DNA of 64,000 bases from Zeaxanthinibacter sp. PT1. GTDB taxonomy: Bacteria; Bacteroidota; Bacteroidia; Flavobacteriales; Flavobacteriaceae. Position numbers and translations under genes: made by a program. The stretch is from positions 1-64,000 of the forward strand of contig NZ_JAQPCN010000007.1 in the NCBI RefSeq assembly GCF_028464225.1, in the 5' to 3' direction. The notes under the pieces were generated by a model. It had not been told where the DNA came from, made no database searches, and saw nothing but the letters and a program-made list of their open reading frames with translations. Position 1 is the first letter of the stretch. Every line of letters starts with the position of its first letter. Positions 1-64,000 of the stretch are shown here, in pieces.

Positions 1-94
1 CAAATCCGTGCTTGTCATGAGTCAGCTATTTATCTTATAAATAATAGGGCCCGGGAAAAGAAAGGCCTCACCGCGCTAGCGGTGGGCTTTGTAT

Positions 95-146
95 TTGCAA
101 AAGGGAGCGCCATCATGATGTGCGGTAGCAAATCCGGGGATGGTTT
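95..146. repeat. direct repeat, copy A
   Basis: About 52 bp that recur imperfectly at 236-287. Both copies carry TTGCAAA, GGGAGCGC, a central ATCA.GATGTGCG stretch and GCAAATCCGG in the same order, with roughly 80% identity by eye. The first bases of the window (CAAATCCG) resemble the end of the same unit, so a further copy may lie just outside. No reading frame with credible coding character crosses it. Confidence 0.6.
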
Positions 147-196
147 GCGGTTTGTGTTTCGCAGTTCGTGGTTAGCGGTTTTCGGTTGGCTGTTTA
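143..196 (-). repeat. degenerate heptamer (7-bp) tandem array
   Basis: Read on the minus strand, this stretch splits into successive 7-mers of the form AACCGAA, AACCGCT, AACCACG, AACTGCG, AAACACA, AACCGCA, AACC. The 7-bp period is clear although the units have diverged. It resembles the cleaner 7-bp arrays near 57.65 and 57.9 kb (AACTGTC and CCAAACT units). Confidence 0.55.
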
Positions 197-235
197 GAAG
201 TATATGATTTTGTACTTGCCTGGCTGTTGCTAGGA

Positions 236-287
236 TTGCAAATGGGAGCGCTATCAGGATGTGCGCCAGCAAATCCGGACGATTTGG
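236..287. repeat. direct repeat, copy B
   Basis: Second copy of the unit at 95-146, offset 141 bp. It keeps TTGCAAA, GGGAGCGC, GATGTGCG and GCAAATCCGG. The DNA between the copies contains a degenerate 7-bp repeat array. Function unknown. Confidence 0.6.
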
Positions 288-349
288 TTATCAGCGGTTG
301 CGCAGGAAAATTTTAATCAGGTTGATGCAAGTTTTTTGCAGGGAGTAGC

Positions 350-391
350 GATAACTTAAGACCGGGGAGGGGTTATGAACCCCGGAGTTCC
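350..391 (-). repeat. dispersed GC-rich inverted-repeat element
   Basis: On the minus strand the sequence reads GGGGTTCATAACCCCTCCCC followed by GGTCTTAAGTTATC. This is nearly the same as the head of each 274-bp unit near 57.7-58.2 kb (GGGGTTCTTAACCCCGCCCC, then GGTCATAAGTTAATTG). GGGGTT/AACCCC can form a hairpin. The element lies in gene-free DNA. The rest of 1-680 outside the listed repeats and the terminator shows nothing recognisable. Confidence 0.65.
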
Positions 392-540
392 ATCCATCGT
401 GCTTTGAAAGGTGGTGCGTCATTCCGGAACAGTGAGACCCCGTCAGATATACAAAAACTTTCGAGGAGTAAATTGTTACTTCGCCGGAAGTTGATCTTAG
501 CGAGTAGGCCAGGAGTTAAGTTATATTCATCAAAAAATAA

Positions 541-573
541 GAAAGCCGGTTTTAGCAATTAAAACCGGCTTTC
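541..573 (-). terminator. strong hairpin terminator
   Basis: A perfect 13-bp stem (GAAAGCCGGTTTT with AAAACCGGCTTTC) encloses a 7-nt loop. The run of A on its left flank gives a U-rich tail on the minus strand, so it fits best as a minus-strand terminator. No minus-strand gene lies immediately to its right, because the next gene is on the plus strand. It may insulate the metal operon from antisense transcription. Confidence 0.65.
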
Positions 574-676
574 ATATTAGGGGTAATCCATATCCCTTTT
601 AAGGATCGCATTATAAAAACTATTATTTACGACTAAAAGAATTCACAGGTGTTTATATGTTGTGTAAAATAATTAT

Positions 677-684
677 TAGCTTTG
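677..684 (+). promoter_or_regulatory. Bacteroidota -7 promoter box (TAGCTTTG)
   Basis: An exact match to the TAnnTTTG -7 element of Bacteroidota primary promoters. It would place the transcript start near 690 and leave only about 15 nt before the TTG at 706. It overlaps the other possible start, the TTG at 682, which argues against that start. No good TTG -33 element sits at the usual spacing, so this is a half-site match. Confidence 0.5.
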
Positions 685-705
685 TCTAAATTTATAATTC
701 ATACA

Positions 706-3084
706 TTGAAAACACTTGATTTAGGTATTCTAAAATATTTTTCGTGGGTAGTATTATTACTCGCTACAGTTGCTCATGCGCAGCAGGAGGAAGTGCGTAT
801 ATCCGGAACCGTATCTTCAGAAGTAAAGGTGGTGCCTTTTGCAAATGTTTTCCTGAAAGAGGGGAAGGCAGGAACCACCTCGGATATAGATGGAAATTAT
901 GAATTCAGTGCTCCTGTTGGAGAATGGACTTTGGTGGTTCAATCCCAGGGATACCGCACCCAGAGGCAATCCATTTCACTTATAAAGGGAAAGAATGCGA
1001 CCATAGATTTTAACCTGGTCGAGGATGCGCTGGGATTAGAAGGTGTCGTGGTGAGTGCAACCAGGAACCGGATCAGTAAAAAAGAAGCCCCTGTCATCGT
1101 GAATGTATTGAACCCGAAATTGTTCCGGGCCACCCAATCAATTTCCCTGGCAGACGGTCTCAATTTTCAGCCCGGGGTCCGTGTAGAGACCAATTGCCAG
1201 AATTGTGGCTTCACCCAGGTACGCCTCAACGGCCTGGAAGGCCAGTATACGCAGATATTAGTCAATAGTAGACCTGTATTCAGCGCCCTTAACGGGGTGT
1301 ATGGTTTAGAGCAGATTCCTGTGAGTATTATTGATAGGCTGGAGGTAGTTCGCAGTGGTGGATCGGCCTTGTTCGGATCTAATGCCATTGCGGGAACCAT
1401 CAACGTCATTACCAAAGAACCGGTGATCAACAGCTGGGAAATTAGCTCGAACTTAGGAATTATAGGTGGGCACACAGCCGACAGGAATGTTAACCTCAAT
1501 GCATCGATTGTCAGCGAGGATCTGTCCAGTGGGGTTACGGTATACGGTATCTTCAGGGACAGGGATGCCTATGATGCTAATGGTGACGGTTTTAGCGAGA
1601 TCACTAAGCTGAGTAATAACTCGCTGGGTGCAAAAGCGTTCTTAAGGCCGAATAATAACAGCAGGCTAGGGATAGATTTTACCGGTATCAGGGAATACAG
1701 GCGTGGGGGTGACCGCATCAGCCTGGCGCCCCAGTTTACGGATATCACGGAAGAACTGGATCACAAAACCATTTTCACCGGGGTGGATTACCAGCTATTT
1801 GACGATGCCAGGGATAATGAAGTTACTGCCTACCTTTCCGTTCAGCATACAGATAGGGACAGCTATTACGGGGGATTGGGAGGTGGACGAACGGCTGCAG
1901 ATTCTACCGCAGCGAATAATGCCTTCGGAAATACTAAAGACCTGGCATTAGTGGCAGGATCCAAGTACACCCATAATTTTAAGAACCGGGATGTTATCAC
2001 CACCGGTTTGGAATACCAGTTAAATGATACCGAGGATGCCATCCCGGGTTACAACCGCTTGGTAGATCAGAAAGTGAATAGCTACGGGCTGTATACACAG
2101 TACGAGTGGAAACCGGTTCAGGAGTTCACGGCATTAGTTGGGGCACGTTTGGATCACGTAGATGTCGATGGATTCTACACCATACAGGATGTGAACCGTT
2201 CATCCCAGGTTAATGAAACCGTTTTGAGCCCGCGACTGACCATCCTTTATAATATTTCCGAGTCACTGCAGTTCAGGGGAGGATATGCCCGTGGTTTCAG
2301 GGCACCTCAGGCCTTTAACGAAGATCTTCATATTTCCTCGGTCGGCGGGGAGCAGCGGTTTGTGATTCTCTCAGACGATCTTGAAAATGAATATTCTAAC
2401 GCCTATACCGCCTCCTTGAATTTCACCCGGGATTTTAAAAAAACACAAACTAATTTGTTGGTGGAAGGCTTCTATACGACCCTGGAAAATCCATTCACTA
2501 TTGTAAGTACGGGAACTTCCCTTCCCAACGGTTCTATACTGGAGGAATCTAGGAATGGTTCAGGGGCCTATGTTGCCGGTGCAAATATGGAATTAAGTGT
2601 CTCACCAAGTCCGGCATTTTTATTTAAGGCCGGGGCGACCGTACAACGCTCTGTATACAAAGAAGAGCAATTGTTGTTTGAGTCAAGCGGGGACGTACCC
2701 GGGGAAGAGGATGTAACCCTCAGGGATTTTGCCCGATCTCCCAATGTATATGGGTTTATGAACGCTAACTGGACCATGAGCGAAGCCGTGCAGTTAGACC
2801 TGACAGGAAGTTATACAGGATCGATGATCGTTCCCCACGTGGTGAGTGATACGGGGTTCCTGGCCCTGGAGGAGTCTGAAGACTTTTTAGATCTGACCAC
2901 CAAAGTGACCTATCATTTTGACCTGGCAGAAAATTTCCATGTGGAACTGAGTGGTGGAGTTCAGAACCTCTTTGATAGTTACCAGGATGATTTTGACTCA
3001 GGCCCGTTAAGGGATTCGGATTATATCTACGGACCTAATAGACCCAGGACTGTGTTCGTCGGCTTAAAGATTGGAGATTTTTAA
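706..3084 (+). CDS. TonB-dependent outer-membrane receptor, metal-efflux operon
   Basis: Outer-membrane active transporter. From the TTG at 706 the product is about 792 aa and starts with a good signal peptide (MKTLDLGILKYFSWVVLLL, cleavage near AHAQ). A carboxypeptidase-D-regulatory-like domain follows (about residues 30-110), then a plug (about 115-235, with a SGGSALFGSNAIAGTINVIT-type end) and a beta-barrel ending in a C-terminal aromatic-rich strand. The plug carries NCQNCG (about residues 163-168), a CxxC motif that could bind a thiophilic metal. No in-frame ATG exists near the front. The upstream TTG at 682 lies inside a -7 box, so 706 is preferred. It is first in a run leading to an RND metal pump; copper or a similar cation is an inference from that context. 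Confidence 0.88.
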   Translation: MKTLDLGILKYFSWVVLLLATVAHAQQEEVRISGTVSSEVKVVPFANVFLKEGKAGTTSDIDGNYEFSAPVGEWTLVVQSQGYRTQRQSISLIKGKNATIDFNLVEDALGLEGVVVSATRNRISKKEAPVIVNVLNPKLFRATQSISLADGLNFQPGVRVETNCQNCGFTQVRLNGLEGQYTQILVNSRPVFSALNGVYGLEQIPVSIIDRLEVVRSGGSALFGSNAIAGTINVITKEPVINSWEISSNLGIIGGHTADRNVNLNASIVSEDLSSGVTVYGIFRDRDAYDANGDGFSEITKLSNNSLGAKAFLRPNNNSRLGIDFTGIREYRRGGDRISLAPQFTDITEELDHKTIFTGVDYQLFDDARDNEVTAYLSVQHTDRDSYYGGLGGGRTAADSTAANNAFGNTKDLALVAGSKYTHNFKNRDVITTGLEYQLNDTEDAIPGYNRLVDQKVNSYGLYTQYEWKPVQEFTALVGARLDHVDVDGFYTIQDVNRSSQVNETVLSPRLTILYNISESLQFRGGYARGFRAPQAFNEDLHISSVGGEQRFVILSDDLENEYSNAYTASLNFTRDFKKTQTNLLVEGFYTTLENPFTIVSTGTSLPNGSILEESRNGSGAYVAGANMELSVSPSPAFLFKAGATVQRSVYKEEQLLFESSGDVPGEEDVTLRDFARSPNVYGFMNANWTMSEAVQLDLTGSYTGSMIVPHVVSDTGFLALEESEDFLDLTTKVTYHFDLAENFHVELSGGVQNLFDSYQDDFDSGPLRDSDYIYGPNRPRTVFVGLKIGDF

Positions 3085-3095
3085 ATAATGATCCT

Positions 3096-3566
3096 ATGAA
3101 GAAAATAGTCTTATTAATAGCATTGTGGCTGGCAGCAATTACCGTTGTAAGCGCTCAGCATGACGAAGAAATACAATGGAAAAGTTGGTCAGAGTTAGAA
3201 GAAGCTTTACGAAAAGACCCCAAACCCGTATTCTTATTCTTCCATGCCGATTGGTGCGTCTACTGTAAAAAAATAGAGCGTGAAATATTTACCAAAAAAT
3301 CGGTGATTCGAAAAATGAACAAAGAGTATTATGCTCTCAGGATGGATGTTGAGAGCAGGGATACGGTGGCTTTTGATGGCCTCACCTTTGTTAACAAGCA
3401 AGCCCTCACACGCCGCAATGGAATTCATGAGCTACCGGCCTTACTCGCATCAAGGGAAGATAAACCCTTCTCCTTGCCGGCAACGCTGATCTTAGATAAA
3501 AAGTTTGCACTGGTGGAAAGAATATTTGAGTACTACACATCCTCCGAATTGCTCAACATGTTATAA
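3096..3566 (+). CDS. exported thioredoxin-like protein
   Basis: A 156-aa thioredoxin-fold protein with a signal peptide (residues 1-20, ending VSA-Q) and the active-site motif WCVYC (Cys54, Cys57) after a FLFFHADW strand. Motif and length fit the periplasmic DUF255/thioredoxin_7-like group that reduces disulfides or passes on thiols. It starts 11 bp after the receptor and is followed by the efflux genes. Its likely role is redox care of cysteines in the receptor plug or in metal-stressed envelope proteins, which is an inference. The oxidoreductase class is well supported; the partner is not. Confidence 0.85.
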   Translation: MKKIVLLIALWLAAITVVSAQHDEEIQWKSWSELEEALRKDPKPVFLFFHADWCVYCKKIEREIFTKKSVIRKMNKEYYALRMDVESRDTVAFDGLTFVNKQALTRRNGIHELPALLASREDKPFSLPATLILDKKFALVERIFEYYTSSELLNML

Positions 3567-3613
3567 GTTTAGGAGAATACTGTGCTTTTTAGATTTTTTC
3601 CTAATTTTATATA

Positions 3614-4018
3614 GTGAGCAAACTATCAGCCATAGTATTGTCCCTTTTCATTTTTGTACAGAGCCTGGGGTTTCACCTGGACGATTTGCTGCAAATCAAT
3701 GAACTGGTCTCCCATGCGCGTTTTCATAACCAGCAGTATGGTGATAACCTTATTACTTTTGTGTCCAAGCATTACGGGGAATTGAAGCAACAACATGAAG
3801 CCGATCACCAGGAGGAAAAAGATGAACATGAAAAACTTCCTTTTCAGCACCAGTGTAACAACCTGCTGGTCATAAACCTGATCTTTATTCCTAATAATTC
3901 GGATATACTGTTTTGCGAAATTGGAGAGAAAAAGGAAACCAACTACAACTACCTGGCCCGGAATTCTAAAGGGCATTCTAAGAAATTGTTCCAGCCACCG
4001 ATAAAGGCATATGCTTAA
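3614..4018 (+). CDS. small His/Glu-rich exported protein, possible metal binder
   Basis: 134 aa starting at GTG (3614). The N-terminus is a hydrophobic signal-like segment (residues 4-19). The middle is charged and His-rich (KHYGELKQQHEADHQEEKD, then HEKLPFQHQC) and the C-terminus is basic. I recognise no domain. Short His-rich exported proteins of this kind often sit immediately before CusA/CzcA-type genes in flavobacteria, so periplasmic metal sensing or buffering is a reasonable guess. The reading frame runs cleanly between its neighbours and the protein is not low-complexity outside the acidic patch. A weak hairpin (GTGC/GCAC, about 4058-4069) lies after it. Confidence 0.6.
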   Translation: MSKLSAIVLSLFIFVQSLGFHLDDLLQINELVSHARFHNQQYGDNLITFVSKHYGELKQQHEADHQEEKDEHEKLPFQHQCNNLLVINLIFIPNNSDILFCEIGEKKETNYNYLARNSKGHSKKLFQPPIKAYA

Positions 4019-4096
4019 TTAATGGGACAAGTCTGTCTTGTCTGCATATTATCTGAAGTGCTTTAGCACATTTTAAGTATATCATAATCATCGGTC

Positions 4097-7000
4097 ATGC
4101 TATCAAATATTATAAGGTTCAGCCTTACTCATAAGCTGGTCATTTTTCTTTTTACAGCATTTCTCATCGGTTTTGGAATTTATGCCTTATCGCAGGTCCC
4201 TATTGGTGCTGTGCCAGATGTTACCAATAACCAGGTGCAGGTAATAACGACCTCGGAGAACCTGGCTACCCAGGATATCGAACAATTTATCACTTATCCT
4301 GTAGAACTGGAGATGGCTAATTTACCGGGTGTCGAAGAAATTCGTTCCGTCTCCAAGTTTGGGTTATCCGTAGTGACCATAGTTTTCGAGGAACGTATGG
4401 GAACCTACCTTCCCAGGCAACTCATCGCCGAAAAGATAGAATCGGCATCGGAAAAAATTCCGGAGGGGTTTGGTAAGCCCCAAATGGGTCCAATAACGAC
4501 AGGACTAGGTGAGATTTACCAATATACATTGGATACCCAACCGGGTTATGAAGATCAGTATGATGCAGAGGATCTGCGGACCATACAGGACTGGATTGTA
4601 AAAAGACAGCTTTCCGGTATAGACGGAGTAGTGGAGATCAATGCTTGGGGAGGGTATTTAAAACAATACGAGGTTGCCATTAACAGCAGTAAACTACAGG
4701 CCATGGGTATCAGTGTTTCCAAGGTATTCAGTGCCCTGCAGGACAATAATGCGGTAGCCGGTGGCGGTTACATCGAAAAGCTGAACCAGGCATACTTCAT
4801 CCGTGGGCAGGGAAGGGTTACTTCCCTGGACGACATCCGGAACATTGTAGTGGAGAACAAAGGAGGCACTCCCATCTTCATTAAAGACCTAGCAGAGGTT
4901 GGCTTCGGTAATGCTACGCGTTATGGTGCAATCACAGCTAATGGCAAGGGCGAGACGGTTTTGGGACAGGTAATGATGCTTAAAGGCGCAAATTCTAATA
5001 AAGTAATTAGCGATGTAAAAAAGCGAGTGGAGGAAATATCAGCCTCCTTACCTGAAGGAGTGGTTATTAATCCCTTCCTGGATAGAAGTGAGCTGATATC
5101 GCGAACGACTATGACCATAACCGAAAACCTGCTTCTCGGTTGCCTGATCGTGATCTTTGTGGTGGTCCTTTTACTGGGGAACTTCCGCTCGGGCCTGGTG
5201 GTGGCTTCCGTTATCCCGCTCTGCCTCCTTTTTGCATTATCCATGATGTACATCTTTGGCATTGACGCTAACCTCATGTCGCTGGGAGCCATAGATTTTG
5301 GAATCATCATAGATGGAGCAGTTATTATCGTTGAATACACGGCATTCCGGATGACCAAAGTACGCGAAGAATATACTGAACTCAATGCCGATGAAGTACG
5401 TAATTTAAAAGACAAAATCTCTTTTAACAGTGCATCGCGAATGATGAACTCGGCCATTTTTGGCCAGTTGATCATATTGATCGTATTTATCCCTATCCTA
5501 TCACTCAGCGGGGTAGAAGGTAAGATGTTTCGACCTATGGCGCTGACTTTTGGATTTGCCCTCATCGGGGCAATGATCCTTTGCCTGACTTATGTACCCG
5601 TGGTTTCTTCGCTGTTTTTGAAAGCGGAAAATTCTTCTGAGAAGAATATTTCTGTAAGGATTTTAGCGTATTTAAACAGCTTATATAAGCCAGCAATAGA
5701 ATGGGCGTTGAATTGGAAGAAGCCGGTACTGTTGATCGCTGTAGTGATTATGGCGATTTCAGTATTTATTTTCAGCAGGATGGGCGGAGAATTCATTCCA
5801 CAATTAGACGAGGGCGATTATGTGATACAACCGGTATTGCGCACAGGGACTTCGCTCAGTAAAACTATTGAGACCACTTCGAAAATGGAACGCATTCTCC
5901 TTGATAGTTTTCCAGAGGTAGACCAGGTGGTCAGCAGGATAGGGGCTGCAGAAGTACCAACTGATCCCATGTCTATGGAAGAAAGCGATGTTATTGTGAC
6001 CCTTAAACCGAAAAAGGAATGGGTAACCGCCGGAACCAAGGAAGAACTGGCCGAAAAATTTAAAGAGAAACTATCTGTACTGCCGGGGATGGAACTCGAA
6101 TTCACACAGCCTATTGAAATGCGATTTAATGAGTTAATTACTGGGGTTAGGGCAGATATTGCTATCAAGGTTTTTGGTGAAGACCTGGGTGTTCTCAACA
6201 AAAAGGCCCAACAGATCAGGCAGCTGATCAAAGATGTTAAGGGGGCATCGGATGTTACCGTGGAAAAAATTGTAGGTCTGCCCCAGATGAATGTAGCTTA
6301 TGATCGGTCTAAAATCGCGAGATACGGTCTCAATATTGCGGCCCTAAATGATATGATCACCATGGGATTTTCGGGTAAGACCATGGGAAGTGTTTTTGAA
6401 GGTGAGAAAAGGTTTGACCTGGTTATGCGATTAGAAGAAGATCAACGCAAGGACATAGAGAACATACGGAATTTATATGTTGATACTCCGGCCGGCCAAA
6501 AAATACCTTTAAGCGAATTGGCAGAGATCACATACCAGAAAGGAGCCGCTAAGATCTCCAGGGATGACACCAAACGCAGGATCGTCGTCAGTGTCAATGT
6601 CAGGGAAAGTGATCTGCAGACCGTGGTGTCAGAGATTCGAAATATTATCGAGAAAAATGTATTGCTACCACCGGGATATACCATAACCTATGGTGGTCAG
6701 TTTGAGAATCTCAGGAGTGCAACAGAGAGATTACAGCTGGCCGTTCCCGTGGCACTTATCCTGATCTTTGTGATGCTGTATTTTGCATTTCATTCCGTAA
6801 GGGAAGCCCTGATGATCTTTTCAGCAATTCCCCTTGCTGCGGTTGGCGGCATCCTCTTATTATGGATCAGAGGTATGCCATTCAGTATTTCTGCTGGCGT
6901 TGGTTTTATAGCCCTGTTTGGAATCGCGGTATTGAACGGGATCGTATTGATTGAACATTTCAAAGAGCTCCAGAAGAACGGGCTGAAATATAGTGACGAA

Positions 7001-8434
7001 CTAATTGTAAAAGGTGCACAGGACCGGTTAAGAGCTGTATTGCTCACCGCCTCAGCAGCAGCCTTAGGATTTTTACCCATGGCGGTATCTACCGGGGCCG
7101 GGGCAGAGGTTCAACGCCCTCTGGCCACCGTAGTCATAGGCGGTCTCATCACCTCCACCCTTTTAACACTGTTCGTACTTCCGGTTATTTACTCTTATTT
7201 CCACAACCGCAAGACAATTACAAAGGTCAAGAAGACTCCGCCAAAAATCAAAGCCCTAAGTCTCGTTTTGCTTTTGACTAGCATTAGTGGTTATACACAG
7301 GAACAACTAACAGTTACAAATTTTGATCAGTTAAAGGAAATGGTTCTCACCAATAATGCCGGCTTGGATGCAGCAGAATTGCGTTTGCAAGAGGCAGGAG
7401 CGATACGTGGAAGTGCCTTTACATTTGACAAGACTAGCTTGTATTACAGCAGGGACAATAACAACCTCGCCCAAGGATTGCCGTTAACCGTATACGGTTT
7501 GCAACAAGACCTGCAGTTTCCCACGGTATATTTTGCCCGGAAAAATGTTCTTAAAGCGCGATATGCACAAGAGGATGCCGCTTTTAAAATGTATAGGACG
7601 CTCCTGGAACAGGAAACTGCAAGTGTTTATTACAGGGTTCAATATCAACATGCAAAAATTGCGGTCTTGAAAGAATTGGACAGCCTGTACCAGAAATTCG
7701 CCTACGCAGCCGAAAGAAGGTTTCAATTGGGGGCGACCAATTACCTGGAGAAGATTACCGCACGCGCAAAACAGGAAAGGATAAAAACCGAATTCAGACA
7801 AGCTGGTCATGAACTGAATGCCGCTCTTATGGCCCTCAAACCGCTATTGAATACAAAGGATTCTGTGGTGGTAAAGGAAGTACCGTTTGGAAAACTAAAG
7901 CTGAAAAATTCGGCAATTTTAAATAACCCTGGAAATACTTTTTACCGGGCGCGAAAAGATGTGTTCAGGAGTCAAGCAGGCTTACAATGGCATGAGCTGC
8001 TCCCGGATCTGACTTTCAATTACTTTGAAGGTAACAACGAAGCCCTGCAAAAACCTATTAGTGGATACCTTGTAGGTCTCAAAATTCCTGTTTTATTCTG
8101 GGGAAAAAAGGCGAATATAAAAGCAGCCAATCTGGCTAGTGCCGCCGCAGAACAAGAGGCTATCGATTATAGCAATCATATACATTCAGAATATCTTGAA
8201 TTAACCTCTGAACTTCAGAAGTACCAAGAAAACCTGAGTTATTATGAAAAGGAAGGGAACCAACTTGCTAAGGAGATTATTAAAACGGCCATAGTCAGTT
8301 ATAAGAACGGAGAAATAGACTTCTTCCAATACATTCAGAGTTTAGAGAACGCCTATGAAATCAGGCTTTCTTATTTCGACAACCTAAACCAATACAACCA
8401 AACCGTTATCCGTATCAATTACCTAATACTATAA
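4097..8434 (+). CDS. heavy-metal efflux RND pump fused to TolC-like outer-membrane factor (CusA/CzcA family)
   Basis: A 1445-aa protein in two parts. Residues 1 to about 1040 are a complete heavy-metal RND permease: TM1 near 14-33, a first periplasmic porter domain, the TM block with DFGIIIDGAVIIVEY (about 395-415), a second periplasmic domain from about residue 560, and a final TM block ending VIYSYFHNRK. A short basic linker (about 1036-1050) and a hydrophobic segment (about 1052-1066, ending GYTQ) then lead into a TolC/OEP-like helical protein (about 1068-1445) with coiled-coil repeats. The segment at the join looks like a signal peptide, so cleavage into pump and outer-membrane channel is plausible. 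Ordinary RND pumps are about 1040 aa. The ATG at 4097 gives a standard RND N-terminus. Substrate (Cu, Ag, Co, Zn or Cd) cannot be read from sequence alone. Confidence 0.93.
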   Translation: MLSNIIRFSLTHKLVIFLFTAFLIGFGIYALSQVPIGAVPDVTNNQVQVITTSENLATQDIEQFITYPVELEMANLPGVEEIRSVSKFGLSVVTIVFEERMGTYLPRQLIAEKIESASEKIPEGFGKPQMGPITTGLGEIYQYTLDTQPGYEDQYDAEDLRTIQDWIVKRQLSGIDGVVEINAWGGYLKQYEVAINSSKLQAMGISVSKVFSALQDNNAVAGGGYIEKLNQAYFIRGQGRVTSLDDIRNIVVENKGGTPIFIKDLAEVGFGNATRYGAITANGKGETVLGQVMMLKGANSNKVISDVKKRVEEISASLPEGVVINPFLDRSELISRTTMTITENLLLGCLIVIFVVVLLLGNFRSGLVVASVIPLCLLFALSMMYIFGIDANLMSLGAIDFGIIIDGAVIIVEYTAFRMTKVREEYTELNADEVRNLKDKISFNSASRMMNSAIFGQLIILIVFIPILSLSGVEGKMFRPMALTFGFALIGAMILCLTYVPVVSSLFLKAENSSEKNISVRILAYLNSLYKPAIEWALNWKKPVLLIAVVIMAISVFIFSRMGGEFIPQLDEGDYVIQPVLRTGTSLSKTIETTSKMERILLDSFPEVDQVVSRIGAAEVPTDPMSMEESDVIVTLKPKKEWVTAGTKEELAEKFKEKLSVLPGMELEFTQPIEMRFNELITGVRADIAIKVFGEDLGVLNKKAQQIRQLIKDVKGASDVTVEKIVGLPQMNVAYDRSKIARYGLNIAALNDMITMGFSGKTMGSVFEGEKRFDLVMRLEEDQRKDIENIRNLYVDTPAGQKIPLSELAEITYQKGAAKISRDDTKRRIVVSVNVRESDLQTVVSEIRNIIEKNVLLPPGYTITYGGQFENLRSATERLQLAVPVALILIFVMLYFAFHSVREALMIFSAIPLAAVGGILLLWIRGMPFSISAGVGFIALFGIAVLNGIVLIEHFKELQKNGLKYSDELIVKGAQDRLRAVLLTASAAALGFLPMAVSTGAGAEVQRPLATVVIGGLITSTLLTLFVLPVIYSYFHNRKTITKVKKTPPKIKALSLVLLLTSISGYTQEQLTVTNFDQLKEMVLTNNAGLDAAELRLQEAGAIRGSAFTFDKTSLYYSRDNNNLAQGLPLTVYGLQQDLQFPTVYFARKNVLKARYAQEDAAFKMYRTLLEQETASVYYRVQYQHAKIAVLKELDSLYQKFAYAAERRFQLGATNYLEKITARAKQERIKTEFRQAGHELNAALMALKPLLNTKDSVVVKEVPFGKLKLKNSAILNNPGNTFYRARKDVFRSQAGLQWHELLPDLTFNYFEGNNEALQKPISGYLVGLKIPVLFWGKKANIKAANLASAAAEQEAIDYSNHIHSEYLELTSELQKYQENLSYYEKEGNQLAKEIIKTAIVSYKNGEIDFFQYIQSLENAYEIRLSYFDNLNQYNQTVIRINYLIL

Positions 8435-8441
8435 TTAAACC

Positions 8442-9587
8442 GTGATGGACATACATATTAAACGTTTGATAAGCTGCTGGATAATTCTCTCGCTGGCGGC
8501 CTGTGGTCAAAAAAAAGGAACAGAAAGCTCTGCTGAAGAAAATAGCGATGGCCGGATTACCACGGAAGTTAGCAGGGAACAGTTCATACAGGGTGCAATG
8601 GAGGTTGGCCCTATGGTGCAACACGAATTTCCTGTCCTGGTGGAAGCCACAGGGATAATCGATGTTCCCCCGGAGAATAAAGCAGTGATCAGTTCATTTA
8701 CAGACGGATTCGTAAAACAGACCCCCTTACTGGTTGGAGACAAAGTTAAGCGCGGACAGTTTTTACTGAGCCTTGAAAACCCGGAATTCCTTGAGTTACA
8801 ACAACAGTACCTGGACGCCATGGAACAAATGAACTACTTGCGATCCGAATTTGAAAGGCAGCGTTCCCTGAGAGAAGAAGAGATTACCTCGGAGAAGAAT
8901 TTCTTAAAGGCCGAGAGTGAATACAAGCGGAACTTATCGAGGTTCAATGCCTTAAGTGAAAAATTGAAAATGCTGAATATTGATCCCGGGGCGGTAGAGA
9001 AGGGTGAAATTTCTCCGGTGATATCTATTTATTCCCCAATATCAGGAAGTATAACAGCAATGATGGTCAATAAAGGTAAATATGTTACAACAGCAGATGA
9101 ACTGATGCGGATCATCAACCCGGATCATATTCATATTGAACTGAATGTATTTGAAAAAAATGTTATGCAGCTGAAGAAAGGACAGGATATGATCGTTATC
9201 CTGCCAGAGGTAGGACCAGACAGTATAGCGGCAGAAGTATACCTGGTAGGTAGTTCTGTTGATGAAAAAAGTAGAACCGTAAAAGTTCATGGACATTTTA
9301 AAAAGGAGGATACCCGGCATTACGCTACCGGAATGTTTGTCAATGCGGGAATCGTAACCGATACTTCGGCATCTTTGGCACTTCCCTCGGAAAGTATTGT
9401 GAATATAGAGGATAGATATTTCGTATTGATGCTAGGGGAAAAAGATGAAAAAGGATACTCATTTACGAGATGGGAAGTAAAACCCGGTGCCCAATATAAA
9501 GGCTACACTTCCATCCTGAACAGCGACGATTTTTCTAGTGATGACCAGTTTTTGTTACAAGGGGCATTTGCCGTGTTGGGCGATTAA
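8442..9587 (+). CDS. RND efflux periplasmic adaptor, lipoprotein (CusB/HlyD family)
   Basis: A 381-aa membrane-fusion protein that would link the inner-membrane pump to the outer-membrane channel. The N-terminus ends in a lipobox (LSLAAC, Cys about 21), so it is probably anchored as a lipoprotein. A biotinyl-lipoyl-like hairpin with coiled coil (residues 80-170), a beta-barrel region (SPISGSITAMMVNKGKYV) and a membrane-proximal domain follow in normal order. It begins 7 bp after the fused pump and ends the operon. I see none of the Met-rich metal sites typical of enterobacterial CusB. Confidence 0.92.
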   Translation: MMDIHIKRLISCWIILSLAACGQKKGTESSAEENSDGRITTEVSREQFIQGAMEVGPMVQHEFPVLVEATGIIDVPPENKAVISSFTDGFVKQTPLLVGDKVKRGQFLLSLENPEFLELQQQYLDAMEQMNYLRSEFERQRSLREEEITSEKNFLKAESEYKRNLSRFNALSEKLKMLNIDPGAVEKGEISPVISIYSPISGSITAMMVNKGKYVTTADELMRIINPDHIHIELNVFEKNVMQLKKGQDMIVILPEVGPDSIAAEVYLVGSSVDEKSRTVKVHGHFKKEDTRHYATGMFVNAGIVTDTSASLALPSESIVNIEDRYFVLMLGEKDEKGYSFTRWEVKPGAQYKGYTSILNSDDFSSDDQFLLQGAFAVLGD

Positions 9588-9679
9588 AGTTCTACATATC
9601 CGGGAATGCAGGACTTAGGAGCCAGAATTAAAACCAGGATATGCTGGTTTCCTGCAGTGGAACGGGATATCTTCTAAAA

Positions 9680-9698
9680 GGGGCGGGGCGGAGCCCCC
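9680..9698. repeat. 19-bp GC-rich repeat, copy 1
   Basis: GGGGCGGGGCGGAGCCCCC occurs here and again, identically, at 9891-9909. GGGGC/GCCCC ends allow a hairpin. Its reverse complement ends in CCCCGCCCC, like the dispersed element at 350-391 and the heads of the 274-bp units. Just before it, CCTGCAGTGG and GGGATATCTT resemble words in the 274-bp unit. The rest of the gene-free stretch 9588-10054 shows no gene and no clear terminator. Confidence 0.6.
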
Positions 9699-9890
9699 GG
9701 CGAATGAAAAATCTATCTAAGTATAAGAGTAACAGAGCTGGGTTTCGGTAACGCGCTCACTTCGAAAAGATCTTTTATTCCTCTTCAGGAGAAGCAGCAC
9801 CCCATATCCTCGGCACCTCAAAACCGGTATCCTGGAACACACAAATTTCCACTGCTGGATTTATACAGTGAAAACTATTATCTTTTTCCT

Positions 9891-9909
9891 GGGGCGGGGC
9901 GGAGCCCCC
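9891..9909. repeat. 19-bp GC-rich repeat, copy 2
   Basis: Identical second copy of the sequence at 9680-9698, 211 bp downstream, in the same gene-free region between the convergent adaptor and FUSC genes. An exact 19-mer in DNA of about 44% GC is very unlikely by chance. Confidence 0.6.
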
Positions 9910-10054
9910 ACCGACCTTCAACAAAACTTATCCGAATTCCTACTTAAGCTTTGTGGTAGGTATATTAGAATTCCTTTCTGCTTAGCCTCAATTTAAATCT
10001 CATATGGGAACAACTGATTTCTAAGCAAACTCGGTCCGAAGAGGATTAATTGAA

Positions 10055-12274
10055 TCAGAATTCCCGCTCAAAATTGATCTTAGAGGTCAATCCCATCATC
10101 TGTATGCTAAGGGTCTGTAACCAACGGAGTTGCTCCATTACCAGGTGGGCTTCCTGGAATTCCTGCTCATTGCTGGGTTGTATACTTCCCCCTAAGACGT
10201 CCAGCTCTGTCATTGCTTCAATTTTAGCGGGGATCTCAAAATCCTTTGGAATGGTTTCAGGTTCCGGGCATTCAAATTCCTTGTCTTCTAATGCGCATAT
10301 TAAGAGTCTTATGTTCTCATCGATATGAGCTACAGCATTATCGAAGAATTCCGATGCCTTGGTCGTGGGCCGAGTCTGGAAGTAGGTGCTTAAAGATGCA
10401 AGTGCTGTCAGGAATGAATGATTGAGCACCACCAGTTTATAGATCTCTTCCAAATATAATTGCTTGGATTCCGGTTCTTGTGCCATTTGCTGGTAAGCAG
10501 TATTCAATTGCGAGCTTTGCATAAAGGCTTCTTTTCGCGATAATCGGAGTTCCGGAGGAATGGCTCCCTTCTGCCGATAATATTCTGCGATCTGTTCCAG
10601 GAACTTCCTATTGGCTCTTACACTTCCTAAAATACTATCCTTGATTTCGAGGAATCCCCAGGCCGGCCAAAGAAATAAAACAGATACCAGGGAGAGTCCT
10701 GCCCCGATCAGGGTATCTAAAAGTCGGTATTGTATCACGGTCAGCACATCAGGTCTTATGATCGCGTAGATAAAAATAACACTGAGCGTTATGAAAACAG
10801 CAGCTGTGCGGTAATTGCGTTGTAACATGGAGAATGCAAGGACTAACGACCCCACACCGAGTACGGCATATACATAAACATCCCTTACTAAATAAACTAC
10901 TCCCACCGCTAAAGCGCCGCCTATCAAGGTGCCTACGATACGTTCTTTAAAACGCTTTTTGGTAAGTCCGTAATTAGGCCGCATGATGACAATGATGGTA
11001 AGTAAGATCCAATATGGATTCTGAAAATCATAATACCAACCCACACCGTAACCCACCATCATCGTTACAGCTAATCGCAGTGAATGCTTAAAGATGGCCG
11101 ATCGTAAATTTAAATTCCTGAGTAATTCTTTGGGATCATATTCCTTGGTCACCTTGAACTGCTTTAAAAGCTTCTTATCGACCATTTCTATCTCATCGCT
11201 CCCTGGGTTGCCCAGGATCCATTTAATCCTGTTGATCTTCTCCAATTGTTTTTCCAGGTACTCCAATAGGTTTTTGAAGGTCAGGTAGCTTTCAAAATCA
11301 GCCTGGCAGGCTTCTATTTCTTGCTTCAGTTTATCTGAGAGTTGGTTGAGGTGTGAATGACTTGGTAATTTCTTTACACTGTTGCCGGCCTGGGCAATAT
11401 CGTGTAACTGCCTGGACATTCCACCAATAAGCTCGCCGAATTGTTCCACAAAGCCCGAATAACGTTCCGCTAGCTTTTGCATTTTCGAATAATTGACCGG
11501 GTGGGCTACGGCAGATTCCAGGATGTCTACCAACGCCACTAAGATCAGCAGCCGTTCATTCAGGTATTGCGACTGCCCGGAGCTTTTCCTGCTTACCAGC
11601 AGGATCTCACGGAGGGTTTCATGTTGTTCGGTCAGCTGTGTCTGTACTCCCAGTAATTCGCGTTGCAACTTATCCTGTTCGCCTTGGTTGGTCAGTATCC
11701 TGCGCCGGATATCAAGGAAGTCGGCAGAAAGTTCATAAGTATTGTTCAAGGCTTCTTCCAGGGCCCCTTTAGGATTGATCTTTTCCCGTATGCTCATCAG
11801 CAAGAGGTACCAGATACCCCCTAAGCCAACGAGTAAAGTGTATTCATAATTCAGTAGTACTTTGGCGTCATGGGCAAAACTAAGGACCAGGGCCAGCAGG
11901 CCGGAGAAACTGATCAATGATGCGCGGAAGCCGTAGATAGCAATATAGGATATTCCAAATGTCAGGATGCCCAGCACCAGGAGTAACCACCATGTCTCAC
12001 GGACAAAATATCCTGCCATGAAAGTGACGACCATGATCAGGGCAGTGGCCAATAGAATTCCCACCACTTTATTCCTGAACCTGCCGCTGACGTCACTGGG
12101 AGAACACCAGAAAGCCCCGAAGGCTATCGCCAAACCAATTTCAAGTCTCCCGGTATAAATTCCCGTGAGAACGGGAATCGTAACGCCAAAACCGATCAGG
12201 ATGGCTTTGGAGAAGTCCGTACTTTTCAGGAATTGAAAAAGGTCGGTAATATAGGTTTTGAATGTAATTTTCAA
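10055..12274 (-). CDS. FUSC-family inner-membrane protein (YccS-like)
   Basis: A 739-aa integral membrane protein with two similar halves. An N-terminal block of about six TM helices (residues 20-165) is followed by a long cytoplasmic helical region (165-400), a second TM block (about 405-540, with VGYGVGWYYDFQNPYWILLT and MRPNYGLTKKRFKERIVGTLIGG), and a soluble helical tail. The second block matches the FUSC domain of aromatic-acid exporters and YccS/YhfK proteins. Transport of aromatic carboxylates or membrane stress relief is known for relatives, but the substrate here is unknown. It is read toward the 9.6-10 kb repeat region. An inverted repeat sits 16 bp before its ATG. Confidence 0.88.
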   Translation of the reverse strand: MKITFKTYITDLFQFLKSTDFSKAILIGFGVTIPVLTGIYTGRLEIGLAIAFGAFWCSPSDVSGRFRNKVVGILLATALIMVVTFMAGYFVRETWWLLLVLGILTFGISYIAIYGFRASLISFSGLLALVLSFAHDAKVLLNYEYTLLVGLGGIWYLLLMSIREKINPKGALEEALNNTYELSADFLDIRRRILTNQGEQDKLQRELLGVQTQLTEQHETLREILLVSRKSSGQSQYLNERLLILVALVDILESAVAHPVNYSKMQKLAERYSGFVEQFGELIGGMSRQLHDIAQAGNSVKKLPSHSHLNQLSDKLKQEIEACQADFESYLTFKNLLEYLEKQLEKINRIKWILGNPGSDEIEMVDKKLLKQFKVTKEYDPKELLRNLNLRSAIFKHSLRLAVTMMVGYGVGWYYDFQNPYWILLTIIVIMRPNYGLTKKRFKERIVGTLIGGALAVGVVYLVRDVYVYAVLGVGSLVLAFSMLQRNYRTAAVFITLSVIFIYAIIRPDVLTVIQYRLLDTLIGAGLSLVSVLFLWPAWGFLEIKDSILGSVRANRKFLEQIAEYYRQKGAIPPELRLSRKEAFMQSSQLNTAYQQMAQEPESKQLYLEEIYKLVVLNHSFLTALASLSTYFQTRPTTKASEFFDNAVAHIDENIRLLICALEDKEFECPEPETIPKDFEIPAKIEAMTELDVLGGSIQPSNEQEFQEAHLVMEQLRWLQTLSIQMMGLTSKINFEREF

Positions 12275-12289
12275 TGCGTCTTTACTTAA

Positions 12290-12310
12290 GCGTAAAGGTA
12301 ACCTTTATGC
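12290..12310. promoter_or_regulatory. inverted repeat before FUSC gene
   Basis: GCGTAAAGG and CCTTTATGC form a 9-bp stem (one G-T pair) around TAA, ending 16 bp upstream of the FUSC start. There is no T tract, so it fits an operator or leader hairpin better than a terminator. Regulator unknown. Confidence 0.35.
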
Positions 12311-12356
12311 CTCAAGTCTCTATACGGCTAAACCATTAATAAGTATTTCGAAAACT

Positions 12357-12893
12357 TTATTCCAGTAATACTCTGGCTGTGATATTTACCGTGTCGGATA
12401 GTATAATACTTTTATCACCCAGCCGGTAATCAAGCCTGTTCAGTTCAAAATCCGTTTCCAGGTATTCTTCCTGATTTTCACGGGTAATCTTTAAAGGAAC
12501 CTCGATCTCGCGGGTTATGTCCTTTATATTTAAGTTAAACGTAGCAGAATAGGTGTCTTTACTTGCCTTTTTTATTGCAAGTAATTCCATCTGTATCTCG
12601 GGAAAATTTGTCACATCAAAATAATCAGCTCTCTGCAAATGTTTGTCCCGGATGCCTATGCCGGTCTTTATCGAAGATGGGTCTGCTGTAATCCGTATTA
12701 ACGATATCTGAGGTCTTTTATGGTTCCATCGAAGATTTCCACGGAGGTTGCTGATCGTTCCTTTAACCGGGATACCTGCGTTCCTAATGGTGAAGTTAAC
12801 GTGTCCCTGGAGATCGTATAAGGGGTATTCTGCCTGTGCGGTCAACGGATAAGACAGTAGGAATAGGCAAAGAAAAACAAGTACTTTTCTCAT
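12357..12893 (-). CDS. YceI-family periplasmic protein
   Basis: 178 aa with a signal peptide (residues 1-19, LLSYPLTAQA) and the YceI lipocalin-like barrel. The later strands carry DKHLQRADYFDVTNFPEIQ and a typical ending in alternating charged and hydrophobic strands. Family members bind isoprenoid or other lipids in the periplasm and often sit near cytochrome genes. Its start lies 1 bp after the stop of the upstream di-haem cytochrome gene, so the two are almost certainly co-transcribed. A physiological role (quinone or isoprenoid handling near an electron-transfer protein) is inference. Confidence 0.88.
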   Translation of the reverse strand: MRKVLVFLCLFLLSYPLTAQAEYPLYDLQGHVNFTIRNAGIPVKGTISNLRGNLRWNHKRPQISLIRITADPSSIKTGIGIRDKHLQRADYFDVTNFPEIQMELLAIKKASKDTYSATFNLNIKDITREIEVPLKITRENQEEYLETDFELNRLDYRLGDKSIILSDTVNITARVLLE

Positions 12894-12894
12894 A

Positions 12895-14409
12895 CTATAG
12901 AGATCTTAAATAAGCCAGGAGGGCTTCCTTTTCTTCTGCTGTTATCTCCATTCCAAAGGGATGTCCTTTTACCGCCATGGTTTCAACGGTTGCAGGTTTA
13001 AAACCGGTTGGCACGTAACCCGGTTCCAGGCGTTTGGGATCAAGCACATCCTCAAGACTGGCCAGGTTGCCATTGTGGAAAAAGGCCTCTCGCATCCAGG
13101 CTCCTCTTAGGGAAGGTACCTTATAAAAGCCGGTGCCTCTTCGGGTGTAAAGCGTACTGACGGAGTCCGTTTCTGCGGAAATATTAAAAATGTCATAGGT
13201 TGCTAAATCCTTTAAAGTTGGGTCATAACCTGTTGCAGGCAATAGTTGGTTATTTGTATAATAAGGTGGCGGATGGCAGGTTACACATCCCTCGCGATTA
13301 AAAACCATTTCCCCTGTCTGCAGTAATTCCTCGGTAAAAGTATTTGGATTTTCCGGGGCTTTTAAAGAATAGATATACTTGGCGAGAGCAAATAACTGTG
13401 CATCGCTATAGCGCTTATTTATATTTCCGAAAGGATGTGTCCAGGGTTTATCTGCCGTAATTTCCCCGTGGGAATTAAAATCTCGCATAGGAATATACCC
13501 ATTGTAGCTGGTCAGCATATCCAGTCCTTGGTTGAAAGCCGCATAACGCATAAGGTCCCCGATGTTTTCATGCCTCATGAGCCCCGTATGATCCAGGTAT
13601 TTAATGTCTTTAATTCCTATAAGGCTTGGGATGGATAAGGGATAATTATATGCAAATCCCTGCCGTACCATTACACCTGGAGGAACAGCCTTTAGAAATT
13701 CCAATTGCGATTCAGAATCTAGGGACCAATTTACTCTTTCCGGCAGCCAGGGTACTAGAGTGAGTGATTTAACTCCGGCTTCATTATAGGGTATCTCGAA
13801 TCTTTCCCGTATATATCCGAAAAGTCGGTCAAAGGGAAAATCACCTTGAACCCCGTCGTACACCTTGCCATCGATAATGCTGGTATGACAAGAGGCACAG
13901 GATTGACCACCCTGGCGTAGTCCTTCCGGGGTCTTGGTGTACTGGGTATAGGGAACGATCCCTTCCGGAGTGGTTTCAACTCCGGTTATGGCAATAACCG
14001 ATGAATCCAGGAACTGCCCGCGCGGGTTAACAGGGCGTTGATCCACAGGCCAGTTAAACACTGCTTTCCCGGCAGCGATCCAGTCTTCTTCAGAGTCCAG
14101 GTTCGCGAAGTTGATTTCTTCAGGATCAAGATTTCTTAGGGAATCCAGGTATCCCTTTGGCTCTTTTTCCCTGATGTAAACAGGGAAGGTCTTATAGATC
14201 TGATGTTCATCTAAAGCGTAGTAGATCGCTTCAGGAACGTATTGTATAGCTACTGTTGAATCGGGAGGAGGTAAGTGAAATCGTTTGATCTCTTTCATAT
14301 CCCACGTTCTTGGGATTTCAAGAGAAATCTTTTGCACAGAAAAACAGAGGCAAAGTAGGATGGAAATCCCTAGGATGACTTTTGGATAGTTCGAATGCAT
14401 GATGATCAA
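12895..14409 (-). CDS. di-haem cytochrome c, peroxidase-like
   Basis: A 504-aa exported c-type cytochrome with an N-terminal hydrophobic segment (residues 11-26). Two haem-attachment motifs are visible: CASCH (Cys171, Cys174, His175) and CVTCH (Cys375, Cys378, His379). The C-terminal half (YSDAQLFALAKYIYSLKAP, then FKVPSLRG-type text and FFHNG) resembles the di-haem cytochrome c peroxidase/MauG superfamily, whereas the N-terminal region (1-165) is unusual and longer than in classical enzymes. The true start may be the second Met (14400). It could remove peroxide or oxidise a periplasmic substrate. It is co-transcribed with the YceI gene. Confidence 0.85.
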   Translation of the reverse strand: MIIMHSNYPKVILGISILLCLCFSVQKISLEIPRTWDMKEIKRFHLPPPDSTVAIQYVPEAIYYALDEHQIYKTFPVYIREKEPKGYLDSLRNLDPEEINFANLDSEEDWIAAGKAVFNWPVDQRPVNPRGQFLDSSVIAITGVETTPEGIVPYTQYTKTPEGLRQGGQSCASCHTSIIDGKVYDGVQGDFPFDRLFGYIRERFEIPYNEAGVKSLTLVPWLPERVNWSLDSESQLEFLKAVPPGVMVRQGFAYNYPLSIPSLIGIKDIKYLDHTGLMRHENIGDLMRYAAFNQGLDMLTSYNGYIPMRDFNSHGEITADKPWTHPFGNINKRYSDAQLFALAKYIYSLKAPENPNTFTEELLQTGEMVFNREGCVTCHPPPYYTNNQLLPATGYDPTLKDLATYDIFNISAETDSVSTLYTRRGTGFYKVPSLRGAWMREAFFHNGNLASLEDVLDPKRLEPGYVPTGFKPATVETMAVKGHPFGMEITAEEKEALLAYLRSL

Positions 14410-14617
14410 ATTGACATCAAAAAATAATTATTTTCTAAAGCCGGAGAATATTTAATGTGTAAGTTGTAGGGTATATTATGTAACTGGCATGCAGAATGTT
14501 ATCCGTATGTAGGATTTGAAATCAAATCGATATTCTTATGTGGTCCAGAGATTTGCCACCCCTCTGAATGCACCTTATTAGATGATGTTCTTATTTTTAT
14601 CGAACTAAAATTCGCTT

Positions 14618-17134
14618 ATGCCACTCAGAAAAATATTGGGTATATACATCACCCTGGTCTCTCTTTCCTTGAATGCACAGGTTCCTATAGACAACTGGAC
14701 TTTTCACAGGGCGGGTGATTCATTGAATATTTCCGAGGTGACACTGCCTCATACATGGAACTCTGAAGACGCCTTTGATGATGAGCCCGGATATTACAGG
14801 GGCCGCGGTATCTATGAAACCTCTTTTGGGATCAGAGATAAATCAGCTATTCATTACCTGCATTTTCAAGGTGCAAACCAGGTGACCACCGTTTATGTCA
14901 ATAACAAGTGGGCCGGAGAACACCATGGAGGATATACGGCATTTGATATTCCGATTTCAGAATTGATTCACAATGGAGAGAATAAATTAAAGGTTGTTGT
15001 CGATAATTCACATGATGAACAAGTTCCTCCGCTGGATGCCGATTTTACCTTTTATGGAGGAATATATCGCATGGTGTATCTGTACGCCGAAAATGAGCTT
15101 TCATTTAAACGTAAGGCAGGGGCAGATCAGGTTTATCTGAATACTCTCGTCCGCCCGGAAGGAGAAGGAGTGATTAAAATTGACGTGGGCATAAACAGCA
15201 ACTTCAGCCAGGAGGGAGACTTGGTCAGTAGAATATACGATAATAAAGGTAAGTTGCTCAACTCGGAAAAACTATCACTTGTTCTTAATGAACAAGGAAC
15301 CGTAAAGACCATCCAGCTGAAAATTCCTAAGGTGCAACTTTGGTCTCCGGGTAATCCCTATTTATACCGAGTACAACTAAAATTACTGGATAAGAATGGA
15401 ATTACAACCGACGTGTATGAACACCGGGTAGGATTCAGAACGGTAGAGGCAACTCCCGAAGGATTTCTTATCAATGGTGATACCTTAAAACTGATCGGTG
15501 TTAACCGGCACCAGGACCTGGCCGGTTTCGGAAATGCCGTTCCGGTTGAAGATCAATTGGAGGATCTGCGCATGATCAAGGCCTTGGGAAGTAATTTCCT
15601 GCGGTTGGCTCATTATCCGCAACAGCCCGAAATTTATAAGGCTGCAGATAGCCTTGGATTGATTCTTTGGTCAGAGATACCTGTGGTTAATAAAGTCCCG
15701 GTAGGGGAGGATTATGAAGCGTATAGATCTAACGTATTACAAATGCAGGAGGAACACATCTTGCAGAACATCAACCATCCTGCCCTGGTATTTATAGGCT
15801 ACATGAACGAGATTTTTATCCGGTTGATTTTTGACAAACACAGCCCGGAAGAAGAAAAGATTATCAAGCATAAATCCCTGGAACTGGCGGAAGAACTGGA
15901 AAAACTTACAAGACAACTCGCTCCTGATCATATAACCGTGATGGCTATTCACGGTCACCAGGTATACAACGAGACAGGGATTACTGACCTGCCTATGGTA
16001 TTAGGCTGGAATCTTTATTATGGCTGGTATTTGGGTGAGAATGAAGACCTGGGCGAATTTCTGGATAGTGAGCATAAGAAATTCCCTGGAAGACCCCTTA
16101 TACTCTCAGAATACGGGGTTGGGAGTGATACCAGGCTGCATTCTGAAAATCCCCGTAAATATGATTTTACGGAAGAATACCAATTACTTCATCACCAGGC
16201 ATACCTGAAACAAATTAAGGAACGTCCTTATATGATTGGTATGGCTGTGTGGAATTTCTCTGATTTCGGATCTGAATTCAGGGGGGATACCCGGCCTCAT
16301 ATTAACCAGAAAGGATTGGTGAGTTACGACAGGAGCCCGAAGAATATTTATTGGTGGTATAAGGCAATGCTGAATCCGGAGGATGCGTTTATAAAAATTT
16401 ACCGAGATAATTTACCGCCAACCGGTCCTGAAAATCAGAAAGTTATACGGGTGATCAGCAATCGCAGGACCGGGCTCAAAATTAATGAAAAGTATATCGG
16501 TATGGTTGATCCTGTTGATGGTATCGCTGAGTTCCGCTCCGGCCTGGCTCCCGGAATTAACAGGCTACAGGCTTTTCATGAGGACCATACACTTACAGAT
16601 TTAGATACCCTGCATTACGCACCCGCACCGCTTACACGAATAGGCGACACGATGCACTGGAACTTAGGGGCTGATTCCTATTTTACAGATTCAGACGAGG
16701 AAACCTGGCACCCCATAATGCGCAGTGATGATATGGTACAATTAAAAGGAGAATTGATTAAAAAACATACAGCCTCAAATATCAGGAAGACCACAAATGA
16801 CCCTATTTACCAGTCCGCCATTACGGGTATCGAAAGTATCCATTTAAAACTGCCTCCGGGAACCTATAGGATATCTTTGCATTATGCCCTTCATAGAAAG
16901 CCACAGGAAAATATTTATGAATTGGGTAAGAAACAGGGGAAGCATATAGGTGAAGTGGCCCGACTGTTAATGATAACAAGTGACGGCCAGTCAGTCGAAT
17001 TTAAAAATCCGGAGCCTTTAACAAAATATGTAAGCTACATGGAGTATGAACAAAAATCAGCTCCACTTATAATTCGGTCCAAGTCTGACGAGAAACTGAT
17101 ATTGAATGGAATAGGGGTGGAAAGAATACGGTGA
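14618..17134 (+). CDS. glycoside hydrolase family 2 (beta-galactosidase/glucuronidase-like)
   Basis: 838 aa with a signal peptide (to about residue 20, LNAQ). A jelly-roll sugar-binding domain (25-170; TLPHTWN, GGYTAFDIPI, FYGGIYR) and an immunoglobulin-like domain (175-285) precede the TIM barrel. The barrel shows GVNRHQD, the acid/base in GYMNE (Glu398) and the nucleophile in LSEYG (Glu498). A C-terminal beta-rich region (about 600-838) may be a carbohydrate-binding domain. The enzyme is probably periplasmic or surface-attached and cleaves a beta-linked sugar; galactoside versus glucuronide cannot be decided here. Its stop directly abuts the stop of the convergent 78-aa gene. Confidence 0.93.
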   Translation: MPLRKILGIYITLVSLSLNAQVPIDNWTFHRAGDSLNISEVTLPHTWNSEDAFDDEPGYYRGRGIYETSFGIRDKSAIHYLHFQGANQVTTVYVNNKWAGEHHGGYTAFDIPISELIHNGENKLKVVVDNSHDEQVPPLDADFTFYGGIYRMVYLYAENELSFKRKAGADQVYLNTLVRPEGEGVIKIDVGINSNFSQEGDLVSRIYDNKGKLLNSEKLSLVLNEQGTVKTIQLKIPKVQLWSPGNPYLYRVQLKLLDKNGITTDVYEHRVGFRTVEATPEGFLINGDTLKLIGVNRHQDLAGFGNAVPVEDQLEDLRMIKALGSNFLRLAHYPQQPEIYKAADSLGLILWSEIPVVNKVPVGEDYEAYRSNVLQMQEEHILQNINHPALVFIGYMNEIFIRLIFDKHSPEEEKIIKHKSLELAEELEKLTRQLAPDHITVMAIHGHQVYNETGITDLPMVLGWNLYYGWYLGENEDLGEFLDSEHKKFPGRPLILSEYGVGSDTRLHSENPRKYDFTEEYQLLHHQAYLKQIKERPYMIGMAVWNFSDFGSEFRGDTRPHINQKGLVSYDRSPKNIYWWYKAMLNPEDAFIKIYRDNLPPTGPENQKVIRVISNRRTGLKINEKYIGMVDPVDGIAEFRSGLAPGINRLQAFHEDHTLTDLDTLHYAPAPLTRIGDTMHWNLGADSYFTDSDEETWHPIMRSDDMVQLKGELIKKHTASNIRKTTNDPIYQSAITGIESIHLKLPPGTYRISLHYALHRKPQENIYELGKKQGKHIGEVARLLMITSDGQSVEFKNPEPLTKYVSYMEYEQKSAPLIIRSKSDEKLILNGIGVERIR

Positions 17135-17371
17135 TTACTCTAAATCTAATTCGGGGTAAGAGGTAATCCTATGGCTTTCCAGGTAATGTTGCAGCATCTG
17201 TTTCAGGCTTTGTACATATTCTTTCAAAACATGTGCATCAATCTTAGGATGGGCAAGGGTAGGAAGGGTCATGGTATCCTCATCCAGGAATTTATACAAT
17301 TCCGGGTACCTGGTCTCAATCAGGTTGGTGAGCCTGGTAATCTCTGATGACAATTGGTAGAGCGTCTTCAT
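17135..17371 (-). CDS. small conserved-looking cytoplasmic protein, unknown function
   Basis: 78 aa, mostly helical and charged (SSEITRLTNLIETRYPELYK, then KEYVQSLKQMLQHYLESH). There is no signal peptide and no domain I recognise. Composition and codon pattern look genuine, and the frame fits exactly between the GH2 stop (17134) and its own ATG. A possible Crp/Fnr-type palindrome lies upstream (17495-17510). I cannot assign a function. Confidence 0.7.
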   Translation of the reverse strand: MKTLYQLSSEITRLTNLIETRYPELYKFLDEDTMTLPTLAHPKIDAHVLKEYVQSLKQMLQHYLESHRITSYPELDLE

Positions 17372-17494
17372 ACCTCGGTTGTCTGTGTTAGAATTACTTT
17401 TATCGGTGGAGGAGATAGGAAATCAAGTTTAAATGTCAGTGATAAGCGATCACCTGCCACCTTTACTAAAGATACAAAAAACATGTCGCATCCG

Positions 17495-17510
17495 GGTGAT
17501 AAAAATCACC
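17495..17510. promoter_or_regulatory. Crp/Fnr-type palindrome, possible
   Basis: GGTGATAAAAATCACC is a perfect palindrome with the TGAT-N4-ATCA layout seen in Fnr-type sites. A looser relative (GTGAT/ATCAC) lies at 17439-17453. Both lie in the 153-bp gap upstream of the minus-strand 78-aa gene and downstream of the PiT-like gene. The window encodes a Crp/Fnr regulator at 21273, but a link is only a guess. Confidence 0.35.
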
Positions 17511-17524
17511 TATAAAATTGTTTG

Positions 17525-18475
17525 TCAGACTTTTATCAGCTGAATGATCCAGGCTATAAGGATACTGACCACAAGACCGATATTGACCTTTGCGAAATCC
17601 TTGCCTATCAGCACATATGCTTTTTTCATTTGTTTGTTGTTCAATAGGTAGTGTACCGCAATTTCACGCCCTGCCAGGATTCCGATAAATACCCAGGTGG
17701 TACTCATGGGAATATTATTCATGTTGCCATAAAAATACAGTAAGAAGCCGTAAAATAAATCAATAAGGGTGGCTGACCTGATATTCCTGCTGTTGGATTT
17801 CTGGTTGACGATCTTCTGGATCTTTCCACCCCTGCTGTTAAAGATATAGGCCATTATAGCTAAGATGACGGCCAGGGAGATCAATAACTCTGAAACACTC
17901 AGCTGTCTTGGCAGGAATACGAATATGTTAGCAAAATCCTGTATCAGCCACTGTGACCACAAGAATGCGGTTGAAACCCATTGCGCCGCTATCCAATATC
18001 GCTTTTGTTTCTTGTCCATCCGTTCAAGGGCCTTGTCCGATTCAAAGTGCTTCGCGATTACCAAATAGATCAATAGGGCGGACACTAATGCAATGGCATA
18101 ACCCACAACCGATTTTAAGATCATCTTTTGGATAATTACTTCTGAAGAAAATACGCTGAGGATCATAAAGGTAGTGCTGACGGGAATTCCCAGTCGAGTG
18201 ATCACCAGAAGGGTGATAGGGGCAAGTAAATACCACCAGGGCATATCTTCAGGAAGTGGGATGGTGTCTAACCTGCCATAGGAGACATCCCCCTGGTTCA
18301 CATACCATCCATAGAGCAAGGTGGCACAGAGGATAACGGAGGCAAAACTCCAGAGAACCCACCATTTTTTTTTGTAGTTAGAGGCTAGAAATGTTCCCAG
18401 CGTCTGGATCACATCATTGGCGATCACCGAGTAGGCTGCAATAAGAAATCCTAAATATATAATTGACTGTTCCAT
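17525..18475 (-). CDS. PiT-like permease (divergent inorganic phosphate transporter family)
   Basis: A 316-aa membrane protein with about eight TM helices. It shows the two-repeat signature of PiT phosphate transporters in reduced form. The first repeat has ANDVIQTLGTFLAS (residues 18-31) and later RLGIPVSTTFMI. The second has YGNMNNIPMSTTWVF near residue 255, instead of the usual GANDVANAIG. The conserved P-x-STT pair supports the family, but the lost Asp and Asn in repeat two mean substrate and mechanism may differ. It is shorter than classical PiT (about 420-500 aa). Confidence 0.65.
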   Translation of the reverse strand: MEQSIIYLGFLIAAYSVIANDVIQTLGTFLASNYKKKWWVLWSFASVILCATLLYGWYVNQGDVSYGRLDTIPLPEDMPWWYLLAPITLLVITRLGIPVSTTFMILSVFSSEVIIQKMILKSVVGYAIALVSALLIYLVIAKHFESDKALERMDKKQKRYWIAAQWVSTAFLWSQWLIQDFANIFVFLPRQLSVSELLISLAVILAIMAYIFNSRGGKIQKIVNQKSNSRNIRSATLIDLFYGFLLYFYGNMNNIPMSTTWVFIGILAGREIAVHYLLNNKQMKKAYVLIGKDFAKVNIGLVVSILIAWIIQLIKV

Positions 18476-18707
18476 TAGTATTCGTTTGTTAAGGGATACG
18501 GTTCTAACTATATCCTTGAAAATGCCCGCAAATGACGATGATAATTGTTATTGAAATTTAGCCGCAAGGTTATCTTATTATTATCAGAATGTTATATAAA
18601 TGGCACCGGCTTTTTAGTGCTTAACTGATTAGTCTATAGTGGAGTATGTTAAATTATAAAAGCTTGTTCATTTGAAAAATTAACATATCATTAATTGTTT
18701 AATTAGA

Positions 18708-18715
18708 TACCTTTA
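18708..18715 (+). promoter_or_regulatory. possible -7 box (TACCTTTA)
   Basis: Seven of eight positions match TAnnTTTG, 21 bp before the ATG at 18737. No -33 TTG sits at a normal distance. It lies in the 261-bp divergent gap between the PiT-like gene and the small secreted protein. Confidence 0.35.
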
Positions 18716-18736
18716 TCCCAGTTTTAGATACAAAGA

Positions 18737-19093
18737 ATGTCCGCCACCAGGCTGTTATTTTTTCTGCTTTTATCGGTACTTGTAAGCCAGGTCTATGCCG
18801 GCATTACAACGTTAGACTCGCCTAATAGCTTAGCGGTATCTGATGCATTCTCTAAAAAAACGACCCCCAATCCCGAACTGGATTCCAGGGTTTTTCTTCA
18901 TACTAATCAATTAGAAGTCCCGGAGGTAAAGGAGTGGGATACAATAAATCTCATTGTCACTATAAGCTTTTACGCTACAACCATCAAGCCGGTCTCTCTG
19001 GCTTGTGAGGCACTTTACCTTATCTCTTGCCGTTTTATAAGCCCATCATTGGGTAGTACGGAGATTATTTATCCCTTCCATTTCTTTCCCTGA
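18737..19093 (+). CDS. small secreted protein, unknown function
   Basis: 118 aa with a clear signal peptide (MSATRLLFFLLLSVLVSQVYA, cleavage near residue 21-22). The mature part is short and has one further hydrophobic stretch (about residues 72-95) with two cysteines. I recognise no family. It has a -7-like box upstream and a palindromic terminator directly downstream, which supports a separate transcription unit. It could be a lineage-specific envelope peptide. Confidence 0.55.
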   Translation: MSATRLLFFLLLSVLVSQVYAGITTLDSPNSLAVSDAFSKKTTPNPELDSRVFLHTNQLEVPEVKEWDTINLIVTISFYATTIKPVSLACEALYLISCRFISPSLGSTEIIYPFHFFP

Positions 19094-19098
19094 TGTAT

Positions 19099-19123
19099 TT
19101 TTTACGAATTCGTAAAAATTTTT
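19099..19123 (+). terminator. palindromic hairpin with T tract
   Basis: TTTTTACGAATTCGTAAAAA (19099-19118) is a perfect 20-bp palindrome. It can fold as a TTTTTAC/GTAAAAA stem with a small loop and is followed by more T. It lies 6 bp after the stop of the 118-aa gene. Confidence 0.6.
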
Positions 19124-19187
19124 GTTTCGGATTTTTACTGCGAAATAACTGCCTGTTGGGTGTTATCGCGGATTTGCCGGATACGCA

Positions 19188-19730
19188 ATGAGCATACATC
19201 ACATTACATTACATTTTATACTTATGGAAACTGGAATTATAATAATATCACTGGTCCTTGTAGGCAGTGTATTCATACCCTATTATTTCTTAGAAAGCAA
19301 CGGTAGAGCCAGCCGTAAACAATGGCAAGTAACATATCACAAAGCGGTAAATGCCCATCAACTCAATATCATCATGGAAGAGGCCTGGGAACAGAATTAC
19401 ATCGGTATAGACGACCAATTGAAAAAACTTCTGTTCATTAAAAGCTATGACTCGGTTAAGACAGATACGGTAATAGATCTGAATAATTTGTCCCAGTGTA
19501 AAGTTATTGAAGTCAGGAAATACCCGAGGGTTAAAGATAAAAAAACCGAGATCCTGGAACGGGTGGATTTAGAGCTTAGTTTTCACCACGAGGAAAATAA
19601 ATTATTTCTAAACTTGTATGACAATAAGATCAATTTTTCACAGGATTATGAAATACGAAGAGCTGAAAAATGGAGGCAGATTATTAGCAAACATATTCGC
19701 AGTTACCAGCGGGGTAACAGGGTAGCATGA
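19188..19730 (+). CDS. membrane-anchored protein of unknown function
   Basis: 180 aa, or 168 aa from the second Met at 19224, which gives the better N-terminus (METGIIIISLVLVGSVFIPY). One N-terminal TM helix is followed by a soluble, charged domain of about 140 aa with alternating strands (IDDQLKKLLFIKSYDSVKTD; VDLELSFHHEENKLFLNLYD) that looks like a small beta-sandwich or PH-like fold. I cannot name a family. It precedes nhaD by 52 bp and may be co-transcribed with it. Confidence 0.7.
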   Translation: MSIHHITLHFILMETGIIIISLVLVGSVFIPYYFLESNGRASRKQWQVTYHKAVNAHQLNIIMEEAWEQNYIGIDDQLKKLLFIKSYDSVKTDTVIDLNNLSQCKVIEVRKYPRVKDKKTEILERVDLELSFHHEENKLFLNLYDNKINFSQDYEIRRAEKWRQIISKHIRSYQRGNRVA

Positions 19731-19782
19731 TAGCCATCCATTTTAGGTCATTCGATAGTATTCACTACTTAAATTAATTTAA

Positions 19783-21060
19783 ATGGCCACCTTAGCATTG
19801 ATTTTCATTCTGGGATATGTTCTGATTGCTTTAGAACATAAAATTAAGATTGATAAAGCCGGAACGGCACTCTTTTTAGGAGTGCTGTTATGGCTTCTCC
19901 TGGCACTGCAGACCGAGAACCTTCCTGAAACTTTACACCATCTCAAGGAACACTTTGAAGACATTGCAGAGATCCTGTTTTTTCTCCTGGGTGCCATGAC
20001 GATCGTTGAACTGATAGATAGCCATAATGGCTTTGGGATCATTCAGCGGGTAGTGCGAATCAGATCAAAAACAGGCTTGCTCTGGACGCTATCTGTCCTT
20101 ACATTCTTCCTATCTGCCGTACTGGACAACCTTACTACGACCATTGTGATGATGGCGATCATTAAAAAATTCATGACCAAACGTGAAGAGCTGTGGTTCT
20201 TTGCAGGTTTTATCATCATCGCGGCAAATGCCGGGGGAGCATGGTCTCCTATAGGGGATGTGACGACCATTATGCTTTGGAATGCCGGCCACGTTACTAC
20301 AGGAACCATCATTACAGAGACTTTCCTGCCCAGCGTAGCTTGTCTTTTGGTTCCGTTAGCCCTGGCCTCCTTCAAGTTTCGTGGGCTGGCTGTTGAGCCA
20401 TTGGATGAGGGATCAAAAGAAATACAGCCGTTGAAGGAGAAAGAGAGCAACCTGATCCTGTTATTGGGTGTAATCCTTTTACTGATGGTGCCTGTTTTTA
20501 AAGCAGTTACTCATTTACCTCCTTTTATGGGAATGTTGTTCAGCCTTAGTGTTTTCTGGGTGATAACGGAGATCATACATCGTAAAAAGCCAACAGAAAT
20601 TCGTCATAAATTAACGGTAGCAGCTACCATACAGCGTATAGATACCCCAAGTATACTTTTCTTCCTGGGTATCCTGTTGGCCGTAGCCTCCCTGGAAGCC
20701 AACGGATCACTCCTTGTTCTCGGAGAAACCCTGGAATCATCATTCAGTGATTTTCATATGACGAACACCCTTCTGGGGCTCCTTTCTGCTATAATTGATA
20801 ACGTGCCTTTGGTAGCAGGTGCCATGGGTATGTATTCTATGGAAGTATATCCACAGGACCATGAGTTCTGGACTTTCCTGGCTTATTGTGCGGGTACCGG
20901 GGGCAGTGTCCTGATTATAGGCTCCGCAGCCGGGGTAGCAGCCATGGGAATTCTCAAAATTGATTTCGTGTGGTACCTGAGGCGTATCGCGTGGTTAGCC
21001 CTTGTTGGCTACTTATCAGGTATTATTGTTTTCCTGATGCATAAAGGCCATATCATGTAA
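19783..21060 (+). CDS. nhaD: Na+/H+ antiporter NhaD
   Basis: A 425-aa ion-transporter-superfamily protein with about 11-12 TM helices. NhaD-type motifs are visible: HLKEHFEDIAEILFFLLGAM with VELIDSHNGF (about residues 50-85), AVLDNLTTTIVM (about 110), NAGGAWSPIGDVTTIMLW (about 147-165), and IIDNVPLVAGAMGMY with GTGGSVLIIGSAAGVAAMG near the C-terminus. It exchanges cytoplasmic sodium for protons at alkaline pH and suits a marine host. A hairpin with a T tract follows the stop. Confidence 0.92.
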   Translation: MATLALIFILGYVLIALEHKIKIDKAGTALFLGVLLWLLLALQTENLPETLHHLKEHFEDIAEILFFLLGAMTIVELIDSHNGFGIIQRVVRIRSKTGLLWTLSVLTFFLSAVLDNLTTTIVMMAIIKKFMTKREELWFFAGFIIIAANAGGAWSPIGDVTTIMLWNAGHVTTGTIITETFLPSVACLLVPLALASFKFRGLAVEPLDEGSKEIQPLKEKESNLILLLGVILLLMVPVFKAVTHLPPFMGMLFSLSVFWVITEIIHRKKPTEIRHKLTVAATIQRIDTPSILFFLGILLAVASLEANGSLLVLGETLESSFSDFHMTNTLLGLLSAIIDNVPLVAGAMGMYSMEVYPQDHEFWTFLAYCAGTGGSVLIIGSAAGVAAMGILKIDFVWYLRRIAWLALVGYLSGIIVFLMHKGHIM

Positions 21061-21118
21061 TCGGTCTATATGTATACATAGTTTCTTATGATCAGAAGAA
21101 GAAATTAACAGCTTAATT

Positions 21119-21152
21119 AAAAGCCAGGGGCATATTGTCCGCAGGCTTTTTT
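21119..21152 (+). terminator. hairpin terminator after nhaD
   Basis: AAAAGCC and GGCTTTT pair across an 18-nt loop and are followed by further T residues. It lies about 60 bp after the nhaD stop. The long loop makes it only moderately convincing. Confidence 0.5.
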
Positions 21153-21272
21153 GCTTAGCACTGAATATCGGGCTCCCAGTAGGTGGCGTGTATCTATAAG
21201 TGGCTGTATATCGTAATACAACCAAAGATAAGCTGTCAATTTTATTTACCTTAGACATCTTAATCAGCACTC

Positions 21273-21854
21273 ATGTATGATATGATCCTGGAGCATGTTG
21301 GCAGATATATTTCCTTAACTGCAGAGGAAGAAGCATATTTTACTTCCCTTCTAAGTACCATGGAGATTAATAAAAAGGCTTTACTGGTAAGTCCAGGAGC
21401 ACGTATAGAACATGAGTATTTTGTGGTTCAAGGTTGTCTTAAAGCTTATTACCTGGATGAATCCGGGGATAAACATATTATACAGTTTGCCATAGAAAAC
21501 TGGTGGGTAGGCGATTTTGATGCTTTCTACAACCAGGTGAACTCGCGCTTATATATCGAGGCACTGGAAGATTCAAGCTTGATGGCGATCAGCTATGACG
21601 ATTTGCAGCTACTTTTTGAGCGGGTCCCAAAATTTGAACGCTACTTCCGCTTACTGGTGACTAATGCTTTTATTTCATTGAGAGGACGCGTATTATCTTC
21701 CCTGGAAAAGTCGCTAAAAGAACGATACCTCGAATTCTGCAAGGCGTATCCCAATATTGAAAAAAGGGTAGCCAATTATCATATCGCCAATTACCTCGGT
21801 GCTTCTCCCGAGAGTCTGAGCAGGATCAGGCGTAAATTAGTGAAGTCGGCCTGA
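21273..21854 (+). CDS. Crp/Fnr-family transcriptional regulator
   Basis: 193 aa. An N-terminal cyclic-nucleotide-binding-like beta-barrel (about 25-120; PGARIEHEYFVVQGCLKAYY) is joined by a dimer helix to a short C-terminal helix-turn-helix (VANYHIANYLGASPESLSRI, about 168-187). The ligand pocket lacks the Arg-Ser cAMP signature and there is no Cys cluster for an Fe-S centre, as is typical for Bacteroidota members of this family. A -7-like TACCTTAG lies 19 bp before the ATG. It is followed by four detoxification genes on the same strand, which are its most likely targets. Confidence 0.9.
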   Translation: MYDMILEHVGRYISLTAEEEAYFTSLLSTMEINKKALLVSPGARIEHEYFVVQGCLKAYYLDESGDKHIIQFAIENWWVGDFDAFYNQVNSRLYIEALEDSSLMAISYDDLQLLFERVPKFERYFRLLVTNAFISLRGRVLSSLEKSLKERYLEFCKAYPNIEKRVANYHIANYLGASPESLSRIRRKLVKSA

Positions 21855-21894
21855 TTTCTTGATATAGGTCAATTTTATTGCCTTTTGTTTCAGC

Positions 21895-21902
21895 TACCTT
21901 TG
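21895..21902 (+). promoter_or_regulatory. -7 promoter box (TACCTTTG) before detoxification operon
   Basis: An exact TAnnTTTG match, 138 bp before the first gene of the detoxification set. The leader that follows is about 130 nt and contains a small imperfect hairpin (TCGCT/AGAGCGA). No clear -33 element at standard spacing. Confidence 0.5.
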
Positions 21903-22040
21903 ATTTAATCGCTTACTATAGAGCGAGATAAAACAAATGGGGCTTTCTACCTCACCGGCTGTCATCCTGACTTGGTCATGGTAGGAGGATGGAATGAATT
22001 CTCGCCCCTGATTACTAATCCTTAAATACATAAGATTAAG

Positions 22041-22721
22041 ATGAAGAATATATTATTTGTCCTTACCAGCAATGATAAAATGGGGGATACCGGAAAGAAA
22101 ACAGGTTTTTGGGTCGAAGAATTTGCGGCTCCCTATTATAAATTGATCGATGCAGGTTACGAAGTTACCTTGGCGTCTCCTGAAGGTGGACAACCTCCTA
22201 TAGACCCGATGAGTGATTCTGAAGATGCGGCCACCGAGGCCACCAAACGCTTTGATAAGGATGATAAAACGAAGGAAAAGCTCGCACATACACTAAAGCT
22301 CAATACCATTGATCAGAAAGGCTTTGACGCTGTGTTTTATCCAGGAGGACATGGATTATTATGGGACCTCGTAGAAGACCCAACATCCATAGGCCTTATT
22401 GAAAGTTTCTATAAGAATGAGAAACCGGTAGCATTTGTATGCCATGCCCCGGCAGTCCTTAAGCACGTAAAAAACGTAATGGGAGAACCGCTGGTAAAAG
22501 ACCGGAAAGTTGCGGGCTTCACCAATGAAGAAGAAGAGGGTGTAGAACTTACCGATATAGTTCCATTCCTGGTGGAAGAGATGTTAAAAGAGAACGGTGG
22601 AAAATATACCAAGGCATCCGATTGGGAACCATACGCCGTTGAGGATGGATTACTGATCACCGGGCAGAACCCTGCTTCCTCTGAAAAAGTGGCAGAGATA
22701 TTAATGAAAAAATTGCAGTAA
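22041..22721 (+). CDS. DJ-1/PfpI type 1 glutamine-amidotransferase-like protein (Hsp31-like)
   Basis: 226 aa. The fold is recognisable from NILFVLTSND, GFWVEEFAAPYYKLIDAGY (Glu26 or Glu27 as the acidic partner), DAVFYPGGHGLLWDL, and the nucleophile elbow AFVCHAPAVL (Cys134, His135). This is the arrangement of Hsp31/GLY3-type glyoxalase III and DJ-1 proteins, which convert methylglyoxal to lactate or repair glycated proteins. It is first in a tight run with an Old Yellow Enzyme 2 bp downstream, which supports a role in reactive-carbonyl defence. Glyoxalase activity is inferred from family. Confidence 0.9.
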   Translation: MKNILFVLTSNDKMGDTGKKTGFWVEEFAAPYYKLIDAGYEVTLASPEGGQPPIDPMSDSEDAATEATKRFDKDDKTKEKLAHTLKLNTIDQKGFDAVFYPGGHGLLWDLVEDPTSIGLIESFYKNEKPVAFVCHAPAVLKHVKNVMGEPLVKDRKVAGFTNEEEEGVELTDIVPFLVEEMLKENGGKYTKASDWEPYAVEDGLLITGQNPASSEKVAEILMKKLQ

Positions 22722-22723
22722 GA

Positions 22724-23827
22724 ATGAGAGAAGAACAAGCATTGTTACGCCCATATAAAAAAGGAAATTTTGAAACGGAAAACAGGGTTGTAATGGCTCC
22801 TATGACCCGCTCCAGGGCTAATAACCCGGAAAACAAACCTACCGAAGGATTACAGCCGGTCTACTACAGGATACGTTCTACGGCAGGACTTATCATTACC
22901 GAGGGCTCGCAGGTGTCCGAGAGGGCAGTAGGGTATATTAATACCCCGGGGATCCATTCAGATGAGCAGGTAGCCGGTTGGAAAAAAGTAACCGAAAGCG
23001 TGCATGAGGAAGGCGGGAAAATATATATACAGCTTTGGCACGTGGGACGGATGTCTCACCCGGACTTTCACAATGGGGAATTACCACTGGCGCCTTCCGC
23101 TCTTAATCCAAATGCCCAATCCTTTACGCCCCAAGGGATGAAAGACACGGTGACCCCTAAGGAAATGACCAAAGAGGAGATTTCAGAAACTATTGAAGAA
23201 TTCCGGCTTGCAGCCCGGAACGCGGTTCAAGCGGGCTTTGACGGTGTGGAGATTCACTCTTCTAACGGCTACCTGTTCCACCAGTTTTTTAACAGTACTT
23301 CCAACATCAGAACAGATGAATACGGTGGGAGTATTGAAAACAGGGCTCGCTTTTTTTTCGAAGTCCTCGATGCAGTTAAAGAAGAAATCCCGGAACAGCA
23401 GATAGGTGCAAGGTTTAATCCATCACTCCATAAGTTGTTCGGCATCACTATGGATGAAAATACCATCCCGACATTTGAATATATCATCAACAGGTTGAAT
23501 GATTACGACCTGGCCTATATTCACTTGTCAGAACCGTTCACGGATGTTTCTGATGTTCCCTACGCGGTAAAAGAGATAGCGAAACACTTTCGTCCGTTAT
23601 ACAATGGAACACTGATCATCAATGGAGATTTTGACCAGGAAAAAGGAAATAAGGTTGTAGAAGATGGTTATGCAGACTTGGTAGCTTTCGGGAAACCCTA
23701 TATATCTAATCCAGACCTGGTAGCCAGGTTCAGGGAAGGAATTCCTCTTGCGGATTGGGATAAGGATACTTTTTATACTCCCGGGAAAGAAGGTTACCTG
23801 GATTACGAGATCAAAGCAGAGATTTAA
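22724..23827 (+). CDS. alkene reductase, Old Yellow Enzyme family
   Basis: A 367-aa FMN-dependent TIM barrel that reduces alpha,beta-unsaturated carbonyls, maleimides or nitro-compounds with NAD(P)H. Visible signatures are VVMAPMTRSRANNP (residues 22-35), IYIQLWHVGRMSHPD (about 104-118), FDGVEIHSSNGYLFHQFFNS (about 173-192) followed by YGGSIENRARF, and a C-terminal FGKPYISNPDLVARF. Length and motifs match NemA-type enzymes. It starts 2 bp after the DJ-1-like gene and is followed by osmC and a zinc alcohol dehydrogenase. Confidence 0.93.
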   Translation: MREEQALLRPYKKGNFETENRVVMAPMTRSRANNPENKPTEGLQPVYYRIRSTAGLIITEGSQVSERAVGYINTPGIHSDEQVAGWKKVTESVHEEGGKIYIQLWHVGRMSHPDFHNGELPLAPSALNPNAQSFTPQGMKDTVTPKEMTKEEISETIEEFRLAARNAVQAGFDGVEIHSSNGYLFHQFFNSTSNIRTDEYGGSIENRARFFFEVLDAVKEEIPEQQIGARFNPSLHKLFGITMDENTIPTFEYIINRLNDYDLAYIHLSEPFTDVSDVPYAVKEIAKHFRPLYNGTLIINGDFDQEKGNKVVEDGYADLVAFGKPYISNPDLVARFREGIPLADWDKDTFYTPGKEGYLDYEIKAEI

Positions 23828-23864
23828 GAGGAATTGTTATCAATACAAATCAAAAAAATACAGC

Positions 23865-24287
23865 ATGAAATTCAATAGAAAAGCTTCCGCTCAATGGAAA
23901 GGAAGTGGAAAAGAAGGAAAAGGAACATTAAATACCCAAAGCGGGGTCCTTGAAAATACGCAGTATTCATTTCACACCAGGTTTGAAGACGGAGATAAGG
24001 GTACCAATCCCGAAGAACTGATCGGTGCAGCGCATGCAGGCTGCTTTACAATGCAGCTGAGTTTCCTGTTAGGAGAGGAAGGGTTTACACCGACCAGCTT
24101 GAATACTGATGCAAAAGTCAGCTTCGAGGACGGTGCCGTAAATAAGATCACCCTGGATGTCAAAGGTGATGTACCTGGAATTGACGAAGAGCAATTTGGC
24201 AAAATAGCTAACAAGGCTAAAGAGGTTTGCCCTATTTCAAAACTGTTGAATACCGAGATAGAATTGCAGCTTAGCCTGAACGCCTAG
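23865..24287 (+). CDS. OsmC-family peroxiredoxin
   Basis: 140 aa from the ATG at 23865. A longer in-frame extension runs back into the Old Yellow Enzyme gene and is not credible. Typical OsmC text is present: KASAQWKGSGKEGKGTLNTQ, GTNPEELIGAAHAGCFTMQL with the first redox Cys, and KEVCPISKLL with the second. These thiol enzymes reduce organic hydroperoxides with lipoylated partners. Its place between the alkene reductase and the alcohol dehydrogenase fits a combined peroxide and electrophile response. Confidence 0.93.
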   Translation: MKFNRKASAQWKGSGKEGKGTLNTQSGVLENTQYSFHTRFEDGDKGTNPEELIGAAHAGCFTMQLSFLLGEEGFTPTSLNTDAKVSFEDGAVNKITLDVKGDVPGIDEEQFGKIANKAKEVCPISKLLNTEIELQLSLNA

Positions 24288-24379
24288 ACGGGGGATTTAT
24301 ACGCGATAAAAAATTAAGAAGTAAAGCGATAAGGGCTGGTATAAGATTCGCCTGCCGCTAACAAATACAAAACAAAATT

Positions 24380-25432
24380 ATGAGTACAGAAATAAAAGCA
24401 TACGGAGCCAAGGATAAACAAGCAGACCTTGAACCCATGACGATCAAAAGGCGCGAAGTAGGGCCTAAAGACGTTAAAATAGAAATAACATACTGCGGGG
24501 TATGTCACAGTGATATTCACCAGGTCAGAAATGACTGGAAGAACAGTAAGTACCCTGTAGTACCCGGGCATGAGATCATAGGGCACGTCGTTGCCGTTGG
24601 GGACCAGGTCAAGAATTTTAAGGAGGGTCAGTTAGTGGGTGTCGGTTGTATGGTTGATTCCTGCCGGGAATGTAATGCATGCAAAGACGATTTAGAGCAA
24701 TATTGTGAGAACGGGATGGTTCCTACTTATAACGGGAAAGATGAACACCTCGGTGGTCATACCTTCGGAGGGTATTCTGAAATGGTTGTTGTGGACCAGG
24801 ATTTTGTATTGAATATCCCGGAAAATTTAGACCAAAAGGCCGTTGCACCTTTGCTGTGTGCCGGGATCACTACTTTTTCACCCCTGAACCACTGGGGCGT
24901 TAAAGAAGGAGATAAAGTAGGAATTATTGGATTGGGAGGACTCGGACATATGGGGATCAAATTTGCCCACGCCATGGGTGCACATGTAGTGATGATCACC
25001 ACCTCTCCGGATAAGGCGAAAGATGCCAAGCGCTTGGGAGCAGATGAAGTCCTGATTTCTAAGGATGAAGAAGAGATGAATGAACACGCAGGTTCTTTTG
25101 ATTTCTTGCTGAATACAGTGCCTGTAGGCCATGACATTAATCCCTATATCAATCTTCTAAAAAGGGATGCTACCATGGTATTGGTAGGAGCTATTGAGCC
25201 CCTGGATGCCGTACATGGAGGAGGACTTGTAATGGGGCGTAAGAGAGTTGCAGGATCCCTTATCGGGGGGATAGCTGAGACCCAGGAGATGCTCGATTTC
25301 TGTGGGGAACATAACATTGTTTCGGATGTGGAAATGATCAGCATGGATAATATTAATGAAGCCTATGACAGGGTGACCAGTTCTGATGTAAAGTACCGAT
25401 TTGTGATCGATATGAAATCTTTAAAAAACTAG
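24380..25432 (+). CDS. zinc-dependent NADP alcohol dehydrogenase (YahK/cinnamyl-alcohol type)
   Basis: 350 aa of the medium-chain dehydrogenase family. The catalytic zinc site begins CGVCHSDIHQVRNDW (about 37-51) with GHE near 61. The structural zinc comes from four cysteines in CRECNACKDDLEQYC (about 94-108). The nucleotide fold shows GLGGLGHMGIKFAHAMGAHV (about 181-200). Relatives reduce broad aldehydes to alcohols with NADPH, which completes carbonyl detoxification after the upstream genes. A strong terminator follows the stop. Confidence 0.93.
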   Translation: MSTEIKAYGAKDKQADLEPMTIKRREVGPKDVKIEITYCGVCHSDIHQVRNDWKNSKYPVVPGHEIIGHVVAVGDQVKNFKEGQLVGVGCMVDSCRECNACKDDLEQYCENGMVPTYNGKDEHLGGHTFGGYSEMVVVDQDFVLNIPENLDQKAVAPLLCAGITTFSPLNHWGVKEGDKVGIIGLGGLGHMGIKFAHAMGAHVVMITTSPDKAKDAKRLGADEVLISKDEEEMNEHAGSFDFLLNTVPVGHDINPYINLLKRDATMVLVGAIEPLDAVHGGGLVMGRKRVAGSLIGGIAETQEMLDFCGEHNIVSDVEMISMDNINEAYDRVTSSDVKYRFVIDMKSLKN

Positions 25433-25457
25433 GAATTACAGCATACAGATAATTTTC

Positions 25458-25481
25458 AAGGGGCCAATGGCCCCTTTTTTT
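25458..25481 (+). terminator. Rho-independent terminator after alcohol dehydrogenase
   Basis: AAGGGGCC and GGCCCCTT form an 8-bp stem around AAT, followed directly by a run of seven T. It lies 25 bp after the stop and closes the detoxification operon. Confidence 0.88.
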
Positions 25482-25573
25482 ATGGAAGAGTTTTGAGGTA
25501 TGACTTTTTTGACCGTGAATTCTTGGCAGATTTTACTACTTTAATGGTTTAGCTAACCAAACTACAAGCATTC

Positions 25574-26896
25574 ATGAGAAAATTATGGTTATGGTCCGTA
25601 ACGGCCGCCTTAGCTGGGTTTTTATTCGGATTTGACACTGTTGTCATCTCCGGTGCTGACAAACAATTGCAGGCTCTCTGGAACTCATCCGATTCTTTTC
25701 ATGGGATAGTGGTCATTGGAATTGCTTTGTGGGGTACGGTCATCGGCGCACTTCTCGGAGGTTTTCCAACCGATAGATTCGGGCGGAAAAAAACTTTGAT
25801 CGGCATAGGGATATTGTATACTGTCTCCGCAGTAGGATCTGCCCTTGCAGGTGACCCGATTACTTTCGCGGTCTTCCGTTTCCTGGGAGGACTTGGGGTC
25901 GGGGCATCCACCATTGCTGCCCCCACATACATCTCGGAAATAGCGCCGGCCAAAGACAGGGGCAAGCTCGTGGGACTCTATCAATTCAATATAGTGTTTG
26001 GTATCCTGATCGCTTTCTTTTCCAATTACCTGTTAAGTGGCATCGGGGAAAATGCATGGCGATGGATGGTGGGCGTTGAGGCTATCCCTGCATTGATCTA
26101 TACCCTACTTGCTTTTGTCATCCCGCAAAGTCCCCGTTGGTTGCTTTCTAAAGGCAAGCAGGAAGAGGGGAGGAGGCTATTGGGTATTGTAAGCCCGGGC
26201 CAGGACCTGGATACTTTGATCGCCCAGATTAATAAAGAAAACAGTGAAAACCCAAAAGGAGAGAATATCTTCATGAAGAAATATCGCTTTCCTCTAATCC
26301 TTGCCTTCCTTATCGCCTTTTTTAACCAGTTTTCAGGGATCAATGCCTTCTTATATTATGCGCCGCGAATACTGGAAGAAGCAGGGCTGGGGGCCAGTAC
26401 TGCCTTATTGAGCAGTATTGGAATCGGGGTGACCAACATGGTATTTACATTAATAGGTATTAACCTGATAGACCGCATGGGAAGAAAACAGTTGATGTAC
26501 ATAGGTTCTGTAGGGTATATTATTTCGCTGTCCCTGGTAGCCTGTGCTTTTTTCTTCGGATGGGAAGGCCTTTCTGTTGCCTATTTCCTGTTTATATTCA
26601 TTGCGGCGCATGCCATAGGGCAGGGAACGGTGATATGGGTATATATTTCTGAGATATTCCCAAACCACTTGAGGGGCTCAGGTCAGAGTTTTGGAAGTTC
26701 CGTTCACTGGGTGCTCGCAGCGGCAATTCCCTCCTTGGTTCCCTTGCTATTCTCAAGCGTTGGTACGGGAAGCGTATTTGCATTTTTCGCCTTTATGATG
26801 GTCCTTCAATTGCTGTTTGTGGCTTTTATGATGCCGGAAACCAAAGGAATATCCCTGGAGGCGCTCAGTGCAAAATTGTTAGGAACTAAAAGGTAG
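25574..26896 (+). CDS. sugar porter family MFS transporter
   Basis: A 440-aa, 12-TM major facilitator with the sugar-porter signatures GGFPTDRFGRKKTL (loop 2-3), a PQSPRWLLSKGK motif after TM6, DRMGRKQ (loop 8-9) and PETKG at the C-terminus. Such proteins import hexoses or pentoses by proton symport. The substrate may be glucose, xylose or galactose. It stands alone between a terminator and a convergent flavin reductase, and could take up sugars released by the glycosidases of this window. Confidence 0.92.
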   Translation: MRKLWLWSVTAALAGFLFGFDTVVISGADKQLQALWNSSDSFHGIVVIGIALWGTVIGALLGGFPTDRFGRKKTLIGIGILYTVSAVGSALAGDPITFAVFRFLGGLGVGASTIAAPTYISEIAPAKDRGKLVGLYQFNIVFGILIAFFSNYLLSGIGENAWRWMVGVEAIPALIYTLLAFVIPQSPRWLLSKGKQEEGRRLLGIVSPGQDLDTLIAQINKENSENPKGENIFMKKYRFPLILAFLIAFFNQFSGINAFLYYAPRILEEAGLGASTALLSSIGIGVTNMVFTLIGINLIDRMGRKQLMYIGSVGYIISLSLVACAFFFGWEGLSVAYFLFIFIAAHAIGQGTVIWVYISEIFPNHLRGSGQSFGSSVHWVLAAAIPSLVPLLFSSVGTGSVFAFFAFMMVLQLLFVAFMMPETKGISLEALSAKLLGTKR

Positions 26897-26912
26897 ATTT
26901 AATTTAAGACAA

Positions 26913-27548
26913 TTAAAGATCTTCAGGAATCTGTCCCATCCGGGCATACGGAAATCGACCTATTTTACGAACGCCATAATAGCCATTGAGACCGGAGGTC
27001 CCAACAGTATCCAACCATTCATAATTTAATTCATCATACTTATCCAGGGCAGCATCAGGGAGAATTAATTGGGTGATCTCGCCAATGATCAACCGTGTAT
27101 TGTTGTGTTTGATCAGCAGATCTTCCACAAAGGTCATCCCCAATTTCACTTTACTTTCTCTGACAAAAGGGGCTTGAGTTTCATGATGGAATTCCTCGTT
27201 TAATCCACAGGAATGGAATTCTGAGGTGTTTTTCTCAAATTTAGCAGAGGTGTAATGGGCTTTCTTTATGAAATCCGGGTGTACGTGATTGATCGTGTAA
27301 CTATGGGTCTCCAGAATGTTGTCGTAAGTGTGCCTGGGGACCTCACCAATTGGTCTCATAATGAATCCGAGTAGGGCTGGGTCACTGCCCAAATGCATCA
27401 CAGAACTGAAGATAGCGAGGTTAGTCGCCCCCTTAGTGGAAATGGTGCCGATCAGGTTCGCCGGCTTTATTCCGCTGATTCCATTCAGTATCTTGATTTT
27501 CCGGACCCTGTCCAGTCTGGAAATCTGCTCTTTATTCAGATTCATCAT
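26913..27548 (-). CDS. flavin reductase family protein (flavoredoxin-like)
   Basis: 211 aa with the split-barrel FMN-binding fold. GTISTKGATNLAIFSSVMHLG (about 34-54) is the usual FMN phosphate-binding segment, followed by MRPIGEVPRHTYDNILE and HVHPDFIKKAHYTSAKFEK. Relatives are flavoredoxins or NAD(P)H:flavin reductases. It ends 16 bp from the end of the MFS gene (convergent), and the TIGR03643-type gene lies just upstream on the same strand. Confidence 0.9.
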   Translation of the reverse strand: MMNLNKEQISRLDRVRKIKILNGISGIKPANLIGTISTKGATNLAIFSSVMHLGSDPALLGFIMRPIGEVPRHTYDNILETHSYTINHVHPDFIKKAHYTSAKFEKNTSEFHSCGLNEEFHHETQAPFVRESKVKLGMTFVEDLLIKHNNTRLIIGEITQLILPDAALDKYDELNYEWLDTVGTSGLNGYYGVRKIGRFPYARMGQIPEDL

Positions 27549-27575
27549 CCATTTGCTATACTGCGACAGAAGTAC

Positions 27576-27857
27576 TTACCGCTTACTTATTTTATTCCCG
27601 CTGATCGATTTTTGCCTGGAACTTTTAAACCGGATCATACCGGGATTGCGCTTTTTTAAATGTTTCTGGCTCGGGCCGCTGTTAACTCTTTGTCGCCACC
27701 GTTTAAAACTGCTTTCTTTAAGCTGGGTCCGCATGAGCTTAATGACTTCCTTTTCCGGGAGATTAAATTGGTACTCTATGGCCTCGAAAGGAGTGCGGTC
27801 TTCCCAGGCCATCTCTATAATGCGGTCTAACTGTCTTTCTGTAAAGTTATTTCCCAT
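27576..27857 (-). CDS. TIGR03643-type small conserved protein
   Basis: 93 aa from the ATG at 27857; an in-frame GTG at 27872 would add five residues. The sequence FTERQLDRIIEMAWEDRTPF, then EKEVIKLMRTQLKESSFKRW and a basic C-terminus, matches the TIGR03643 family of small basic proteins, which look like helix-turn-helix or nucleic-acid-binding proteins. Function is not established. It follows a 76-aa helical protein on the same strand. Confidence 0.85.
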   Translation of the reverse strand: MGNNFTERQLDRIIEMAWEDRTPFEAIEYQFNLPEKEVIKLMRTQLKESSFKRWRQRVNSGPSQKHLKKRNPGMIRFKSSRQKSISGNKISKR

Positions 27858-27887
27858 AGTGTGAGAATCCACGGCAATGGTGCTTGC

Positions 27888-28118
27888 CTATACCGTAATT
27901 CTTCCTTTAAGTCTTTTTTCTACTTTTCGCTTAACTTCCGTGATTTTCTTCATAGTATCCATGATCTTCTGGTCTTTTTTAACCTTGTAGATCTCGTTGA
28001 GTTCCAGGATAAGATCTTTTGCTTTACGAGATGCCGTAATCCTGTCACTTGTAGACATATGTGACATTTTCAGCTGTAAAAATTCTGAAACTCTTTCTTG
28101 TAAATCCATTGTCATCAT
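27888..28118 (-). CDS. small helical protein, unknown function
   Basis: 76 aa, or 73 from the third Met. It is almost entirely alpha-helical and highly charged (SDRITASRKAKDLILELNEI, then MKKITEVKRKVEKRLKGRI) with a basic C-terminus. No domain is recognised. It is flanked on the same strand by two small proteins, TIGR03643-type and Lacal_2735-type, which supports a genuine gene. Confidence 0.6.
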   Translation of the reverse strand: MMTMDLQERVSEFLQLKMSHMSTSDRITASRKAKDLILELNEIYKVKKDQKIMDTMKKITEVKRKVEKRLKGRITV

Positions 28119-28149
28119 AAATAATTCGCTTTTAGCAATGAAACTAACG

Positions 28150-28314
28150 TTAACCTAGTTGGTCCATTTTTTTCAGGACCTGATCTGCCTCGTATACTTT
28201 CTCGTCGCTCAGCTTTCGATTGGTTGTTGAAAGTTGATGGGCCTCGGACATTAGTTTCTTATATTTTTCACCGAGTTTTTCTTTTTCTGACTTTTTCTTA
28301 AACAGCCCAAACAT
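28150..28314 (-). CDS. Lacal_2735-type small protein
   Basis: A 54-aa protein starting MFGLFKKKSEKEKLGEKYKK and ending KVYEADQVLKKMDQLG. The MFGLFKKKSEKEKL start and the central NRKLSDEKVYEAD match the flavobacterial Lacal_2735 family, from memory of the family. It is short, helical, charged and probably cytoplasmic. Function unknown. The 277 bp between its start and the esterase gene hold only an inverted repeat and promoter-like text. Confidence 0.8.
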   Translation of the reverse strand: MFGLFKKKSEKEKLGEKYKKLMSEAHQLSTTNRKLSDEKVYEADQVLKKMDQLG

Positions 28315-28456
28315 ACAAATTATCTTTAGTAGGGAAATTTCCCAATTACTTACAAGTAAATGTACAACCTGTTTAATGAAATCGATAATAAACTGAACAA
28401 AATAACATTGTTTTAACGCAGACCGGGCAACGTAGCTTTTTTTAAAGCATGTAATT

Positions 28457-28491
28457 GATGCGAAAACGATTCATTTTGATCGTTTTACATC
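28457..28491. promoter_or_regulatory. inverted repeat upstream of esterase gene
   Basis: AAAACGAT and ATCGTTTT pair around 8 nt, flanked by GATG and CATC. It lies about 100 bp before the ATG at 28591 and 24 bp before a -7-like TACCTTAG (28515-28522). It could be a repressor or activator site; the regulator is unknown. Confidence 0.4.
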
Positions 28492-28590
28492 AAATATCTG
28501 AGTCCTGTTTATTGTACCTTAGCGCCGCGGAAAACCAAGGGTGATCCGCTGGCACGGCCAATGTATAAATTATATAACAGCAAGCAATAG

Positions 28591-29319
28591 ATGAAATGGA
28601 TATTAAGGTGTTTATGTGGATTAGTGCTGATGTTTTGCAGTAGTTGTGCCTCACAATCCATGCTTATACAGGACGAAGAACAAACCGTGGTCAATGAAAA
28701 TTTACGGTACTACCTGTATTACCCGGAAGATTACGAATCTTCTCCTGATGAAAAATTTCCTTTGCTCTTGTTTCTTCACGGAGGGGGTGAGTCCGGTGAA
28801 GCCCTTGAAAAAGTAAAACTCAACGGGCCTCCCAAGTTATTGGCCCAAGGAAAAGAATTTCCATTTTTGATCCTTGCTCCCCAGAATCCGCATAAAAGGC
28901 AGTGGTGGAATACCAGGGCAGTTATGCAATTGCTAGATACCATTGTTGCGAATAACCGTGTAGACAGGAAAAAGATTTACCTGACCGGCCTGAGCCGGGG
29001 AGGGAGCGCCGCATGGGAATTAGCCGTACAATATCCTACTACTTTCGCCGCAATGGCAGTGGTATGTGGAATGGCACCTTTACCCTATGCCGCATGGATA
29101 GATAAGGCCATGCCCATCTGGGTTTTCCATGGAACGGAGGACAAATCTATCCCCTTTTCCGAATCTGAGAATATGGTTCGGAAACTGAAAAGTCTGGGCT
29201 ACAATGTAAGATTCACGGTATATGAAGGTCTGGGCCATGCCGCCTGGGTGCCGGCCTATGAAAACGACGCTCTGTACGAATGGATGATAGAGCAGCAGCG
29301 GAACAAGTTGCCGGACTGA
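28591..29319 (+). CDS. alpha/beta-hydrolase lipoprotein (esterase / prolyl-oligopeptidase-like)
   Basis: 242 aa with a lipoprotein signal (VLMFCSSCAS, lipobox ending at Cys19 or 20). Hydrolase features are LLLFLHGGGESGEAL (oxyanion region), the nucleophile elbow GLSRGGSAAW (Ser about 133), EDKSIPF (Asp region) and GLGHAAW (His). This layout matches feruloyl/acetyl-xylan esterase and PHB-depolymerase-like exported hydrolases. It could remove ester groups from polysaccharides at the cell surface. It precedes the DUF255 lipoprotein by 75 bp on the same strand. Confidence 0.88.
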   Translation: MKWILRCLCGLVLMFCSSCASQSMLIQDEEQTVVNENLRYYLYYPEDYESSPDEKFPLLLFLHGGGESGEALEKVKLNGPPKLLAQGKEFPFLILAPQNPHKRQWWNTRAVMQLLDTIVANNRVDRKKIYLTGLSRGGSAAWELAVQYPTTFAAMAVVCGMAPLPYAAWIDKAMPIWVFHGTEDKSIPFSESENMVRKLKSLGYNVRFTVYEGLGHAAWVPAYENDALYEWMIEQQRNKLPD

Positions 29320-29394
29320 TGCAGCAACTCTAAAAAGCAAAATGATAGGGAATATTGTATTTTAGCGGCTGATATATTTCATAGACTTTCCTGA

Positions 29395-31509
29395 ATGTTC
29401 CGTAGAAAATTACTTATCCCCGCACTCCTGTCTCTATTTTTGATCGTATTAGCCTGTAAAGGTGAACCGGAGAAAGAAGAGAAATATGAGTTTACCAATG
29501 CCCTGGTTAATGAAACCAGCCCATATCTCCTACAGCATGCCCATAACCCGGTTAATTGGCGCCCATGGAGTGAGGAGGCCCTTGAAGAAGCCGCAAAGGA
29601 AGATAAATTGGTCCTGGTCAGTATCGGGTATTCATCCTGCCACTGGTGCCATGTGATGGAAGAAGAGACTTTTGAGGACACTGAAGTGGCCGAATTAATG
29701 AATAAGAATTTCATTAATATCAAGGTAGACCGGGAAGAACGACCCGATATAGACCAGGTCTATATGACGGCATTACAGCTTTTACAAGGTTCCGGAGGAT
29801 GGCCTCTGAATGTGATCACACTCCCAGATGGCAAGCCGCTTTATGGAGGCACATATCATACCAAAGAAGAATGGATGACGGTGTTGCAAGAAATCAGCAC
29901 CCTGTATAAGGAGTCCCCTGAACGGGCTCGGGAATATGCAGATAAAGTGGCCCAGGGAATCCAGGCAGTAAACCTGGTGTCAAAGCCAGCCGAAGATCAG
30001 GTCTTAAATCAGCAGAAAGTAAAACAGATCGTCAATACCTGGGGGCCACAATGGGACCTCGAATATGGCGGTCAGAAAGGGCAGCAGAAATTCATGCTCC
30101 CGGTCAATATTTCTTTTCTAATGCAATATGCTTTCCTGGCACAGGATAATCATGCGCTTTCTTTTGTTCAATCCACAATGGATCATATGGCCAGGGGAGG
30201 AGTCTATGATCAATTAGGTGGTGGATTTTACAGGTATAGCACCGATGATCGTTGGCAGATACCGCATTTTGAAAAAATGCTTTACGACAATGCTCAACTT
30301 ATTGCGCTCTATGCGGAAGGTTATTCTTTATTAAAAAATCAGGAGTACGCCAATGTGATTGAGGAAACTACGGATTACCTGGAAAGGGAGATGCGTCACC
30401 CGAACGGCGCATACTATGCGGCACTGGATGCCGATAGTGAAGGAGAGGAAGGTAAGTACTATACCTGGAAGACCGATAGCCTTAAAACTGTGCTTGGCAG
30501 TTCATATGATGAATTTGCAGCCTACTATGGAATCCAAGGGAAGCAGCCATGGGAAAACAACACTTATATCCTTTCCAGGCCACAAACAGACAGTATGTTC
30601 ATCAGCACAAGAGCTATGGATAAGAAAACATTGGATAGACGTAAGGCAGAGTGGAAGAATAAGTTATTGCCTTTGAGGAATAAACGGATCAGGCCAGGGG
30701 TAGATGATAAGATCATCACTTCCTGGAATGCCTTGCTGATCAGTGGTTTTATAAGTGCTCACAAGGCATTGGGCGAAAGTCATTATTTACAGAAAGCTAA
30801 GGACATTTACCGCTTCCTCGTGGAGAACAACATGAAAGGGAAGCAATTGGTCCATACCTATAAGAAAGGGAGTGAACAGGAGGAAGGTTTCCTGGAAGAT
30901 TACGCCTATTTTATACGTGCCGCCCTGGATTTGTATTCAGTAACCACTGATGAGCAATACCTGGACAGTGCCAGGGAAATGCTTGAGCTAACCGATCGTA
31001 AATTCTATAACAGTCAGAATGGCTTGTATCGTTTTAAGGATGATAACGAGTTGATCGCTACAATATATAAGACTGATGATGGAGTTCTTCCTTCTCCTAA
31101 TGCCGTGATGGCAGAAAACCTGTTGATCCTGGGTCACCTGGATTACAATAAGACATACCTGAAGCGCTCCACTGGTATGTTACAGCTGATTTTGCCCATG
31201 GCCGAACAGTCGCCCGATCTGTATGCAAAATGGAATTCTGTGCTATTGCAAATCGTGTTCCCGTATTACGAGGTGGCCGTAGTTGGTCCGGATGCTGTGG
31301 AAAAGCTTAAAGAATTGAATGCACATTTTTTGCCGAATGCCCTGCTGGTAGGTGCTGTGGAAAAAAGCGGGCAGGCACTATTTAAGAACCGCTTTGTGCC
31401 GGGCGATACCTTTATATATGTTTGCCGTGATCACAGCTGTAAAATGCCCGTTACTTCCGTGCCGAATGCAATCCAACTTCTTGATCGGCCCGGTCTAGTA
31501 CAGCAGTAA
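29395..31509 (+). CDS. DUF255 thioredoxin-domain protein (YyaL/SPATA20-like), lipoprotein
   Basis: 704 aa. It begins with a lipoprotein signal ([11 protein letters not shown], Cys21). The N-terminal thioredoxin-like domain has [17 protein letters not shown] and SCHWCH (Cys82, Cys85), the hallmark of the family, followed by [20 protein letters not shown] and GGWPLNVI. A long alpha/alpha barrel, glycosidase- or epimerase-like (about 210-700; [30 protein letters not shown]), completes it. Most family members are described as cytoplasmic, so the lipobox is notable. Activity is unknown; possible roles are redox or cellobiose-epimerase-like. Confidence 0.9.
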
Positions 31510-31539
31510 AAAAAAATGCGGGGCCTAAAAGCCCCGCAT
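31508..31539 (-). terminator. terminator of the susCD operon
   Basis: ATGCGGGGC and GCCCCGCAT form a 9-bp stem around CTAAAA. On the minus strand it is followed by nine T residues. It lies about 25 bp beyond the susD stop, so it ends that transcript and is back-to-back with the DUF255 gene stop. Confidence 0.88.
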
Positions 31540-31564
31540 CTAACAACTCAAAATTAAAATTTAT

Positions 31565-33253
31565 CTAGAATCCTGGATTCTGTGAAAGTACTCCACCACT
31601 CAGGTCGATCGCATTGATCGGGATAGGTAGGAGATCCATTTTTGGCTGGTAAGGATTAGCCTTCTGACCAAAGTTACCAATGGTCCTCGCTTCGTTGGCG
31701 ATATACTCATTGATTACACTTTCAGCCACGCCCCATCTTCTCAGGTCGAACAAACGATGTCCTTCCATGGCGAGCTCCAGGCGACGCTCAAAGCGAACGG
31801 CTTTCCTGGCAAAAGCCTGGTCAGGGAAAGAGGCATATGGCTCTACCTGGTAGTTAGCTGCCGGTGCAGTACCACTGGCGTCCTGAACATAGGTCATATT
31901 CTTAGCCCGGTTACGTACTTGGTTCACATAATCAAGTGCCTTAGTGAGATCGCCATTTTCCACGGCTACCTCTGCTGCCATTAACAACAGATCTGCATAC
32001 CTCATAATGTGGTAGTTGATCCCTGAATGTTGCTGTCCCCAGGCACCTGTACCCTGGTTGGCATCTTCTCCTGCCTGGTATACATTTTTCTTAGGCAGGT
32101 ACGGACCAGAGATGTCTGCAAAACTGGCACGGATCCAGTCCTTACCAATATGCTCTCCATATCCATTGTAATCAATACCTCTACGTCCAACGGTATAATC
32201 CAGCCTTGGATCTAGCGGTCCTGTTTCCGGAGTAAAAGCTTCATCACTATTAACACCGTAATCATTGGCTACATCACTTTGGTTAAAGGTGTCCAGTAAT
32301 GGTAACCCTGTACCATCGGTCTGGTAAGCATTAACCAGGTCCTGGGTGGGCTGGTAGAATCCACAACATGAACCAAAAGGTCCCGGGTTGGGGAAGTTCA
32401 GCGTACCACCACGGTTCCCGTTAAAGGATTGTGCGTCGTCTGTAGTGAATTGGATAGCGAAGATAGATTCGGCACTATTATCACCTGCCAGACTGAAATT
32501 ATCCAGGTACTCCGCATTCAGGGCATAGGGCCCATTGTTGATCACATCTTCAAAAAGTGTACCCGCAGCAGCATAATCCTGCTGGAATAAATGCACTTTC
32601 CCAAGGAAAGCCTTAGCGGCCCAGGAGGTAGGCTTCCCTACCAGTGATTGTGTGGCCGGCAAGTTATCTACGGCAAATTGGAAATCAGCCTCAATCTCTT
32701 CCCAGATAGACCCGGGATTAGGTTGGTTGAAATCGGTATTCGAATAATTCTCTGCAGAGATATAAGGAACATTCCCATAGATCTTCTGCAATTCAAAATT
32801 AAAGTGTCCTCTTAAGAAGCGAGCTTCTGCCAATTGAGATGAAAAGTCACCTTCTTCAATAGAATTGATCAGGCTGATCACCGCATTGGCCCTGTTAACT
32901 CCCGCAAACAATCCGTTCCACTTTCCGAAGAAATATGGGTTAGAACTGGTCCAGTCATAGGTTTCTATCAGGAACAGGTCGGCCTGGTCACCATCGGTAC
33001 TCCCTTTATGTGCATCGTCCGATATGACATCAAACCACCAGTTATCTCCACTGACCGTCCAGTCAGCAGCACCCTGGTTATTACGGATACCGTCTAGGGC
33101 AGAATATGCCCCGATAAGCAGAAGGTTAACCCCTTGCTCATTCTTAAGCGCATCGTCGCTAAGTGCGCCGACCGCCGGAACGGTGGTGAAGTCGTCACTA
33201 CAAGCCAATAGGCTCATAAACACACTTACATACATTAATAATCTCTTTTTCAT
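31565..33253 (-). CDS. SusD/RagB-family nutrient-binding lipoprotein
   Basis: 562 aa with a lipobox (FMSLLAC, Cys18), a surface lipoprotein that caps the SusC channel and binds the glycan. Typical text: an N-terminal helical TPR-like region (ALKNEQGVNLLLIGAYSALD; ANAVISLINSIEEGDFSSQL AEARFLRGHFNFEL), the WAAKAFLGKVHLFQQDYAAA helix pair, and a C-terminal VRFERRLELAMEGHRLFDLR with LPIPINAIDLS. Family length is usual. It starts 4 bp after susC. The substrate is not predictable from sequence. Confidence 0.93.
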   Translation of the reverse strand: MKKRLLMYVSVFMSLLACSDDFTTVPAVGALSDDALKNEQGVNLLLIGAYSALDGIRNNQGAADWTVSGDNWWFDVISDDAHKGSTDGDQADLFLIETYDWTSSNPYFFGKWNGLFAGVNRANAVISLINSIEEGDFSSQLAEARFLRGHFNFELQKIYGNVPYISAENYSNTDFNQPNPGSIWEEIEADFQFAVDNLPATQSLVGKPTSWAAKAFLGKVHLFQQDYAAAGTLFEDVINNGPYALNAEYLDNFSLAGDNSAESIFAIQFTTDDAQSFNGNRGGTLNFPNPGPFGSCCGFYQPTQDLVNAYQTDGTGLPLLDTFNQSDVANDYGVNSDEAFTPETGPLDPRLDYTVGRRGIDYNGYGEHIGKDWIRASFADISGPYLPKKNVYQAGEDANQGTGAWGQQHSGINYHIMRYADLLLMAAEVAVENGDLTKALDYVNQVRNRAKNMTYVQDASGTAPAANYQVEPYASFPDQAFARKAVRFERRLELAMEGHRLFDLRRWGVAESVINEYIANEARTIGNFGQKANPYQPKMDLLPIPINAIDLSGGVLSQNPGF

Positions 33254-33257
33254 TTTT

Positions 33258-36200
33258 TTAGAATTTGGTGTTAATACCTATGGTAAATATCTGGGATAGC
33301 GGGAAAGTATTCTCGTCTATACCCAGTGATAAGTTATCAAATGTGATGATCTCAGGATCAAACCCGTCATATCCGGTGATGGTGAACAAGTTGGTTCCCT
33401 GTACATACAACCTAAGCATATCCATGCCTACTGTAGCCGCAATATCATCCGGGAAGGTGTACCCAACTTGTAGATTCTTTAATCGCATAAAGGATGCGTC
33501 CTCGACGAAAAAAGAATTGGGTTGAGTTTCCGAATTAGTAATCGATTGGCTCAATGCCGGTAGGGTAGCATCGGTATTGCTGGGTGTCCAGGAATCCAAT
33601 ACCCTGACACTTCGGTTAGAATTGAAGAAGGTTGGGAAATCGGTGAAGATTTTATCATAGTTGTAAACATCATTCCCTTGAGAGCCCGAAATGAACAAGG
33701 ACATATCAAAGCCTTTATAATTCAAGGCAACATTAAGTCCGTATACAAAATCAGGGTGTGGAGAACCGATATAGGTTCGGTCATCATCATCGATGGTTCC
33801 GTCACCATCTACATCCCGGTATTCAAATCGTCCTTCGTCAGTAAATCCAATAACTTCTCTTCCGTAGAATTCAGAGATAGCCCTGCCTACTTCGGTACGG
33901 GTTACTGCTCCTCCTCTAAGGTTGGTTCGTCCAACCTGGAAATCAGAGATCAGATTTTTTACCTCGTTCTTGTACTGAGAGATGTTGGCAGATATATTAT
34001 ACTGTAATCCATAAGAAGTTTCGTTGGCATAGCCTATACCCAGGTCAAAACCTGTGTTTTGGATATCTCCAAGGTTAACCAAAGGAGCCGTTGCATCAAT
34101 GGCTGTGGTACTGATAAGACTGAAATCACGAGTGATCAGGTCTTTAGTATCCTTATCGTAGACCTCAAAGGAGATATTCAATGTATTATCGAACATTCCG
34201 AGATCTACCCCGAGGTTCTTTACCTCACTGGTCTCCCATCTTAGGTTGGGGTTTCCAACCTGGTCAAGGATTGCACCAGTAGAAATGGAGCTGCCGTCCA
34301 GGGAGTAATTTGCCAATCCTTCGTTCAGGGAAGAAATGTTGATAGTCGGGTTACTGGTAGGAAGGGTCTGGTTACCCAGCTGACCGTAAGAAGCTTTTAA
34401 CTTTAATCGACTTACCCATCCGTCCTGAGGGAAGAAATCCTCATCGCTGATCAACCACCCTGCACTGAATGAAGGGAAGATGTCACTTTTATTGTCTCCA
34501 AGGAATCTTGAAGATTCATCTCTACGAATCGTTGCAGTACCAAAGTACTTTCCTGCGTAAGAATACGTGGCGGTACCAAAAACAGAGAACAATGCATTTT
34601 CACCATCATAGGCAAAATCAACATTTGGTGTACCACTACCATTACTTAAAAGGTAGAAGTCCGGAGTTTCAAATAAATATCCGTTCCTGGAGATCTGGCT
34701 TCCTTTGCTGCGATCCTGTACCGCTTCTATACCGGCTAACACATTAATATTGTGATCTCCGAAAGAATTGGCGTAGTTGGCAGTGTTACTCCAGGTCCAT
34801 GAAAAATTATTAAAAGTAAATTCAGTGAGTGTATTAGTGCTCAGTGGCTCTATGAATTCCGGATCCAGGGCAAGGAAAGACCTGTTGTTCCCGGACTCTA
34901 CTGTTCCACTAAAGAGTGTTTTTAAGGTCAACCCTTCATAAACGTTCGCCTGTAAGTAGACGTCTCCGAATACGCGGAATAACTTGTTATAGTTATCGTC
35001 TCCCCTGAGAAGTTGAGCAACAGGACTCCTGGTATTACTAAGTCCGGGACCCCCGGTCCCTGCAAAGTTTCCTTCATCGTCGTATACAGGAATCAGAGGA
35101 CTCATTCTTAAAGCGTCCTGCACTGTATTACCGGTAGAACGATTAGAGAAGGAGGCGTTTAAGTGCTCCCCGATGATGATCCTGTCACCTATCTTGAATT
35201 CTGAGTTCAGACGGGTGGTACCTTGTTTAAATCCTGTAGTTAGGAATATCCCTTCCCTGTTAAGGTAATTAGCAGACATAAAATATTTTCCTGTTTCGCC
35301 TCCATTTTGAATCGACAGCGATACATTCTGAGTCTGAGCATCCTGGGTGATAGCGTCTATCCAGTCAGTTCCTCCGGGGCGAACCGTTGCGGTTACAGGT
35401 TCGCGGGTGATAGGATCATATGATACAACCCGAGTGTACCCCTGTAAAGTATTAGGCACTACAGGTGATGGTCCGTCCCCATACTGCGGGTGGGTCAATG
35501 TGGCTCCGTCGTTAGCCAAACTTTGGAAGATCATTTCTCCATGCTGTTGGGCGTTTAATAATTCGGGAGTATTGACAGCCCTGGAGATACCGGTGTAGAC
35601 ATTCAAGGATACGATGGCTTCTTCCTGGTTGTAACCCCCACCTTTAGTGGTGATAATAACAACCCCGTTAGATGCCCTTGCTCCGTAGATCGCAGCTGCA
35701 CCATCCTTTAAGACGTTGATCTGGTCAATGTCTGCCGGGTTGATACTGTTCAATACGTTACTGTTATCAGTCTGTACCCCATCAATAATATATAAGGGAT
35801 TAGTGTTGTTACTGGTACCAAAACCACGAATATTAATCTTCGGAGCCTCACCGGGACTACCGGCATTTGTTACAGTTACCCCGGTCACCCTACCTTCCAG
35901 TGCTTCAGAAGCATTGACAATCGGAGTTTTGGTGGCTTCCGCAACATCTACAGAGGCAACAGAACCGGTTACGTCACCACGGGTCTGGGAGGCATACCCC
36001 AGGACAACCACCTCGCTAAGCTGGGCGGCATCCTCTACCATGGTTACATTAATTACACTTTGCCCGTTTACGGGGATTTCCTGCGGTGTAAAACCGACAA
36101 AACTGAAAACAAGCACAGCATCAGAATCAGCTTCAATGGAAAAATTACCATCAAAATCTGTCTGGGTACCTGTTGTTGTGCCCTTGACAAGGACATTTGC

Positions 36201-36398
36201 CCCTCCCAGGGGGATTCCGTCTCCGTCTACGACGGTTCCTGTGATCGTTTGTTGGATGTCATACTCGGACCTCAATGCATCAGTCGGGCTCGCAAATGCG
36301 AACGTCCCAACCATGAAGAACAAGAAAGACAAAACCGTCAAATAGCTAAAGTTACCACGCATTGATCTCAATGAGTGATAATCACTTCTTTGGTTCAT
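33258..36398 (-). CDS. SusC/RagA-family TonB-linked outer-membrane transporter
   Basis: 1046 aa. It carries a signal peptide (to about residue 38, FAFASP), a carboxypeptidase-D-like domain (about 50-130; GTVVDGDGIPLGGANVLVKG), the SusC plug signature (VVVLGYASQTRGDVTGSVAS, NPLYIIDGVQTD, VLKDGAAAIYGARASNGV), and a large beta-barrel ending in a C-terminal TIGINTKF strand. With SusD it imports oligosaccharides using TonB energy. The divergent AraC-type gene 307 bp away is the likely local regulator, and an inverted repeat lies in the shared gap. Confidence 0.95.
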   Translation of the reverse strand: MNQRSDYHSLRSMRGNFSYLTVLSFLFFMVGTFAFASPTDALRSEYDIQQTITGTVVDGDGIPLGGANVLVKGTTTGTQTDFDGNFSIEADSDAVLVFSFVGFTPQEIPVNGQSVINVTMVEDAAQLSEVVVLGYASQTRGDVTGSVASVDVAEATKTPIVNASEALEGRVTGVTVTNAGSPGEAPKINIRGFGTSNNTNPLYIIDGVQTDNSNVLNSINPADIDQINVLKDGAAAIYGARASNGVVIITTKGGGYNQEEAIVSLNVYTGISRAVNTPELLNAQQHGEMIFQSLANDGATLTHPQYGDGPSPVVPNTLQGYTRVVSYDPITREPVTATVRPGGTDWIDAITQDAQTQNVSLSIQNGGETGKYFMSANYLNREGIFLTTGFKQGTTRLNSEFKIGDRIIIGEHLNASFSNRSTGNTVQDALRMSPLIPVYDDEGNFAGTGGPGLSNTRSPVAQLLRGDDNYNKLFRVFGDVYLQANVYEGLTLKTLFSGTVESGNNRSFLALDPEFIEPLSTNTLTEFTFNNFSWTWSNTANYANSFGDHNINVLAGIEAVQDRSKGSQISRNGYLFETPDFYLLSNGSGTPNVDFAYDGENALFSVFGTATYSYAGKYFGTATIRRDESSRFLGDNKSDIFPSFSAGWLISDEDFFPQDGWVSRLKLKASYGQLGNQTLPTSNPTINISSLNEGLANYSLDGSSISTGAILDQVGNPNLRWETSEVKNLGVDLGMFDNTLNISFEVYDKDTKDLITRDFSLISTTAIDATAPLVNLGDIQNTGFDLGIGYANETSYGLQYNISANISQYKNEVKNLISDFQVGRTNLRGGAVTRTEVGRAISEFYGREVIGFTDEGRFEYRDVDGDGTIDDDDRTYIGSPHPDFVYGLNVALNYKGFDMSLFISGSQGNDVYNYDKIFTDFPTFFNSNRSVRVLDSWTPSNTDATLPALSQSITNSETQPNSFFVEDASFMRLKNLQVGYTFPDDIAATVGMDMLRLYVQGTNLFTITGYDGFDPEIITFDNLSLGIDENTFPLSQIFTIGINTKF

Positions 36399-36563
36399 AA
36401 TCTTGAGTTGTTTAGGTTAGTTATAGATGTTGATATTCTCCTGACCATCAGCGTCTACCTTGGTTTAAATTCGGTTTAGGATTGCGATGGCAGGAAGAAT
36501 TACTTATAATATGGTTAAAAATAAGGACTTTTTTCTAACTGAGTCGGAACTATTTTGTCAATT

Positions 36564-36599
36564 AATTAACATTTTATTAAAATCCGCAAAATGTTAATT
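36564..36599. promoter_or_regulatory. 12-bp inverted repeat between susC and araC-type gene
   Basis: AATTAACATTTT (36564-36575) and AAAATGTTAATT (36588-36599) are perfect arms separated by 12 nt. The element sits about 165 bp upstream of susC and 107 bp upstream of the regulator start. It is a good candidate for a regulator-binding site for this divergent pair. The AT-rich setting weakens the case a little. Confidence 0.5.
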
Positions 36600-36705
36600 G
36601 GGAGATTTCATTAGCAAAATAGTTGATCGGGAATTTAATTTTTAATTAATATTGTTGTTTCACTTACGAAATTATAGTACCAAAACCAACGACCAAACTA
36701 AAGGA

Positions 36706-37590
36706 ATGATTGCCAATTTCCTCAAAAAAATACACCGTGAAATCACCCCGATTACAGAAATGGACAGTTTTTATGTCTGTGAAAGGGTAAAGGACTATTT
36801 TGATTATCCCGTACATTACCATCCTGATTATGAGCTAAATTTTATCAGCAGGGGTAAAGGGGTAAGAAGAGTAATCGGTGATCATATAGAAGAGATCGGT
36901 AACACGGAATTGGTACTGGTTGGACCCAACCTTTTTCATGTTTGGGAACAGCATAATTGTACGCAGAAAAATATCCATGAAATAACGATACAATTCCCGG
37001 AGAACCTTTTCCATGAATCCTTCCTTCAGCGTAACCTGATGCAACCCATCCGCAATATGCTGGATAGATCCGCGCACGGCATCCTTTTTGCGCCGGAGGA
37101 TATCCGGAACATTATTCCTCGATTAGAAAAGGTAACCGAAATGACCGGCATGCCTTGTTTTCTTGAATTACTGTCCATATTGCACGAACTTGCCCAGACG
37201 CCAAACCAGAGACTTTTATCAACCAATACAGTAAGTCCGGATAATACAGAGCAGGGCGATAAAGTAAAATTGCTTTATGACTATGTGCACCAGAACTTCT
37301 CTTCAAGGATAAGCCTGAATGATATGGCAGAGCTGATGAATATGAGTAACGTTTCCTTTAACCGTTTCATTAAAAGAAGTACCGGTAAAACCCTGGTCGA
37401 ATACGTTAACGAGGTTAGAGTAGGCTACGCTTCTCGCTGGTTGATCGAAAAAGATCTGAGTATATCTGAGATTGCTTTTTCCAGCGGGTTTAACAGTATC
37501 GCGAATTTTAACCGGGTATTCCGTAAAATGAAAGGGCAGACTCCAACCGATTTCCGCAACGAATTTTCGAACCTTAAAAAGGTATTATAA
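36706..37590 (+). CDS. AraC-family transcriptional regulator with cupin sensor
   Basis: 294 aa from the ATG at 36706; an in-frame TTG at 36652 would add 18 weak residues. The N-terminal part (about 20-130; DYPVHYHPDYELNFISRGKG) is a cupin-type effector domain. The C-terminal 100 residues hold two helix-turn-helix motifs (ISLNDMAELMNMSNVSFNRF; LSISEIAFSSGFNSIANFNR) and the family ending FRKMKGQTPTDFRNEF. It is divergent from susC and immediately precedes the GMC operon, so it may switch both in response to a sugar. Confidence 0.9.
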   Translation: MIANFLKKIHREITPITEMDSFYVCERVKDYFDYPVHYHPDYELNFISRGKGVRRVIGDHIEEIGNTELVLVGPNLFHVWEQHNCTQKNIHEITIQFPENLFHESFLQRNLMQPIRNMLDRSAHGILFAPEDIRNIIPRLEKVTEMTGMPCFLELLSILHELAQTPNQRLLSTNTVSPDNTEQGDKVKLLYDYVHQNFSSRISLNDMAELMNMSNVSFNRFIKRSTGKTLVEYVNEVRVGYASRWLIEKDLSISEIAFSSGFNSIANFNRVFRKMKGQTPTDFRNEFSNLKKVL

Positions 37591-37745
37591 TCAATCTTCG
37601 TTAAAAAGAGGGTTTACATTCCTTTAAACATTTTTTTTCAATTCTTGCGCTTTTCTGATCAATCTGCAGATTTAACAGGTATATGCTGTGAAAAAGCCTT
37701 AATTTTCTAAAGCATAATGCAAAAAAACCAAACCAGACTATTCCA

Positions 37746-39464
37746 ATGCAGATTAAAGAACAAGCCAAGGTTTATGATGTGATCATCGTAGGCTCCGGCG
37801 CCGGAGGCGGAATGGCCACCAAGGTACTGTCAGAAGCAGGCCTTAAAGTAGCCGTAGTGGAAGCAGGTCCGTATTTTGACCCCGCAGATCCCGAACAAAT
37901 GACACAGATGAAATGGCCCTACGAATCTCCCCGAAGAGGCGCGGGAACCGTGCGCCCATTCGGTGATTTTGATACTGCCTATGGTGGTTGGGAGATAGAA
38001 GGAGAACCCTATACCCATAAAGATGGAACTAAATTTGACTGGTTCCGCTCTCATATGCTCGGTGGAAGAACGAATCATTGGGGGAGAATATCACTACGCT
38101 TTGGCCCCAAAGATTTTAAGCATAAAGATGTAGACGGATTGGGCGAGAACTGGCCTATCGGTTACGAGGACGTAAAACCGTATTACGATAAAGTGGATAA
38201 GCTCATTGGTGTTTTTGGGACTAACGAAGGTCTCCCAAATGATCCGGATGGTTTCTTCCTGCCACCTCCGAAACCGAGGTTGCACGAATTATTCTACATC
38301 AAAGGAGCCAGGAAATCAAATATGCCTGTGATTCCTTCGCGAATGTCCATGCTTACCAAGAAGATCAACAAAGACCGCGGCGTTTGCTTTTATTGTGGGC
38401 AGTGTTCACGTGCCTGCCAGGTATATGCCGATTTCTCTTCCGGAAGCTGTTTAATCTTCCCGGCTCAGAAAAATGGAGGGCAAATAGACCTATATGTGAA
38501 TTCGGTTGTACGTGAAGTCACAACAAATGAGGAGGGAAGAGCTACCGGTGTCTCTTACATCAGTAAAGATGACAGGAAAGAATATAAATTAAAGGGAAGG
38601 GTAGTGGTGTTGGCCGCTTCAGCCTGCAGCTCCGCACGCATCCTCCTGAACTCCAAAAGCAGTCAACACCCCAATGGATTGGGGAATGGCAGTAACGTAG
38701 TGGGTAAGTACCTCCATGACTCTACCGGGGCCAGCAGGGCAGGTTTTATCCCTGACCTGATGAACCGAAAAACATATAATGAAGATGGGGTTGGTGGCAT
38801 GCATGTCTACACTCCCTGGTGGTTAGACAATAAGAACCTTGATTTCCCAAGGGGCTACCATATAGAGGTATGGGGCGGTATGGGAATGCCGGGCTACGGT
38901 TTCGGGTTCAATCCGAACGAATTCAATAAATTCTTCGGACTCCCCACCGGTGGTTATGGAGAAGGACTGAGGTCTGATGTGAAAAAATACTACGGCTCTG
39001 TTATTGGTTTTGGAGGACGAGGTGAGTCCATTGCCATGAAGGACAATTACTGTGAAATTGATCCAACAACCGTTGATGAATTTGGGATCCCCGTCTTACG
39101 TTTCCATTATAAATGGTCCGATTTTGAAAGGAAGCAGGCCAAACATATGCAGGAAACCTTCGAGGAGCTGATTCATAATATGGGAGGAGAAGTCCTGGGC
39201 GACAGGCCGCCAAAAGAAGAAGATTACGGGTTACTGACCCCCGGTCGAATTATTCACGAAGTGGGTACAACCAGGATGGGAGATGACCCAAAAACATCGG
39301 TAGTCAATAAGCACCAGCAATTGCACGAGGTAGATAATGTGTTCGTCATGGATGCCGGGCCGTTCGTCTCACAGGCCGATAAGAACTGTACTTGGACTAT
39401 CCTGGCCCTTGCATGGCGTGCCTCGGATTACCTGGTCGATCAATTGAAACAACAAAACATTTAA
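37746..39464 (+). CDS. GMC-family FAD oxidoreductase with ferredoxin-like Cys motif
   Basis: 572 aa. The FAD-binding fold begins YDVIIVGSGAGGGMATKVL (10-28) with the usual VVEAGP. MLGGRTNHWGRISLR (104-118) and the C-terminal IIHEVGTTRMGDDP and FVMDAGPFVSQADKN match the GMC/gluconate-dehydrogenase large-subunit type. Four cysteines in CFYCGQCSRAC (214, 217, 220, 224; CxxCxxCxxxC) suggest an Fe-S cluster, as in FAD-dependent glucose and sorbitol dehydrogenases. The protein has no signal peptide of its own. The next gene encodes a Tat-type small subunit, so co-export is likely. It oxidises a sugar or polyol; the exact substrate is unknown. Confidence 0.92.
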   Translation: MQIKEQAKVYDVIIVGSGAGGGMATKVLSEAGLKVAVVEAGPYFDPADPEQMTQMKWPYESPRRGAGTVRPFGDFDTAYGGWEIEGEPYTHKDGTKFDWFRSHMLGGRTNHWGRISLRFGPKDFKHKDVDGLGENWPIGYEDVKPYYDKVDKLIGVFGTNEGLPNDPDGFFLPPPKPRLHELFYIKGARKSNMPVIPSRMSMLTKKINKDRGVCFYCGQCSRACQVYADFSSGSCLIFPAQKNGGQIDLYVNSVVREVTTNEEGRATGVSYISKDDRKEYKLKGRVVVLAASACSSARILLNSKSSQHPNGLGNGSNVVGKYLHDSTGASRAGFIPDLMNRKTYNEDGVGGMHVYTPWWLDNKNLDFPRGYHIEVWGGMGMPGYGFGFNPNEFNKFFGLPTGGYGEGLRSDVKKYYGSVIGFGGRGESIAMKDNYCEIDPTTVDEFGIPVLRFHYKWSDFERKQAKHMQETFEELIHNMGGEVLGDRPPKEEDYGLLTPGRIIHEVGTTRMGDDPKTSVVNKHQQLHEVDNVFVMDAGPFVSQADKNCTWTILALAWRASDYLVDQLKQQNI

Positions 39465-39467
39465 GAA

Positions 39468-40184
39468 ATGGACAGGAGAAAAAGCTTAAAATCGCTCTTC
39501 CTTGGAACCGTAGCAGGTGGATTGGCTATTCATGGTTGTAAACCGGAGGCCGAAGCAGTCGAGGAAGAATCCGCTATACAGGGTTATTCCTATAATTACG
39601 GGAGAACGCCGAAAGAAAAGGAACTGATCATGGAACTTGAAAATGAAGTATTTTTCAATGAGCATGAATTAGAAACCATCGGGGTGCTATGTGCACTGAT
39701 CCTGCCGGCTAATGATAAATTCGGAAGTGCCACAGACGCCGGGGCACCGGCCTTTATAGAATTCATGGCGAAGGATATCCCGGAAATGCAAACCACCCTA
39801 AGAGGTGGTCTTATGTGGCTGGATCATAAAAGCAATACCGATTTTAACCTGGAATTTAAATCGGCAGATGAAGCCCAGCAGAAACAGGTCCTGGATGCTA
39901 TCGCCTTTTACGACCCAGAGATTCCTATGTCTGAACAACCGCTGGAGATTCAATTCTTTTCCATGATGCGAAACCTCACCCTAACGGGCTATTACACCTC
40001 TAAAATGGGGATTGAGGACCTGGGTTACCAGGGCAATATGCCCAATATCTGGGATGGCGTACCGGAAGAGGTTCTGGAGCAACACGGGGTCTCTTATGAC
40101 GAAGAATGGATCGCCAAATGTGTGGACCAAAGTAAACGAGGGGTCATCGCCGAATGGGATGAACATGGTAATTTATTAACTTAA
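39468..40184 (+). CDS. gluconate 2-dehydrogenase subunit 3-like protein, Tat signal
   Basis: 238 aa starting 3 bp after the GMC gene. The N-terminus (MDRRKSLKSLFLGTVAGGLA, then IHGC) has twin arginines and a possible lipobox Cys, so it is probably exported by Tat and lipid-anchored. The body (about 60-210; ETIGVLCALILPAND, DAGAPAFIEFMAKDIPEMQ, FFSMMRNLTLTGYYTSKMG) matches the small subunit of gluconate/2-keto-sugar dehydrogenases, which is needed for export and assembly of the FAD subunit. No cytochrome subunit gene adjoins it. Confidence 0.9.
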   Translation: MDRRKSLKSLFLGTVAGGLAIHGCKPEAEAVEEESAIQGYSYNYGRTPKEKELIMELENEVFFNEHELETIGVLCALILPANDKFGSATDAGAPAFIEFMAKDIPEMQTTLRGGLMWLDHKSNTDFNLEFKSADEAQQKQVLDAIAFYDPEIPMSEQPLEIQFFSMMRNLTLTGYYTSKMGIEDLGYQGNMPNIWDGVPEEVLEQHGVSYDEEWIAKCVDQSKRGVIAEWDEHGNLLT

Positions 40185-40200
40185 GCAAAAGATCAAGGCT

Positions 40201-41031
40201 ATGAAGTCAATCCCATATTATGCCCTTTTACTATGTATGGCACTTTCCTCAACCCTGGGTTTTTCCCAGGAGGTAGGAATACAATTATATAGCCTAAGAG
40301 AACAGTTTAAATCCGACGTGGAGGGCACGCTTGAAATGATCAGTGAATGGGGAATAACAAGTTTGGAAGGAGGGGACACCTATGGTCTTCCCCTTGAGGA
40401 ATTCCAGGCTTTGCTTGAGCAAAACGACCTTAGTGTAGTTAGTGTAGGTACTTCTTTTGAAGAATTACGTGACGATCCTGCTGCTGCCATAAAACGAGCT
40501 AAAGACTTTGATGCCGAATATATCATGTGTCCCTGGATCCCACATAAGAACAAGTTTCAGATGGGCGATGCAAAGATAGCCGTTGAAGTATTTAACAGGG
40601 CGGGAAAACAAATTGAGGATGCCGGTCTAACACTGGTATATCACCCCCATGGCTATGAATTCGCTAAACACGGCAGCGGAACCTTGTTCGACTATATGGC
40701 TGAGCAAGCGACAAATTTTGATTTTGAAATGGATGTCTACTGGGTAAAACACGGTGGGGCAGATCCGATGACATTATTGAATACTTATCCTGAAAAGTTC
40801 AAATTAATGCACTTAAAGGATATGAAAGCTGGGGTAAAAGGGAATCATTCCGGGCACGAGGACGTAGAAACAAATGTCGCCTTGGGAACCGGGACCATTG
40901 ATATTGCCGCTCTTGTAAGAAGAGCAGGCGAATTGGGAATTCCTTACCTATTCATAGAAGATGAATCCTCCCGTGTAGTTCAGCAAGTTCCTAAAAGCTT
41001 GGAATACATCAAGCAGCTGCGAAGAATGTAA
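40201..41031 (+). CDS. exported sugar-phosphate isomerase/epimerase-like TIM barrel
   Basis: 276 aa with a signal peptide (about residues 1-22, STLGFSQ) followed by an AP-endonuclease-2/xylose-isomerase-like barrel (VGIQLYSLREQFKSD; YIMCPWIPHKNK; LVYHPHGYEFAKH; FEMDVYWVKHGGADP; LMHLKDMKAG; LFIEDESS). Metal ligands are visible as the usual Glu, Asp and His along the strands. The enzyme probably isomerises or epimerises a (keto-)sugar produced by the GMC dehydrogenase, in the periplasm. It is third in the operon (16-bp gap). Confidence 0.9.
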   Translation: MKSIPYYALLLCMALSSTLGFSQEVGIQLYSLREQFKSDVEGTLEMISEWGITSLEGGDTYGLPLEEFQALLEQNDLSVVSVGTSFEELRDDPAAAIKRAKDFDAEYIMCPWIPHKNKFQMGDAKIAVEVFNRAGKQIEDAGLTLVYHPHGYEFAKHGSGTLFDYMAEQATNFDFEMDVYWVKHGGADPMTLLNTYPEKFKLMHLKDMKAGVKGNHSGHEDVETNVALGTGTIDIAALVRRAGELGIPYLFIEDESSRVVQQVPKSLEYIKQLRRM

Positions 41032-41035
41032 TATG

Positions 41036-42133
41036 CTAAGGCATATCAGTTACTTCTGATACAGCTACACCTACCATGGAATCAGCAGTGCCGTAATATA
41101 AGAACCACTTATCCTTGTAGAGAACCAGTCCCTCGATGAAAGTGGTACCGGCTTTGTATTGCCCGGTGATCTCGTGAGGCAGGCTCGGACATATAAAAGG
41201 TTGTTCTAACCTATCGATCATTTTAGCGGGATTTTCCTTGTCAAATAATACCTGTCCTCCGCAATAGGTACCCTCTGGGACTATAGTGCCGGCTCCTTCT
41301 CCGTTCAGGTTTTTTCCATTATAAAGGAGCAGAATACCTTTATCTGTATATAAAGCAGGTGGTCCTGGTTCTACTAGGTGGCTGTCAAAATCATTCAGCG
41401 TAGGCTCAAATACTTTTAACAAGGAGCCATCATCCTTCAGCATAGGAGTCCAGTTTATACCATCTTCTGAAGTGGCCAGGTTGACAAAAAGTTCGCCCCA
41501 ATACATGTGATAAAGACCATTGATCTTTTTCGCAACAAGTCGGCCATCCCTGACCTCGGTTAGAACGGAACCGGATTTGCTCCAAATGTCGAGGAATTTA
41601 CCCTCATAAGCCGATAAAAAAGTGGGGCCATGTTTGGTCCAATTTCTCAGGTCTGGCGATGTCGCAGCTGATAGTCGGGCTGTATCCTGGTTCCAACTGG
41701 TGTAAAGCATCAAATACTCTCCGTTCGCGAGCTCCACTACCCGGGGATCTTCTGCACCTCCCGGGAAATCCCACTTCTGGAATTCATCTTCCTGGGGATA
41801 GAGTACGGGTTCCGGATGTTTGCTAAAGTGGATGCCGTCTGTGCTGTGAGCCAATCCTATCCTTGATGTTCTTCTTCCCAGGATAGCTTCCGGATCATCT
41901 TCGGCCCTGAACAACATAAATACAGTGTCATTGCGTACCACCGCTCCGGGATTAAAGACATCGGCCTGCTGCCAACGAACCGAATCTTTTTGCACCGGGC
42001 AATAGAATACATATTGATCATCGGCTTGCATTATTGGGTTTGTCGCAGGTTTCTCGAATCCTGTGAGCCATGGTTCCTGGGATGCAAGCATTAACGGGAT
42101 AAAAAGAAAAAGAATATAAATATGCCTGTTCAT
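41036..42133 (-). CDS. GH130-like five-bladed propeller glycosidase/phosphorylase
   Basis: 365 aa with a signal peptide (to about residue 19, LMLAS-QEP). Propeller blades carry VRNDTVFMLFRAEDDPEAIL, SRIGLAHSTDGIHFSKHPEP, and GGAEDPRVVELANGEYLMLY, which match the beta-mannoside phosphorylase/hydrolase family GH130 and related GH43/GH32 clans. Later blades have WGELFVNLATSEDGINW and IEGLVLYKDKWFLYYGTADS. The enzyme probably acts on beta-mannosides or a similar linkage in the periplasm. It converges on the isomerase gene (5-bp gap). Confidence 0.85.
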   Translation of the reverse strand: MNRHIYILFLFIPLMLASQEPWLTGFEKPATNPIMQADDQYVFYCPVQKDSVRWQQADVFNPGAVVRNDTVFMLFRAEDDPEAILGRRTSRIGLAHSTDGIHFSKHPEPVLYPQEDEFQKWDFPGGAEDPRVVELANGEYLMLYTSWNQDTARLSAATSPDLRNWTKHGPTFLSAYEGKFLDIWSKSGSVLTEVRDGRLVAKKINGLYHMYWGELFVNLATSEDGINWTPMLKDDGSLLKVFEPTLNDFDSHLVEPGPPALYTDKGILLLYNGKNLNGEGAGTIVPEGTYCGGQVLFDKENPAKMIDRLEQPFICPSLPHEITGQYKAGTTFIEGLVLYKDKWFLYYGTADSMVGVAVSEVTDMP

Positions 42134-42252
42134 GAGTTTGAGTTTTGATCTGATCTAAAGTTACACTATGCAATGAAAGAAAATAGCCTAAGAAGAACTT
42201 TTCTGTATTTTTATCCGCATTGATAAACATTTACTGGAAAAACATTTCATCT

Positions 42253-42993
42253 ATGATAAGAATTATGGCCCTCGGTATTTTGTTGATGATTACTTCTTGC
42301 AGGGAATCAGCAACGGATAAAAAGAACGAAGAACAACCCGGGGCTGAATTATTATCAGCAGACAGCATGGCTGTGGCAAGCCGGGAACCGGAGAACATAA
42401 AACTTAAATCCCTCGATAGTGTGGGTGATACAACCTTTGTCAGGCTGGCCGATTACAGCCGTGATTTTTCATATGATTTACGCTATGCTACTGAAGATAA
42501 TTTTATGAAAACTAAGGTCTATGATTGCGCTGAGTGTTATACCCGGGCAAAAACAGCCAAAGCCCTGTTACAAGCAAATGAAGAACTTATGGAGAAGGGT
42601 TATCGTATCCGCTTCTTCGATTGTTATCGTCCAAGGTCTGTACAATACCTGCTTTGGAAGATCGTACCTAATCCTCAATATGTTGCCAACCCGGAAAAGG
42701 GATCTATTCATAATAGGGGAGGTGCCGTGGATATCACCCTGGAATCGCTGGATGGGGAGGTGGTAGATATGGGCACTGATTTTGATTATTTTGGCAAGAA
42801 GGCCTATCACGATAACACTGACTTACCCCAACAGGTATTAGAGAACCGCCTGCTCCTAAAGGAGACCATGGAAAAATACGGATTCTGGTCGATAAGGACA
42901 GAGTGGTGGCATTACAACCTCGGGACGGCATCAAGTTATAGACTTGCAGATTTTAAATGGGATTGTAATCAGCAATCGAAACCGAAGGATTGA
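42253..42993 (+). CDS. M15-family D-Ala-D-Ala dipeptidase (VanX-like) lipoprotein
   Basis: 246 aa from the ATG at 42253; an upstream in-frame TTG at 42220 gives a poor leader. Lipobox LLMITSC near residue 16. The M15D domain has DFSYDLRYATEDNFMK, YRIRFFDCYRPRSVQ (catalytic Arg), SIHNRGGAVDITLE (His/Asp zinc site; SxHxxGxAxD) and EWWHYNLG (Glu and His). It would cleave D-Ala-D-Ala dipeptides during wall recycling. It lies between sugar genes with no obvious link to them. Confidence 0.93.
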   Translation: MIRIMALGILLMITSCRESATDKKNEEQPGAELLSADSMAVASREPENIKLKSLDSVGDTTFVRLADYSRDFSYDLRYATEDNFMKTKVYDCAECYTRAKTAKALLQANEELMEKGYRIRFFDCYRPRSVQYLLWKIVPNPQYVANPEKGSIHNRGGAVDITLESLDGEVVDMGTDFDYFGKKAYHDNTDLPQQVLENRLLLKETMEKYGFWSIRTEWWHYNLGTASSYRLADFKWDCNQQSKPKD

Positions 42994-43005
42994 TGATCAC
43001 GGATG

Positions 43006-44367
43006 TTATTTTTTAAAATCCTTATAGGACGGGTGTATCCACGGATCCCGGTAATTTCGACTGAGTAGTTCAGATGCCTCCGGATCCGAGGTGATCAGTT
43101 TCTGTTGTGGATCGTATTGCAGGGGTCTGCCGACTTTCATCGACAAATTAGCGAGGATGCAACTGGCTGAAGAAATATGTCCCTCCTTAATTCCGGCAAC
43201 GGGATCTGCGCCGGTGTCAATAGCAGATAGGAAATCGATAAAATGTAAACGGGAAGCCGGTGCGGCATGCAATTCCATCCCCTCTTCTTTAAGATCTTCC
43301 GGGAACTTATCTTTTTCCAATAATGCATTGCCATGGATAGGTTTGCCTTCTCCCAACGGTATAAAATCATATTGCATCACACTGGCTTTTAGTGTCCCCT
43401 TTTCTCCGTAAAGAGTGAATGCCCACGGGTATTCAGGATCCGCTGGTGCTCCCCATGTCCTGTGCTGCCAAACGCAGTTGAGTTCGCCAAATTCGAATAT
43501 TGCAGTCTGGGTGTCCGTGATATTTGAACGGCCTTCTTTTTGAACAAAAATTCCTCCGGTAGAACGTACATGGTCTGGCCAGTCGAGGTCCAGCATCCAC
43601 CGGACAGCATCGAGCATATGTATACACATATCGCCCATCAGGCCATTACCATATTCCATAAATGTTCGCCACCATCGCTTATGGGGGATTCCGTCAAATG
43701 GCCTCATGGGAGCTGGTCCGGTCCACATCTCGTAATCAAAATAATCCGGAACGGATTGGATTGGAGGGTAACCGTTAGCTCTCATATGGTAGTAGCAACA
43801 CATATCCACATGTGAGATTTTACCAAGCAGGCCAGTATCTACAATTTTTTCCTTGGCCTCTGCTAAATGCGGTGTGCTTCTTCTTTGTGTCCCAACCTGC
43901 ACCTTTTTACCGTAATAAGCTGCCGCTGCCACTAAGGCCTCTCCTTCCATGACATCGACGGAGATAGGTTTTTGCAGGTATACATGCGCCCCTGATTCTA
44001 ATGCGGCCAGGGCTGTAAGTGCGTGCCAATGATCCGGGGTACCAATGAGAACGATATCCAAGTCTTTTTCGGCTAGCATTTTACGATAGTCAGTGTATAA
44101 ACGGGGTCGCTTACCGTTTTCTTGTCGTTGCTGTACCAGATCTGCAGCTTCGGAAAGTTGACGCCTGTCCACGTCGCAGAGCGAGATCACCTCAACCTTA
44201 CTGACTTGCATTAACCTGAACAGGTCGCTTTTCCCGTACCAACCGGTTCCTATAAGTCCGACCCTTAAAGGTTTTCGGTTCATCAGCTCCAACCCGTAAG
44301 CGCCGAAGGTTGAAAGCACTGCCAGGGCCGTGGCACTTTTCATAAAATTCCGCCTGTTGTAATACAT
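43006..44367 (-). CDS. Gfo/Idh/MocA-family oxidoreductase with Tat signal
   Basis: 453 aa. The N-terminus (MYYNRRNFMKSATALAVLST) is a Tat signal, so the enzyme acts in the periplasm with a prefolded NAD(P) fold. Rossmann segment RVGLIGTGWYGKSDLFRLMQ (about 36-55), YLQKPISVDVMEGEALVAA (EKP-type site, Lys about 131) and a C-terminal alpha/beta domain with YGNGLMGDMCIHMLDAVRWM are typical. Similar exported proteins act on glycosides through 3-keto-sugar chemistry. It fits the GMC/isomerase genes functionally, though it is on the opposite strand. Confidence 0.9.
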   Translation of the reverse strand: MYYNRRNFMKSATALAVLSTFGAYGLELMNRKPLRVGLIGTGWYGKSDLFRLMQVSKVEVISLCDVDRRQLSEAADLVQQRQENGKRPRLYTDYRKMLAEKDLDIVLIGTPDHWHALTALAALESGAHVYLQKPISVDVMEGEALVAAAAYYGKKVQVGTQRRSTPHLAEAKEKIVDTGLLGKISHVDMCCYYHMRANGYPPIQSVPDYFDYEMWTGPAPMRPFDGIPHKRWWRTFMEYGNGLMGDMCIHMLDAVRWMLDLDWPDHVRSTGGIFVQKEGRSNITDTQTAIFEFGELNCVWQHRTWGAPADPEYPWAFTLYGEKGTLKASVMQYDFIPLGEGKPIHGNALLEKDKFPEDLKEEGMELHAAPASRLHFIDFLSAIDTGADPVAGIKEGHISSASCILANLSMKVGRPLQYDPQQKLITSDPEASELLSRNYRDPWIHPSYKDFKK

Positions 44368-44432
44368 GGATCCGATTTTCAGTAGCTGGTTTTACTGATA
44401 TCAAGATAAGTTATTCTGTAATAAAGCTGCTG

Positions 44433-45611
44433 CTAAATTTTGGAGCAACTAACAACAAGCAGCTGGTTGTCACATCCTTTGGTGAAGAAAAGATAGCGAT
44501 CACCCCCATCCTTGATCTTCATTTTTTTTCGGATTTGTTGTACACTCTCAGGGAAGTTACGGGTGGTTATGTTGGCTTTTTGGATTCCTGTTCCTTTGAG
44601 AATTTTTTTTGAATAAGGCATTACCGATTCTATTAGGAATCTTCTTCCCGGGAATTTGATCAGCTTATCGGCAGTGTAAAGGTGACTGTGTTCGTGTAGC
44701 TTCTTCAGGTTAAAACTGCTGCTAACTAATTTAAAAGCCCCGGACTTCATGATCGCGGCATTGGGTTCGTAAAGATATTTTCCGGGTTTTGCGAAAACCG
44801 GGGAGGCCGTTTGTTCATCTTCCAGGCTGAACTCCCACTCAACTTTATCACCATCCTTTAAATTTACACAGTGAATCCTGGGGATGAGGTTCTTACCGGG
44901 TTCAATTAGCCATAATATTTCTTTAACCTCGTTGTTCAGGGCAACAATATAAATACTACTAACCGACTGTAATTCGTCAATTCCTGCCCTAAGATCCAAA
45001 AGGGGAGATGTCTTGACCATGAGCCTGGCTGTACGTGCCAGTATTGCAGTTAATTGAGCCGGTACATTAGGTTCGCAATCAGAAAGCAAGAATACTTTTC
45101 CTTTAACATCTGATCGCCTTGAAGGATCCACGTAAATCAGGTCATAATACTCCTGGGTATTTTGTAGGTATTCAATACCGTCCATGCAGTGAGAAGTGAT
45201 ATTCAGCGCACCTAGTTGCTTAAAATTATGAGTTGCTATTTGGCAGAGCTCATCATCCTTTTCACAGTAATCCAGGCTTTTTATATGCCGTGCAAAATAA
45301 TAACTGTCCACGCCGAGCCCCCCGGTCAGGTCCAGGATTTTCGCGGCCTTAGTAATAGAGGCCTTGTATGCTGCTGTCTGCTCAGAAGAAGTCTGTTCAA
45401 TATTTATCTTCCCGGGATAATATATTCCCCCGGTCCTGAACCAACTAGGTAATTTTGATTGGCACTTTTGTTTAGCCGCCAGCTGTGCGATGACCTCCTT
45501 GCCGGAAACCCCCGGAAAATCGGGTGGGTTGAGAGCAAGCCTGGTGGGGTCTTCATCCAGGTGGGCAGTAATGTACTCTTGTACCTGTGTATGTAAAACA
45601 GCGAGGTTCAA
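44433..45611 (-). CDS. class I SAM-dependent methyltransferase, THUMP-like C-terminus
   Basis: 392 aa, apparently starting with TTG at 45611. A helical N-terminus (1-85) is followed by a Rossmann methyltransferase domain (ILDLTGGLGVDSYYFARHI, motif I; YDLIYVDPSRRSDVKGKVF, motif IV) and a C-terminal THUMP-like domain ending in RKKMKIKDGGDRYLFFTKG. Family members are widespread in Bacteroidota and presumed to modify RNA. No in-frame ATG is available near the start. It ends a minus-strand run of housekeeping genes. Confidence 0.85.
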   Translation of the reverse strand: MNLAVLHTQVQEYITAHLDEDPTRLALNPPDFPGVSGKEVIAQLAAKQKCQSKLPSWFRTGGIYYPGKINIEQTSSEQTAAYKASITKAAKILDLTGGLGVDSYYFARHIKSLDYCEKDDELCQIATHNFKQLGALNITSHCMDGIEYLQNTQEYYDLIYVDPSRRSDVKGKVFLLSDCEPNVPAQLTAILARTARLMVKTSPLLDLRAGIDELQSVSSIYIVALNNEVKEILWLIEPGKNLIPRIHCVNLKDGDKVEWEFSLEDEQTASPVFAKPGKYLYEPNAAIMKSGAFKLVSSSFNLKKLHEHSHLYTADKLIKFPGRRFLIESVMPYSKKILKGTGIQKANITTRNFPESVQQIRKKMKIKDGGDRYLFFTKGCDNQLLVVSCSKI

Positions 45612-45619
45612 AAGAAAAG

Positions 45620-46720
45620 TTACAGGTTATGAGTGAATTTCTTGACAATATGGTTGTCTGCCATGAACTCTTTCAGGATCACCTTTATTACCGTATAGCC
45701 GGGAACGGCTACAATCATCCCGGTAACCCCGAAAATTAAACCGGCGATAATAATCACCAGGAAAATTTCCAGGGGATGCGACTTAACGCTGTTAGAAAAT
45801 ATGAAGGGTTGCGAGAAGAAGTTATCAATTAGCTGGCCAATGGTAAGCCCAATAAGTACATAACCCGTCTTGGGAAGGATAACCGTATTGAAATCGTAAC
45901 CCAGGTTACTGGTCATGGTAAGGAATATCATGATGATACCGCCAATTATGGGTCCTATATAGGGGATAATATTGAACAGTGCACATAGGAAAGCGATCAC
46001 GATAGCATTTTCTATGCCAACGAGAAGTAGAACAATGGTATAGATTACAAAAAGGATAAACAGCTGTAGCAACAAGCCGACAAAATACCGTGAAAGTAAA
46101 GCCTTTATGCTGTCTATAGACTTAACCACCTTGGTCTTACTGCCTTCGGGAACAAATACAAGAATACCATTCTGGAACAGCTTGCTATCCTTTAAAAAGA
46201 AAAAGGAGATAAAGAGTACTGAGAACAGTCCAATACTAAAGCTGCTAAGAATATCGAGAAATGAATTGAGGAAATTAGGAATGAATTCAACATTGAGCCC
46301 CTGTAATACATTATTTTCCAGCTTAGAATCCTTGATCAGTTCATTGACCGTTTCAGGGCTGGCCCCAAAAAGGAATGTAAATTCCCGGTATATGGCGTTC
46401 AGACTTTGTTGAAGATCTTCGATATTCAATAAAGAGAGATTCTTTCCCTGTTCAGTGATCAAAGGGACAAAAAGCGCGATTATACCCCCGATCATGAGAA
46501 GCATTAACAACATGGTTACTGCGACCGCAACGGTATTTGGAAAACGCAATCTCCTGCGCAGGGTAAGCACCACCGGTCTCCCGATCAGGGCCAGTACCAC
46601 TGCGATAGCTACATAAGCGATCACGGAGCTGATAAGGTATAGAAAATGGAAAAAAAGATATATGCCAACAAGTATGGCTACAGCCCTGACAATTCCCGTG
46701 GTGATGTCTTTAGAAGTCAT
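45620..46720 (-). CDS. AI-2E family permease
   Basis: 366 aa from the ATG at 46720. A longer in-frame extension would overlap the DUF4159 gene and has no membrane character. About 7-8 TM helices with the family blocks YIVIAVVLALIGRPVV-type (first pair), the central ERGKNLSLLNIEDLQQSLN-like soluble loop, LLLQLFILFVIYTIVLLLVG, FNIIPYIGPIIGGIIMIFL and LEIFLVIIIAGLIFGVTGMI near the end. Relatives export AI-2 or act as Na+/H+ antiporters; the role here is unknown. The start lies 1 bp after the DUF4159 stop. Confidence 0.88.
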   Translation of the reverse strand: MTSKDITTGIVRAVAILVGIYLFFHFLYLISSVIAYVAIAVVLALIGRPVVLTLRRRLRFPNTVAVAVTMLLMLLMIGGIIALFVPLITEQGKNLSLLNIEDLQQSLNAIYREFTFLFGASPETVNELIKDSKLENNVLQGLNVEFIPNFLNSFLDILSSFSIGLFSVLFISFFFLKDSKLFQNGILVFVPEGSKTKVVKSIDSIKALLSRYFVGLLLQLFILFVIYTIVLLLVGIENAIVIAFLCALFNIIPYIGPIIGGIIMIFLTMTSNLGYDFNTVILPKTGYVLIGLTIGQLIDNFFSQPFIFSNSVKSHPLEIFLVIIIAGLIFGVTGMIVAVPGYTVIKVILKEFMADNHIVKKFTHNL

Positions 46721-46721
46721 A

Positions 46722-47363
46722 TTAGTTCTTAAAAGCGTATTGAATAATATTAGCTCCCATCTGCAAGGCTTTTGTCCTAATGTTTTCGGGATCGTTGTGT
46801 ACCGCCTGGTCTTCCCAACCATCGCCCAGATCTGTTTCAAAAGTGAATAACACCATTAAGCGGTCTTCATCAAAAATTCCAAAGGCTTGTGGTCGCTTGC
46901 TATCGTGTTCATGGATTTTGGGCATCCCATTTGGAAATTTATATGCCTGGTCAAAGATGGGGTGATCTGCACCCAATTCTGTCAATTCCCTGTCCGGAAA
47001 AATTTTCACCAGTTCTTTTCGTAAATACGGCTCCATCCCATAATTGTCATCAATATGTAGAAACCCTCCGGATAGCAGGTATGTTCTGAGGTTCTCAGCT
47101 TCAGCCTGGGAGAAGAACACATTGCCGTGGCCTGTCATGTGAATCCATGGGTAGGAATATATTTCAGGACTACCAACCTCTACAGTCCTGGGTTTAGGTG
47201 CAATCGTGGTGCCTATGTTGCTGTTGCAAAATTCGATAAGGTTTAGCAGGGCAGTAGGGTTTGCATACCAATCACCGCCACCATTGTATTTAAGGATGGC
47301 TATTTCTTGTGCAATGCCGGCTGAGCAAAAAAGAAATAATGATAGGGTTAAGATGATCCTCAT
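46722..47363 (-). CDS. DUF4159 domain-containing protein
   Basis: 213 aa with a signal peptide (to about residue 19, CSAGIAQE). The single domain has GGGDWYANPTALLNLIEFCN, IYSYPWIHMTGHGNVFFS, GGFLHIDDNYG, and HPIFDQAYKFPNGMPKIHEH, all typical of DUF4159, which has a ThuA/glutamine-amidotransferase-like fold. Function unknown. It is in a compact minus-strand run with the AI-2E permease and near rsmE. Confidence 0.88.
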   Translation of the reverse strand: MRIILTLSLFLFCSAGIAQEIAILKYNGGGDWYANPTALLNLIEFCNSNIGTTIAPKPRTVEVGSPEIYSYPWIHMTGHGNVFFSQAEAENLRTYLLSGGFLHIDDNYGMEPYLRKELVKIFPDRELTELGADHPIFDQAYKFPNGMPKIHEHDSKRPQAFGIFDEDRLMVLFTFETDLGDGWEDQAVHNDPENIRTKALQMGANIIQYAFKN

Positions 47364-47448
47364 TTTTCGGTAATCGTATTATCAAATGTAATCATTCTCA
47401 GGAGTATTGAAGGGCCGAGTCCTGAGAATAAGTTGGCATCCGTTACTT

Positions 47449-48156
47449 CTAAATAGTATTGGCCAAGGTAACCGTGGTACAGCCTACAATTGCAGCAGTT
47501 TCAGTGCGCAGTCGTGAGTCGCCCAAGGAAACCGGTATAAAATGCTCCTGGTATGCCTTTTTGATCTCTGTGGAGGTGAAATCGCCTTCCGGGCCTATTA
47601 GTAAAGTTATATTGGTATCAGGGGCGATCCGCCGTTTCATATCCATCTTCTCGTCATCCTCACAATGAGCGATAAAAAGAAGTCCCTGGTGTTCATTTTT
47701 AATAAATTCTTCAAAAGTAGTCGGTTCATTCAATTTTGGGAGGTATGTTCTCAGGCTCTGCTTCATCGCGGTCTGAATTACTTTCTCCATCCTTTCGGTT
47801 TTAATCGTAGTCCTTTCAGAACGCTCACAGATCAGGGGGGTAATTTCATCAACACCTATCTCTGTCACTTTTTCAAGGAACCATTCGTACCGGCTATTAT
47901 TTTTGGTTGGCGCAACAGCCAGGTGTAATCGGTATCGTTTTGGATATTTTTTCTTGGCATCAAGAACTTTTACCCTGCATTTATTATGGTCTGCAACTTC
48001 TATACTCGCCGTAAATAAATAGCCCTTTCCATTGGTGATATATAAAGTGTCTCCTTCTTTTTTGCGAAGTACTTTGACAATGTGTTTACTCTCTTCGCGA
48101 TCAAATTGAAATTCCTCATTTCCTTCGCTGAGATCGGGATTATAAAATAACTGCAT
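47449..48156 (-). CDS. rsmE: 16S rRNA (uracil-1498-N3)-methyltransferase
   Basis: 235 aa. PUA-like N-terminus (MQLFYNPDLSEGNEEFQFDR) and SPOUT knot domain with ERSERTTIKTERMEKVIQTA (about 112-131), LLIGPEGDFTSTEI (SAM-binding loop) and the C-terminal LGDSRLRTETAAI. Length and all motifs match RsmE, which methylates U1498 of 16S rRNA at the decoding site. It sits between DUF4159 and a TfoX-like gene in a flavobacterial housekeeping cluster. Confidence 0.95.
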   Translation of the reverse strand: MQLFYNPDLSEGNEEFQFDREESKHIVKVLRKKEGDTLYITNGKGYLFTASIEVADHNKCRVKVLDAKKKYPKRYRLHLAVAPTKNNSRYEWFLEKVTEIGVDEITPLICERSERTTIKTERMEKVIQTAMKQSLRTYLPKLNEPTTFEEFIKNEHQGLLFIAHCEDDEKMDMKRRIAPDTNITLLIGPEGDFTSTEIKKAYQEHFIPVSLGDSRLRTETAAIVGCTTVTLANTI

Positions 48157-48165
48157 AATGCTTTT

Positions 48166-48519
48166 CTAATTTTGAACTTCATTAAGTTTGCTACGGGCAT
48201 GTTCCAGTCCGAGCTCGACGAAACGATGTAATTCTGATTCATTTTCAATGCCGCCGGGAGCTACGAATATAAATTCTTTCATCGGTTTGGAGGTAAAATC
48301 CATGGCTCTTATATAAGTCTCCTCCAGGATACCTGGCATTTTTTCCGGCACAACGCGGACCATGAGATCCTTCTTCACCACTCCAACCGTCATTTTACCC
48401 TTGTAGAGAAAGGCCACACCCCCGAACATATTTTTTACCTTGAAATGCCGGGAGACCGAATCCGGGAAAATCTCCAGTATGGCGATTATCCGTTTATAAA
48501 GTAATTCGTCATAAGCCAT
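48166..48519 (-). CDS. TfoX/Sxy N-terminal-domain protein
   Basis: 117 aa with the TfoX N-terminal fold only: DELLYKRIIAILEIFPDSVS, FKVKNMFGGVAFLYKGKMTV (the MFGG motif), and a C-terminal helix. Full-length Sxy/TfoX activates competence in gammaproteobacteria, but short single-domain forms are common in Bacteroidota and their role is unknown. It lies 9 bp upstream of rsmE. Confidence 0.85.
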   Translation of the reverse strand: MAYDELLYKRIIAILEIFPDSVSRHFKVKNMFGGVAFLYKGKMTVGVVKKDLMVRVVPEKMPGILEETYIRAMDFTSKPMKEFIFVAPGGIENESELHRFVELGLEHARSKLNEVQN

Positions 48520-48543
48520 TTTTCCATAAATTAATTCAACTGA

Positions 48544-49572
48544 TCAAGACCCCAGGGAGAACCGTGCTTTGGGACTGACGCCCTGGTCCGTAAAGGATCC
48601 TTGCTTAAATTTTAAATAACCCACAATGCCGATCATTGCGGCGTTATCCGTGCAGTATTCAAACTTGGGAATATAGGTTTCCCACCCTGATTTTTTCCGG
48701 GCTTCGGCAAGTGCCGTCCTGATGCCCGAATTCGCCGATACTCCACCACCTATAGCTACCTTTTTTATCCCTGTTTGTTTGACAGCAAGACGCAATTTAT
48801 CCATCAGGATATTGATGATAGTATGCTGGATAGAAGCACAGATGTCATCCAGGTTTTCCTGAATAAAGTCAGGATTATTGGCCGTTTCTTTCTGTATAAA
48901 GTACAGGATGCTGGTTTTCAGCCCGCTAAAGCTGAAATTAAGACCATCTACCTTGGGTTTGGGAAATTTAAAGGCTTTTGGATTCCCTTTCTTGGCGTGG
49001 GCATCGATAAGAGGCCCCCCTGGGTAGGGTAGGCCCAAAAGCTTTGCACTTTTATCAAAAGCCTCACCCACGGCATCGTCTAAGGTCTCCCCGAGGATCT
49101 CCATATCAAAATAATTATTCACTTTTACGATCTGGGTATGTCCCCCGCTTATTGTCATTGCAAGAAATGGAAAACCTGGCATGTTCTGTTCTTCATCCTC
49201 AATAAAGTGCGCTAGAATATGGGCTTCCATATGATTTACATCGATTAATGGAATTCCTAATCCTTGCGCCAGCGACTTGGCAAATGAGGTTCCGACAAGT
49301 AATGAACCCATAAGTCCCGGACCGCGTGTAAAAGCTATGGCAGATAACTGTTTTTTATCGATATTTGCTTTGGCCAAGGCACGGTCTACCACCGGTACAA
49401 TATTCTGTTGGTGTGCCCTTGAGGCTAGTTCCGGTACAACACCACCGTATTCCTCATGAATTTTCTGCGTGGCCACCACATTGCTGAGTTTCCTGTTATT
49501 GCATAAAACGGCTGCCGAGGTATCGTCACAGGAAGATTCAATGGCAAGAATATAAGTATTGGAATTTTCCAC
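48544..49572 (-). CDS. tsaD: tRNA N6-adenosine threonylcarbamoyltransferase
   Basis: 342 aa if translation begins at the GTG at 49572 (MENSNTYILAIESSCDDTSA). An in-frame extension upstream would add 33 hydrophobic residues and run into the promoter region of tamB, so I reject it. The kinase-like fold shows LAIESSCDD, the metal-binding NHMEAHILAH, TISGGHTQIV, GEAFDKSAKLLGLPYPGGP, and KVAIGGGVSANSGIR. It transfers threonylcarbamoyl to A37 of ANN-decoding tRNAs. It is divergent from tamB, which is common in Bacteroidota. Confidence 0.94.
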   Translation of the reverse strand: MENSNTYILAIESSCDDTSAAVLCNNRKLSNVVATQKIHEEYGGVVPELASRAHQQNIVPVVDRALAKANIDKKQLSAIAFTRGPGLMGSLLVGTSFAKSLAQGLGIPLIDVNHMEAHILAHFIEDEEQNMPGFPFLAMTISGGHTQIVKVNNYFDMEILGETLDDAVGEAFDKSAKLLGLPYPGGPLIDAHAKKGNPKAFKFPKPKVDGLNFSFSGLKTSILYFIQKETANNPDFIQENLDDICASIQHTIINILMDKLRLAVKQTGIKKVAIGGGVSANSGIRTALAEARKKSGWETYIPKFEYCTDNAAMIGIVGYLKFKQGSFTDQGVSPKARFSLGS

Positions 49573-49639
49573 GTATTTGGAATAAAAATTGGTGTACAAA
49601 GGTAAAACATAAAGCACTATCAGAAAACTAGGTAAAATA

Positions 49640-52600
49640 TTGTTGAGGACCATACTGGTGCTTTTACTCATCTGTGTTCTGGGTACACTTATCCTATCCC
49701 TTCCTTTTGTTCAGACCAGATTGGCCAAATACGCTACGGATTCTATTAACGGGCAGTACGATACTAACATCAGCATAGACAAACTGAAACTCTCTTTGCT
49801 CAGCTGGGATACTACACTTAAAGGGGTTTATATAGAGGATTACCGGAAGGATACACTTTTTTATATCCGTGATATTTCCACCTCGGTCCTTCACATGGGG
49901 AACCTGGTCAAAGGACGACTGGAATTTGGCGATATAGAAATGAATGGTCTTAACTTTAAATTGAAGACCTATGAAGGGGAGACCAATACCAATCTGAATG
50001 TATTCATTGAAAAACTGGATGATAAACAACCCAGGCCACCCGGCACCCCTCCATTCTTTTTTTCTACCGGGCTGGTGGAGATCAATAATAGCAAATTCAG
50101 GCTTCTCGATGAAAACCTGGAACGCGAACAGATCCTTTATTTCCGAAACCTGAATATCAGGGCGAACGACTTTGTGATTGTAGGGCCGAAGGTACAGGCC
50201 GATATTAGCGATATGTCATTCCAAAGTACCCGGGAACTGCAGGTGCAACAACTGGCAACAGAATTCCAGTATACCAAAGAGCAGATGCGGTTTGATTCAC
50301 TTCACCTGGAGACCGGGGAGAGTACCTTAAATGGTAAGCTGGTATTTAATTACCAACGTGAAGATTTTAAAGACTTCATGAACAAGGTTCAATTAGAGGC
50401 AGAGTTCGTGGAATCTACGGTTGCATTTGACGAGATCAATAAACTATATGACCAATTTGGTAAGAAAAAGACGGTGACCTTTTCCTCCCAACTCAGTGGA
50501 ACGCTGAATGATCTCACGGTAAATGACCTGTTCCTGAATTCTGACAACACGGGAATTCGTGGGGACTTCAACTTTAAAAACCTTTTTATTAAAGACGAAC
50601 CATTTGTTTTAAGAGCAGATATCAGGAATATAACTACCAGTTATTACCAGTTGAGGGCGCTTTTACCAAACATTCTCGGGACATCACTTCCTTCGTCTTT
50701 TCAGAACCTCGGGCAATTCACTATCCGGGGAGATGCTACGATTACGGAGTCTTCTATCGATTCCAGGGTAAACCTGACTACGGCCATCGGCGATAGTTAT
50801 GCAGATCTAAACCTCACCAGTATAAATAACATAGATAACGCCACATACGAAGGCTTCATTTCTTTAATGAATTTTGACCTGGGCGCATTCCTGGAAGATC
50901 CAAAGCTAGGGACCGCCTCTATGGACTTGAACGTTGAAGGGCAGGGATTTGTGGCAAAAACTCTGAATACAGAGATCATAGGAGAAGTTTACCATATTAA
51001 CTTTAATAAATACAAATACGAAAACGTCAATGTGTCCGGTATTCTCAAGGATCAGCTTTTTGACGGTTCATTGGTTGCCAGTGATCCTAACCTGGATATG
51101 AGCTTCACCGGTCTGGCGGATTTTGGCAGTGATGTCAATACCTTCAATTTCAGAGCAGATGTGAAATATGCAGATTTCAGAAAACTCAATTTTATCAATG
51201 ACAGTGTTTCTGTTTTTAAGGGGAATGTAAATATGGACATCAAGGGAAGCGACCTGGATAACATTGTCGGTGAGGTGAAATTCACGGAGACGAGTTATCA
51301 GAACGTGAACGACACCTATTATTTTGACGATTTCCAGGTAACTTCTTCCTTTGGACAAGATTCGCTCCGCACCATCGATATTAATTCTCCCGATATTATT
51401 ACCGGGTATATGCGCGGTAATTTTAAGGTGAATGAACTCGGAAAGCTGGTGCAGAACTCCATAGGAAGCATTTATACCAACTACCGGCCATACAAAATAT
51501 CTGAAGGTCAGAAACTGGCCTTTAATTTCAATATTTACAATAAAATTGTTGAGGTATTCTTTCCTGAGGTAGAGTTTGGCCCCAATACTTTTATCAGGGG
51601 TAATATCATCGCTGACGAGGGGGATTTTAAACTTAATTTTAAATCGCCATCTATCAAAGCTTTTGGGAACGAGTTGGATAGTATTGATGTGAAAATTGAC
51701 AATAAGAACCCGCTTTTCAACACCTTTGTTTCTGTAGCGGATGTAATGACACCCTATTACAATGCAAGAAACTTTAACCTGATCAATACCACCCTGAAAG
51801 ACACACTTTTCTTCAGGACCGAATTCAAGGGTGGTAGCGAATACAATGACAGCTATAATCTTAATTTCTACCACACTTTTAATGCGGAGAAAAAATCGGT
51901 TATAGGTCTTAAACGCTCGGAAGTAAGTTTTAAAAATCACACATGGGTCCTGAATAAGGATGGGAACCAGCAGAACAAAGTAATTCTCAACCGGACCTTG
52001 GATAGTATCCGTATCGAGGAGATCGTTATGAATAATAACGAAGAACAGATCAAGTTAAAAGGTGAAATTGCTGATTCGACCTACAAAGACCTTGAGATGG
52101 AATTCAGGCTTGTATCCCTTGGGAAGATTACCCCGACCCTGGACAGTCTTGACCTGGAAGGAGAGATCACAGGAAACCTGAATATCCTTCAAAAAGACAA
52201 TATATACTTGCCTTCCAGTAATCTTAAGATCTCGGATTTCGGCGTTAATAGTATTAGACTCGGAGATATGAGTATCGGGATAGTCGGAAACAGGGACCTC
52301 ACCGATTTTGTGGTGAATACCCAGATTACTCAAAACGGGATCGAAAAATTCAGTGTAATCGGAAATATCCTGAACCAGGGTGAGATCCCGGAGGCCTCCT
52401 TATTGGTGAACTTCAGGGATTTTCAATTAGAACCCTTCAGTCCTTTAGGGGAGGGTGTGATCACTAACATCAGGGGAAGTCTCAACGGAAGTGCCCAGGT
52501 TGCCGGACGTTTAGACAACCCGGACATCAGTGGATTGTTAAACCTGAACGACGCCGGGATCGCCATACCCTATCTGAATGTGGACTACGATTTTGGACCT

Positions 52601-54085
52601 AACTCCACAGTGCGATTATTCAACCAGTCTTTCGATTTCCAGAATGTAAAACTTACAGATATTGCACATCAGACCAATGCTATCCTGGATGGTACGATCA
52701 CTCATGATTTCTGGGGAGATTGGGAATTGGATTTTGATGTGGATACTGAAGGAGACCGATTTTTGATCCTTAACACGGATTTTGAAGAAGAGGTCTTGTA
52801 TTACGGTACCGGGTTTGTAAACGGTACCGGTGCCATATTTGGCCCGACCAGGGCTTTGAATATCACTTTTGATGGTGCTACAGCACGGGGTAGTTCATTA
52901 AAGATCCCGATCAGTGATGTGGCTTCTGTCGGGGATTATTCTTTTATAAATTTCATTGAAAAGGGCGCAATAGAGGTCGAAGAATCTGAGCGTATTTTAA
53001 AGGAGTACCAGGGACTGGAAATGGAGTTTGACCTGGTGGTTACCCCTGATGCAGAGGTAGAGATCATTGTTGATCCTAAAACCGGGAGCTCACTTAAAGG
53101 TACCGGGGAGGGTATCCTGTTGATACAGATCAACACCAATGGCAAGTTTAATATGTATGGCGACTTCGTGGCAGTAAGCGGGCGCTATAATTATAAATTC
53201 GGGGGGGTGATCGATAAGACCTTTATGGTACAGCCCGGAGGTACTATATCCTGGACAGGCGATCCCTTAGGTGCCCAACTGCAGATGGAAGCGGTGTATT
53301 CCTTAAATGCTAACCCGGCTCCACTTCTCGATAATTCGGGTTATTCCAGGCGAATCCCTACCGAAGTTGTGGTGCAGCTTACCGGAGAATTAGAGCAGCC
53401 GACGATCGACTTTAATATTGATTTCCCGGGAACGAGCTCTATTGTGAAGTCAGAGTTACAGTATCGATTACAGGATCCTACGGTAGAAGAACGCAATGCT
53501 ATTTTCTTACTGGCACAGGGAACCTTTGTCAATGATAATTCAGGTTTAAGCGGGCAGGCTGTGATCGGGAATGCTATACAGACAGCTTCCGGGCTTTTGA
53601 ATTCTGTTTTAAGCGGCAGTAACGATAAGTTTGATTTCGGGGTGTCTTATGAACAGGGTTACCTGGATCCAAACGATGTGCAGACTGAAGACAGGATCGG
53701 GGTCACCGTTTCTACCCAAATCAGTGATAGGGTTTTGTTCAACGGACGCTTCGGTGTACCGGTAGGGGGAGTGACCGAAACCGTTGTGGCCGGGGATGTG
53801 GAGGTACAGGTGTTGCTGAATGAACAAGGCACCCTTAGAGCTAAGATATTTAACAGGGAAAACGAGATTCGCCAGTTCCTTGCGGATGACCAGGGGTATA
53901 CACAAGGAGTTGGTCTGTCATACGAGGTGGATTTTAACAGTTTTAGAGCGCTGCTCCGTAAGGTCCTGGGGAAAAACAGTGCCCCCAGGCTCGATGTAAA
54001 GCCAGATAGCGATACCCCTTCTACAGTCATGGGGCGTGATAGCCTGATCAGGGTCTATCCAAAGCAAAAAACCCGATTACCCTAA
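49640..54085 (+). CDS. tamB: TamB-type translocation and assembly module protein
   Basis: 1481 aa counted from a TTG at 49640 (MLRTILVLLLICVLGTLILS). A single N-terminal TM/signal anchor leads to a long repetitive beta-rich taco-fold domain (about 30-1180) and the conserved C-terminal DUF490 region (about 1185-1450; VSGRYNYKFGGVIDKTFMVQ, ELEQPTIDFNIDFPGTSS, NAIFLLAQGTF, FDFGVSYEQGYLD). It spans the periplasm and serves outer-membrane protein insertion or lipid transport. No ATG fits: a TAA lies 27 bp upstream in frame. A TTG start or a sequence error that removed an upstream ATG both remain possible. Confidence 0.9.
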   Translation: MLRTILVLLLICVLGTLILSLPFVQTRLAKYATDSINGQYDTNISIDKLKLSLLSWDTTLKGVYIEDYRKDTLFYIRDISTSVLHMGNLVKGRLEFGDIEMNGLNFKLKTYEGETNTNLNVFIEKLDDKQPRPPGTPPFFFSTGLVEINNSKFRLLDENLEREQILYFRNLNIRANDFVIVGPKVQADISDMSFQSTRELQVQQLATEFQYTKEQMRFDSLHLETGESTLNGKLVFNYQREDFKDFMNKVQLEAEFVESTVAFDEINKLYDQFGKKKTVTFSSQLSGTLNDLTVNDLFLNSDNTGIRGDFNFKNLFIKDEPFVLRADIRNITTSYYQLRALLPNILGTSLPSSFQNLGQFTIRGDATITESSIDSRVNLTTAIGDSYADLNLTSINNIDNATYEGFISLMNFDLGAFLEDPKLGTASMDLNVEGQGFVAKTLNTEIIGEVYHINFNKYKYENVNVSGILKDQLFDGSLVASDPNLDMSFTGLADFGSDVNTFNFRADVKYADFRKLNFINDSVSVFKGNVNMDIKGSDLDNIVGEVKFTETSYQNVNDTYYFDDFQVTSSFGQDSLRTIDINSPDIITGYMRGNFKVNELGKLVQNSIGSIYTNYRPYKISEGQKLAFNFNIYNKIVEVFFPEVEFGPNTFIRGNIIADEGDFKLNFKSPSIKAFGNELDSIDVKIDNKNPLFNTFVSVADVMTPYYNARNFNLINTTLKDTLFFRTEFKGGSEYNDSYNLNFYHTFNAEKKSVIGLKRSEVSFKNHTWVLNKDGNQQNKVILNRTLDSIRIEEIVMNNNEEQIKLKGEIADSTYKDLEMEFRLVSLGKITPTLDSLDLEGEITGNLNILQKDNIYLPSSNLKISDFGVNSIRLGDMSIGIVGNRDLTDFVVNTQITQNGIEKFSVIGNILNQGEIPEASLLVNFRDFQLEPFSPLGEGVITNIRGSLNGSAQVAGRLDNPDISGLLNLNDAGIAIPYLNVDYDFGPNSTVRLFNQSFDFQNVKLTDIAHQTNAILDGTITHDFWGDWELDFDVDTEGDRFLILNTDFEEEVLYYGTGFVNGTGAIFGPTRALNITFDGATARGSSLKIPISDVASVGDYSFINFIEKGAIEVEESERILKEYQGLEMEFDLVVTPDAEVEIIVDPKTGSSLKGTGEGILLIQINTNGKFNMYGDFVAVSGRYNYKFGGVIDKTFMVQPGGTISWTGDPLGAQLQMEAVYSLNANPAPLLDNSGYSRRIPTEVVVQLTGELEQPTIDFNIDFPGTSSIVKSELQYRLQDPTVEERNAIFLLAQGTFVNDNSGLSGQAVIGNAIQTASGLLNSVLSGSNDKFDFGVSYEQGYLDPNDVQTEDRIGVTVSTQISDRVLFNGRFGVPVGGVTETVVAGDVEVQVLLNEQGTLRAKIFNRENEIRQFLADDQGYTQGVGLSYEVDFNSFRALLRKVLGKNSAPRLDVKPDSDTPSTVMGRDSLIRVYPKQKTRLP

Positions 54086-54139
54086 GCATTGTTAATTTTA
54101 GGATTGTTGCATTTTTCACAACCTTAAGGAAAATTTATT

Positions 54140-54157
54140 AACGATAACGTTATCGTT
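54140..54157. promoter_or_regulatory. 18-bp perfect palindrome, LacI-type operator upstream of pfkA
   Basis: AACGATAACGTTATCGTT is self-complementary with a central CG, the layout of LacI/GalR-family operators. It lies 80 bp before the pfkA ATG. A -7-like CAACTTTG (54161-54168; 7 of 8 to TAnnTTTG) starts 3 bp after it, so a bound repressor would block the promoter. No LacI gene is present in the window. Confidence 0.6.
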
Positions 54158-54236
54158 TACCAACTTTGCCTTAAATAGAGAAGGAAATCAGTGCTTTTTG
54201 GTAGAAGTTTCTTAAATTCGCAGTTCGATTTTTTTT

Positions 54237-55223
54237 ATGGCAGATAAGATTAAAAAAATAGCAGTATTCACCTCGGGAGGAGATTCCCCAGGGATGAATG
54301 CGGCCATTCGTAGTGTGGTCAGGACATGTGCCTATTTAAAAGTAGAATGTCTGGCGATCTACCGTGGTTACCAAGGAATGATAGAAGGCGACTTTGTGCC
54401 CATGGATGCACGAAGTGTGAACAACATTATCAATAAAGGTGGAACCATCCTGAAATCCGCTCGATGTGACGAGTTTCGCACCAAGGAAGGTAGACAAAAG
54501 GCGTATGACCAATTGGTTGCCGCTGATGTAGATGCCTTCGTGGTTATTGGTGGTGATGGAAGTTTCAGAGGAGCCCAGGTCTTTAACGAGGAATTCGGAT
54601 TCCCGGTGATCGGAATTCCTGGTACTATTGATAACGATATTTTCGGAACCCGGTTTACCCTTGGTTTTGATACGGCTTTAAATACCGTGGTAGATGCAAT
54701 CGATAAGATCCGTGACACCGCCAGTTCTCATAACCGTTTGTTTTTTGTTGAGGTGATGGGCCGGGATGTTGGTCACATCGCATTGAATGCCGGGGTAGGA
54801 GCAGGAGCCGAAGAGGTACTTATTCCTGAACTTGATTTGGGACTGGAACGACTGCTGGAATCTCTGAAAAGAAGTAAGATATCCGGAAAATCATCCAGTA
54901 TAGTTGTGGTAGCTGAAGGGGATAAGACAGGGAAGAATGTATTTGAACTGAAGGAATACGTGGAAAGCCACTTACCAATTTACGATGTAAGGGTATCTGT
55001 ATTGGGGCATATGCAAAGAGGCGGGCCACCGTCTTGTTTTGACCGGGTATTGGCAAGTAGAATGGGAGTAAAGGCCGTAGAGACCTTATTGGAAGGGAAG
55101 TCGAGCCTAATGGTAGGAATCATAGATAACGAGATCGTATTAACACCTATCAGTGAAGCGATCAAAGGACATACAAAAATTGATCATGAACTTATTCGGG
55201 TATCCGATATCATGACCACCTAA
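54237..55223 (+). CDS. pfkA: ATP-dependent 6-phosphofructokinase
   Basis: 328 aa with the bacterial PfkA motifs GGDSPGMNAAIRSVVRT (about 14-30), VVIGGDGSFRGAQVF (about 101-115; Gly in the RGA position fits ATP use), PGTIDNDIFGTRFTLGFDTALN (about 123-145, catalytic Asp) and VEVMGRDVGHIALNAGVGAGAE. It phosphorylates fructose 6-phosphate. It is followed by gapA 27 bp downstream, and an 18-bp palindrome precedes it, so sugar-responsive control is likely. Confidence 0.96.
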   Translation: MADKIKKIAVFTSGGDSPGMNAAIRSVVRTCAYLKVECLAIYRGYQGMIEGDFVPMDARSVNNIINKGGTILKSARCDEFRTKEGRQKAYDQLVAADVDAFVVIGGDGSFRGAQVFNEEFGFPVIGIPGTIDNDIFGTRFTLGFDTALNTVVDAIDKIRDTASSHNRLFFVEVMGRDVGHIALNAGVGAGAEEVLIPELDLGLERLLESLKRSKISGKSSSIVVVAEGDKTGKNVFELKEYVESHLPIYDVRVSVLGHMQRGGPPSCFDRVLASRMGVKAVETLLEGKSSLMVGIIDNEIVLTPISEAIKGHTKIDHELIRVSDIMTT

Positions 55224-55238
55224 GAACATTAATTTTAA

Positions 55239-56252
<1,014 letters not shown>

Positions 56253-56268
56253 TATTAATGAACAGATG

Positions 56269-56316
56269 AAAATATCCTTAAAATGGGCATCTATTCGCTT
56301 GTTTTAAGGATATTTT
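56269..56316 (+). terminator. 15-bp inverted repeat after gapA
   Basis: AAAATATCCTTAAAA and TTTTAAGGATATTTT are perfect arms around an 18-nt loop, followed by AGTTTT. It lies 16 bp after the gapA stop and 20 bp before the kinase ATG, so it probably ends or attenuates the gapA transcript. Confidence 0.75.
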
Positions 56317-56335
56317 AGTTTTAAACTATTCCGAT

Positions 56336-57187
56336 ATGATTGTAATCGTAGATAGCGGGGCAACTAAGGCAGATTGGATTGCTCTTGATGATAAAGGGGA
56401 ACAGGTCTTTATGACGCAGACCCTGGGACTGAGTCCCGAAGTTCTTACACCTGAGGTGATTGTTGAACGCCTGGCCAATAATTTTGAGCTGTCAAAAAAC
56501 AGCAGGAAGGTTCGTCGTCTGCATTTCTACGGCGCCGGATGCGGAACCTTACGCATGAGGAAGTTCCTGAAGAAAATCTTCAAAGAATTTTTCCCCAATG
56601 CACAGGTCGAGGTCAAAGAAGATACCTATGCTGCCATCTATTCCACTACCAAGGTAGGGCACCAGGGGATTGTTTGTATTCTTGGAACAGGATCTAACTG
56701 TAGTTATTATGACGGGCATCAGCTATTCCAAAAGGTAATGTCCCTGGGCTATATCCCTATGGATGATGGAAGCGGGAATTTTTTCGGGCGAAAGTTGATC
56801 CGGGATTATTACTTTCATAAAATGCCACAGGACCTCGCGCTTAAATTCTCAAAAGAATACAACCTGGAGGCTGATGTCATCAAAGAGAACTTATACAAGA
56901 AGCCAAACCCGAATACCTACCTCGCAACCTTTGCCAGGTTCCTGGTAGAGAATAAAGAACATGCCTACAGTAAAGGAGTAATTGATAAAGGGCTACAGCA
57001 ATTTGTCAATAACTACATCATGCAATTTGAATTGGCGACAAAAGTGCCAATTCATTTTGTGGGTAGTATTGCCTGGTTCTTAAGAGATGAGCTCAAAGTG
57101 GTTATCGAAAGAAACGACCTGGTTCTGGGGGTGATCCGTCAAAGGCCAATCGAGGGACTTATGGAATTTCACAAACAGACTATTTAA
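56336..57187 (+). CDS. BadF/BadG/BcrA/BcrD-type kinase, N-acetylglucosamine kinase-like
   Basis: 283 aa of the actin-like ATPase fold. MIVIVDSGATKADWIALD (phosphate-1), LHFYGAGCGT, VCILGTGSNCSYYDG (phosphate-2), GYIPMDDGSGNFFGRKLIRD and HFVGSIAWFLRDEL (adenosine site) match the BadF/N-acetylglucosamine kinase group. It probably phosphorylates an amino sugar from wall recycling or the diet. It follows gapA after a terminator-like hairpin and overlaps the convergent ridA stop by 8 bp. Confidence 0.88.
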   Translation: MIVIVDSGATKADWIALDDKGEQVFMTQTLGLSPEVLTPEVIVERLANNFELSKNSRKVRRLHFYGAGCGTLRMRKFLKKIFKEFFPNAQVEVKEDTYAAIYSTTKVGHQGIVCILGTGSNCSYYDGHQLFQKVMSLGYIPMDDGSGNFFGRKLIRDYYFHKMPQDLALKFSKEYNLEADVIKENLYKKPNPNTYLATFARFLVENKEHAYSKGVIDKGLQQFVNNYIMQFELATKVPIHFVGSIAWFLRDELKVVIERNDLVLGVIRQRPIEGLMEFHKQTI

Positions 57188-57563
57188 CAGCGATTACCGA
57201 AATTTCTACGTTGACGAACTTAGGAAGCCGGGAAACCTCGACAGTCTCTCTTGCCGGAGCCGAGGCTGGATCAAAATAAGCGCCATAGGCGGTGTTGATC
57301 TCGGCAAACTGGTGCATATCCTTAATAAAAATTGTGCTTTTAACCACATTTTCAAAAGTCATCCCGGCTTCGGTCAGGATGGCTTTTAAATTTTCCATAA
57401 CCTGGGTGGTTTCTTGTTGGATACTTCCCTGGACCAGGTTCATGGTAGCTGGATCCAAGGCGATCTGTCCCGAAACAAAAAGAGTGTCATTGGAGAGAAT
57501 CGCCTGGTTGTAAGGCCCGATGGGCGCCGGAGCATTGGTAGTGTGAATGATCTTTTTATTCAT
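57180..57563 (-). CDS. ridA: RidA-family enamine/imine deaminase
   Basis: 127 aa from the ATG at 57563; an in-frame extension to 57629 adds 22 poorly conserved residues and is not used. The YjgF/RidA fold is plain: TTNAPAPIGPYNQAILSND, VSGQIALDPATMNLVQGSIQ, QVMENLKAILTEAGMTFENV, and APARETVEVSRLPK (Arg that binds the substrate carboxylate). It destroys reactive enamines made by PLP enzymes. It reads away from the tandem repeat array upstream. Confidence 0.93.
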   Translation of the reverse strand: MNKKIIHTTNAPAPIGPYNQAILSNDTLFVSGQIALDPATMNLVQGSIQQETTQVMENLKAILTEAGMTFENVVKSTIFIKDMHQFAEINTAYGAYFDPASAPARETVEVSRLPKFVNVEISVIAVK

Positions 57564-57645
57564 TGCGTTAGCGTTAGGGGATAAATGTAGTGACAACGAC
57601 TCAAAGAGACAAGATGAGAAATTGAACATTTTTTGGGGAGGGACA

Positions 57646-57673
57646 TACTGTCAACTGTCAACTGCAAACTGTC
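57646..57673 (+). repeat. heptamer tandem array (AACTGTC)
   Basis: Four consecutive 7-mers: TACTGTC, AACTGTC, AACTGCA, AACTGTC. It lies immediately before the 274-bp units. The period and the AACT core resemble the CCAAACT arrays inside the units and the decayed array at 143-196. Confidence 0.7.
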
Positions 57674-57678
57674 TCCTT

Positions 57679-58472
57679 GGGGTTCTTAACCCCGCCCCGG
57701 TCATAAGTTAATTGTTTTCAATGCAGAAAGCCTGCAGTGGGATATCTTTAGTTACAGGGTTATAGGGTTACAAGGGGACAAAGTTACAAAGGTACATAGG
57801 TTCATAGGGACATAGGGACAGAGGTAAAGAATGACTGAGGGTAGAAAGTATCACAACTGGTCTACCCATGAGTAGCAACTACTAATTGATTAGCAGTATA
57901 CACCAAACTCCAAACTCCAAACTCCAAACTCCAATCACCATACTGCAACCCCGGGGTTCTTAACCCCGCCCCGGTCATAAGTTAATTGTTTTAAATGCAG
58001 AAAGCATGCAGTGGGATATTTTTAGTTACAGGGTTACAGGGTTACAGGGGGACAAAGTTACAGAGGTACATAGGTACATAGGGAAATAGGGACAGAGGTA
58101 AAGAATGACTGAGGGTAGAAAGTATCACAACTGGTCTACCCATGAGTAGCAACTACTAATTGATTAGCAGTATACACCAAACTCCAAACTCCAAACTCCA
58201 AACTCCAATCACCATACTGCAACCCCGGGGTTCTTAACCCCGCCCCGGTCATAAGTTAATTGTTTTCAATGCAGAAAGCCTGCAGTGGGATATTTTTAGT
58301 TACAGGGTTACAAGGGGACAAAGTTACAAAGGTACAAAGGTACATAGGGACATAGGGACAGAGTGACTGAGGGTGGAAAGTATCATAACTGGTCTACCCA
58401 TGAGTATCAACTACTAATTGATTAGCAGTAAACCCCAAACTCCAAACTCCAATCATCATACTGCAACCCAGG
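57679..58472. repeat. tandem array of a 274-bp unit (three copies)
   Basis: Copies start at 57679, 57953 and 58227 with a period of exactly 274 bp; the third ends near 58472 after about 246 bp. Identity is about 90-95% by eye. Each copy has, in order: the GC-rich inverted repeat GGGGTTCTTAACCCCGCCCC with GGTCATAAGTTAATTG, a TGCAG/CTGCA hairpin (altered in copy 2), an irregular 8-10 bp array of GTTACAGG/ACATAGGG words, the phrase CTGGTCTACCCATGAGTA, and CCAAACT heptamers (4, 4 and 2 copies at 57903, 58177 and 58435). There is no coding frame. It fills the 933-bp gap between ridA and lptD. Confidence 0.9.
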
Positions 58473-58496
58473 GTTGTGGTTTAAAGCAGTTTAAGT

Positions 58497-61199
58497 TTAT
58501 CTTCTTGGCGGCTGACTGCGATTCTCCCATTTCAGGTCGCTCAGGAGAGAGCTCTTAATTCCAATAAAGAAATACCAGCGTTCGTATTGCCCGAAGGGAG
58601 TCCAGTCAAAATTCAGCCGGAAACTCTTAAGGTCCCGTTCAAAACGTAACTGGGTTACCGAAAACCCCTTTCTCTTTATATCATAACCAGACGATACGCC
58701 AACAGACCATCTTGGCGCCGGAGTTATGTTCCCCGAGAACATGATCGAATGGTTGGTGAATTCGTTCTGCCGGTTGCTATTGCTGTAGGTTACGGCGTAC
58801 TGAAGCCTGAGATCCCAGGGAATTTTGGTGCCGTATACCGGGTTCTCAATATCGTCCTCATCCCGGTCCTTAAAAGCACTCTCGTTAAAATCGTTGGCCT
58901 TACCAAAAAGATCGTCCGTTCTTCCCCCACTGGCAGCAACATAATTTTCCCCGTCATAAGGGTCTTCACTTACCGGTTGATCATCGCGCTTAAAATCGGC
59001 GCTGCTGATGGAATACCCGATGTTGGCCCTTGCCGAAGTAAGCCTCAATAATCCGCCGCCATTATTTACGTTAAATGTGTTGATCCTTCGCCCGTTATTA
59101 TCAATCGCGTATGGGTCCAGGTTGGCCCCGAAGTTTACATTCATCTTGTTCTTAAACAAGGTGGTCCCCCCTGTAAGGCTTATAGGACTTAACTTAAGAG
59201 AATCAGCTTCCAGGTTGTAGCTAGTAGAAAGGTTGAAACTATTGAGTAACATCACCTTTTTAGGTTCGGTTACAGTACTGTCCTTATCTCTTACTTTGGC
59301 TTCTAGCGAGTTGGCCAACGAAAAGCTGAGTGAATTGGATTTTCCTAATCTGGGTGCACCGTATAATGTGTTTTGAAACCGGCTGTACTGCACGGGTAGA
59401 CCGGTGGCATCATTGATGTATTCATCGTAGAACTGATCAAAGGAAGGGGCGTATCCATAGCTGACGCTGGGTCTGACCACGTGTCTTATAGCCTGTAACT
59501 TCTTATCCTCTCCAAAATTGAAGGTACCGTATAGTGTAGTACCCATACTGGCGCTTAAATTGTATTGGTTGTACCTGTCAAAACCATTAATCGTATCGGT
59601 GACCACGGTGCCTGTCCCGCTGTCAAACGATTGTTCAAAGGTTTGCAGGGTCCAGATGTCTTCATAAGAACCTCCCAGGGTAACGCTTAGATGTTTAGCC
59701 ACCTTAAAATTGGTCGCTATAGGAATTCGATGCCGGGCCCCAATTTTTGCGTTATCAAACATCCGGGCACTGAGGAAATCCTCATCCGTTGTGCGGATAC
59801 TATTCCTGGCATTGAGATCATATTGAAAGTTGATGTTTTCCAGGGCTCCCTTCTTTATATTTCCTCGTTTCGCCAAAGGGAAGATACGCTCCATACTGGC
59901 CTGCAGGGTGGGGAGTGTAAGATCAACTACATTGGTGTTGGTGTTCTGGTTATGAGTGGCTGTTAGACTCATGTTTACCGACGGATATTCCGGGAAAGTC
60001 TTTGAATACGAAATTGAGGACGATAGGTTATTTACCTGGGTATTAGGTAAATTCTGTTGCAGGAGCGAGTTCCGATAATATTGACTGCTTCCCAGGTTAA
60101 CCGATGCCGAAAGCCTGGAATTAGGATTGGCCTTCGGGTCTTGTGAATGGCTGATCTGGATGTTATATATGGTACCACGACTGTAATCGTCAAATCCTCG
60201 CTGACTGGTGACTTGGTTCTCATAGCGGAAATTGATATTCCCTCTATAGGCATATCGTTTGGCGTAGACAGACTGTCCCCTTAAACCATAGCTTCCATTG
60301 GTGTATAGGTCTCCTGTGAGCGTCAGATCCACATAGTCATTAATGGGAAGGTAGTAGCCCCCATTCTGCAGAAAGTAGCCCCTGTTGGGATCATTTCCGA
60401 AAGTTGGCATCATCACCCCGGCCGTTCTTCCTACTGTCAAAGGGAAGTATGCAAAGGGCAGGGCAATAGGGGTGGGGACATCAACGATATATAAATTACT
60501 GAACCCGGCAATGACTTTCTTTTTTGGAACAAATTTAGCCTTCCTGATCCTGATGTAATAATCGGGATCTATGGTGTCTTTGGAGGTGGTTAGTTTACCC
60601 TCACTCAGGAAATAGACCGAATCATTTTCTTTTTTGGTGATCTGTGCATAAACCTTCATGGCGTCGCTGCCTAAGGCACCTAGACCGGCTTGTTGCTCTG
60701 AACGCGAATTAAAGATCAGGGCCTTCTCTGTATCAAAGTTAAACCGGATTGAATCCGGGATTACCACGTTCTCACCTTGCTTAAAGTAAGGAAGCTGGGT
60801 ATAATTACCCAGTGAATCCTTGATTCTACCGGCATAAACTTCGTTCTTGGCGTAATCCATGACGATAATGCCTGCCTTTAATTCGGTATCCTGGTAATAT
60901 ATCTCGGCTTCGTTATATAGATAGATCTTCTGTTCTTTCTGACTTAGCTTCACATAATCTTTGGCCTTATATTTGATCTTACCCAGTAGGGCATTGGGAT
61001 CAGGCGGTAAGGTGTCCGATTGAACAGAATCAACAGGGATACTGTCCTTTACGATGTTTGCAGGAAGCACAGGGGCACTAATCGAATCCCGCTCAGCTTT
61101 AATAGGAAGAGACTTAATTCTGTCTTCCTGTGACCATAAGGAGGAGGTGCTAACTAAAATCAGCCATAGGAGCAGTAGAAAATGTTTATTTGATTGCAA
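58497..61199 (-). CDS. lptD: LptD-type LPS-assembly outer-membrane protein
   Basis: 900 aa if it starts at the TTG at 61199 (MQSNKHFLLLLWLILVSTSS, cleavage near LWSQ); a longer in-frame version begins at 61289. The N-terminal OstA-like part (about 70-240; YKAKDYVKLSQKEQKIYLYN, GIIVMDYAKNEVYA) is followed by a large beta-barrel with FPLTVGRTAGVMMPTFGNDP, and ends in an aromatic strand. It delivers LPS to the outer leaflet. No ATG lies near the expected start. It is divergent from the amidase gene. Confidence 0.9.
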   Translation of the reverse strand: MQSNKHFLLLLWLILVSTSSLWSQEDRIKSLPIKAERDSISAPVLPANIVKDSIPVDSVQSDTLPPDPNALLGKIKYKAKDYVKLSQKEQKIYLYNEAEIYYQDTELKAGIIVMDYAKNEVYAGRIKDSLGNYTQLPYFKQGENVVIPDSIRFNFDTEKALIFNSRSEQQAGLGALGSDAMKVYAQITKKENDSVYFLSEGKLTTSKDTIDPDYYIRIRKAKFVPKKKVIAGFSNLYIVDVPTPIALPFAYFPLTVGRTAGVMMPTFGNDPNRGYFLQNGGYYLPINDYVDLTLTGDLYTNGSYGLRGQSVYAKRYAYRGNINFRYENQVTSQRGFDDYSRGTIYNIQISHSQDPKANPNSRLSASVNLGSSQYYRNSLLQQNLPNTQVNNLSSSISYSKTFPEYPSVNMSLTATHNQNTNTNVVDLTLPTLQASMERIFPLAKRGNIKKGALENINFQYDLNARNSIRTTDEDFLSARMFDNAKIGARHRIPIATNFKVAKHLSVTLGGSYEDIWTLQTFEQSFDSGTGTVVTDTINGFDRYNQYNLSASMGTTLYGTFNFGEDKKLQAIRHVVRPSVSYGYAPSFDQFYDEYINDATGLPVQYSRFQNTLYGAPRLGKSNSLSFSLANSLEAKVRDKDSTVTEPKKVMLLNSFNLSTSYNLEADSLKLSPISLTGGTTLFKNKMNVNFGANLDPYAIDNNGRRINTFNVNNGGGLLRLTSARANIGYSISSADFKRDDQPVSEDPYDGENYVAASGGRTDDLFGKANDFNESAFKDRDEDDIENPVYGTKIPWDLRLQYAVTYSNSNRQNEFTNHSIMFSGNITPAPRWSVGVSSGYDIKRKGFSVTQLRFERDLKSFRLNFDWTPFGQYERWYFFIGIKSSLLSDLKWENRSQPPRR

Positions 61200-61330
61200 T
61201 GCTTTAAATCCTATTTTTGTACTGATTCGGCTTGATTCTCGGGGCTCAAACTTACATATATTTTTTATTCTGCCGGGCGCAGACAACATAATTTTAACCT
61301 GGGGATAAGGCCAGAAATAACCAAATTACT

Positions 61331-62620
61331 ATGCAAATTAAAAGGTTTTTTTTCATACCATTTCTAGTAGTCACCCTACTCCTGTTGTCATTTGACAGGG
61401 TTCCTGATTTGATTATGAACGATGACCCCTTTATAGTGGTGCTAGATGCCGGGCATGGGGGGCACGATCCGGGGAACCTCGGAAATGGCTATATGGAGAA
61501 GAATATTGCCCTCAATATAGCATTAAAGGCCGGTGACTATCTGTCAAAACAGTCCGGTGTTAAAGTAATCTATACGAGGGATGACGATACTTTCGTGGAC
61601 CTTTATAAGCGAGGTGAGATCGCCAATAAAGCAAAAGCCGATCTTTTCGTATCTATTCATTGCGACTCCCATTCTTCAGATGCTCATGGTGCAGGAACTT
61701 TTGTTTTGGGATTGCATGCCAATGAACAGAATTTCGAGATCGCCAAAAAGGAAAACTCCGTTATCTACCTCGAGGATAACTACGAGGCCAGGTATTCTGA
61801 ATACGATATAAATTCACCCGAATCTATTATTGGTCTGACGATCATGCAGGAAGAATTCCTTGATCAGAGTATCTTACTGGCTAAGTTGATGCAGGAGAAT
61901 TTTTCGCAAAGTTTAAAACGAAATGACCGTAAGGTAAAGCAGGCCGGGTTTATAGTGCTGCATCAAACTTTTATGCCAAGTGTTCTCGTGGAGACCGGCT
62001 TTCTTACCAACAGATCTGAAGGTAGCTACCTGAATTCTAATAAAGGCCAGTCCGAAATGGGGAAGGCTATAGCGGATGCTATCATAAAATATAAGAGCAA
62101 TGTTCGTGCGTTCCCGGATAACGCTCCTGTCATTACTTCTGTACCGGACCCGGAATCTGCAGAAGTCGCGAAAGAACAGCAGGAAACCGTTGCGGTTGAG
62201 AAAAAGCAGACCCCAAGTAGCCAACCTCAAAATGCTTCAACAACCGTAGCCAAAACGCAGATCAAGGAGGAAAAACCTGTGCAGACAAAAGCTGCAACGA
62301 CACCGTCAAAGGAGGAAACTAAGAAAAACAGAGAAGAAAAGACCAAAGCAAAGCAGTCGGTATCTTTTAAAGTACAATTACTTGCGAGTAGTAAGAATAT
62401 ACCCTTAGAACCAGGAGAATTTAATGGGTTAGGAAAATTGTCAAAAGAGCCATTTCAGGATCTTTTCAGGTACTTTTACGGTAACACTAATTCCTATGAC
62501 GAAGCTAAATTGCTTAAAGCCAACGCCGACCAGAAGGGATTTAACACTTCTTTCATTGTGGCTTATAAGGACGGAAAAAGAATTTCGGTGACCAAAGCGC
62601 TGGAATACCTCTCTGAATAA
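61331..62620 (+). CDS. N-acetylmuramoyl-L-alanine amidase with SPOR-like C-terminus
   Basis: 429 aa. Signal peptide or anchor (about 1-22), then the Amidase_3 zinc domain: VVLDAGHGGHDPGNLGNGYM EKNIAL (His42, Glu56), VSIHCDSHSS (His110) and SVLVETGFLTNRSEG (catalytic Glu). A low-complexity Lys/Gln/Thr linker (about 275-335) leads to a SPOR-like domain (SFKVQLLASSKNIPLEPGEF to the end). It splits septal peptidoglycan at cell division. The following mlaD gene is on the same strand. Confidence 0.94.
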   Translation: MQIKRFFFIPFLVVTLLLLSFDRVPDLIMNDDPFIVVLDAGHGGHDPGNLGNGYMEKNIALNIALKAGDYLSKQSGVKVIYTRDDDTFVDLYKRGEIANKAKADLFVSIHCDSHSSDAHGAGTFVLGLHANEQNFEIAKKENSVIYLEDNYEARYSEYDINSPESIIGLTIMQEEFLDQSILLAKLMQENFSQSLKRNDRKVKQAGFIVLHQTFMPSVLVETGFLTNRSEGSYLNSNKGQSEMGKAIADAIIKYKSNVRAFPDNAPVITSVPDPESAEVAKEQQETVAVEKKQTPSSQPQNASTTVAKTQIKEEKPVQTKAATTPSKEETKKNREEKTKAKQSVSFKVQLLASSKNIPLEPGEFNGLGKLSKEPFQDLFRYFYGNTNSYDEAKLLKANADQKGFNTSFIVAYKDGKRISVTKALEYLSE

Positions 62621-62676
62621 TAGGAGGTCTTCGAAAAATTATTTCTAATTTTGTTAGGAACCCAAAAAAAAATCGC

Positions 62677-63654
62677 TTGAAATTATCCAGGGAAATTAAA
62701 ACAGGAATAATCGTTATCGGCGGAATCCTGTTGTTCATGTTAGGTTTCAGCTATCTTAAGTCAAGCCCTCTATTTGATAATAGCAAAACCTTTTACGCAG
62801 TCTACAAAAATGTAGGGGGATTGCAGCCTGGAACTCAGGTAAGTATTAACGGCTTCACAGTAGGGACAGTGAATGGGATAAAATTCAAGGATGCTACCGG
62901 GAACCTCGTGGTTACCTTCTCGGTGGACAATAAGTTCGAGTTTTCTCAAAACAGTACTGCTGAGCTTTATGATACCGGGATCATCGGAGGAAAAGGAATT
63001 CAGATTCACCCGGTCTTTGACGGAGCCCCTATGGCAAAGTCAGGAGATACCCTACCGTCCAATACCCGCCCGGGGCTTACCGATTTAGTGCAGCAAAAAC
63101 TTTCTCCTTTACAGATGAAGGTAGAGGGTGCAGTCAGTAATGCCGATTCTCTGCTGGCTAATGTAAACGAAGTTCTGGATGCGGATACTAAAAAAAATCT
63201 CAGGGAGACCATACGCGGCCTTAATGCGGTAGTTGGCAGTTTTCAGCAGAGTGCCAATACCCTGAATAACATTCTGGAGGAAAACAAATCCGGACTGGAC
63301 AGTTCTATCACTAATTTTAATACCATGACCACGAACCTTGCCGAGGTGTCCGGTACTTTGGCCGAAGCAGACTTGGGTGCAACCATTGCCAAATTAGAGA
63401 CCACCGTAGCCAACCTGGATAAGGTACTTGCCAAAATAGAACAGGGTGACGGATCTCTGGGGAAGCTGGTCAATGATAAAGTACTTTACAATAACTTAAG
63501 TAGTGCCTCGCAGGAATTGGAATTATTACTGCAGGATTTTCGCCTGAACCCAAAACGATATGTGAATGTCTCGGTTTTTGGGAAAAAACAAAAGGAGTAT
63601 ACACTACCTGAAAACGACCCGGCAGAACCTTTGAAAGAATCAGAGAATAACTAG
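62677..63654 (+). CDS. MlaD/MCE-family lipid-transport protein
   Basis: 325 aa from a TTG at 62677 (MKLSREIKTGIIVIGGILLF), which gives the typical flavobacterial MlaD start. One N-terminal TM helix, an MCE domain (about 35-120; FYAVYKNVGGLQPGTQVSIN GFTVG; YDTGIIGGKGIQIHP), then a long coiled-coil tail (about 140-300). It forms periplasmic rings that move phospholipids between membranes, with MlaE/F partners not in this window. No in-frame ATG is available close by. Confidence 0.9.
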   Translation: MKLSREIKTGIIVIGGILLFMLGFSYLKSSPLFDNSKTFYAVYKNVGGLQPGTQVSINGFTVGTVNGIKFKDATGNLVVTFSVDNKFEFSQNSTAELYDTGIIGGKGIQIHPVFDGAPMAKSGDTLPSNTRPGLTDLVQQKLSPLQMKVEGAVSNADSLLANVNEVLDADTKKNLRETIRGLNAVVGSFQQSANTLNNILEENKSGLDSSITNFNTMTTNLAEVSGTLAEADLGATIAKLETTVANLDKVLAKIEQGDGSLGKLVNDKVLYNNLSSASQELELLLQDFRLNPKRYVNVSVFGKKQKEYTLPENDPAEPLKESENN

Positions 63655-63664
63655 ATACCTGATA

Positions 63665-64000
63665 ATGCAATACCTACCCAATATTATCTTTTTACTGGCC
63701 TTATTGGCCGGGATCGGTTTTTTTGCCCGGAATATCAATAAGCTTAGAAGGAATATAAATTTAGGTCGGCCGGCAGACCTGGTACATGCACCTGCTCAAA
63801 GACTTCAGAATATGCTGAAGATCGCTTTTGGCCAGTCCAAGATGGTAATTAGGCCGGTTGCAGGGTTAATGCATTTGATCGTATACATCGGTTTTATTAT
63901 TATTAACATTGAAGTTCTGGAGATTATCATCGATGGATTGTTCGGAACTCACAGGATATTTGCCCCTCTGGGAGCCGTCTATGATGTGTTGATCGCTTCA
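63665..64000 (+). CDS. Fe-S-binding oxidoreductase membrane subunit, 5' part
   Basis: Starts at the ATG 63665, 10 bp after mlaD, and runs off the window after 112 codons. It reads MQYLPNIIFLLALLAGIGFF, then KLRRNINLGRPADLVH and a second TM region with VAGLMHLIVYIGFIIINIEV and LGAVYDVLIAS. This matches the N-terminal transmembrane part of the large (Fe-S)-binding heterodisulfide-reductase-like proteins found next to mlaD in flavobacteria. The Cys-rich domains would lie outside the window. Confidence 0.7.
   Translation, partial: MQYLPNIIFLLALLAGIGFFARNINKLRRNINLGRPADLVHAPAQRLQNMLKIAFGQSKMVIRPVAGLMHLIVYIGFIIINIEVLEIIIDGLFGTHRIFAPLGAVYDVLIAS

Follow-up and report, generated by a model that had tools for sequence, protein, structure and literature searches.

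The gap between ridA and lptD in Zeaxanthinibacter sp. PT1 holds tandemly repeated DNA that an earlier note, made from the sequence alone, could assign to no described element and read as a possible unnamed mobile repeat, recombination hotspot or structural chromosome element. What is this DNA, and what multiplied it here? We addressed this question in the window, the 64,000-nucleotide stretch that contains the array (contig NZ_JAQPCN010000007.1, positions 1 to 64,000), in the rest of the genome and in related genomes.

The array between ridA and lptD

Tandem Repeats Finder confirms a tandem array at 57679-58452 of the window (period 274, 2.9 copies, 93% matches), with a score of 1334 against 73 for the next best of its 14 rows. 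The earlier note had counted three copies with an exact 274-bp period. The 67-nucleotide core described below starts at 57674, 57948 and 58222, in steps of 274 and 274, and the period is indeed exact for these starts. It does not hold for the length of the third unit, because that unit is shorter: with units cut for comparison at 57679, 57953 and 58227, units 1 and 2 share 97.1% identity across 274 bases, and unit 3 shows 32 gap columns and 95.5-96.3% identity against either. Unit lengths are about 246-274 bp, and the units differ at 8-11 positions as well as in length. Because they are just 95-97% identical, the array is no simple assembly duplication, a doubt that had been raised in the earlier note. 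The longest stop-free frame within it is 45 codons, in line with its description as non-coding.

The array also fills the 933-bp gap, as had been proposed, with ridA read from the ATG at 57563 (the called open reading frame begins further upstream) and the end of lptD at 58497. Features of the array, and cores elsewhere in the window, are as follows (R1 is the core model; z values are for folding against shuffles).

57564..58496, no strand: gap between ridA (57180-57563, minus) and lptD (58497-61289, minus), filled by the array
57647..57671, plus: (ACTGNNN) ladder, four ACTG words exactly 7 apart (pattern search)
57674..57740, plus: core 1 (R1 78.6 bits; two-hairpin fold, z -2.72)
57742..57844, plus: octamer ladder of unit 1 (lag-8 scan; Tandem Repeats Finder)
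57876..57959, plus: heptamer ladder (CCAAACT) before core 2 (lag-7 scan; Tandem Repeats Finder 57903-57934)
57948..58014, plus: core 2 (R1 79.0 bits; fold z -1.83)
58015..58117, plus: octamer ladder of unit 2 (lag-8 scan)
58150..58233, plus: heptamer ladder (CCAAACT) before core 3 (lag-7 scan; Tandem Repeats Finder 58177-58208)
58222..58288, plus: core 3, the top match genome-wide (R1 80.6 bits; fold z -3.54)
58289..58387, plus: octamer ladder of unit 3 (lag-8 scan)
322..388, minus: core elsewhere in the window (R1 66.3 bits), with a heptamer ladder at 138-195 (lag-7 scan)
9638..9704, minus: core (R1 44.7 bits), ladder-free in the lag scan; Z. enoshimensis has cores at the same place
9849..9913, minus: core adjoining the previous one (R1 47.3 bits), likewise ladder-free

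Core 1 comprises a hairpin (GGGGTT-CTT-AACCCC), N-CCCC, AAGTTAA, a spacer and a second hairpin around TGCA...TGCA. The GC-rich inverted repeat and the small hairpin of the first description are the two hairpins of this single 67-nucleotide core. The '8-10 bp words' reported beside them have a period of 8, and the heptamer repeats have a period of 7 by both Tandem Repeats Finder and the lag-7 scan. The heptamer words of the window include ACTGTCA, ACTGCAA and CCAAACT. The ladder at 57647-57671 ends 2 bases before core 1 and is the sole (ACTGNNN)4 in the window (1 match, none in 100 shuffles).

LptD of Zeaxanthinibacter enoshimensis DSM 18435 (locus L127) shares 95% identity with the window LptD, which places the host in Zeaxanthinibacter or very close to it. 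The gap of 933 bp here compares with 805 bp in Z. enoshimensis and 26-98 bp at 26 loci from other genera, the latter distances being taken between the lptD and ridA matches (of 80 fetched loci 28 were used, with ridA found in 27). The Z. enoshimensis gap, which is orthologous to the site of the window array, contains heptamer and octamer ladders and GC-rich palindromes, and has no core match (53 of the 80 fetched loci were searched for this result). A further GC-rich palindrome (GCCCGCCCG...CGGGCGGGC) lies within Zeaxanthinibacter ladders in this gap, in L011 and in L255:5340-6640, and in Poritiphilus another palindrome (CCTCCGAAGCTTTAGCGAAGGAGG and variants) adjoins the ACTG words of the ladders (L192, L200, L204 and others).

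A dispersed two-hairpin core and its ladders

Used as a DNA query, the array gives 79 matches in the genome including itself, the others being short and 71-96% identical. Alignment of 81 instances (A1; 87 regular-expression candidates less three poor ones, two duplicates and L028:3808-3874, dropped before alignment) yields a 67-nucleotide core consensus that runs GGGG, loop, CCCC, one base, CCCC, G, about 5 bases, AAGTTAA, about 7 bases and CACTGCA...TGCAGT. Model R1 finds at least 143 core matches at E ≤0.01 in the window's genome, a few of them partial; all R1 genome counts are lower bounds, with at most 150, 86 or 13 candidates scored per genome. Because the same core is matched at so many places, the array is not a chance occurrence. 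It represents one locus of a family of composite elements that is scattered between genes.

The 143 cores group into 52 clusters, 20 with a single core and 32 with several, the largest holding 15. Clusters are intergenic except for 8 of 56 that overlap called open reading frames of about 100-130 codons, which we take to be spurious. Where both neighbouring genes were called (48 clusters), these are convergent in 14, tandem in 26 and divergent in 8; core orientation shows no clear bias relative to genes in this genome and, by a crude measure, a correlation of 0.08 with GC skew over 41 loci. Cores share one orientation in 24 of the 32 multi-core clusters. Of the 8 mixed clusters, 7 contain a pair whose starts lie 75-92 bp apart with the hairpin-2 ends facing, and we saw four isolated inverted core pairs. 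Core starts inside arrays are spaced 68-288 bp apart, four larger gaps excepted, and the inter-core DNA is related in the arrays that we read.

Arrays also occur at contig ends. Those at the ends of contigs C2, C6 and C9 (L179, L182, L183) are alike in sequence by eye, and the one on C9 (C9:5556-5620) follows what we take to be a 5S rRNA gene. Contig C5 carries related arrays of opposite orientation at its two ends (L029:1-1000 and the end of L032), and may therefore be bounded by inverted repeats.

Covariation was assessed on an unguided MAFFT alignment of the 81 cores against a two-helix structure written by hand. In hairpin 1, pair 12-20 changes from GC to AU in 14 rows and pair 14-18 from UA to CG in 13. 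Double-sided changes occupy 52 cells against 19.9 in shuffles (0 of 500 reach the observed number). There is no excess in the number of pairs showing double changes (7 against 6.0) or in that of pair types (20 against 19.3), and a one-column shift of the structure leaves 42 double changes. The trend is the same in another alignment, fitted to the model from 68 matches in other genomes (38 double changes against 20.5, and 28 after a one-column shift). RNAalifold without guidance returns just three pairs. Folded as single-stranded DNA, the full window cores form two hairpins (z values above), and two other cores fold with z -2.70 and -3.38. No T tract follows hairpin 1 in the consensus. The core consensus is thus a motif of about 67 nucleotides with two hairpins, the first of which shows compensatory changes.

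The three other Zeaxanthinibacter genomes searched all carry the core, with at least 23, 86 and 82 matches (at most 86 candidates scored). R1 also finds at least 92 matches in Poritiphilus flavus, 1 to 13 in each of five Robiginitalea genomes and 2 in Muriicola jejuensis. Among 397 Flavobacteriaceae genomes, at least 15, belonging to 9 of 237 genera and including the window's own genome and two congeners, match the core at E 0.001 (13 candidates scored per genome); 56 further genomes of the family and order added two with core matches, all partial. Partial cores comprising hairpin 2, mostly with AAGTTAA-like bases, were seen in other Flavobacteriaceae genera, the thresholds applied giving one or two per genome (L040, L041, L046, L241, L242).

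We scanned up to 140 bases on each side of the cores for periodicity. The strongest lag in the window's genome is 7 for 5' flanks (z 7.2) and 8 for 3' flanks (z 12.6), and the 5' flanks give an additional lag-8 signal (z 6.5). The same best lags are found in Z. enoshimensis (z 9.2 and 11.4). In Poritiphilus, lag 7 reaches z 25.5 in the 5' flanks, and in the 3' flanks it outscores lag 8 (z 17.5 against 12.8). Taken flank by flank, the threshold for lag 7 is passed on the 5' side by 21 of 122 flanks in the window's genome, 11 of 35 in Z. enoshimensis and 22 of 30 in Poritiphilus. For lag 8 among 3' flanks the numbers are, in the same order, 35 of 107, 7 of 29 and 13 of 30; 19 of the 122 own 5' flanks pass for lag 8. 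The off-period lags 5, 9, 10 and 11 account for 3 flanks in all, and lag 6 passes in Poritiphilus alone (2 and 12 of 30). Many cores, not all, have a period-7 ladder 5' and a period-8 ladder 3'. Across the window and 80 kb of Z. enoshimensis, lag-7 and lag-8 ladders lie solely near cores or in the lptD-ridA gap.

The 5' ladder keeps register with the core in two species. The Z. enoshimensis and Poritiphilus regions, 20 for each species, were chosen by hand from the higher-scoring core matches. Poritiphilus has 108 ACTG words upstream of the core against 6.1 by shuffling, of which 83 share a phase (-4, -11, -18...) and 24 fall in the next. The counts are 57 against 12.7 in Z. enoshimensis (31 in the top phase, 15 in the next) and 85 against 24.1 in the window's genome (32 and 20). 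When each cluster contributes one core, phase coherence reaches 0.91 in Poritiphilus (null 95% 0.42) and 0.85 in Z. enoshimensis (null 95% 0.61); the 0.44 of the window's genome lies below its null 95% of 0.53 and is not significant. An open scan of all tetramers ranks ACTG first in Z. enoshimensis (26.0, null 95% 13.4) and Poritiphilus (86.3, null 95% 16.1), and CCTC rather than ACTG in the window's genome (10.8, null 95% 8.6); scans at a wrong period also exceed their null 95% in 3 of the 6 sets, though they score just 6.2-8.2. The open scan finds octamers out of register in the window's genome and Z. enoshimensis and weakly in register in Poritiphilus (10.6, null 8.5). Z. enoshimensis and Poritiphilus thus share a 5' (ACTGNNN)n ladder whose phase is set relative to the core.

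The triplets between the fixed tetramers vary. Among 186 Poritiphilus words, picked beforehand by their ACTG, triplet likeness is 0.44 between neighbours, 0.41 elsewhere in the same ladder and 0.39 between ladders, and is similar in the other two sets (32 and 54 words). So small a difference is not what whole heptamers copied recently would give. The variable bases are not free, as TTC and ATT make up 78 of the 186 Poritiphilus triplets.

Exact (ACTGNNN)4 occurs in 81 of 295 Bacteroidia genomes, at up to 576 places in one. The backwards pattern, used as a control, is present in 38 of 295 (counted by hand), which shows that heptamers of other kinds exist as well; a control with 8-base spacing is present in 9 of 295, in 6 of these as plain identical repeats. 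None of 20 fetched Bacteroidia ladder loci (L273-L292) has a core match. These loci and the core-less ladders of the Z. enoshimensis gap indicate that ladders do not need a core.

Site sharing and possible local recombination

Sixteen of the 20 chosen Z. enoshimensis core regions correspond in site and orientation to a core locus of the window's genome; both flanks match in 7 and a single flank in 9. The other four comprise two that border the 24-kb block described below, L226, which matches none of the loci of the window's genome that were compared, and L225, whose core is absent at the orthologous point here (L168), with no readable target duplication. Where both flanks match, copy numbers differ (7 against 3, 4 against 1); arrays at the ends of contigs C2 and C6, which are cut by the contig end, are excluded from this comparison.

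At 16 shared loci the cores have a mean identity of 0.71, against 0.65 for random pairs of cores, and the flanks average 0.52-0.57, against a 5' background of 0.54; two 3' flanks reach 0.71 and 0.77. At the 9.6-kb locus of the window, likewise, the cores align with those of Z. enoshimensis and the flanks hardly do. Core identities above those of random pairs, next to flanks near background, suggest that the core consensus is kept and the rest turns over.

One large rearrangement involves arrays. The Z. enoshimensis stretch C1:261.6-284.7k matches C4:105.7-130.4k here, a block of 24 kb, and both sides of the Z. enoshimensis block match one contiguous stretch here (C1:418.7-434.6k) that carries an inverted core pair at the junction. 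In Z. enoshimensis each end of the block has two cores in direct orientation, with inter-core DNA that is alike by eye. Here one end of the block adjoins the 15-core array, and the other is without a core match. The position of the block and the arrays at its ends would fit recombination between arrays, although they do not prove it.

Given that 16 of 20 regions share site and orientation but differ in copy number, the family appears to be mainly resident. The suggestion that the repeat is mobile is thus not supported as an account of its main present activity: besides the shared sites, no Y1 transposase was found in four Zeaxanthinibacter genomes, nor a reverse transcriptase in the window's genome. 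The L225 core and the unmatched L226 speak the other way. That of a recombination hotspot gains some support from the copy-number differences at shared sites and the array ends of the 24-kb block. The same two observations suggest that arrays may shape flavobacterial chromosomes.

Possible roles and relation to known systems

We tentatively favour, with somewhat less than even confidence, a resident composite element that would serve as a register-dependent, multivalent protein-binding site and would be multiplied by local recombination. Its unit is the core of about 67 nucleotides, able to form two hairpins on one strand, often with a period-7 ladder upstream and a period-8 ladder downstream; in Z. 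enoshimensis and Poritiphilus the upstream (ACTGNNN)n ladder starts at a fixed distance from the core. A candidate protein would recognise the core, and further subunits would each bind one heptamer along the ladder, on DNA or on a transcript. Recombination between near-identical neighbours would multiply and delete units, which would account for copy numbers that differ between species at sites and in orientations that are mostly kept. A binding site is the mode of action that we infer to be most likely, with a decayed REP-like family ranked second. Our searches found no binding protein.

The second-ranked reading, possible but on the doubtful side, is a REP/BIME- or MITE-like family whose core was spread by a since-lost transposase, is kept by inertia and was multiplied locally, the ladders being neutral microsatellites. 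It would account for intergenic palindromes dispersed in 143 matches, for the close pairs with facing hairpin-2 ends in 7 of 8 mixed clusters, which resemble inverted REP pairs, and for the L225 core absent at the orthologous point here. It sits less well with cores that hold their consensus where flanks are saturated, and the ladder register in two species has no place in it. The Y1 transposase domain (Pfam PF01797) was not found in the window's genome or in any of the 4 Zeaxanthinibacter genomes (one 68% complete). Two of 11 genomes searched, Poritiphilus and Muriicola, have one such gene each, beside which, by eye, lie other repeats (the Poritiphilus locus includes a 13.6-bit partial core). 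The GTAG or CGTC tags of REP/RAYT systems (PMC3733652) are absent from the A1 consensus and from the edge consensus of three species sets. A RAYT/REP origin is thus not supported by the Y1 search or by the two Y1 loci. A reverse transcriptase as writer of the ladders is not a general driver either, as PF00078 is found in another Zeaxanthinibacter genome (G002) and Poritiphilus and was not found in the window's genome, genome G001 or Z. enoshimensis.

An RNA element, with the hairpins acting in transcripts as a 3' end stabiliser, terminator or regulator, seems improbable to us. Hairpin covariation and folding speak for it. So does the position of core-less ladders, which at 10 of the 20 loci sampled have a stop codon facing them at a distance of -6 to 20 nt, a count without a control. 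Against it, cores stand in both orientations to their neighbours (14 convergent, 26 tandem and 8 divergent of 48), hairpin 1 lacks a T tract and the window has no Rfam match at the gathering score; four matches below that score (2 kb searched at E up to 10, best E 0.023) we take as chance. A promoter, with the reverse complement TTAACTT as a -7 box, was weighed by eye and dropped. Assembly duplication or plain polymerase slippage without further meaning, which the tandem copies and fixed period would suit, is very improbable given the differences between units in 8-11 positions and in length and the presence of the family in other species and genera; recent slippage would not predict varied triplets between fixed ACTG. 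A plasmid or phage origin is not supported, as blastn at E 1e-5 gave no match in either collection; a plasmid match was among the outcomes that the earlier note had named as refuting.

Integron-like attC sites, with the arrays as runs of non-coding cassettes, receive hardly any weight from us. Model TIGR02249 matches 7 of 7 genomes, always below its cut-off, as it does 14 of 14 controls. In four genomes an integrase (best segment 126.9 bits, cut-off 265) is followed by same-strand small open reading frames:

L266:1461-2639, minus: integron-like locus of Z. enoshimensis; a core lies 29 bp upstream of the integrase frame
L267:6086-7264, plus: integron-like locus of G002; a core lies 29 bp upstream of the integrase frame
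L268:7345-8514, minus: integron-like locus of Robiginitalea aestuariiviva
L269:4267-5211, minus: integron-like locus of Muriicola jejuensis

Three of these integrases are extended at the N terminus by about 85 residues. The two upstream cores and the same-orientation arrays would favour attC sites. The repeats between the small frames, however, have AACAACGG...CCGTT ends unlike the core, presumably integron R boxes, and the core model has no match in those stretches. The window's genome gives weaker integrase matches, which in our reading resemble Xer proteins. The attC reading thus appears already largely refuted.

Core plus ladder gives a defined pull-down substrate, which makes the question of a reader (or writer) of heptamers testable. 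Heptamer repeats in bacterial intergenic DNA were reported earlier without a settled explanation (PMC4679880); here two genera have a ladder of four fixed and three varied bases, in two species in register with a conserved hairpin core. Unlikely, in our judgement, is the wider claim of a new class of chromosomal element, in which a folded core sets the register for a seven-base ladder read by a filament- or array-forming protein, with (ACTGNNN)n across Bacteroidia and TAACTGA in other phyla as further cases.

The arrangement of parts is not found described elsewhere within the open-licence literature searched, which included PMC6749651 and PMC4692102, and the family, without an Rfam match at the gathering score in the window, is an unnamed repeat as the earlier note had considered. 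One close likeness in form is to REP/BIME elements with RAYT (TnpA-REP): both are short intergenic palindromes of high copy number in tandem and inverted pairs. Here inverse pairs are a minority, given mixed orientation in 8 of 32 multi-core clusters, neither a Y1 transposase in 4 of 4 Zeaxanthinibacter genomes nor a GTAG/CGTC tag was found, and period-7 and period-8 ladders are added. Subclass 2.6 TnpA-REP genes of Bacteroidetes have atypical secondary structures nearby (PMC6006769); the taxon and the atypical hairpins repeated in the genome are alike, and the window's genome has no such gene by PF01797. Pneumococcal BOX and RUP (PMC3049150) are also small interspersed intergenic repeats. TAACTGA heptamer direct repeats are described in PMC4679880 from Beggiatoaceae, some cyanobacteria and five Bacteroidetes, and lie mostly just upstream of start codons in the main genome treated there. 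They consist of one exact heptamer, and the tandem repeat sequence TAACTGATAACTGA is absent from the window. Read in another frame, a TAACTGA tandem is ACTGATA, one case of ACTGNNN; unlike the TAACTGA repeats as given in that text, the ladders described here combine four fixed with three varied bases and, in Zeaxanthinibacter and Poritiphilus, often stand beside a two-hairpin core.
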